Both the position numbers and the translations under genes were made by a program. Positions 1-34,050 of a stretch of 34,050 nt of DNA are shown piece by piece. Within the stretch, counting starts at the first letter, position 1. Every line of letters begins with the position of its first letter. Source of the stretch: Rhodothermia bacterium (GTDB lineage Bacteria; Bacteroidota; Rhodothermia; Rhodothermales; JAAAOL01); the NCBI GenBank assembly GCA_030428385.1, contig JAUIDY010000067.1, positions 1 through 34,050 on the forward strand, read 5' to 3'. The notes beneath the pieces are model-generated. The model saw nothing but the letters and a program-made list of their open reading frames with translations, had not been told where the DNA came from and made no database searches.

Positions 1-1
1 T

Positions 2-727
2 CCTGGAGCCCAGGCTGTGGCCTTGGTGCAGGCAGGCGTAGACGTACTGCTCGATACCCAGGCTCCGCTTCCCGTCATCGATGCGCTGGAGCACGCGGTA
101 GAAACGGGCCACCTTTCCATCGAGCGGCTTCAAGAGGCGGTGCGGCGGGGGTGGTCCCTCAAACGACGGATGCTTGATCGATGGGGCGAAGGGGTCTTTT
201 TCTCTCCTGCCTCGGCTTTTTCGAACGTCCGCGTCGGCCATGCTACCCACCATTCGCTGGCCGCGACCATTGCCCACCGTGCTGTGACAACGTTTGATGC
301 CCAAACCAATGCCCTGCCGTTGTCCCCCGACGTACAGGCGTCAGTATGGTTGGTTAAGCCGTTTCGCACGCGCTTCGACCCTCCCGAGGAGCCGTTTGGC
401 GCGGCCCTCCGTGCAGCCCTCCCCAACGCCACTTTTCATCAAATCGAGCCTGAGGTTGAAGATTGGTCTCCATGGGTAGACGCCTTGTCTGTACATGAAC
501 CACTCGTGATCGCTCTTATTGCCAAACCTGCTGCCTGGCACCGCTTTGGGTTGCCTTCACACCAGCAGAATTGGATTCGTCGGCTTGTAGAACAACGTCC
601 CACGATTTTAGTGTCGCTAGGCAGTCCCTATGTATTGGATGATTTCCCTGATGCAGCAGCCCTGTTGTGTACCTTCAGCGATGTCCCTGCCTCTCAAGAA
701 GCAGCAGCCCGTGCGTTGCTTGCTTAA
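2..727 (+). CDS. Glycoside hydrolase family 3 protein, C-terminal part (5' end outside window)
   Basis: The reading frame is open at the left edge, so this is the C-terminal 241 codons of a larger gene. The visible start reads PGAQAVALVQAGVDVLL, then an alternating helix reading VIDALEHAVETGHLSIERL. This matches the last beta/alpha units of the GH3 TIM barrel in beta-N-acetylhexosaminidases. A linker and a Rossmann-like C-terminal domain follow, with the typical late motif VSLGSPYVLDDFP and the ending SQEAAARALL. Family knowledge suggests hydrolysis of beta-linked N-acetylglucosamine in cell-wall or chitin fragments. The catalytic Asp/His loop lies upstream and cannot be checked, so a NagZ-type or beta-glucosidase role remains open. 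A GTG at 17 lies in frame but falls inside the barrel and is not the start. Confidence 0.85.
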   Translation, partial: PGAQAVALVQAGVDVLLDTQAPLPVIDALEHAVETGHLSIERLQEAVRRGWSLKRRMLDRWGEGVFFSPASAFSNVRVGHATHHSLAATIAHRAVTTFDAQTNALPLSPDVQASVWLVKPFRTRFDPPEEPFGAALRAALPNATFHQIEPEVEDWSPWVDALSVHEPLVIALIAKPAAWHRFGLPSHQQNWIRRLVEQRPTILVSLGSPYVLDDFPDAAALLCTFSDVPASQEAAARALLA

Positions 728-791
728 AAAAGCGCTTTTAAAAACAAGCGGTTGTCGTTTCTTTTTTTGAACTATCCCACCCCACTGCTCG

Positions 792-852
792 TTGGAGCGG
801 TATCCCTTTTATCGAAACCCGAGTGGAAGCCACGAACCGGTTTCTGCTCCAA
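792..852 (+). promoter_or_regulatory. Candidate structured 5' leader of the PhoU-like gene
   Basis: Three nested helices can be drawn by eye. The outer one is TTGGAGC (792-798) with GCTCCAA (846-852). The middle one is GAAACC (814-819) with GGTTTC (839-844). The inner one is GTGG (823-826) with CCAC (830-833) around an AAG loop. The outer and middle helices are separated by 15 nt on the 5' side and 1 nt on the 3' side. The structure ends 16 nt before the ATG at 869 and has no U-tract, so it is not a simple terminator. It could be a cis-regulatory RNA or chance folding. No known riboswitch class was recognised. Confidence 0.35.
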
Positions 853-868
853 TCTAAGACCGTGAATT

Positions 869-1546
869 ATGGGTTTCCTAGACTTTATCACTGGCGATCA
901 GCCCCCCCTCGTAAAGCAAGCCTTTAATGATGTCAAACGCATGCTCCGTAATGGACATGAAATGTTTGCTGCTGGCACTGCGCGTCTTTTCGATAACGAA
1001 GTACTTGATGTCAACCTGAACGCGTTGGACGAGGAAATAAACCAGTGCGAGCAAGACCTGCGCCGCGTGGTACTTGAACATTTAAATGTAGACCCCAACC
1101 GTGAGCTTATTTTCAGCCTCAAGCTGATCAGTATTGTGCATGAAGCCGAGCGGATTGGGGACCTGGGCAAGTCGCTGGCCAAGATTGCGGATCTCGCCAA
1201 TCACCAGCGCATGGGTCCGCTTGTAGAACCCCTACGCGACCTGCGTACCCGCATTTTGAAGATGTTCGACCTCGCCCGCGACGGCTTCATTGCTGGCGAT
1301 GAAGCCCTGGCGCGCGAATTGATCCGGGAGCATGCCCAGATCAAGGAAACCATCACTCGTTATATCCATGACCTTTCTCAAAACAAAACCATTTCGGCCA
1401 ACGAAGCGGTGGTTTATGCTATGGGCGCACGGATGCTGAGTCGGGTCAGCTCGCACCTTGCCAATATCGCCTCCACGGTCGCCTGCCCATTCGATCAGAT
1501 CCGTCGCTCGCCCACCTGGGCCGATGGCGAAAAACAACTTTCCTAA
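869..1546 (+). CDS. PhoU domain protein
   Basis: The 225-residue all-helical protein has the length and two-repeat layout of PhoU, a cytoplasmic metal-binding regulator of phosphate uptake through Pst transporters or PhoR. The first repeat keeps the metal-cluster signature ERIGDLGKSLAKI (E94-D98). The second repeat has the matching position SRVSSHLANIAS (191-202), but the expected Glu and Asp are Ser191 and Ser195, so the second metal site looks degenerate. No pst, phoR or Na/Pi cotransporter gene is adjacent, so the partner is unknown. The ATG at 869 begins MGFLDFITGDQPP and lies just after a foldable leader. PhoU-like proteins also regulate other transporters, so the exact role is open. Confidence 0.85.
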   Translation: MGFLDFITGDQPPLVKQAFNDVKRMLRNGHEMFAAGTARLFDNEVLDVNLNALDEEINQCEQDLRRVVLEHLNVDPNRELIFSLKLISIVHEAERIGDLGKSLAKIADLANHQRMGPLVEPLRDLRTRILKMFDLARDGFIAGDEALARELIREHAQIKETITRYIHDLSQNKTISANEAVVYAMGARMLSRVSSHLANIASTVACPFDQIRRSPTWADGEKQLS

Positions 1547-1578
1547 CCCGTCCATTCTGCTGCCCAATCTAGTTTTTT

Positions 1579-2160
1579 ATGGCCCTGACGTACTCGTACT
1601 TATCCGAGTTGGGAACCTCTGCTCCCCCGTTTACCCTTCCTGCTGCCAACCCTGCCCAAGCTGGCTCCACACAGTGCAGCCTTGCAGACTTCGCCGAGGC
1701 AAAAGCCCTCGTGATTGTATTCACCTGCAACCACTGTCCCTACGCCAAACATATTGAAGACGCCCTGGTCCAGGTTGCCCAAACCTATCAGTCCAAGAGC
1801 GTGGCTTTCCTTGCCATCTCGTCCAACGATCCGGCAACATATCCAGAAGACGATTTTGCTCATATGGCCGCCCGCGCCCAGCAGAAAGCCTTTCCCTTCC
1901 CCTACTTGTTCGACGAATCGCAGGCAGTGGCACGTGCCTACGATGCCCGGTGCACCCCCGACTTTTTTGTGTACGATGCATCCCGGCGGCTTGCGTATCA
2001 CGGCCGCTTTGATGAGACACGCCCCCACCAGGGCGCGGCGCATGGCGGCGACCTCACCCAGGCACTCGATGAGCTACTGGCATCGGGTTCTGTTTCCAGC
2101 GAGCAAGTTCCGTCGATGGGGTGTAGCATCAAGTGGAAACCAGGCCATGCTCCTTCCTGA
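1579..2160 (+). CDS. Thioredoxin-fold (AhpC/TSA-type redoxin) protein
   Basis: The 193-residue protein has no signal peptide and is probably cytoplasmic. The redox motif FTCNHCPYA (CxxC, with CNHC at 50-53) follows a beta strand. It is followed by the family sequence VAFLAISSND, the conserved YDARCTPDFFVYD strand with the cis-Pro, and the terminal PSMGCSIKWKPG. This combination is typical of the widespread 'thioredoxin family protein' related to peroxiredoxin and resA folds. The expected role is a thiol oxidoreductase or peroxidase with unknown substrate. The gene begins 32 bp after the PhoU-like gene and may be cotranscribed with it. Confidence 0.88.
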   Translation: MALTYSYLSELGTSAPPFTLPAANPAQAGSTQCSLADFAEAKALVIVFTCNHCPYAKHIEDALVQVAQTYQSKSVAFLAISSNDPATYPEDDFAHMAARAQQKAFPFPYLFDESQAVARAYDARCTPDFFVYDASRRLAYHGRFDETRPHQGAAHGGDLTQALDELLASGSVSSEQVPSMGCSIKWKPGHAPS

Positions 2161-2195
2161 ACTACGCTCTCGCCTTGGTGGCGTCGCCCCACGCT

Positions 2196-2417
2196 ATGTT
2201 TGAAGACCAGGCTTTCCGTTCGTGGCCCCTCATTTTTTCAGGAGCCAGTGTGTTTGCCTTTCTTTTTGGTGCCATTGCCTTGCTCACCGAGCTACTGTTT
2301 GAAGGCTCTCTCACCGTGACACCCTTTGTATGGGGATTTGCCACGGTCGCCTTTCTGGGATATTTGGGAGCCGCCTGGATTATCCGAAAGGGAGCAGAGC
2401 CTCCCGCCCAATCATAA
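2196..2417 (+). CDS. Small membrane protein, two predicted helices
   Basis: This is a 73-residue protein of unrecognised family. Two hydrophobic segments are visible, about residues 12-34 (after RSW) and 44-66 (VTPFVWGF to WII), then a short basic and polar tail. ATG 2196 is chosen because it avoids overlap with the preceding stop at 2160 and gives a natural N-terminus, MFEDQAF. An ATG at 2133 in the same frame would add 21 residues and overlap the redoxin gene. The strong terminator at 2469 suggests it is the last gene of the unit starting at the PhoU-like gene. Confidence 0.6.
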   Translation: MFEDQAFRSWPLIFSGASVFAFLFGAIALLTELLFEGSLTVTPFVWGFATVAFLGYLGAAWIIRKGAEPPAQS

Positions 2418-2468
2418 CGATTCTTTATCAAACTGGGCGAACCTCCGCCCTTGCCATTCGTAGAGTTC

Positions 2469-2516
2469 GGAACCGCTTCCAGTTCTATTTCGGAAGCGGT
2501 TCCAAGGCCTTTTTTT
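2469..2516 (+). terminator. Rho-independent terminator
   Basis: A perfect 12-bp stem pairs GGAACCGCTTCC (2469-2480) with GGAAGCGGTTCC (2492-2503) around an 11-nt loop. It is followed by AAGGCC and seven T residues (2510-2516). It separates the upstream small-gene unit from phhA. A second small dyad, AGGCC / GGCCT (2505-2509 and 2518-2522), brackets the T-run. Confidence 0.9.
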
Positions 2517-2556
2517 CGGCCTCCGGTGTCTCAATTAACCCGATATGGAGGACTTG

Positions 2557-3393
2557 ATGATAGACAACAAAACAGCCCCTCTTCTCACACCCAACGATGA
2601 ACGATCTGCTTATGAAAAAGCAACCGTAGAAGGCGGACTGGATCCTCGTTGTATTCCCCAGGCCTTAGCCGAAACACCCCCGATAGGTGATCAAAACCGC
2701 TACCCAGCGTATTCAGCAGAAGACCAAAAGAACTGGAAGTTTTTGTTCGAGCGTCAGATGGAACTGCTTCCTGGTCGGGCAGGAGAAGCCTTCCTTCAAG
2801 GGGTCCATACGCTAGGCATGACAGCCGATCACATCCCTGCGCTTGCTGACCTCAGCCGTAACATGGAAGCCGCGACCGGCTGGCGCATTGGCCGCATCCC
2901 GGGCTTGCTGCATGAAAAAGATTTCTTTGAATTGCTGGCCAACCGCATTTTCCCCTCGACGGACTACCTCCGGGGGACCGATGAACTGGATTACACCCCG
3001 GCTCCAGACTGTTTCCATGACATGTTTGGGCACATGCCCATGCTCACCGAGCCCGCCTTTGCCGACTTCTATCAACTCTTCGGGCAGGCGGCGCTTCATG
3101 CTTCGGGCGCCAACCGGCCCCGTCTTGAACGGCTGCACTGGTTCACCGTCGAGTTTGGTCTAATCCAGCAGGACGAAGGCACCCGCATTTTTGGAGCAGG
3201 CATCCTCTCCTCTAAAAATGAAGTCGTCCATGCCCTCTCCGACCAAGTAGAAGTCCTGCCGTTCGACGCAGATGTCATTGTAGAAACCGATTACGACGTG
3301 TGGCACCTTCAAGATCGCCTGTTTGCCCTCGAATCGTTTGAGCAACTTGTGGAGGGTTTCCGGGTCTGGACCCACAAACACGGGCTGCTCTAG
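2557..3393 (+). CDS. phhA: Phenylalanine 4-monooxygenase
   Basis: The enzyme hydroxylates phenylalanine to tyrosine using O2 and tetrahydropterin at a non-haem iron. The 278-residue single-domain form is typical of bacteria. The iron ligands are visible as FHDMFGH (His154, His159) and FTVEFGL (Glu199), the 2-His-1-Glu set known from the Chromobacterium violaceum enzyme. The start is set by GGAGG at 2547-2551, five bases before ATG 2557. An in-frame ATG at 2545 overlaps this site and would add only MEDL. The gene stands alone between two terminator-like structures. No pterin carbinolamine dehydratase gene is nearby, so cofactor recycling must be encoded elsewhere. Confidence 0.95.
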   Translation: MIDNKTAPLLTPNDERSAYEKATVEGGLDPRCIPQALAETPPIGDQNRYPAYSAEDQKNWKFLFERQMELLPGRAGEAFLQGVHTLGMTADHIPALADLSRNMEAATGWRIGRIPGLLHEKDFFELLANRIFPSTDYLRGTDELDYTPAPDCFHDMFGHMPMLTEPAFADFYQLFGQAALHASGANRPRLERLHWFTVEFGLIQQDEGTRIFGAGILSSKNEVVHALSDQVEVLPFDADVIVETDYDVWHLQDRLFALESFEQLVEGFRVWTHKHGLL

Positions 3394-3401
3394 CAAAGAG
3401 A

Positions 3402-3432
3402 GGACGGATCCGTCCCGAGTTCCGTCCATTTT
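3402..3432 (+). terminator. Probable terminator after phhA
   Basis: GGACGGA (3402-3408) can pair with TCCGTCC at 3421-3427, followed by ATTTTATAGTTT. A second TCCGTCC lies immediately next to the left arm (3409-3415), so an alternative loopless palindrome is possible. The T-run is interrupted, so strength is uncertain. Confidence 0.4.
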
Positions 3433-3571
3433 ATAGTTTCTCCCTTTGGCAATGCTGCGTGGATTTGCTGGCTGATTCCCTGTTTTCTAATGATAGCAGG
3501 GTTGCGAAAGCGCGTGCTCCGTTGTTCCTTCCGGTGCCCGTAGGCGATGGAGAAAAGTCGGTATACAACTT

Positions 3572-4660
3572 ATGGCATCAAAGACCCGCGTGGGGATTCT
3601 TTTTGGGGGACGTTCCGCCGAGCATGAGGTAAGCGTGCGCTCGGCCCGATCGGTGGTGGCGGTGCTGGACCCCGGGCAATATGAAGTGGTGCCCATCGGT
3701 ATTTCCAAAAGCGGCACCTGGCATCTCGGCGACTCCGTCACGCGCCTGACCCGCAACGATTCCGCCAGCCTCGAAGTGGTGGCCGCTGCGCATGCGCCCT
3801 CCCAGGCTCCAGCCACCTTGCTGGCCCCGCTGGATGTGGTCTTTCCGGTCCTGCATGGACCGTTTGGCGAAGATGGCACCATGCAGGGACTGCTTGAACT
3901 TGCCAACGTGCCTTATGTGGGCGCAGGCGTAACGGCCTCCGCCGTAGCCATGGACAAGGTGATGTTCAAAAAGGTGATGCGTTCGCATGGGTTCCCCATC
4001 ACCCCAGAAGTCGTCGTTATGCGCCACCAGTGGGAATCCACGCCAGATATCGTACTGGATGAGATCGAGGCGGCCCTAGCGTATCCCGTCTTTGTAAAAC
4101 CCGCCAACATGGGATCGAGCGTGGGCATTAGCAAATGCAGTACCCGTCCCGAACTTGCGCGGGGCCTGCGCGAAGCCAGCCGGTACGACCGAAAACTAGT
4201 GGTGGAACAAGGCATCCCTCATGTGCGAGAGATCGAGGTAAGCGTGTTGGGCAATGATACTCCCCAGGCCGCCGTACCGGGTGAAGTACGGGCCAGCCGA
4301 GGGTTCTACGATTACGCCTCCAAATACCTTGATGAAGGCGATCAGGCCAGCCAACTGCTCATCCCTGCACCGTTGACGGAGGCTCAAACGACACAGGTTC
4401 GGCAATTTGCGGTTGATGTGTATACAGCCATCGACTGCGCAGGCATGGCCCGCGTTGATTTTCTGTTGAACGACGCCACGGGCGATTTTTTTATCAGCGA
4501 GGTAAACACCATCCCGGGCTTCACCTCCATTAGTCTGTACCCTCGTATGTGGGAGGCATCGGGCTTGTCGTACGCAGACCTCATCACCCGGCTACTTACC
4601 CTTGCGATCGAACGCCACCGGGAGCGTCAGACCGGGACCAACACGTCTTGGCATGATTAA
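3572..4660 (+). CDS. ddl: D-alanine--D-alanine ligase
   Basis: This ATP-grasp ligase joins two D-alanines for the peptidoglycan stem peptide. At 362 residues it has DdlA-type length. The N-terminal GGRSAEHEVS (12-21) is the family signature for the first D-Ala site. Further motifs are KPANMGSSVGISK in the ATP-grasp region, GMARVDFLL, and the magnesium/phosphate loop EVNTIPGFTSISLYP near the C-terminus. No clear Shine-Dalgarno precedes ATG 3572, as with many genes here. The gene overlaps murF by 8 bp, which puts consecutive pathway steps in one operon. Nothing suggests a VanA-type lactate ligase, although that was judged by eye only. Confidence 0.95.
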   Translation: MASKTRVGILFGGRSAEHEVSVRSARSVVAVLDPGQYEVVPIGISKSGTWHLGDSVTRLTRNDSASLEVVAAAHAPSQAPATLLAPLDVVFPVLHGPFGEDGTMQGLLELANVPYVGAGVTASAVAMDKVMFKKVMRSHGFPITPEVVVMRHQWESTPDIVLDEIEAALAYPVFVKPANMGSSVGISKCSTRPELARGLREASRYDRKLVVEQGIPHVREIEVSVLGNDTPQAAVPGEVRASRGFYDYASKYLDEGDQASQLLIPAPLTEAQTTQVRQFAVDVYTAIDCAGMARVDFLLNDATGDFFISEVNTIPGFTSISLYPRMWEASGLSYADLITRLLTLAIERHRERQTGTNTSWHD

Positions 4661-5963
4661 GTATTCCATCGACACCCGTACGCTGCAACCCGGCGAACAC
4701 TATGTAGCCATTCGAGGTGAGCGGTATGATGGCCATACCTTCATCCCCGACGCCTTACGCAAAGGCGCAGCGGGACTAGTGGTAGACCAACGTCCCGAAA
4801 CGGTGCCCGCCAATATCGCCCTCACGGTGGTGGACGACACGGAGCGTCACCTCGCCGAGCAGGCGCGGGACCGCCTTCTGGGGTGGAACACCGATGTCAT
4901 AGCCGTCACTGGATCGGTAGGCAAAACAACAACAAAAGCCGCACTCACAACGGTATTAGGCGAAGCCTTTCCCATCGTCGCGCCGAGAGGCAACCTGAAT
5001 ACCGTCCTGGGCCTTGCCCTCACGATCTTAAACGAACTGACCGATCCAGCACAAAAGCTGGTGGCCGAAATGGGGGCATACCAGCGCGGCAGCATTGCCC
5101 GGCTCTGCCGCTATTTCCGCCCGACCATCGCGGTGGTGACGACGGTGCAGCCCGTACACCTCGAACGTATGGGCACCATCGAAAACATCCAACTTGCCAA
5201 GCAAGAGTTGGTCGAAGCCTTGCCCGAAAGCGGCATCGCGTGCCTGAACTACGACGACCTGCGCGTACGTGCGATGGCTGACGCCTGCCAAGGTCAGGTG
5301 GTGTTTTACGGCACCGATTCCCTCGCCGACATCCGCCCCGACCGCCTCACGGTTGACGTCCCGTTGCTAGGTTCGTACGCTATCCAGACGGCCCTTTCCG
5401 TCTTTGCTGCTGGGCTGGAGTTGGGCATGAGCGAGGCTGCCCTAAATACCGGTATCGCCAAGTTAAAACCAGAGCGGGGGCGGCTGCACCGGTTACCGGG
5501 ACGCAACGGCAGCACCTTGATTGATGACACCTACAATGCCGCGCTGGCTTCCACCACGGCAGCGCTTGATGTGCTGAAGACACAACCGGCGCAGCGGCGT
5601 ATTGCCTTCCTGGGAGACATGCTGGAATTGGGTACCGAGGAGGAGCACGCCCACCAAGCCGTGGTAACACACGCCGCTGAGGTGGCGGACCTGGTGGTGC
5701 TGGTCGGCGAGCGGATGGCCAGGGCTTTCGAGGCGGTAAACCAGAAGCTGCACGCTACCCACATTCGTCTGTTTGAAACCTCAAAAGACGTCGTTGCGGC
5801 ACTGGAAGCAGGCGACGAGTACATTCCTCAGCCCGGCGATGTAGCCGTCGCCAAAGGATCTGCAGGGACCCGGATGGAACGTATTATGGCAGCCCTGCTG
5901 CACGAAGACCTGGACCCGCGTGACGTGTTGGTACGCCACTCCCCAGGCTGGCTGGAAATCTAA
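4653..5963 (+). CDS. murF: UDP-N-acetylmuramoyl-tripeptide--D-alanyl-D-alanine ligase
   Basis: MurF adds the D-Ala-D-Ala dipeptide made by Ddl to the UDP-MurNAc-tripeptide in the cytoplasm. The 436-residue product shows the Mur ligase P-loop TGSVGKTTTK (Lys91), the central-domain sequence GNLNTVLGL, and C-terminal-domain motifs DDTYNAALAST and FLGDMLELG. ATG 4653 lies inside the end of ddl, giving an 8-bp overlap that suggests translational coupling. A more upstream in-frame start at 4602 would give an unrelated 17-residue extension and is rejected. acyP begins 4 bp after its stop. Confidence 0.95.
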   Translation: MIKYSIDTRTLQPGEHYVAIRGERYDGHTFIPDALRKGAAGLVVDQRPETVPANIALTVVDDTERHLAEQARDRLLGWNTDVIAVTGSVGKTTTKAALTTVLGEAFPIVAPRGNLNTVLGLALTILNELTDPAQKLVAEMGAYQRGSIARLCRYFRPTIAVVTTVQPVHLERMGTIENIQLAKQELVEALPESGIACLNYDDLRVRAMADACQGQVVFYGTDSLADIRPDRLTVDVPLLGSYAIQTALSVFAAGLELGMSEAALNTGIAKLKPERGRLHRLPGRNGSTLIDDTYNAALASTTAALDVLKTQPAQRRIAFLGDMLELGTEEEHAHQAVVTHAAEVADLVVLVGERMARAFEAVNQKLHATHIRLFETSKDVVAALEAGDEYIPQPGDVAVAKGSAGTRMERIMAALLHEDLDPRDVLVRHSPGWLEI

Positions 5964-5967
5964 ACCG

Positions 5968-6249
5968 ATGGCTACACACGTTCGACTCACCGCCACCGTC
6001 CGAGGCCGCGTGCAAGGCGTGGGATTTCGGTATTTCACGCTTCGTCAAGCCCGAGCGCTGGGGGTGACCGGCTGGGTCCGCAATGAACCAGACCGCTCCG
6101 TGTCCCTCGAAGCCGAAGGCCCCCGGGCCAGCCTTGAGGCATTGCTTGACGCATTACGTCAAGGTCCATCAGCGGCACGGGTAACCGACGTAGACGTTCA
6201 CTGGAGACCCGCTACGGATGTGTTCATCGACTTTCGGGTTCAATACTAA
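5968..6249 (+). CDS. acyP: Acylphosphatase
   Basis: This small cytoplasmic enzyme hydrolyses acyl phosphates such as acetyl phosphate or 1,3-bisphosphoglycerate. The 93 residues match the usual family length. The signature VRGRVQGVGFR carries catalytic Arg21, and GWVRNEPD carries catalytic Asn39. The ATG lies 4 bp after the murF stop, so it is the last gene of the ddl-murF-acyP operon. No functional link to cell-wall synthesis is established. The stop codon TAA (6247-6249) touches the left end of an inverted-repeat element. Confidence 0.95.
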   Translation: MATHVRLTATVRGRVQGVGFRYFTLRQARALGVTGWVRNEPDRSVSLEAEGPRASLEALLDALRQGPSAARVTDVDVHWRPATDVFIDFRVQY

Positions 6250-6439
6250 TACCAATTCCGAAAAACTGGAGTGCAAAGTTGAAGTAGATTTCATCCCGAA
6301 CTTGTTTACTGCGTCAGTCGCTTCGCTCGTGTCGGGATCTCGACGCTGGAAGAAGAGATGCTGAAAGATCCTGAACTTGATTCAGGATCTTTCAGCATGA
6401 CACTTTCCCCAATGCACCTCCTTTTCTCGGAGATGGTAT
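6249..6439. mobile_element. MITE-like element with terminal inverted repeats
   Basis: The left end, starting ATACCA at 6249, and the reverse complement of the right end, finishing TGGTAT at 6439, align over about 30 bases. They share ATACCA, TCCGA, an A-run, GGAG and TGCA with a few mismatches. Inside lies a perfect 18-bp hairpin: ATGCTGAAAGATCCTGAA (6358-6375), loop CTTGA, and its complement at 6381-6398. There is also a weaker ATCCCGAAC / GTGTCGGGAT pair. The element has no coding capacity. Its boundaries and any target duplication (possibly TA) are uncertain. The central hairpin could also act as a bidirectional terminator between the convergent acyP and glgP genes. Confidence 0.6.
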
Positions 6440-6458
6440 AACCCGTATCCTACGCGGA

Positions 6459-8501
6459 TTATCCGATCACCTCAGGAGCAGGGGCTGCGTACATCTCGTC
6501 GATGTAGTTGCTGACCATTCGCAAGGCACTAAACTGGCGCGTAAGCGACATCATGGCACTTCGCATCCGTGCAACCCAATCCACGGGCAGTCCGTCCGTG
6601 GTGCGCCGATAGAAAGTAGGAATGACCTGGTGTTGCAAGACATTGTACAGAGCCAGCGCGTCCGTATCATCTTGCACCTGTACATCATCGAACGATGTTC
6701 CGTTGCCAATCGGCCACCCATTGGTTCCGTCGTACCCTTCCGGCCACCAGCCATCGAGAATCGACACGTTGAGGCCGCCATGCACGGCAATCTTTTGCCC
6801 ACTCGTGCCACTGGCTTCCATCGGGCGGCGCGGATTGTTCAGCCATACGTCGCAGCCCGAAACCAGCATCCGCCCCACTTCGATGTTGTAATTCTCCAAG
6901 AACACCACTTTCCCCCGAAATGCCTCGTGCTGACTCATCTCATAGATCCGCTGGATGAACCGCTTCCCTCCCTCATCGGCAGGATGGGCCTTGCCCGCAT
7001 ATATTATTTGCACGGGACGATCGGTGTCGGCAAAAAGCTGGGCCGCGCGCTCCACATCATGAAAGAGCAGCGGTGCACGTTTGTAGGTGGCAAACCGGCG
7101 GGCAAAACCGATGGTCAACGCCTCAGGATCGAGGTCGAGATCAACGTGCAGCGTCTGCGTGGGCATCCGCGCCGCAATAAAGTCGAGCAACTGTTTTCTC
7201 AATGTGGTGCGGTACTGCCACAATTCTTCGTCCGATACCTCCGAGAGCTTCGCCCAAAAACCCGGATCGAGTAGGTTCGTTTTCCAGTCGCCGAGCCGTT
7301 CTTCCAGAAAGGCACGTGCCGTTGGCACGGCCCAGGTAGATACATGAACCCCATTGGTGATGTGAGCAATCGGCACGTCGTCCACGGAGCGGTCGGGAAA
7401 CATGGCCTTCCATTGATCTCGGGCCACCTCGCCATTCAGGGCCGAGACCCCATTGGCCTGCCGCGACATCTTGAGCCCCAACACCGTCATGGTGAACATG
7501 TCCTCGTGCGACTCCACCCGTCCGTAATCCATCAGTTCGCCTTCAGAGAAGCCAAGATCGGAACGAAACGAGGCCAGATCATGCAACAGACGACCACTCC
7601 AGAAGCGGTCGTGCCCGGCAGGAACAGGCGTATGCGTAGTAAAGACGGACCGTTCGCGTACCCAGGCTTCGGCATCCGTCACGCGCTCACCCAGGTCCAT
7701 CCGTTCCCGCAACAGTTCGAGGGTCAAGAAGGCACAGTGACCTTCATTCATGTGATACACGTCGGTTTCGATCCCCAGCGCCCGCAACATCCGAACGCCG
7801 CCAATACCGAGGATAATCTCCTGCTTGAGGCGCAGTTCGTTGCCCCCCTGATACAGCTTGTGCGTCAACATGCGCAGCTCGGGCGGATTACTTTCCAGGT
7901 CGGCATCGAGTAAGAAGAGGCGCGTTTTGCCTACATCCAACCGCCATGCTTTTAGATGCACCGGCTGGTGCCCAATCGTGACCGTAGCCGTGACCGGCGA
8001 GCCATCGTCGTTGCGAACCACATACAACGGGTGCTGGCTGGGATCCAGTTGCGGATGATCATCCTGTTGCCAACCGTTCGCGTCGAAATGCTGCCGAAAG
8101 TAGCCCTCTTTCAGAAATAGCCCGATCCCTGTGAAAGGAATGCCTAGATCCGAGGTCGCCTTCGCATGGTCGCCTGCCAGAATGCCCAACCCACCGGAGT
8201 AGGTAGGCAGGCTTTCATGGAGGCCATATTCCATACAAAAATAGCTGGTCCGGGGGGCCTTGGCGTATTTGCCGGGCGTGTTCATGTAGGTCTCAAACGC
8301 CTCATAAACCGCCTTGACTTGCTTCTTAAACGAGGCATCTTCCAGCACGGCGGGGAGAGCCGCCCGCAACGTCGCAACAGGGGCGTGTCCCGACGACTGA
8401 TAAACTTCTGGGTTTAACTGCTGAAAAAGACCGAGCACTTCAGGATTCCAACTCCACCACAGGTTGGCGGCGAGGGACTCTAGCATCTCGCTGGTTTTCA
8501 T
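6459..8501 (-). CDS. glgP: Alpha-glucan phosphorylase (GT35, DUF3417 type)
   Basis: The enzyme phosphorolyses alpha-1,4-glucans such as glycogen or maltodextrin to glucose 1-phosphate, using pyridoxal phosphate. The 680-residue length fits the short bacterial/Thermus-type form. The N-terminus ESLAANLWWSWNPE is the DUF3417 signature. EYGLHESLPTYSGGLGILAG marks the phosphorylase core, and EASGTSGQKIAVHG carries the PLP lysine (Lys570). The product is cytoplasmic, with no signal peptide. No glycogen synthase or branching enzyme gene is adjacent, so regulation and pathway partners are not visible. The gene is divergent from prmC and convergent with acyP. Confidence 0.95.
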   Translation of the reverse strand: MKTSEMLESLAANLWWSWNPEVLGLFQQLNPEVYQSSGHAPVATLRAALPAVLEDASFKKQVKAVYEAFETYMNTPGKYAKAPRTSYFCMEYGLHESLPTYSGGLGILAGDHAKATSDLGIPFTGIGLFLKEGYFRQHFDANGWQQDDHPQLDPSQHPLYVVRNDDGSPVTATVTIGHQPVHLKAWRLDVGKTRLFLLDADLESNPPELRMLTHKLYQGGNELRLKQEIILGIGGVRMLRALGIETDVYHMNEGHCAFLTLELLRERMDLGERVTDAEAWVRERSVFTTHTPVPAGHDRFWSGRLLHDLASFRSDLGFSEGELMDYGRVESHEDMFTMTVLGLKMSRQANGVSALNGEVARDQWKAMFPDRSVDDVPIAHITNGVHVSTWAVPTARAFLEERLGDWKTNLLDPGFWAKLSEVSDEELWQYRTTLRKQLLDFIAARMPTQTLHVDLDLDPEALTIGFARRFATYKRAPLLFHDVERAAQLFADTDRPVQIIYAGKAHPADEGGKRFIQRIYEMSQHEAFRGKVVFLENYNIEVGRMLVSGCDVWLNNPRRPMEASGTSGQKIAVHGGLNVSILDGWWPEGYDGTNGWPIGNGTSFDDVQVQDDTDALALYNVLQHQVIPTFYRRTTDGLPVDWVARMRSAMMSLTRQFSALRMVSNYIDEMYAAPAPEVIG

Positions 8502-8845
8502 AGATACAAACTATCGAATGGAAAATGATGGTAAGGGGGGAATCGCACGGGACCAACACTGCCCCCAAAAGGGCACAAGGGTTCGGGGAAACCACTTGAG
8601 TTGGGCAAGGAACGAAGCAAAGGCCATGCCGAGGATGAGGGCTTCGAGGCAGATTCATGGAGTTGTTGAAGGGTACCATGTACCACGACGGCAAACAGCC
8701 TATTGCTTACGTAAAGCGGCGCTAAATATATCGGATCGACCAACTACATAAAAATGAAAATGACAATTTCGGGAAAAAGAACCAGGGAACGTCCCAGAAT
8801 GCTCCGTATTTGAGCAACGCTCTCCGTATTTATCCCTCCACCGCC
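8502..8845. other. Divergent intergenic region between glgP and prmC
   Basis: This 344-bp region must hold the promoters of both divergent genes. No credible protein gene is seen; the short frames lack start signals and family likeness. Visible structure includes the palindrome GGTACCATGTACC (about 8674-8686), an A+T-richer stretch around 8720-8775, and two copies of CTCCGTATTT just before prmC. No clear promoter hexamers were identified. Confidence 0.5.
8802..8831 (+). repeat. Two direct CTCCGTATTT repeats, 20 bp apart
   Basis: CTCCGTATTT occurs at 8802-8811 and again at 8822-8831, exactly 20 bp start to start. The pair ends 14 bp before the prmC ATG. Spacing near two helical turns is what a dimeric regulator would need, but a small tandem duplication explains it equally well. 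Confidence 0.5.
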
Positions 8846-9781
8846 ATGTTTGATGCTTCTGCTGACTGGCCCGTCCGGGCCTTGCTTCACACGGTGACGA
8901 AGCTCCTGCACGATGAAAGGATTGACGCGCCCCGCCGTAATGCCGAGTGGATGCTGGAAGAAGCAACGGGTTGGAACCGAACACAACAGGTCCTCCATGC
9001 AACAGACGTGGTGCCTACTGATGCGGTTAAACACCTGCAAGAAATGGTCACCCAGCGTTTGGCCCACGTCCCGCTTCAGTACATCTTGGGCCATGCAGAT
9101 TTCTACGGCCTGCGCCTCCATGTCTCACCCGCCGTGCTGATCCCTCGCCCCGAAACCGAGCAGGTGGTAGAAGCAGCGCTGGCACAGGTGCAACACCAGG
9201 CCTCGCCCTGCGTGCTGGACATCGGCACGGGCAGTGGCTGCATCGCCCTCGCCATCAAACACCAGCGCCCGGATGCAAACGTGATGGCATGCGATATTAG
9301 CAACGAGGCCTTGGCCGTAGCAAGGTACAACGGAGCAACACTCCAGCTAGAGGTGAACTGGCTGCAGGCCGATGTGTTGGCTACTGATTTTGCCTTACCC
9401 TTCGAGGGTACTTTTGACCTCGTTATTTCCAATCCGCCCTATGTGCTGCGGTCGGAAGCAGCATCCCTTGCCCCGGAGGTTCGCAACCATGAACCGGCCC
9501 TCGCCCTGTTCACCGAAGGCCAGGCGCTGCGCTATTACCGCGCCATCGCTCAGGCTGCAAAAAAGCTATTGACCTCGAACGGCTGGCTTGTCTTTGAAAC
9601 GCACGCCGACCATGGAACGGATGTCGCCGAAATGCTCCAGAGCACCGGATATAGCGACGTGCGGTTGCAAAATGACCTCGCTGGCTTGCCACGCATCGTT
9701 TCCGGCAGTTGGCACGACAAGGCTACAACCAGTGCTTCCGCCGAAAATAGAAGAGCAGCGCCACCGCCAGCGCAATCATAA
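8846..9781 (+). CDS. prmC: Peptide chain release factor N5-glutamine methyltransferase
   Basis: PrmC (HemK) methylates the glutamine of the GGQ motif in release factors RF1/RF2 using S-adenosylmethionine. The 311-residue product has the N-terminal helical domain (RRNAEWMLEEATGW), then PLQYILGHADFYG. The AdoMet loop is DIGTGSGCIALA (from Asp125) and the substrate motif is NPPY (196-199). ATG 8846 is preferred over an upstream TTG at 8810, because that would add residues encoded by the direct repeat. The C-terminal tail, with its Ala/Pro-rich end, goes about 20 residues past the usual family end. It is encoded by DNA shared with the convergent corA gene. Confidence 0.95.
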   Translation: MFDASADWPVRALLHTVTKLLHDERIDAPRRNAEWMLEEATGWNRTQQVLHATDVVPTDAVKHLQEMVTQRLAHVPLQYILGHADFYGLRLHVSPAVLIPRPETEQVVEAALAQVQHQASPCVLDIGTGSGCIALAIKHQRPDANVMACDISNEALAVARYNGATLQLEVNWLQADVLATDFALPFEGTFDLVISNPPYVLRSEAASLAPEVRNHEPALALFTEGQALRYYRAIAQAAKKLLTSNGWLVFETHADHGTDVAEMLQSTGYSDVRLQNDLAGLPRIVSGSWHDKATTSASAENRRAAPPPAQS

Positions 9782-10790
9782 CCCCCATCGCAATGGGATA
9801 GCCGTGTTGCGCATGCAGTTCGGGCATGTTGTCGAAATTCATGCCGTAAATCCCCGCGATGAAAGTAAGCGGGATGAAGATGGTCCCGATGATGGTGAGC
9901 ACCTTCATGATCTCGTTCATGCGATGATCGAGGGTGGTGTGGTACAGGTCGCGCAGCCCCGCCAGCACATCACGCAGCGACTCGATGATGTCGAGCACCT
10001 GGACGCCGTGGTCGTAGAGGTCGCGCAGGTATGGACGTAATTCTTCGCGCATCAGCGGCGACTCGCTCCGTTCCAGGCGGCTAAACAGTTCGCGGGTGGG
10101 CCATGCAGCCTTGCGGATCAGCACCAATTCGCGGTGGAGGTCGCGGATACGACGCTGAGATTCCGGGCTCGGATTGTCCAGCACTTCCTGCTCCACTTCT
10201 TCCATCGCATCACTGATTTGCTCCAGCATCACGAAATAGTGGTCCACAATAACATCAAGCAACACATACGCGAGGTAAACCGGCCCTCGCTGGTAAATCC
10301 GCTGTCCGTTTTCGCGGAGCCGCTTGCGCACCGCCTCGAACACATCGCCCGGCAGTTCCTGAAACGACAGCACCCAGTTGGGACCCGTAACGATACTCAC
10401 CTGCTCCACCTGCAGGCGTTTGTTGGCATCGTAATACAACATCTTAACTACCAGAAACAGGGCGTTCGATAGCTCCTCAAGTAAGGGACGTTGGGATGTG
10501 TTGACGATGTCTTCCAGTACCAGTGTTGAAAGGGAGACATGCTCCCCCAGCTTACGGATCACCTCCACATCATGCAGGCCGTCTACGTTCACCCAACTTA
10601 ATCCGCCTTCTTCATCAAGGAAGGGAAACGCCTCCTCTGGTACTTTTAACACCTGCTCGTGCAGGTTCTCGCCATCGTGATCAAACACCGTGAGGCGAAC
10701 ATCTTCAAGTTTTTTCTCGCCTGTAAAGATGAGGGTTCCAGGAGGCAGACCCAGTTTGCGGCGGGGATTTTTGACTAACCAGGCAGTCAT
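9723..10790 (-). CDS. corA: CorA-family magnesium/cobalt transporter
   Basis: CorA is a pentameric inner-membrane channel for Mg2+ (also Co2+ and Ni2+). The 355-residue protein has a long, charged, helical cytoplasmic N-terminal domain. Two C-terminal membrane helices follow, and the first ends in the diagnostic YGMNF (Gly316-Met317-Asn318). The short periplasmic loop has NMPELHAQHGYP, and the C-terminus is the usual basic FYFRRKHWL. The last membrane helix is encoded within a 59-bp tail-to-tail overlap with prmC. No riboswitch-like Mg2+ leader was recognised in the 62-bp gap upstream. Confidence 0.95.
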   Translation of the reverse strand: MTAWLVKNPRRKLGLPPGTLIFTGEKKLEDVRLTVFDHDGENLHEQVLKVPEEAFPFLDEEGGLSWVNVDGLHDVEVIRKLGEHVSLSTLVLEDIVNTSQRPLLEELSNALFLVVKMLYYDANKRLQVEQVSIVTGPNWVLSFQELPGDVFEAVRKRLRENGQRIYQRGPVYLAYVLLDVIVDHYFVMLEQISDAMEEVEQEVLDNPSPESQRRIRDLHRELVLIRKAAWPTRELFSRLERSESPLMREELRPYLRDLYDHGVQVLDIIESLRDVLAGLRDLYHTTLDHRMNEIMKVLTIIGTIFIPLTFIAGIYGMNFDNMPELHAQHGYPIAMGVMIALAVALLFYFRRKHWL

Positions 10791-10852
10791 CGCATCAATG
10801 GCTATGGTGAGACAATAGCGTCAAGATAATTGAAGCAACACCCCGATGCACA

Positions 10853-11467
10853 TCACGACGCGGCATGCCGGAAGTCGGCCACATCCTCTAGCGGGACGCC
10901 CTGTGCACACAATGGGCAGGCCGCTTCCACCCATAGCGGGTTGCGCTCCGCCACCAGTGCCTCGAACGCAATGCCTTTTTCGGCGGCAAAGAACGACCCT
11001 GACGACCCCAGCACCAGCAGCGTCCCGATGGCCACCACCTCCGCGCCCGAAGGCTCCAGGTCGGCGTATGTGCCACGCACCGACGAACCAGCATTGATGA
11101 CATCGTTGATGATGGCGACCCGCTTGCCCGCCAGTGTTTGTTTCAGGGTGGGTGGCACATGGTATTCCACAGGATAGAGCGTGTTTTTCAACGGGTGCTC
11201 GATACGCTCAGAGTACGTAAACGCCACCCCTAATTCTTCGGCTACCATCATTGCCACAAACGCACCTTCATTCATCGGGCCACAGACGGCATCGAGGTTG
11301 TGCGGAGCTAACTGCTGAGCCAGTGCCACCGCAAACGGCCGCACTCGCCCCGGATGCAAACACAAGGTCTCCAGGTCCAGCCACAATTCACCGTGGTGCC
11401 CCGATTCGAGCAAAAAATGCCCCCGGCGCGACGACAGCAGAGCCACAAATTCTTCTTTTATGTTCAT
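10853..11467 (-). CDS. pyrE: Orotate phosphoribosyltransferase-like protein
   Basis: This type I phosphoribosyltransferase fold is expected to make orotidine 5'-monophosphate from orotate and PRPP in pyrimidine synthesis. The PRPP loop is VAIINDVINAGSSVRGTY (117-134), with acidic Asp122. The C-terminal CPLCAQGVPLE (184-194, with a CxxC) resembles the short PyrE proteins of the Thermus kind. At 204 residues it matches family length. The ATG overlaps the stop of the upstream HD gene as ATGA, so the two are translationally coupled. The PRPP motif has Asn-Ala where most PyrE proteins have Thr-Thr, so another base substrate is possible. The symbol is used with that reservation. Confidence 0.7.
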   Translation of the reverse strand: MNIKEEFVALLSSRRGHFLLESGHHGELWLDLETLCLHPGRVRPFAVALAQQLAPHNLDAVCGPMNEGAFVAMMVAEELGVAFTYSERIEHPLKNTLYPVEYHVPPTLKQTLAGKRVAIINDVINAGSSVRGTYADLEPSGAEVVAIGTLLVLGSSGSFFAAEKGIAFEALVAERNPLWVEAACPLCAQGVPLEDVADFRHAAS

Positions 11468-12075
11468 AACGCTGAGGGTTGAAAAACTGAAACATCAATG
11501 CCTGCGATCGTCATCTTCTGTTCGGCATCTTCTTTCACGGCTTTGCAAAACGCCCGCAAAAAGGCATCATGGGCACACGGGCCGTCCATCTTCGAATAGA
11601 CAAGCCCATACTCAACCGTTTCCCACGTCGAGAAGTCGGCGAGGTTGTGCTGCACCTGCACCTCCAGCTTGTCGAGCGCGTTGGCGAACTTGGCCTCGCC
11701 CGTTTTGCGGGCTTCGAACTCATGCCACAAAGCAAACACGTCGTCTGCCGACGGCGCGGGCAGCATGGTGCGGATCGTTTCGATGGCGGCGTTTTCGCGG
11801 GCCGTTTTTTGTGCTTTGCGCGTGCCCGTCTCGAAATAAGGAACGTCGCCCGCTTCGGCTTCGACGAGGTCGTGCACAAGCACCAGCTTGAGCGTGTGAC
11901 ATAAGTCGACGGGCTGTTCAAGGTGCGGATGCAACAACACCGCCATCAGTGCCATCTGGTAGGTATGTTCCGCTACACTTTCCTGGCGTCCGTTGGACAG
12001 CCAACTATGCCGAAGCTCATATTTCAGTCGCTCGGCCAGCTTGAGTACATCAAGAATGGCAGGAATTGGGTTCAT
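11464..12075 (-). CDS. HD-domain phosphohydrolase, YfbR/HDDC2-like
   Basis: The 203-residue protein carries a full HD metal site: His37 in ESVAEHTYQMALM, His68-Asp69 in VHDLVEAEAGD, and Asp135 in ANALDKLE. This set matches the 5'-deoxynucleotidase family (YfbR, HDDC2), which removes phosphate from deoxynucleoside monophosphates in the cytoplasm. The sequence LRHSWLSNGRQESVAEH is close to the family consensus. Its TGA stop overlaps the ATG of the phosphoribosyltransferase gene by 4 bp. A coupled nucleotide-salvage or nucleotide-balance role is a reasonable inference. The substrate was not determined. Confidence 0.85.
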   Translation of the reverse strand: MNPIPAILDVLKLAERLKYELRHSWLSNGRQESVAEHTYQMALMAVLLHPHLEQPVDLCHTLKLVLVHDLVEAEAGDVPYFETGTRKAQKTARENAAIETIRTMLPAPSADDVFALWHEFEARKTGEAKFANALDKLEVQVQHNLADFSTWETVEYGLVYSKMDGPCAHDAFLRAFCKAVKEDAEQKMTIAGIDVSVFQPSAL

Positions 12076-12173
12076 TATTCAGCCCACAAGGTGGACGTGC
12101 AATCGGCGATTTGCGGGGTAGGGTTCATGGTCGTAAGCGCTTTTCCGATTCAAGGTGCAACACGACAGCTTTT

Positions 12174-12938
12174 TTACAAGAACGCGAGAACCACATCGGC
12201 CAGCATCTGGGGCTGATCGGCATGCACCCAATGCCCGGCTCCGTCGATGGTGACAATCCGCGCCTTGGGAAACAACCGCCGGATGCCAGGTTCGTCGGCT
12301 TCGGTGACATAGTTGGATTTGCCCCCCGCGATACAGAGCGTTGGCCCCTCGAACGACGAGTCAGACTCCAGCGCGACATTTAGGCGGTCGTAATTTCTTG
12401 CAATGGCGGCGAGATTCATTTTCCAGGCATACTGCCCCGTCTCGCGGTCATAATCAAGATTTTTGAGCAGAAACTGCCGCACCCCAAACGCCGGTATTTT
12501 TTGCGACAGGGCCTCATCAATCGCACTGCGGGAGCCCAGCGCTTGCAGATCCAGACTTTGCAGCGCATCGATAATCACCTGATGATAAGGCGGATAGGCT
12601 TTCGGCGCCATGTCTACGACGATGAGCTTGCTGAGCTGCTCGGGATAAGTGAGCGCATATTGCATGGCCACCTTCCCCCCCATCGAGTGACCCAGCAGGT
12701 GCGGACGTTCCAGCCCGTGCAGCTGTACAAAATCACGGATGTCCTCGGCCATGGTCGGATAATCGAAGGTATCGCTGTGGGGCGAACGGCCGTGGTTGCG
12801 CAAGTCGAGGGTGTACACGGAGTACTGCGAACTGAACGCCGTGCTGCTGAGCGTGTGCCAGTTGCCGCTCGCGCCGAGCAGTCCGTGCAGGATGAGCAGT
12901 GGCGGGCCGTCGCCGTAATGTTTATAAAACAGATCCAT
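12174..12938 (-). CDS. Alpha/beta-fold hydrolase (YbfF-like esterase)
   Basis: The 254-residue protein shows the oxyanion-hole motif LHGLLGASGNW, the NHGRS strand, the nucleophile elbow GHSMGG (Ser85) and the catalytic histidine in GAGHWVHAD (His236). This order is that of a cytoplasmic alpha/beta hydrolase close to YbfF-type esterases and 2-succinyl-6-hydroxy-cyclohexadiene carboxylate synthase-like proteins. No menaquinone genes are nearby, so a general esterase call is safer. The gene is divergent from the alcohol dehydrogenase gene across 158 bp, and 98 bp separate it from the HD gene downstream. Confidence 0.85.
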   Translation of the reverse strand: MDLFYKHYGDGPPLLILHGLLGASGNWHTLSSTAFSSQYSVYTLDLRNHGRSPHSDTFDYPTMAEDIRDFVQLHGLERPHLLGHSMGGKVAMQYALTYPEQLSKLIVVDMAPKAYPPYHQVIIDALQSLDLQALGSRSAIDEALSQKIPAFGVRQFLLKNLDYDRETGQYAWKMNLAAIARNYDRLNVALESDSSFEGPTLCIAGGKSNYVTEADEPGIRRLFPKARIVTIDGAGHWVHADQPQMLADVVLAFL

Positions 12939-13096
12939 AATCGGATGTAGAGTCAGTTGGTTGCGCTAGAACGGTACGCATTCCCTGATGATTCAAGCCC
13001 CCTTTTTTTACCCAAAGCGCCTCCAAAAAAGAGCAGCGCCCGCTCCTGTTTTTTTGTATCTCTCAGCGACGCTTTCTCCCGCCCAACCAACCTGAT

Positions 13097-14254
13097 ATGC
13101 CTTTTCGCCTTCCTACCCGTCTCTGGCTTGTCCCAGGCTCGCTCCAGCATCTGCCTGAAGTAGCAGTGTCCTACGGGCATCAGCGCACCCTGCTTGTCTA
13201 TGATGAAGGGATTTCACACACGCCGTGGCCCGAACAGGTGACGGCACTTCTGATGAAAGCCTCGCTCGACGTGGTGCCTTTTTCCGAGATTGAGCCGAAC
13301 CCCCGCCATACCACCGTTGATGCCCTTTCCGAGATGGCACGCGCCGAAAAGATTCAGCAAGTGGTAGGCCTGGGCGGTGGCAGCGTGCTGGATGCTGCCA
13401 AGGCCGTAGCCATGCTGGTTTCTAACCCGGGTTCCTGCGTGGCCTATGAAGGCAAGGAACGCTTTTCAGAGCCTCCCGCACCCTTCATCGCCATTCCAAC
13501 AACCTGCGGCACGGGGTCAGAAGTGACGTGGGTTTGTGTCATTTCCCATTCGGACGAGGCACGCAAGATGAGCATCAAAGGCACAGGCATGTTTCCGAAC
13601 GCCGCGCTGGTGGATGCCGACCTGCTTCAAACCCTTCCTGCCCACTTGGTGGCCTATACCGGCATGGACGCCCTCACGCATGCCCTGGAAGCCTATGTGT
13701 GCCGCGTCCACAACCCCGTCTCCGATGCCCTCGCAGAAAAAGCCATCACCCTACTGCTGCGTTACCTCAAGCGGGCCGTCGCCCAGATCGCGCACGACGC
13801 CGAGGCCCGCGAAGCCGTGATGCGTGCTTCCACGCTAGCAGGCATGGCCTTCGGCAACGCCGACGTGGCCTCGGTGCATTGCCTTTCCGAAACACTCGGT
13901 GGAAAATGGGACCTCCCGCACGGGCTGTGCAATGCGATCTTGCTCGTGCCCGTCTTGCGCTATCAGTTCGACGCCATCACCCCCCGCCTCGCCCAACTCT
14001 ACCACGAGGTGGTAAATCCCTATTTGCAGCCCGAAGCAGCAGCGGCGGAAGCCATGCTGGAAGTCATCGAAACGCTGGCTCATGCCCTCGACCTGCCGTC
14101 CTTTAGCACCTTTCAGATACCCCAATCCGCGTATGCGTCGATTGCTGAGGGAGCCGTGCAAAACAACTCCAACGTGTCTTCACCCCAGCAGATGACATCC
14201 GACGATTATCTAGCGATCCTGAACCTCCTGCTTCGCAGGGGTACTCATCCGTGA
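13097..14254 (+). CDS. Iron-containing alcohol dehydrogenase
   Basis: This is a group III, NAD(P)-dependent dehydrogenase of 385 residues. The nucleotide-binding loop is GLGGGSVLDAAKA, followed by the phosphate-contact sequence IPTTCGTGSEVT. The metal ligands are Asp191 and His195 (GMDALTHALEAY), His261 (VHCLSETLGG) and His275 (PHGLCNA). The 14-residue spacing of the last two matches the Zymomonas ADH2 layout. All four ligands are present, so the enzyme should be active on an alcohol, aldehyde or ketone. The substrate cannot be read from sequence. ATG 13097 follows a poly-T-rich, SD-less leader. Confidence 0.92.
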   Translation: MPFRLPTRLWLVPGSLQHLPEVAVSYGHQRTLLVYDEGISHTPWPEQVTALLMKASLDVVPFSEIEPNPRHTTVDALSEMARAEKIQQVVGLGGGSVLDAAKAVAMLVSNPGSCVAYEGKERFSEPPAPFIAIPTTCGTGSEVTWVCVISHSDEARKMSIKGTGMFPNAALVDADLLQTLPAHLVAYTGMDALTHALEAYVCRVHNPVSDALAEKAITLLLRYLKRAVAQIAHDAEAREAVMRASTLAGMAFGNADVASVHCLSETLGGKWDLPHGLCNAILLVPVLRYQFDAITPRLAQLYHEVVNPYLQPEAAAAEAMLEVIETLAHALDLPSFSTFQIPQSAYASIAEGAVQNNSNVSSPQQMTSDDYLAILNLLLRRGTHP

Positions 14255-14428
14255 GAAACTGCCTGCCAATTGTACTTCTGGATGTAAAAACCAGACCCGT
14301 GCCCCTTCATTCTTCGGGTGTTCAGAACCATTTACTCCGGTTTTTAACTACTCACCCGAAAAAGATTCCTATATAAATAAACAAAGGGGCTTTTTTATAC
14401 ATTCTAGGTGCGTATGCTAAAAAAGTAT

Positions 14429-14459
14429 TGATAAATAGTATTTGTTTTAATATTTATCA
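14429..14459. promoter_or_regulatory. A+T-rich dyad, candidate operator or promoter region
   Basis: TGATAAATA (14429-14437) and TATTTATCA (14451-14459) form a perfect 9-bp inverted repeat around a 13-bp spacer. The spacer and left arm contain TAGTATTTG, one base longer than the Bacteroidota -7 consensus TAnnTTTG. The site lies 12 bp before a hairpin and about 60 bp before the strong terminator at 14518. Confidence 0.4.
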
Positions 14460-14471
14460 GTTAACATCGTT

Positions 14472-14555
14472 AAGGCAGCTATGGGGATAGCACATCATGC
14501 CTTTTTGATGGTAGGGAGCGCCGGCGTTCTGAGGCGGACGTCGGCGCATTTTTTT
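14472..14555 (+). ncRNA. Candidate small RNA ending at a strong terminator
   Basis: Two hairpins lie in tandem with no reading frame of note. The first has an outer stem AAGGCA (14472-14477) with TGCCTT (14498-14503) and an inner stem GCTAT / ATAGC closing a GGGG tetraloop (14483-14486). The second is the GC-rich terminator at 14518-14555. Together with the dyad upstream this looks like a short independent transcript of about 90-100 nt. The 5' end is a guess, and no Rfam-type family was recognised. Confidence 0.35.
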
Positions 14556-14725
14556 GCCCTCACTTTTTTTTGCCGACGCAACGGAATCAAGCGTCTCCTT
14601 CAACCTCCGTTCCACATTAAATGCCAGAGGCCGGGACCAGGCGTCTATCAAGTGATCGGCCATCGCAAAGGACGGTAGGGAGCACGGGAAACACGACGGT
14701 CCCGGCACTCTGAGCAGCTATGGGG
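14475..14725 (+). repeat. Two pairs of short direct repeats in the gene-free region
   Basis: GCAGCTATGGGG occurs at 14475-14486 and 14714-14725. GGTAGGGAGC occurs at 14510-14519 and 14674-14683. All copies are in the same orientation, and CTGAG follows both GGTAGGGAGC copies (14529-14533, and about 14709-14713). The order A-B-B-A rules out a single tandem duplication. Remnants of a repeated RNA or small element are possible. Confidence 0.45.
14518..14555 (+). terminator. Strong rho-independent terminator
   Basis: GCGCCGGCGTT (14518-14528) pairs with GACGTCGGCGC (14537-14547) through 11 pairs, including two G-T wobbles, around loop CTGAGGCG. It is followed by A and seven T residues (14549-14555). 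It is 264 bp past the alcohol dehydrogenase stop, which is far for that gene and hints at a separate transcript. Confidence 0.75.
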
Positions 14726-14828
14726 TGCCCCTTATTCGCTAATTATGTTTACTTATTCAACAAACCCCGTCGTTCTACCAAAAGAAGTTACAATTCAAAC
14801 AAACTATTGCCTAATAATAAGACCTGGG

Positions 14829-14902
<74 letters not shown>

Positions 14903-15265
14903 GGCACACCGTTGAAAAGGTACGAGATCTGTCCCATCAGTGCTTGTAGGCTCCCACTACTCCCCAGCTTTTCATATCCAGACCCGTGGTCTATCCTTTG
15001 AAGGCCGTACCTATCAGAAAAGGGCTGGAAGCATAACGGCAAACGAGCCGTGGTGATTCTTAAGACCAGCAGTGCTTGACCCTCTTTGCGTCAGTCGCGC
15101 AATAACGCACGTAAGGCTTCTAGGAACGCTAAGTGCCGACCTACCAGAACCAAAAACGAAGGGTATCTACCAGGGAACGGCACCTCAAATGGGGTGGTTG
15201 GTACGGTTGCTCCCCCACGATATGTCTGTTTCTTTATGCTCTACTGATTCCACCCACCTGTATCT
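14903..15265. other. Intergenic region between tRNA-Arg and the Kef-type antiporter gene
   Basis: These 363 bp must carry the promoters of the divergent tRNA and antiporter genes, but no clear promoter was identified. Short features are two copies of CAGTGCTTG (14938-14946 and 15070-15078) and a small hairpin ACGGC-AAACGA-GCCGT near 15036. No credible protein or RNA gene was found. Confidence 0.4.
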
Positions 15266-17314
15266 ATGCCCCTACCTGCGTCTTTTCTTATTGCTGCCGG
15301 GACCGCTCCCGTTTTTTTCTCTGAAATTGCGGTCTTGCTGGTGGTGAGCGCGCTCGTCGCCTACGTGTGCCACCGCCTCGGCATCATGCCTATTGTCAGT
15401 TTCCTGATTGCGGGGGCGCTCATCGGGCCGCATGCGCTGGGGGTAGTGCAAGACGAAGCGTTGATTGAGGCCGCCGCCGAAGTGGGGGTCATCCTGCTCC
15501 TGTTCACCATCGGGATTGAGTTTAGCCTGGAAAAGCTGGCGCGCATCAAGCGGCTCATCTTCATCGGCGGCGGCTTGCAGGTGGTGCTGGTAGTGGCCAT
15601 CGTTACGGGCCTGTTGCGGCTATTTGAGGTCGGCTGGGCGGCCAGCATCTTCACCGGGTTTCTGGTGGCGCTGTCCTCCACCGCCATCGTGATGAAGCTG
15701 CTGATGGACCGGGGAGAAACCAATACGGCAGGGGGCCAGGGAGCCCTGGGCGTGCTCATTTTTCAAGACCTCGCGGTGGTGGCGATGGTGCTGCTCGTCC
15801 CGATGCTGGGCGGTGAAGGCGGCACCTCGCTGGACCTGGCCATCGCGCTGGGCAAAGCGGTGGGTATTGTGGTACTGGTACTGGTGGTGGCGCGACGGGT
15901 GATGCCCAAAGTACTCGAAGCCGTGGCGCGGACTTGCTCACAGGAAATCTTCCTGCTCACGGTGGTAGCCATCTGTTTTGGAACGGCGTGGCTGACGAGT
16001 TTGGCGGGCGTAAGCCTTTCATTGGGTGCCTTTTTGGCGGGGCTAGTCATCAGCGAAAGCCGATTCAGTGAGATGGCGTTCGGCGAAATCCTTCCGCTAC
16101 AAATCCTGTTTAGCGCCACGTTTTTTGTCTCTGTCGGGCTCCTGCTAGACCTCGGCTTTCTCATCGCCAACCCACTGTTGATCCTCGCCATCATTGGTGG
16201 CGTGCTGGTGCTCAAGGTGCTAACGACCTTCCTCAGCATCAAGGTACTTCGTTACACGACGGGCACGGCGGCATTTACGGGGCTTATGCTCGCCCAGGTG
16301 GGCGAGTTTTCATTTGTGCTGGAACGGGCGGGCCGCGAGGTGGGACTCTTCCCCGCAGGTATCGAAAACGGCGGGCCGCAGGCGTTTATCGCCGCCACGG
16401 TGGTGCTGATGATCGCCACCCCTTTCCTCGCCACTCTTGGTGAGCGGCTGCGTGCCCGGTTTGCCCAGAAGGCCAAAGATGCGGCCACCAAAGAAGCCAT
16501 GGAAACAGCCGATGAAGCCCCCGCACACGGTGCCATTCGCGATCATGTTATCATCGCTGGATATGGCGAGGCCGGGCGCAAAATTGCCCGGGTGCTACAG
16601 GCCCGCGACATTCCGTATTGCATCGTCACCCTCAGCCCCGAGGGCGCCCGCGAAGCCGAGGCGGCGGGCCTGCACGTCATCAGCGGCAACTACACGCGCC
16701 AGCACGAATTAACCCTCGCTGGGGTGCGACACGCACGGCTCTTGCTCGTGGCCGACGACGACCTGGAAACCACGCTGCGGGTGGTTCGGTCGGCCCATGT
16801 ACTCAACCCTGGCCTGCGGGTGATGGCCAGCACGCGGTTTGAAGAAGAAATCGAAGAGTTGCAGGAAGCCGGTGCTTCGGATGCGGTGGCTGAAGAACAG
16901 GAAAGCATCGTTCGCCTCCTCACCTGTGTACTCGAAGCCTACGACATTGCGCCGGAGCATGTACGCAACCACCAGCAGGCACTTCGCGCCCACCAACACG
17001 CGGCTCTGAACTTCGCCACGCGGAAATCAACGTACGAGCTTAGCGATGCGCAACAACAAACGTCAAAATGCGCCCACACCGACCAGACCCAGATCGTCAC
17101 GCCCAGCGCATTTGGCTGTGAGGAATGTTTGGAGATGGGCGATACGTGGGTGCACTTACGCATCTGCATGACGTGCGGGCACGTGGGCTGCTGCGACTCG
17201 TCGAAAAACAAGCACGCCACCAAACACCACCACGCCACCGATCACCCGATTGTGATGTCGTTTGAGCCGGGCGAAGAATGGGCGTGGTGTTATGAAGACC
17301 GCACGACGTTTTAA
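15266..17314 (+). CDS. Kef-type K+/H+ antiporter (CPA2) with RCK domain and C-terminal UBP zinc finger
   Basis: This is an inner-membrane monovalent cation:proton antiporter of 682 residues. Residues 20-400 form about a dozen hydrophobic helices with KefB/C motifs such as GHRLG-type LGIMPIVSFLIAGALIGP and GVILLLFTIGIEFS. An RCK/TrkA-N Rossmann domain follows at about 424-545 (HVIIAGYGEAGRKIARVL). The last 80 residues are a UBP-type zinc finger: C602-x-H604, C618-x2-C621, C634-x2-C637, H639, C642, H650, H654-H656 and H660. Kef proteins release K+ and acidify the cytoplasm during electrophile stress. The zinc finger is the domain that binds ubiquitin C-termini in eukaryotes, and its bacterial ligand is unknown. 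It heads a cluster with a kinase, a regulator-flavoprotein and an aldo/keto reductase. Confidence 0.9.
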   Translation: MPLPASFLIAAGTAPVFFSEIAVLLVVSALVAYVCHRLGIMPIVSFLIAGALIGPHALGVVQDEALIEAAAEVGVILLLFTIGIEFSLEKLARIKRLIFIGGGLQVVLVVAIVTGLLRLFEVGWAASIFTGFLVALSSTAIVMKLLMDRGETNTAGGQGALGVLIFQDLAVVAMVLLVPMLGGEGGTSLDLAIALGKAVGIVVLVLVVARRVMPKVLEAVARTCSQEIFLLTVVAICFGTAWLTSLAGVSLSLGAFLAGLVISESRFSEMAFGEILPLQILFSATFFVSVGLLLDLGFLIANPLLILAIIGGVLVLKVLTTFLSIKVLRYTTGTAAFTGLMLAQVGEFSFVLERAGREVGLFPAGIENGGPQAFIAATVVLMIATPFLATLGERLRARFAQKAKDAATKEAMETADEAPAHGAIRDHVIIAGYGEAGRKIARVLQARDIPYCIVTLSPEGAREAEAAGLHVISGNYTRQHELTLAGVRHARLLLVADDDLETTLRVVRSAHVLNPGLRVMASTRFEEEIEELQEAGASDAVAEEQESIVRLLTCVLEAYDIAPEHVRNHQQALRAHQHAALNFATRKSTYELSDAQQQTSKCAHTDQTQIVTPSAFGCEECLEMGDTWVHLRICMTCGHVGCCDSSKNKHATKHHHATDHPIVMSFEPGEEWAWCYEDRTTF

Positions 17315-17430
17315 ATCGTTCGGGCCCGCTGTCCTCCCTTCGCTGTTCCTCGTGAGCGGACGCACAAGTGCGCGATAATTTCGCTGCCCCTGTTGTACCT
17401 TGCCCATCCTACAATCACACGGCTCTGCCT

Positions 17431-18831
17431 ATGATATCCGTCGCCGATTTACAAACCATCACACAGCTTCATGACCTCGACGACGACGTGCTGCAGTGGT
17501 TGTCTGAGAACCTGGAAGAAGTACACCTCGAAGCCGATGAGGTATTTCTGGAAGCGGGCAGCCCCGCCGAGTGGATGTTTATCCTTTTCAAAGGCCGAAT
17601 CCGGGTTGTCGTGAAGCGGGACCTGCAGCCCTCCAGCACGTTTGTCCTCGAAACAGGCGATATCAACGGCATGCTCCCGCGTTCGCGCATGACCCACTTC
17701 CGGGGAGAATGGAGGGCCACCCAACCCACACGGCTGGGACGACTCCACGCTCAACTGTTTCCTGAAATGCAGCGCCGCTTTCCCGCGTTGGATGCACGGC
17801 TGGCCCACCTCATGCTCGACCGTACCCGTATGATTGCACGGGTGCAATTGCAGCAGGAGAAGCTGGCCTCGCTGGGAACCATGGCTGCTGGGCTCGCCCA
17901 TGAACTCAACAACCCGGCTTCGGCAGCCCGGCGGGCCGCCCAAAACCTGTGCGACACCCTGCAAGCTTTCGATGAACATGCGTCGTCGATGTTGCGCAAG
18001 ATGATGTTTAAGCACCCGAGCACTGACGGAGACCCGTTCCAACCGATTTATGCCATCACGGCCCAACCACCGCCCAACCTCGACCCGCTGGCACAGAACG
18101 AACGCGAGGATGAACTGGCCGACTGGCTGGAGGAAGAAGGAGCCGAAAACCCCTGGGATGCCGCCGCCACCCTCGTCGCCATGGGCTTCACGCAGCCGGT
18201 GCTGGCCACGTTCTCCGAAGGGCTGGTGGATGAGTACGTGGTGGACTTTCTGAACTGGCTGGCCCGCGACATGGAGATGCGCCTGCTCGCCGAAGAGCTG
18301 GCCGAAAGCACCGTTCGGATTTCCGACCTGGTGTCCGCGATGAAGTCGTATTCCTTTATGGACCAGGCCCAGGAAAAGCAGCACATCGACCTACATCAGG
18401 GCATCGACAGCACCCTCACCATTTTAAAACACAAGCTCAAGAACAAGCAGGTCGATATCGAAAAGCACTATGGCGACCTCCCGCGCGTGCCCGCGTACGG
18501 TGGCGAACTGAACCAGGTATGGACCAATCTTCTCGACAACGCCATTGCTGCCCTTCCTGTCACCAACGGACGTATCGTTATCAAAACCGCTTGCGACCTG
18601 CCCGCCTCCCAAGTACATGTTGACATTATCGATAACGGCTCGGGCATTCCCCCTGATGTGCAAAACCGCATCTTCGAACCCTTTTTCACCACCAAAGAAG
18701 CAGGCGAAGGAACCGGTCTTGGACTCGATATTGTCTACCGCATTGTTACGGCGCGTCACGGGGGCACCATCCAGGTGACCTCGGAACCGGGCAACACCCG
18801 GTTTCACCTCCAGCTACCATTAGAATCCTGA
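17431..18831 (+). CDS. Sensor histidine kinase with CAP_ED-like N-terminal domain
   Basis: This is a soluble kinase of 466 residues without membrane segments. The N-terminal 10-110 region folds like a cyclic-nucleotide-binding CAP_ED barrel (FLEAGSPAEWMFILFKGRIRV). The phosphate-binding cassette is replaced by GDINGMLPRSRMTHF, so cNMP binding is doubtful. The H-box is LGTMAAGLAHELNNP (His157). The ATPase has an N-box NLLDNAIAALP, G1 DNGSGIP, and G2 GTGLGLDIVYRIV. ATG 17431 is used because an upstream GTG at 17368 adds 21 residues of non-domain sequence. The response-regulator fusion gene starts 43 bp after the stop and is the obvious phosphotransfer partner. Confidence 0.9.
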   Translation: MISVADLQTITQLHDLDDDVLQWLSENLEEVHLEADEVFLEAGSPAEWMFILFKGRIRVVVKRDLQPSSTFVLETGDINGMLPRSRMTHFRGEWRATQPTRLGRLHAQLFPEMQRRFPALDARLAHLMLDRTRMIARVQLQQEKLASLGTMAAGLAHELNNPASAARRAAQNLCDTLQAFDEHASSMLRKMMFKHPSTDGDPFQPIYAITAQPPPNLDPLAQNEREDELADWLEEEGAENPWDAAATLVAMGFTQPVLATFSEGLVDEYVVDFLNWLARDMEMRLLAEELAESTVRISDLVSAMKSYSFMDQAQEKQHIDLHQGIDSTLTILKHKLKNKQVDIEKHYGDLPRVPAYGGELNQVWTNLLDNAIAALPVTNGRIVIKTACDLPASQVHVDIIDNGSGIPPDVQNRIFEPFFTTKEAGEGTGLGLDIVYRIVTARHGGTIQVTSEPGNTRFHLQLPLES

Positions 18832-18874
18832 CCCCACCTTGCCCTGCCTGTTCTGATCGAACACCCTTTGCCTC

Positions 18875-20533
18875 ATGACCAAACCCGCCATTCTCGCCGT
18901 TGATGATGACCCGCAGGTGCTTCGGGCTATTGCCCGCGACCTGCGCCGCCGTTACAGCGACACCTATCGCATTCTCCGGGCTGGTTCTGCCCAGGAAGGC
19001 CTGGAAGTCACCGACACCTTGAAGGATCGGGGCGACCCGGTGGCGCTTTTTCTGTCGGATCAACGCATGCCCCAGATGGACGGCGTGGGATTTCTCAGCG
19101 AGGCGATGCTGCGGTTTCCCCGCGCCAAACGGGCCCTGCTGACAGCCTACGCCGACACCGAAGCCGCCATCGCCGCCATCAACCGCTCGCAGATCGACTA
19201 TTACCTGCTGAAGCCCTGGGATCCGCCCGACCAAAAATTGTATCCTATCCTCGACGACCTGCTGGCCGACTGGCAAGCGGGGTACCGCCCTGGTTTTGGG
19301 GGCTTGCGGGTGGTGGGCGACCGCTGGTCTGCGCAGTCGCACACGATCAAGGACTTTTTGGCCCGGAACCAGATTCCGTACACGTTCCTGGATATTGAAT
19401 CCAGCGACGAAGCCCGCGACATCGTGCAGAAGGCATCCGAAAACGGCGCGACTTTGCCGGTGGTGGTTTTGCCCGGCGGCGAACGCCTGATCGCGCCGAC
19501 GCCATCCGACCTCGCCACCCATGTGGGGCTTCAAACCCACGCCGAAGAACCGTTTTACGACCTCGCCATCGTGGGCGGCGGCCCGGCGGGGCTGGCCTCG
19601 GCGGTGTATGGGGCCTCCGAAGGGTTAAAAACGGTGCTGCTCGAACAGCAGGCCCCGGGCGGGCAAGCGGGCACCTCCAGCCGCATTGAAAACTACCTGG
19701 GGTTTCCCTCAGGTCTGTCGGGCGACGATTTGGCCCGCCGGGCAACAGCCCAGGCCCGCCGCTTTGGCGTTGAGATTCTGGCCCCACAATCGGTGGAAGG
19801 GTTGCGCATTGAAGGACCGTACAAGCATCTGCTGCTCAGCGATGGGAGCGAGGTGGCCTGCCACACGCTCATGCTGTCGATGGGCGTTAGCTGGCGCAAG
19901 CTCACTGCCGACGGCGCCACTCCCCTAGCTGGACGCGGCGTGTACTATGGCGCGGCGATGACCGAGGCCATGTATTGCGAGGAAGAAGAGGTTTACATCG
20001 TAGGTGCCGGTAACTCGGCAGGGCAGGCCGCCATGTTCTTCGCCGACTACGCCAAGCGGGTGGTGATGGTGGTCCGCGGCGATTCGCTGGAAGCCAAGAT
20101 GAGCCATTATCTGGTGCGGCGCATCTACGAACACGAACGCATCGACGTCCTCCTGAACACCGAAGTAAGGGCCTGCCACGGCGACGGCCACCTGGAAAAG
20201 CTGACCCTGCACAACAAGAACGACGGCACCTCCTCTGACGCAGAAAGCCGCTACCTATTTGTGTTCATCGGCGCGGCCCCGCGTACCGACTGGCTGGGCG
20301 AGGCGGTGGCCCGCGACGACCGGGGCTTTGTCCTCACCGGCCCCGACCTCGACCCGGAGCGCCACCTCAAAAGCTGGCCGCTGGAGCGGGCCCCGTTCCT
20401 GCTCGAAACCAACGTGCCCGGCATTTTCGCTTCTGGCGATGTCCGCAGCGGCTCCGTGAAGCGCGTGGCGTCGGCCGTGGGCGAAGGCTCCGTGGCCGTG
20501 TATTTCATGCACCGCTTTCTGGCATCGTTGTAG
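18875..20533 (+). CDS. Response regulator fused to thioredoxin-reductase-like flavoprotein (no CxxC)
   Basis: The 552-residue protein has three parts. Residues 1-140 are a receiver domain with acidic pocket DDD (10-12) and phospho-acceptor Asp62 (FLSDQRMPQMDG). Residues about 142-215 have a glutaredoxin/thioredoxin-like pattern (GLRVVGDRWSAQSHTIKDFL, then LPVVVLPGGERL), with Ser where redox Cys are expected. Residues 229-552 are a two-dinucleotide-domain flavoprotein with FAD loop VGGGPAGLAS, NADPH loop VGAGNSAGQAA (from 374) and FAD motif GIFASGDVR. The stretch that carries CATCDG in thioredoxin reductase reads GVYYGAAMTEAMYC, so the disulfide is absent. Phosphorylation by the neighbouring kinase may control the reductase; its substrate is unknown. 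Confidence 0.92.
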   Translation: MTKPAILAVDDDPQVLRAIARDLRRRYSDTYRILRAGSAQEGLEVTDTLKDRGDPVALFLSDQRMPQMDGVGFLSEAMLRFPRAKRALLTAYADTEAAIAAINRSQIDYYLLKPWDPPDQKLYPILDDLLADWQAGYRPGFGGLRVVGDRWSAQSHTIKDFLARNQIPYTFLDIESSDEARDIVQKASENGATLPVVVLPGGERLIAPTPSDLATHVGLQTHAEEPFYDLAIVGGGPAGLASAVYGASEGLKTVLLEQQAPGGQAGTSSRIENYLGFPSGLSGDDLARRATAQARRFGVEILAPQSVEGLRIEGPYKHLLLSDGSEVACHTLMLSMGVSWRKLTADGATPLAGRGVYYGAAMTEAMYCEEEEVYIVGAGNSAGQAAMFFADYAKRVVMVVRGDSLEAKMSHYLVRRIYEHERIDVLLNTEVRACHGDGHLEKLTLHNKNDGTSSDAESRYLFVFIGAAPRTDWLGEAVARDDRGFVLTGPDLDPERHLKSWPLERAPFLLETNVPGIFASGDVRSGSVKRVASAVGEGSVAVYFMHRFLASL

Positions 20534-20568
20534 TTCTCCATTCCTTCCCAATCTGAATTTCTTTTCTC

Positions 20569-21624
20569 ATGCGATATAAACTACTGGGCCGCAGTGGCCT
20601 GCGCGTCTCTGAACTGGCCCTGGGCACCATGACCTTCGGCGAAGAATGGGGCTGGGGCGCATCCAAAGAAGAAAGCCGCCGCATCTTCGACGCCTTTGCC
20701 GAGGCCGGGGGCACCTTCATCGACACGGCCAACCGCTACACCGAAGGCACCAGCGAGCGGTTTGTCGGCGACTTCATCGCCAGCGACCGCGACCACTTCG
20801 TCGTCGCCACCAAATACACACTGCACACGCGCCACGGCGACCCCAACTTCAGCGGCAACCATCGCAAAAACATGATGCAAGCCGTGAACGACAGCCTTAA
20901 GCGCCTCGGCACCGACTACATCGATCTGTACTGGCTGCATGTGTGGGACTTCACCACCCCCGTTGAGGAAGTGATGCGCGGGCTCGACGACTTGGTGCGG
21001 CAGGGCAAGGTGCTTTATGTGGGCATCTCCGACACGCCTGCGTGGATTGTGAGCCGCGCCAACACCCTCGCCGACTTCCGGGGCTGGTCGCCGTTTGTGG
21101 GGCTACAGCTTCGCTACAGCCTCATCGACCGCACCGCCGAGCGCGAACTGCTGCCGATGGCGCGGGCGCTGGACCTGGGCGTGACGCCGTGGAGCATCTT
21201 GGGCGCGGGCATGCTGACGGGCAAATACAACCGCGAAAACCCACCCGAAGAAGGCCGCATTGCCAAGCGGGCAGCCTCCAAAGAACGCAGCCTGAACATC
21301 GCCGAAACCGTGATTGCCGTTGCCAACGAGATTGGCTGTACGCCGTCGCAGGTAGCCATTGCGTGGGTGCGCCAACAGGCAGGGGTCATGATTCCGCTGC
21401 TGGGTGCTCGCACCCTCGCGCAACTGGAAGACAACCTCGGTGCCCTCAACGTCACCTTAAATGCGGACCACCTTGCCCAACTGGAAGAAGCCAGTGCCTT
21501 CGACCTGGGCTTTCCGCACGACTTTCACCGCCAAAAAAACATTCGCGACATCGCCTATAGTGGCACCTACGACCAGATCGATCATCATCGTCGCTACCAG
21601 AGCGGCGGACCACTAGACGAATAG
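20569..21624 (+). CDS. Aldo/keto reductase
   Basis: This is an NADPH-dependent cytoplasmic reductase of aldehydes and ketones with 351 residues, slightly long for the family because of a C-terminal extension (HHRRYQSGG). The catalytic tetrad is complete: Asp52, Tyr57 (DTANRYTEG), Lys82 (VVATKYTL) and His124 (YWLHVWD). The sequence GTMTFGEEWGWG at 19-30 suits the YajO/Tas-like subgroup. It starts 35 bp after the flavoprotein gene and is probably the last gene of that cluster. Many reductases of this type reduce methylglyoxal and other electrophiles. That would fit a Kef antiporter in the same unit, but the link is an inference. Confidence 0.92.
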   Translation: MRYKLLGRSGLRVSELALGTMTFGEEWGWGASKEESRRIFDAFAEAGGTFIDTANRYTEGTSERFVGDFIASDRDHFVVATKYTLHTRHGDPNFSGNHRKNMMQAVNDSLKRLGTDYIDLYWLHVWDFTTPVEEVMRGLDDLVRQGKVLYVGISDTPAWIVSRANTLADFRGWSPFVGLQLRYSLIDRTAERELLPMARALDLGVTPWSILGAGMLTGKYNRENPPEEGRIAKRAASKERSLNIAETVIAVANEIGCTPSQVAIAWVRQQAGVMIPLLGARTLAQLEDNLGALNVTLNADHLAQLEEASAFDLGFPHDFHRQKNIRDIAYSGTYDQIDHHRRYQSGGPLDE

Positions 21625-21866
21625 CCCTGGAAACAAGGTATCGACCCCCCTTCAAGCAAAACATCGGACGGTTTCAACGTAGCTTCGTACACCGGACTTG
21701 CCTTTGTGTTATTCTGCCGAAGACATAGGGCCCTTTTGCGGCACAAGCCCGGTTCTGCCTTGCACAGAATGGTTGGGAAGAACACCTGCGCTCGACTGGA
21801 CACCTTGTCCATCCTAGAACCTCCTCTTCATGAGTAGATTTTTGGATAGACATCGTCCCGGCTCTC

Positions 21867-23213
21867 ATGCGACGTACTTATAGACTGTTCCTCCTCTTCT
21901 TACTTGCGATAGGCGGCGCGTACGGACGCCCTGCCCTGGCGCAGCAAACCCGCTCGCTGACGCCAGATGAAGCGGTACGCCTCGGAATAACGAACAACGC
22001 GCTCCTCCAAGCGGCCCGTGCCGATGCCGATGCCGCCACGGCATCGTATCGCCAGACCCGGGCCGCACGCCTGCCCTCGTTGCGTAGCCAGGCAAGCTAC
22101 ACCCGCCTGAGCGACAACATTCCGGAAATTGCGTTCTCCACCGATTTTCTCCCGGGCCCCGATACCACGTTTACGCTCGCCCCCGTCGAGCTAAACCGCT
22201 ACTATGCCGAAATCTCGCTGGAACAACCGCTTTTTAGCGGGCTTCGTCTCCATCAGCAAATCCGGGCATCGCGTCATCAGGCAGCGGCGGCCACGTATCA
22301 GGCCACCCAGGAAGAAGCCGACGTTGCCCTCCAGATCCGGCAGTCGTACTGGCTCCTCTATCAGGCCCTTGCGGTGCAGGAAGCGACCCAAGCGGCACTG
22401 GCACAGGTGAACGCCCACCTTCAGGATGTGCAAAACCGCCGGGCGGTGGGGGCCGCCTTACTGAGTGACCTCCTTGCCGTACAGACCCGCCGCTCAGAAG
22501 TGGAACTGGAAAACCTGGAGGCCAACAACGCGGTGCGTGTAGCCCGCCTGGAATTAAACCGCCACACCGGATTATCGCTCGACACCGTTGTGCTACCGGA
22601 TGCCGAACCCGCCCAAGAGCCCTTGGCCGAAGAACTCAGCACCTTGGTTGCGCATGCCCTTGATGCACAGCCCACACTGAAAGCGCTCGATGAGCAGGTG
22701 GCCGCCCTTGATGCCCAGGTCAAAGCAACACACGGCGCTTGGCTTCCGGAGGTGGCGCTTACGGGGCGCTATGTCTACGCGCGGCCCAACCAGTACTTTT
22801 TCACCGAACAGGATGCCTTTAAGGGAACGTGGGAAGCCGGGGCGGTGATGCGGTGGAACCTGTTCGACGGCGGGGCCAAACTGGCAGAGACACAGCAGGC
22901 CCGTGCCCGGCTAGCAAGTGCCCAGGCCCGCCTCACCGCCATGAAAGAAAACGTGGAGGTGATGGTGACACGGCAGTATCTGGAAGTGCAGCAAGCTATA
23001 GAAGCCGTCGCGGTGGCTGAGCAGATTGTGGTGGATGCCAATGAGACGCTACGCATGGTGCAGCAGCAGTATGCCGAAGGGGCCTCCCTTTCCGCACTGG
23101 TGCTGGATGCGGAACAGGCCGCTCGGACCGCCGAGGCACGCCAAGCCCGTGCCCTGGCCAACTACGCCATCGCCCGTGCAGCCCTGCTTCATGCCCTCGG
23201 ACAAACGTGGTGA
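21867..23213 (+). CDS. TolC family outer membrane efflux protein
   Basis: The 448-residue precursor has a signal peptide of about 25 residues (basic RRTYR, hydrophobic core, cleavage after ALA). Two repeated outer-membrane efflux domains follow. Long heptad helices such as [18 protein letters not shown] and the proximal sequence [10 protein letters not shown] are typical of TolC channels. It trimerises in the outer membrane as the exit duct for the ABC exporter encoded next. The next gene's start lies 6 bp after its TGA. A 242-bp gap upstream holds its promoter, with no motif clear enough to call. Confidence 0.92.
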
Positions 23214-23218
23214 GAAAA

Positions 23219-23950
23219 ATGAAGCATCCGCCACAAGAAACGCCACACAAGATTGTTTTTGAGGCCCGGGGGGTGACAAAAGTGTACGACATGGGCACCG
23301 TGCAGGTCTATGCCCTGCGCGGCGTAGACCTCGATTTATATGCGGGTGAGTTGGTGGTGCTACTGGGCGCGTCGGGCAGCGGCAAATCGACGTTGCTCAA
23401 CATCCTGGGCGGCCTCGACACCGCCACCGCCGGGCGGGTGTTCTATCGCGGCGAAGACCTTACCCAAGCCGACGAACACCAACTCACCGACTACCGGCGC
23501 TATCATGTGGGCTTCGTCTTCCAGTTTTACAACCTGATCCCAAGCCTTACCGCCCGCGAAAACGTCGCCATCGTGACCGAAATCGCCCGCGACCCCATGA
23601 CGCCCGAAGAAGCCCTTGATATTGTGGGGCTAAGCGACCGGATGGACCATTTCCCCGCCCAGCTTTCGGGCGGTCAGCAGCAGCGTGTGGCCATCGCCCG
23701 CGCCATCGCCAAGCAACCCGCCGTGTTGCTGTGCGACGAGCCCACCGGTGCCCTCGACTCCAAAACCGGCGTTGTGGTCCTCGAAGCCCTGGAACGGGTT
23801 AATCGGGCGTTGGGCACCACCACCGCCATCATCACCCACAACGCGGCCCAGGCCCAGATGGCAAGCCGCATCATCCACCTGAGCGATGGACAAGTGACAC
23901 AGATCGAGCAAAACCCCAACCCAATGCCCGCTTCAGAAATCACGTGGTAA
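23219..23950 (+). CDS. ABC transporter ATP-binding protein (MacB/LolD type)
   Basis: This is the nucleotide-binding subunit of the exporter, 243 residues. The motifs are Walker [10 protein letters not shown] (50-58), Q-loop FQFYNL (Gln102), signature LSGGQQQR (149-156) and Walker B VLLCDEP with Glu174. ATG 23219 is chosen because it follows the TolC stop by 5 bp with GGTGAG upstream. An in-frame GTG at 23207 would overlap tolC and add only MVRK. MacB/LolD-class ATPases pair with FtsX-type permeases, which is what the next gene encodes. The acidic C-terminus ends before a 103-bp gap. Confidence 0.95.
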
Positions 23951-24053
23951 AAGCTATGCGAATTGGCAAGTGGGCAAATAGGGTTATGGAGAGGATCGCA
24001 TACACCACGTCGCCTCTTCCAAACACCCACTCTCCCCAACGTCCTGACACAAC

Positions 24054-26417
24054 ATGAAGGCTATCGACCGAAAGATGCTGCGCGACCTGCGCGCCATGTG
24101 GGGACAGGCACTCGCGATTGCGTTTGTGATTGTGAGTGGGGTGGCGACGTTTGTGACGATGACGGCGACGATGGATTCGCTGCAACGTACGCTGGCGACC
24201 TATTATGCCGACTACCGCTTCGCTGATGCCTTCGCCTCGGTGCGCCGGGCACCGGAGCAGTTGCAGAACCGCCTGCGGCAGATAGAAGGTGTGGGGCAGG
24301 TCCAAACACGGGTGATGGCCGCTGTGAACCTGGAAGTGCCGGGATTTGGGGAGCCCGTCACCGGACAAATCGTCTCGATCCCCGAAGGCAAACAACCGGT
24401 GCTCAACCAACTCTTTATCCGAGAAGGACGGCTGGTGCGCCCGGGGCGGGAAGACGAGGTGTTGCTGAACGAAGCCTTCGCCGAAGCCCATGGACTGGAG
24501 CCGGGCAGTACCCTCACCGCCATCATCAATGGACGGCGCAAGACGCTTGCGGTGGTGGGCATCGCCCTCTCGCCCGAGTTCCTGATGCAGATCCAGCCCG
24601 GCTCGCTCTTTCCCGACCCCCAGCGCTTCGGGGTGATGTGGATGGGCCGCCCAGCCCTCGCCGCCGCGTACGATATGGAAGGGGCCTTCAACGATGTAAA
24701 TATTGCCCTCGCCCCAGGTGCTGATGTCCGCGAAGTGGTGGCCCAACTGGATGTGTTGCTTAAGCCGTACGGCAGTCAGGGCGGGCAAGAGCGTGCCGAT
24801 CAACCGTCGCACTTTTACATCACCGAGGAGTTTCGCCAGCTGCGCTCGATGGCAACCATCCTTCCCGTCATTTTCCTGGCCGTGGCCGCCTTTCTACTCA
24901 ACATCGTCGTGACGCGTCTGATTGGCACACAGCGCGAACAGATTGCCGTATTAAAAGCCTTTGGCTACTCGAGTACCGATGTAGGCTGGCACTTTGTAAA
25001 AATGGTGCTGGTCATCGCCGCCGTGGGTGCGGTGGGAGGCACCGTGCTGGGGCTGTGGATGGGAAACGGGATGGCCAACCTCTACATGGAGTTCTACCGC
25101 TTCCCCTACCTCGATTACACCCTGCGGCTGCCGGTTTTCTTCGCCGTGCTGGCCTTAACAACAGGCGCTGCCCTGGTGGGCGTCATTCGTGCCGTTCGAC
25201 GGGCCGTCAAACTGCCACCCGCCGAAGCGATGCGCCCCGCTCCACCAGCAAACTACCGCCCAACGTTGGTCGAGCGTATTGGTTTAAAACACCTGTTTGA
25301 CCAGCCCACGCGCATGATCGCCCGCAACCTGGAACGCCAACCCATCAAGGCCCTGCTGACGATTATCGGGATGGCAGCGTCGGGGGCAATTCTGGTCCTC
25401 GGACTTTTTTTCAGCGACGCCTTTGATTACATCATCGACGTGCAATATGGCATGGCCGAGCGGGCGGATCTGACGGTGACGTTTAATCAGCCCACCTCCA
25501 CGGCTGCGCTGTATGAGGTGCAGGCCATGCCCGGCGTGCTGTATGCCGAGCCGTTCCGCGCGGTGCCGGTGCGCCTCCATCACCACCATCGTTCGTACGA
25601 AACCGGCATCAGCGGCATCCCCGACCGCCCCTACCTGCGCCGCGTGCTTAACCGAGACCTCGACCCCATCTCCATCCCTCCCGAGGGCCTGGTCCTTACG
25701 GATCGGCTGGCTGCCAAACTGGATATTGAAGCCGGTGACCAGGTGTTGGTGGAAGTCTTGGAAGGCAGCCGCCGCACGATCGCGGTGCCGGTCATCGCCC
25801 CGGCGCAGCAATATATAGGGCTCGGGGCCTATATGAACCTGAACCAACTCAACCGGATCGCAGGGAATGGGGCAGCGCTATCCGGCGTGCTGGTCGCCAT
25901 CGATGCCCGGTATGAGGACCAATTGGTGGATGCACTCCAGGAGCGCCCCCGCGTGGCAAGCATCGTCTCGCAGGAACGCATCATCGAATCCGTGTATGAG
26001 ACCTCCGGTCAGTCTACCCTAACGTTTGCCTTCATCCTTACCCTCTTTGCGGGCGTGATCGCATTTGGCGTCGTGTACAACAGCGCCCGCATCACCTTGG
26101 CCGAACGCGACCGCGAGTTGGCCAGCCTGCGCGTCCTCGGCTTCACCCGCAACGAAATCGCGTATATCTTGCTTGGCGAACTGGCCCTGCTGACGTTGCT
26201 TTCATTGCCAGTGGCTTTTGCCCTCGGGGCGTTGCTCAGCGCCGCCACCGTCGAGTCGCTGCAAACCGACCTGTACGAATTCCCTGTGGTGCTGGGACGC
26301 GGCACGTTTGCCTATGCTGCCGTGGTGGTGTTGTCCGCCGCCGCCATCTCGGCCCTGATCATCCGGCGTATGCTCAACAAGCTGGACCTCGTGGGTGTCC
26401 TGAAAACCCGCGAGTAG
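24054..26417 (+). CDS. ABC transporter permease, two FtsX domains
   Basis: This is a 787-residue inner-membrane permease of the MacB/LolE superfamily. An N-terminal helix (about 18-40) leads into a periplasmic MacB_PCD-like domain. The first FtsX domain, with three helices, follows near 270-395 ([20 protein letters not shown]). A fifth helix comes near 440, then a second periplasmic domain, and the second FtsX domain is at about 655-780 ([20 protein letters not shown]). The doubled layout, with eight membrane helices in one chain, resembles large DUF214-type permeases. One chain may therefore do the work of a permease dimer. It lies between its ATPase and HlyD adaptor genes in one operon. Confidence 0.92.
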
Positions 26418-26435
26418 ACCATACCTACATAGATC

Positions 26436-27620
26436 ATGAATCGAAAAACACGAAAACGCCTGATCCTCGGTGGAGTCGGCCTCGCCGTCCTGCTACTGAT
26501 CGTTTATGGCTTCTGGCCCAAAGCCGTGCCCGTCGATATCGCAACGGTGCAGCACGGTCCCTTGCAGGAGATTATTGAAGAGGAAGGCGAGACGCAGGTG
26601 GCCCATGCCTATGTGATTACCTCACCCGTGGCCGCCTTCGCCCAGCGCATCGACCTGCAACCGGGCGACAGCGTAGCGCAAGGCGAGCCGGTTGTTCGCC
26701 TGGAACCGCCGCGTGCCGTCCTCCTTGATTCGCGCACCCAGGCGCAGGCACAGGCCCGCGTCGAAGCTGCCGAAGCCACGCTGGCCCAGGCCGAGCAACG
26801 CGCCCAGGCTGCCGCCGCTGCGCAGCAGCAAGCCGAAGAAGAACGGCAGCGTATGGAACGCCTCTTCGAAGGCGGCTCGGCCACCCAACAAAGCCTCACC
26901 CAAGCCCGCTCGGCGGCCAATCAGGCCCAGGCAAATCTCAACGCGGCGCAGGCTGCCGTGGTGGCAGCCCAGGCCGAACGGACGAATGCACGTGCGGCCC
27001 TGCAACAAGGAGGCTCCAACCGTGCTGTTTCCAGCGTGCTACGGGCACCGGTCGGAGGCCGGGTACTGGCGGTGCATCGCCAGAGCGAAGGGCAGGTTAA
27101 CCCCGGCGAACCCCTCCTTGAAATTGGCGACGTGGCCATCTTGGAGGTCCACGTTAATGTTTTGTCGCAAGACGCGGTGCGTATCCGCCCCGGAACGCCG
27201 GTGTTGCTCGAACAGTGGGGCGGCGAAGAAACCCTCCATGCCACCGTCAAGCGCGTCGAGCCACAGGGGTTCACCGAGATCTCGTCCCTCGGGGTGGAAG
27301 AAAAACGGGTGACGGTGGTGGCCAACCTGACCGCTCCGCCTGCAACCCTGGGTGCAGGCTTCCGTGTCCTCGCCCGCTTTGTGGTATGGGAAGGAGACAA
27401 CGTCCTGCTCGTCCCCACCAACGCACTGTTTCGCACCAATGAAGGATGGGCCGTTTTCGTCATCGAGGGAGGAAAAGCCACGCAGCGCGCCGTTGGCATC
27501 GGTCACCAGACAGGGCTGGTTGCCGAAGTGACCGATGGCCTGGAGGCGAACGAACAGGTGATCGTGCATCCGGCGAACGACCTCACCGAAGGCACCCGCG
27601 TCACTGCGCGAACGGAATAG
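26436..27620 (+). CDS. HlyD/MacA-type efflux periplasmic adaptor
   Basis: This 394-residue membrane-fusion protein is anchored by one N-terminal helix (about 9-26). A lipoyl-like half-motif (RIDLQPGDSVAQGEPV) follows. A long Ala/Gln-rich coiled-coil hairpin lies at about 105-195. The second lipoyl half is LRAPVGGRVLAVHRQSEGQV, and beta-barrel and membrane-proximal domains follow. It links the inner-membrane permease to the TolC channel. It starts 18 bp after the permease stop and closes the four-gene operon. The order tolC-ATPase-permease-adaptor differs from the more common macA-macB-tolC. The substrate (drug, lipid or peptide) cannot be inferred. Confidence 0.93.
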   Translation: MNRKTRKRLILGGVGLAVLLLIVYGFWPKAVPVDIATVQHGPLQEIIEEEGETQVAHAYVITSPVAAFAQRIDLQPGDSVAQGEPVVRLEPPRAVLLDSRTQAQAQARVEAAEATLAQAEQRAQAAAAAQQQAEEERQRMERLFEGGSATQQSLTQARSAANQAQANLNAAQAAVVAAQAERTNARAALQQGGSNRAVSSVLRAPVGGRVLAVHRQSEGQVNPGEPLLEIGDVAILEVHVNVLSQDAVRIRPGTPVLLEQWGGEETLHATVKRVEPQGFTEISSLGVEEKRVTVVANLTAPPATLGAGFRVLARFVVWEGDNVLLVPTNALFRTNEGWAVFVIEGGKATQRAVGIGHQTGLVAEVTDGLEANEQVIVHPANDLTEGTRVTARTE

Positions 27621-27629
27621 CCCACCCAG

Positions 27630-28022
27630 TCATGCCGAAGAAGCTGCCGCTGAGGCCGTAGCAGTCCCGGTCGCGGGCCACGAACCCAGCACCAGCCACA
27701 ACAATCCACCTACACCAAAGATGATCAGGCCATAAATGGGTGCAATAAACGCGACCCGCAAGCCACCGATGACAAGCGCAGGTGATACGCCTTCGACGGT
27801 TTGAAGCACCGCCATCATCTGGTACAAACTGACAGCATGGCTCAAGATGCCCACCATCAGCCCCAACAGACTGAGGTGGAACACGGTGCGCCGCCAGAAC
27901 ACCGTCTTCTCTTGACCCGCAGCGCGGGATCGATAGGTTTGGGTCGCTGCCGCCAAGACCCCGACGGCAATGAGACTGAGTGGGATAGTAAAAAGGAGCC
28001 CACCTTCGATCAGAAAGTCCAT
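27630..28022 (-). CDS. Small polytopic membrane protein, possibly MotA/TolQ/ExbB-like
   Basis: This is a 130-residue protein with three hydrophobic segments, about 8-26, 48-70 and 88-112, and a basic loop (YRSRAAGQEKTVFWRR) after the first. The layout and the sequence GVSPALVIGGLRVAFIAPIYGL faintly recall the last two helices of ExbB/TolQ/MotA proton channels, but this is a weak likeness. The start is set at 28022, with AAGGTG about 7 bases upstream. A longer form from 28088 would add 22 polar residues. Its stop lies 9 bp from the HlyD stop, tail to tail. No ExbD/TolR partner is adjacent. Confidence 0.55.
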   Translation of the reverse strand: MDFLIEGGLLFTIPLSLIAVGVLAAATQTYRSRAAGQEKTVFWRRTVFHLSLLGLMVGILSHAVSLYQMMAVLQTVEGVSPALVIGGLRVAFIAPIYGLIIFGVGGLLWLVLGSWPATGTATASAAASSA

Positions 28023-28192
28023 TTTGACACCTTGCTTGTTAGGAAGGGAAAGCGATTCGGGAAGCAAGGTAGGGGGCCTTTCTGACACACCCTAACGATA
28101 GCGGCAGACAACCGGAAAACGAGGGTATACGACCTCTACGTCGGCAATCATCGGGGGCAAGACGGCGAATGACATCCACCGACGAGCGTCCT

Positions 28193-29827
<1,635 letters not shown>

Positions 29828-30033
29828 GGTCGGTCCTTCGTTTTCCTTGGATGGGCAAGCCAAGGTCGTAAAAATGTCCCACTTCAACCACCATCCCTAA
29901 TGGCACTCACCACCCGCGTAATGTTTTCTACCGTCAAAACCGGGTCGAATCCATGTGGTGATGCCGTTTTTGCAGCAGGGAAGTCCGCGCCATGCTATGT
30001 TTCTTGTTTCACGGACATCTGAACACCCGGCCT

Positions 30034-31137
30034 ATGCCTGCTTTGCTGCGTTGGATTTTCCGTCAATGGCGGTTGCTTGCAAGGCATGGCGTGTTCTGGT
30101 GCCTCGTGGCGCTCTTTTTTGTGCTCTTCTTCGGACGAACGGCCGATGGCTACCGGCAGAGCCTGTTGTTTGTCGCCCTGATGCTACCCGTGGCGATGGC
30201 GACGACATATTTCCTTACCGCCTTCCTGATCCCGCGCTATTTGCTGCCCCGGCGCTACGGGATGTTTGCCCTGTATGCCCTGTATACCCTTATTGCATCG
30301 GTGTACCTTGAACTCGTCGTCCTCATCGGCTCCTTTATTCTGCTGGCGGGGTACGAAATCCGGCTAATGAATCCGGCGATGCTGGACGTGTTCGGGCTGG
30401 TGGTGGCGCTGTACGTGGTGGTATTTCTCGCCATCGCTGCTAACTTGGCGATGCGCTGGCACCGGTTGCAGGCCACCCACGCCGAGACAGAACGTGCGCG
30501 CTTGGAGGCTGTGCTGGCGCTTCGCGAGGCTGAACTGGCCCGGCTGAAGACCCAGATGCACCCGCATTTTTTGTTCAACACGCTGAACAACCTCTACGGC
30601 CTCACGCTGGAGCAATCGGAGGCCGCCCCCGACGTGGTGCTGCGCATCGCAGACATGCTCGATTATATGCTCTATCGCTGCGACGCGCCGTTTGTGCCCC
30701 TTGCCGGTGAACTTGATCACCTGCGTACCTACCTCGACCTCGAACGGCTGCGCTACGACGACCGGGTGACCGTGCACCTACACGTAGACAAAAACCTACC
30801 CGATGTTGTCATCGCGCCCCTGCTCCTGATGCCGCTGGTGGAAAACAGCTTTAAACACAGCGCCAGTCCGTCCGATGAACCAGCGTGGATCAACATCGGC
30901 GTTCGCCTGGATCACGAACAGCTGCATTTTTCGGTGGCCAACAGCAAACCAACGTCCCCATCGGCTCCCAACCCCGACCTGGGCACGGGCATCGGGCTGG
31001 CCAATGTGCGCCAGCGGCTGCACCTGCTGTATCCCGGCACCCACGCCCTCGACATTGACGACGCGGCAGACCAGTTTGTGGCAGCCCTCACCCTTCCCAT
31101 CCAACCCGTGAACGATGCGTTGCCTGCTCGTGGATGA
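30034..31137 (+). CDS. LytS/YehU-type sensor histidine kinase
   Basis: This is a membrane-bound kinase of 367 residues. Four hydrophobic helices fill about 15-135. A coiled-coil (HAETERARLEAVLALREAEL) then leads to the His_kinase motif QMHPHFLFNTLNNLYG (His178). The ATPase has N-box PLVENSFKHS and G2-like GTGIGLANVRQRLHLL. ATG 30034 gives a natural basic N-terminus, MPALLRWIFRQWR. An in-frame ATG at 29992 adds 14 residues and cannot be excluded. The stop overlaps the response regulator start by 23 bp, so the pair is coupled. The sensed signal is unknown; this sensor class has no extracellular domain. Confidence 0.92.
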   Translation: MPALLRWIFRQWRLLARHGVFWCLVALFFVLFFGRTADGYRQSLLFVALMLPVAMATTYFLTAFLIPRYLLPRRYGMFALYALYTLIASVYLELVVLIGSFILLAGYEIRLMNPAMLDVFGLVVALYVVVFLAIAANLAMRWHRLQATHAETERARLEAVLALREAELARLKTQMHPHFLFNTLNNLYGLTLEQSEAAPDVVLRIADMLDYMLYRCDAPFVPLAGELDHLRTYLDLERLRYDDRVTVHLHVDKNLPDVVIAPLLLMPLVENSFKHSASPSDEPAWINIGVRLDHEQLHFSVANSKPTSPSAPNPDLGTGIGLANVRQRLHLLYPGTHALDIDDAADQFVAALTLPIQPVNDALPARG

Positions 31138-31819
31138 CGAACCCATTGCCCTGCGCGTGCTCCGCACCCACCTGGCACAGATTCCTGATGTGGAGATCGT
31201 GGCGGAATGCACCAACGCGATGGCAGCCCTGCGCGTGCTCCGGGAGCACGACGTCGACCTCGCCTTCCTCGACATTGAGATGCCGGGACTCTCTGGCATT
31301 GGCCTGCTGGAAGCGCTGGAGCACCCGCCCCGCATTGTTTTCACCACCGCGCATCGGGATTATGCCCTGCAAGGCTTTGAATGGGATGCCGTAGACTATC
31401 TCCTCAAGCCCATCAGCCTGCCCCGGCTCGTACGGGCTGTTGAGAAATATCGCCGCCTGCTCCCCACACAACAGTCTAATGCTCCCGAAGCACCGACAGA
31501 GGCTCCCACGCTCACCCTTCGCGCCGAACGCCGTACCGTACGGGTCCCCATTCCCGATATTCGCTACATCGAAAGCCTCAGCGACTATGTCAAGATTCAC
31601 ACCATCACGAACGAATACACCACCAAGCTTCGTATCCGCGACCTGGAAGAAGAATTGTCACCACATGGATTTATCCGCATCCACCGTTCCTTCGTTGTGG
31701 CGTTGGCACACGTCGAAGCGTTTTCTTCCAGCGAGATAAACGTCGGCCAGCAGCACCTCCCGATCAGCCGCACGTATAAAAAAGCAACGTTGGAACACCT
31801 ACAGCGCTTGTTTTTGTGA
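31115..31819 (+). CDS. LytTR-family response regulator
   Basis: The 234-residue cytoplasmic regulator pairs with the overlapping LytS-type kinase. The receiver domain has DDE (7-9), phospho-acceptor Asp53 (FLDIEMPGLSG), a conserved Thr in VFTTAH, and Lys in LLKPIS. After a Pro/Ala linker, the LytTR DNA-binding domain (about 135-232) shows IRYIESLSDYVKI and FIRIHRSFVVAL. LytTR proteins bind direct repeats upstream of target genes. No target site was identified in the window. Its 3' end overlaps the convergent acetyltransferase gene by 21 bp. Confidence 0.95.
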   Translation: MRCLLVDDEPIALRVLRTHLAQIPDVEIVAECTNAMAALRVLREHDVDLAFLDIEMPGLSGIGLLEALEHPPRIVFTTAHRDYALQGFEWDAVDYLLKPISLPRLVRAVEKYRRLLPTQQSNAPEAPTEAPTLTLRAERRTVRVPIPDIRYIESLSDYVKIHTITNEYTTKLRIRDLEEELSPHGFIRIHRSFVVALAHVEAFSSSEINVGQQHLPISRTYKKATLEHLQRLFL

Positions 31820-32380
31820 GCGTTCCCAGCCTGTCCGATCGAGGGCGTATTTCACCGCGTGGCGCTCATCCTCCGTCCAGTCCGGGAGTCGGTTGAGGGC
31901 ATACCAAAACTCAGACTCAAACACCAGCCCACATTTCTCCATCACCCGCTGCGAGGCCCTGTTGCCAATGAGCGTACGCGCCACCACTTTGTCCACGCCC
32001 CAATCTGTGAATGCTTTTTCGATGAGTGCCAACGATCCTTCCGTGGCATACCCCTTGCCCCACACGCGGCGATGGAACCGATAGCCGAGTTCCATGGCAT
32101 CCGGTTCGTCCCGGTCGGGGCGCAGGTGGAACCAGCCGACAAAATCGTCAGTGTCGCGTTCCTGCACCGCCCAAAACCCGATGCCTTCTCCTTGGCCATA
32201 CAGCGCCACCCACTGGGGCAGCTTGCGCTCTACATACACAGCTAGCGGTGTTGGCTTGCCCCCGGAGATATAGCGCATCACCTCAGGGTCGCTGTCAAGT
32301 TCGTGCAGCAGCGGCGCATCCTCCAGCGTGAAGGTGCGGAGGTACAACCTCTTGGTGGTGAGCACCACGATTCCGACCAT
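31799..32380 (-). CDS. GNAT acetyltransferase (RimJ/RimL-like)
   Basis: The 193-residue acetyl-CoA-dependent N-acetyltransferase begins with the family sequence TKRLYLRTFTLEDAPLL. It carries the motif A acetyl-CoA loop RVWGKGYATEGSLALIEKAF and the motif B region RTLIGNRASQRVMEKCGL. Family knowledge suggests acetylation of a protein alpha-amine or a small-molecule amine; the substrate is unknown. The ATG lies 2 bp after the glmM stop, so the two are cotranscribed on the minus strand. The last codons overlap the LytTR gene from the opposite strand. Confidence 0.9.
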   Translation of the reverse strand: MVGIVVLTTKRLYLRTFTLEDAPLLHELDSDPEVMRYISGGKPTPLAVYVERKLPQWVALYGQGEGIGFWAVQERDTDDFVGWFHLRPDRDEPDAMELGYRFHRRVWGKGYATEGSLALIEKAFTDWGVDKVVARTLIGNRASQRVMEKCGLVFESEFWYALNRLPDWTEDERHAVKYALDRTGWERSQKQAL

Positions 32381-32382
32381 AC

Positions 32383-33774
32383 TTACTCCGAAAGGGCTTG
32401 CAATTCGTCGATAAACCGCTGCGCCAGCTTGTCGGCTGCGTCCTGCGTCTGAGCCTCGGCGTAGATACGCACGATGGGCTCGGTGTTAGACTTGCGCAGG
32501 TGAACCCAGCCTTCGTAAAGGTCGATCTTCACCCCGTCGATGGTGGAAATACGCTCATGTTGGTGTTTTTCAGCGAGGGCAGCCAGTACTGCGTCGGGGT
32601 TCAGGTCGCCAAGGGGCAGCTTGTTCTTCGAGATGACGTAGTTCGGCATCTGCGCCCGCCAGTCTGCCAGCGAGAGGTTTTCGTTGGCGAGGTGTTGCAG
32701 TATCATCGCGGCCCCAGCGAGGGCATCGCGGCCGTAGTGCAGATCGGGCAGAATCACGCCCCCGTTGCCTTCGCCACCCAGCATGGCCCCCACCGCTTGC
32801 ATCCTTTTCACCACGTTGATCTCGCCCACAGCAGAGCGGTGCACCTGTTGCCCATATCGCGCCGCCACATCCTCAATCGCCCGCGACGACGACAGGTTGG
32901 TGACGAAAGGCCCGGTCCGTGTCCGCCACAGGAAGTCTGCCGCCAGCACCTGGGTGAGTTCTTCGCTGACGTAGACGCCACCGTTGGCGATCAATGCGAG
33001 ACGGTCGGCGTCAGGATCAACGACGAGGCCGAGGTCGGCGTCTTGGTTGGCGACTTCGGCGATGGTCTCGGTCAGGTTTTGGGGGAGCGGCTCAGCGGGA
33101 TGGGCAAAAAGCCCAGTCACGTCGCTGTTGAGCACGATGATCTGCTCTGGGCGCACGCCGATGGCTTCAAGCAACTGCGGCAGGGCAAACGCCCCCACCG
33201 AGTTGATGCCATCCACCACCACCCGAAAATCGCACGCGGCGATGCACGCGGTGTCCATAAAATCAAGGTGCGTGATTTGTGCGATATGATACGCCAGAAA
33301 GTCGCGCTCCTCCACTGCCCCGATCCGGTCATACGGCACCGTAAATCGCTCGCCTGATGCAGCCAACGCGATCACCTCGTTTGCTTCTTCCGGCGACAAA
33401 AACTCCCCTTTTTCATTGAGAAGCTTCAGCGCGTTCCACTCGGCCGGGTTGTGCGAGGCCGACAAAATGATGCCGCCGGCCGCGCCCGATCCATCTACGG
33501 CCATCTCCACCGTCGGCGTTGTTGCCAACCCCGTATGGATCACGTGGCAGCCTGTGCTTTGCAACGTCCCGATCACGATGCGGGAACAGAGTTCACCCGT
33601 CACCCGCCCGTCGCGACCCACAACCACCTGTGGCGGTTTGCCTGCCGCCTCGGCCCGCTGACGGCACCATGCTCCAAAGGCACCCACGTATTGCACCAGC
33701 ACTGCCGGGTCCAGCCCACGTCCAAAAATACCCCGGATGCCCGAGATAGAAACGATTAAAACGTCGTTGCTCAT
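32383..33774 (-). CDS. glmM: Phosphoglucosamine mutase / alpha-D-phosphohexomutase
   Basis: This enzyme of 463 residues belongs to the alpha-D-phosphohexomutase family. The catalytic phosphoserine is Ser107 in LSASHNPAEWNALK. The magnesium loop is DPDADR (253-258), the sugar loop is near GEGNGGVILPD, and the phosphate-binding loop is RKSNTEPIVRIYAE near the C-terminus. GlmM converts glucosamine 6-phosphate to glucosamine 1-phosphate for UDP-GlcNAc and cell-wall synthesis. Specificity for phosphomannose or phosphoglucose cannot be excluded, since the SASHNP variant occurs in several subgroups. ATG 33774 (MSNDVLIVS) is preferred over an upstream start at 33819, which would add 15 residues outside the fold. 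Confidence 0.85.
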   Translation of the reverse strand: MSNDVLIVSISGIRGIFGRGLDPAVLVQYVGAFGAWCRQRAEAAGKPPQVVVGRDGRVTGELCSRIVIGTLQSTGCHVIHTGLATTPTVEMAVDGSGAAGGIILSASHNPAEWNALKLLNEKGEFLSPEEANEVIALAASGERFTVPYDRIGAVEERDFLAYHIAQITHLDFMDTACIAACDFRVVVDGINSVGAFALPQLLEAIGVRPEQIIVLNSDVTGLFAHPAEPLPQNLTETIAEVANQDADLGLVVDPDADRLALIANGGVYVSEELTQVLAADFLWRTRTGPFVTNLSSSRAIEDVAARYGQQVHRSAVGEINVVKRMQAVGAMLGGEGNGGVILPDLHYGRDALAGAAMILQHLANENLSLADWRAQMPNYVISKNKLPLGDLNPDAVLAALAEKHQHERISTIDGVKIDLYEGWVHLRKSNTEPIVRIYAEAQTQDAADKLAQRFIDELQALSE

Positions 33775-33820
33775 AGTTGTCTGGATATTGTCTATTGGAC
33801 GCACACGCGCTCTATCCAAA

Positions 33821-33929
33821 TCGTCATCGCGAGAAGCCGACGGCGACGTGGTGATCTCACCCCGTTCGGGATGCCGTTTTTCATCGGGGTGAGATCAGCA
33901 CCGTTTGCTATGGAGCTTCATGATGACGA
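33821..33929. repeat. Palindromic dispersed-repeat-like element
   Basis: The ends TCGTCATC (33821-33828) and GATGACGA (33922-33929) are inverted. Inside, GATCTCACCCCG (33853-33864) pairs perfectly with CGGGGTGAGATC (33885-33896), with a further GGT / ACC pair outside after a small bulge. The sequence type CGTCATCGCGAG...GTGATCTCA is familiar as a dispersed intergenic repeat in many genomes. There is no coding capacity. The rest of 33775-34050 shows no gene and must contain the glmM promoter, which was not identified. Confidence 0.55.
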
Positions 33930-34050
33930 TGAAAAGGGCCATGTGCGTACGTCTTGTCGATTTAAAAGGGGCTGGAATATAGGCATTGCGGGATAGGTCG
34001 TGCAGGCCGTTTGCTTTCGGAGTTGGGCGAGGGGGCGAATTGTGTACGTG

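Follow-up and report, generated by a model that had tools for sequence, protein, structure and literature searches.

A widespread histidine kinase, receiver-flavoprotein and UBP zinc finger module with a suggested role in bacterial electrophile stress

Results

Organization of the four-gene locus

The locus is part of a 34,050-nucleotide stretch of a Rhodothermia bacterium contig (JAUIDY010000067.1), here called the window. The layout described in the first-pass annotation was confirmed: four ORFs are located on the plus strand and, with the ATG at 17431 taken as the kinase start, the intervening gaps measure 116, 43 and 35 bp (Table 1). As an alternative kinase start, an in-frame GTG at 17368 is possible. 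Pfam assigned HATPase_c, a weak HisKA and a weak CNB domain to the kinase, and Response_reg, a Glutaredoxin-like linker just under the cut-off and Pyr_redox_2 to the flavoprotein. A hairpin scan, which provides weak evidence, detected no terminator-like site in the three intergenic gaps, and a promoter scan covering the sigma-70-like type only returned 0 sites. The aldo/keto reductase (AKR) is probably co-transcribed with the other genes in the window. Further upstream on the same strand we noticed an iron-containing alcohol dehydrogenase (13097-14254; best NCBIfam match ErcA-like, below the cut-off). Between this gene and the antiporter there is a strong terminator-like hairpin (14518-14547), followed by about 700 bp without a called gene.

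Table 1. Features of the locus, with positions in the window.
Feature	Position	Strand	Basis
KefC-like CPA2 cation/proton antiporter with TrkA_N (KTN/RCK) and C-terminal UBP zinc finger	15266..17314	+	PF00999 aa 27-383, PF02254 aa 428-541, PF02148 aa 618-680
UBP zinc-finger domain of antiporter (aa 602-678)	17069..17299	+	44-sequence profile; PF02148
Soluble histidine kinase with N-terminal CNB-like domain	17431..18831	+	ORF call; Pfam; boxes conserved, 84 homologues
Predicted phospho-accepting His of kinase (H178, GTG-start numbering)	17899..17901	+	His in 84/84 homologues
Receiver, thioredoxin-fold linker and TrxR-like flavoprotein without redox CxxC	18875..20533	+	Pfam, alignment, predicted model
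Receiver domain of flavoprotein	18890..19228	+	PF00072 aa 6-118
Phospho-acceptor Asp62 codon, flavoprotein receiver	19058..19060	+	Asp in 60/60 homologues
Degenerate thioredoxin/glutaredoxin-fold linker, S152..H156 replacing redox CxxC	19304..19525	+	PF00462 just under cut-off; model secondary structure; residue counts
Flavoprotein G359-A-A-M362, site aligned to TrxR CxxC	19949..19960	+	Alignment to 7aaw; 60 homologues
Aldo/keto reductase (AKR)	20569..21624	+	PF00248

The receiver-flavoprotein has lost the redox disulfide

By sequence and predicted structure the flavoprotein resembles thioredoxin reductase (7aaw, E 8.7e-44; 5mh4, TM 0.93 over the target for the predicted model). It shares the fold and the FAD/NAD(P)H domains (Pyr_redox_2) with bacterial thioredoxin reductase and AhpF; however, where those proteins carry the redox CxxC, a GxxM-type sequence is found in the aligned homologues of the flavoprotein. 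The CxxC of 7aaw aligns to G359-A-A-M362. G359 replaces the first Cys in 60 of 60 homologues from many phyla, and no Cys is among the commonest residues at position 362 in the same alignment. No substitute cysteine is fully conserved, the best candidate C368 being present in 46/60 homologues. The redox site of the linker reads S..H, with S152 in 56/60. Identity as a thioredoxin-disulfide reductase was rejected because the redox CxxC is missing, and the corresponding model TIGR01292 was not reached (216.5 vs a cut-off of 343.45). Having lost the disulfide of TrxR, the flavoprotein is unlikely to reduce thioredoxin. In the receiver, D10, D62 and K113 are invariant (60/60) and D11 and T90 are present in 59/60 homologues, so that by alignment the residues of phosphotransfer are intact. 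Most naturally, this is read as a protein that has retained flavin/nucleotide chemistry together with phospho-control and lost dithiol chemistry.

The receiver (REC) is not the only regulatory domain found at this position. A CNB domain is fused straight to the flavoprotein in L197, L200, L203 and L204, and an N-terminal regulator is absent in L198 and L201. The CxxC is also lost in the CNB-type, REC-less variants, which connect the sensor type of the kinase to the same flavoprotein output; thus one output is plugged into either a direct ligand domain or a kinase relay. At NCBI the CNB-type relatives are named “cyclic nucleotide-binding domain-containing thioredoxin-disulfide reductase”, a name that does not fit a protein lacking the disulfide.

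The first-pass annotation had supposed that control of such a flavoprotein by phosphorylation would be new. This goes too far. REC-TrxB proteins were already on record as an architecture (PMC5847659, PMC9953108), one of the sources being a census of response regulators that includes a fusion of REC to thioredoxin reductase (PMC5847659). The domain architecture is the same as here, but in the censuses the proteins are catalogued only, while the absence of the CxxC and the partners were identified in the present analysis. In the open-access literature we found no characterisation, and beyond the architecture listings no report of the module, of the CxxC loss, of a partnership with UBP or of the Kef/MhqO/MhqD setting.

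Linkage of kinase and flavoprotein

Scanning the collection for the flavoprotein yielded at least 591 relatives. The homologue set consists of the top-scoring members of these, with the best 80 used for linkage counts, and genes in relatives are mechanical ORF calls. Among the matches listed, relatives occur in Cyanobacteria, Actinobacteria, Acidobacteria, Chloroflexi, Deinococci, Bacteroidota, Gemmatimonadetes, Betaproteobacteria and one archaeal MAG. A kinase homologue is located on the same strand within 600 bp of the flavoprotein in 57 of these best 80 loci. It precedes the flavoprotein gene in most Bacteroidota and comes after it in most other lineages, and many loci consist of kinase and flavoprotein alone. 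On the basis of this linkage the adjacent kinase probably switches the flavoprotein.

The H-box of the kinase (GLAHELNNP) and its N and G boxes are conserved among 84 homologues (H178, N391, G424/G426, G450/G452). The CNB-like domain stays under the Pfam cut-off (20.7 vs 27.5), and only L28, L42, G57, G64, G76 and G101 are conserved at ≥80%. Sensing of cAMP by this domain was rejected because the Glu/Arg phosphate-binding cassette is not conserved.

Two further kinds of genes were seen near these loci. In several Acidobacteria (L116, L118, L141, L142) the pair of flavoprotein and kinase genes has an aldehyde dehydrogenase gene upstream of it. Genes of the LtrA (low temperature requirement A) family occur near the kinase/flavoprotein or the UBP gene in cyanobacteria, one actinobacterium and Deinococcus (L083, L115, L131, L132, L260, L311).

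Co-occurrence with a bacterial type of UBP zinc finger

The zinc finger of the antiporter scores 48.5 bits with PF02148 (gathering score 22.7) and is the only copy of this domain in the window's genome. We looked in two phyla, each sampled independently, for genomes that hold both this domain and the flavoprotein, taking E≤1e-60 for the flavoprotein and E<1e-8 for a clear zf-UBP as presence thresholds in the first set. The set for the window's phylum comprised 247 genomes, of which 35 had the flavoprotein, 25 had zf-UBP and 23 had both (Fisher p 1.6e-21; family level 4.5e-5). For 19 of the 23 genomes with both, zf-UBP is located within about 4 kb of the flavoprotein. In 198 Actinobacteria each was found in 45 genomes and both in 31 (p 5e-15). 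Except for the family-level value, these p-values ignore relatedness and are inflated by phylogenetic non-independence.

UBP and flavoprotein are often adjacent genes, and UBP genes also adjoin REC-less flavoproteins (L197, L198). In some genomes (G212, G172, G149, G254) the two are distant from each other. UBP was not found in 19 of 46 flavoprotein-bearing genomes, several of which are incomplete MAGs, affecting absence counts; the flavoprotein can therefore probably act without UBP. Neighbour association is evidence of a shared pathway and not of binding, and the loci read contained no natural fusion of flavoprotein and UBP from which direct binding could be inferred.

A 44-sequence profile defines the bacterial finger type as W-x-HLR-x-C-x2-CG-x3-CCDS..EPGE-x-W-x-WCY. 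Its best solved relative, 2ida (annotated “hypothetical protein”), is similar over the whole finger (6.9e-35) but standalone, whereas the finger in the window is fused to the antiporter. In the window protein, Cys-Asp is found where the USP49 finger has its conserved Gly-Arg, and 40 of the 44 bacterial fingers carry Asp in place of the arginine that eukaryotic ubiquitin-binding fingers have at this position. This arginine is part of the ubiquitin-tail pocket. Ubiquitin-style recognition is therefore unlikely.

The antiporter is a lineage-level partner

The antiporter contains a CPA2 membrane domain and a KTN domain, and KefC is its closest solved structure (8bxg, 2e-64); the NCBIfam KefC model scored below its cut-off (311 vs 752). 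We compared the residues contacting glutathione in KefC (PMC10224563, PMC11150392) by alignment to the solved structure, which did not cover the N551 region. R416 and R498 are kept as R442 and R524, whereas R409, Q412, F441, D499 and R516 are replaced by E, R, A, F and A. The window's genome encodes BshC (bacillithiol), and no GshB was detected in it, so a trigger role of glutathione cannot be taken for granted. With most contact residues missing as well, glutathione gating of the antiporter is disfavoured, and triggering of the KefC type by glutathione was not supported.

Within the order of the window, antiporter, kinase and flavoprotein stay together despite rearrangement, the order being flavoprotein-antiporter-kinase in L060, L061, L063, L065, L066, L071 and L073. 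UBP is fused to the antiporter in the window, in L066, L071 and L073 and in a distant Pyrinomonadaceae locus (L088); in L060, L074, L130 and L223 it has a gene of its own next to that of the antiporter. On the KefC-like antiporters L061:6573-8897 and L063:11240-13603 a C-terminal glutaredoxin domain (WC-x-LT motif, single Cys) replaces UBP; by sequence the L060 and L065 antiporters have a C-terminal glutaredoxin domain too. In the wide set (best 80 of at least 591) an antiporter was linked in 2 of the 80 loci, and linkage is mainly found in the window's own class. The antiporter is therefore a client at the level of the lineage and not part of the core.

An AKR recurs in L159 between kinase and flavoprotein, and in Deinococcus aquaticus one lies downstream of a CNB-flavoprotein at a distance of 110 bp. 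As a core member it was rejected, being only sporadic in relatives with few other loci; it is an occasional passenger. The comparison of gene neighbourhoods across genomes proposed in the first-pass annotation bears out the co-occurrence of kinase, flavoprotein and UBP in varying gene order. Of the module suggested there, kinase, regulator-flavoprotein and UBP finger stand, often together with a Kef-type antiporter, while the AKR drops out. Flavoprotein, kinase and UBP finger form a real conserved module.

Electrophile-detoxification genes in other lineages

In a Balneolales operon (L223) the module is found in the order MhqO-like, MhqD-like, antiporter, DsbA-like, UBP, kinase, flavoprotein, with gaps of 89, 70, -4, 10, -1 and 95. 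The glyoxalase-fold partner is MhqO-like (match to solved MhqO at 1.6e-68; dichlorohydroquinone dioxygenase also matched). Ktedonobacter shows the gene order WrbA-UBP-MhqO-like-MhqD-like, and its WrbA NAD(P)H:quinone oxidoreductase scores above the curated cut-off. On a Tsukamurella plasmid (NZ_LR134454.1, 5980-10641; L314) flavoprotein, kinase and UBP genes overlap by 4 bp and are followed by an S-(hydroxymethyl)mycothiol dehydrogenase; this is a compact version of the module in a mycothiol organism. The window's genome itself contains an mhqO-mhqD-like pair with a 4 bp overlap on another contig (G000:C234:3277-4904, L310), unlinked to the module.

Together with the AKR, the MhqO/MhqD, WrbA and mycothiol dehydrogenase neighbours indicate that quinone/aldehyde detoxification recurs in unrelated lineages. 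The electrophile or redox-stress context proposed at first is supported by MhqO/MhqD-like, WrbA, mycothiol-dependent formaldehyde dehydrogenase and DsbA-like neighbours and by the glutaredoxin-fused antiporter. This supports an electrophile-stress reading and not glutathione gating. MhqO- and MhqD-like proteins, which share an operon with the module in Balneolales and are encoded near its parts in other lineages, are known from the mhqNOPED/MhqR cassette of Bacillus and Staphylococcus; there the regulator is a MarR repressor, whereas in the module loci a post-translational two-component regulator-flavoprotein is nearby.

Discussion

The joint best explanation of the module membership, linkage, intact phosphotransfer residues, CxxC loss and detoxification-gene context seen in the sequences is a conserved electrophile/quinone-stress module under two-component control, which we consider reasonably probable. 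We infer every biochemical step, namely phosphotransfer, substrate, docking and direction of control. The soluble kinase with its CNB-like sensor would phosphorylate Asp62 of the flavoprotein, and phospho-D62 would change activity or docking of the disulfide-less protein. The flavoprotein would probably either hand on hydride from NAD(P)H straight to an electrophile, e.g. a quinone, or serve as a redox-state-dependent binding protein. The UBP zinc finger would be its functional partner, with recognition through the finger. As the finger in the window forms the C-terminus of a KefC-like antiporter, we propose that docking of the phospho-regulated flavoprotein on it may adjust K+/H+ exchange in a glutathione-free counterpart of the help that KefC receives from KefF; the AKR would add local carbonyl reduction.

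More tentative, though possible, is the full form of this proposal: a glutathione-independent Kef-type system in which a phospho-controlled, disulfide-less flavoprotein reads or reduces electrophiles and docks via UBP on the antiporter, or elsewhere on other partners, giving a two-component system control over ion efflux and detoxification that bypasses transcription. The comparison with KefC/KefF of E. coli is instructive here. Both systems have a CPA2 antiporter with KTN domain, an electrophile-detoxification context and an oxidoreductase flavoprotein as possible accessory, and by analogy a KefF-like ancillary role of the flavoprotein is plausible. However, KefF has an FMN quinone-reductase fold, whereas the flavoprotein here is of the TrxR-like FAD type, and receiver control and UBP finger are extra. 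Glutathione-gated K+ efflux of the KefC/KefF type with a different ancillary flavoprotein could be argued from the match to the KefC structure and the two retained arginines, but the five exchanged contact residues, undetected GshB in the presence of BshC and the low NCBIfam KefC score make it quite improbable.

A somewhat unlikely reading is general redox signalling: as an NAD(P)H/flavin redox sensor, the flavoprotein would act on the kinase or other proteins, and the antiporters and detoxification enzymes nearby would be no more than frequent co-regulated neighbours. The lost CxxC with no fully conserved replacement, the many loci with kinase and flavoprotein alone and the lineage-limited antiporter linkage would fit; the recurrence of electrophile-detoxification neighbours in unrelated lineages and the UBP-antiporter fusions do not. 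We think it very improbable that the finger binds a ubiquitin-like or C-terminal glycine tail as part of a bacterial ubiquitin-like pathway: the PF02148 fold and the Trp/Tyr of the WCY motif are kept, but the Gly-Arg position has changed, and no E1/E2-like gene was seen in the neighbourhoods inspected. That four unrelated genes share one strand by chance is extremely unlikely. The AKR is not conserved and relatives differ in gene order, as chance would predict, yet the linkage statistics and the sets of antiporter, kinase and flavoprotein that are rearranged but retained within the order already contradict it for three of the four genes.

The kinase/flavoprotein/UBP set is a widespread, uncharacterised stress module. 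If the electrophile-stress mechanism proposed above is true, it would be a rare two-component system with a metabolic flavoenzyme as output instead of transcription, and it suggests a way for bacteria without glutathione to run a Kef-like emergency response. It also offers a role that can be tested for two orphan families of wide distribution, namely the bacterial UBP zinc fingers and the REC/CNB-flavoproteins, which carry the database names “thioredoxin-disulfide reductase” or “FAD-dependent oxidoreductase”.
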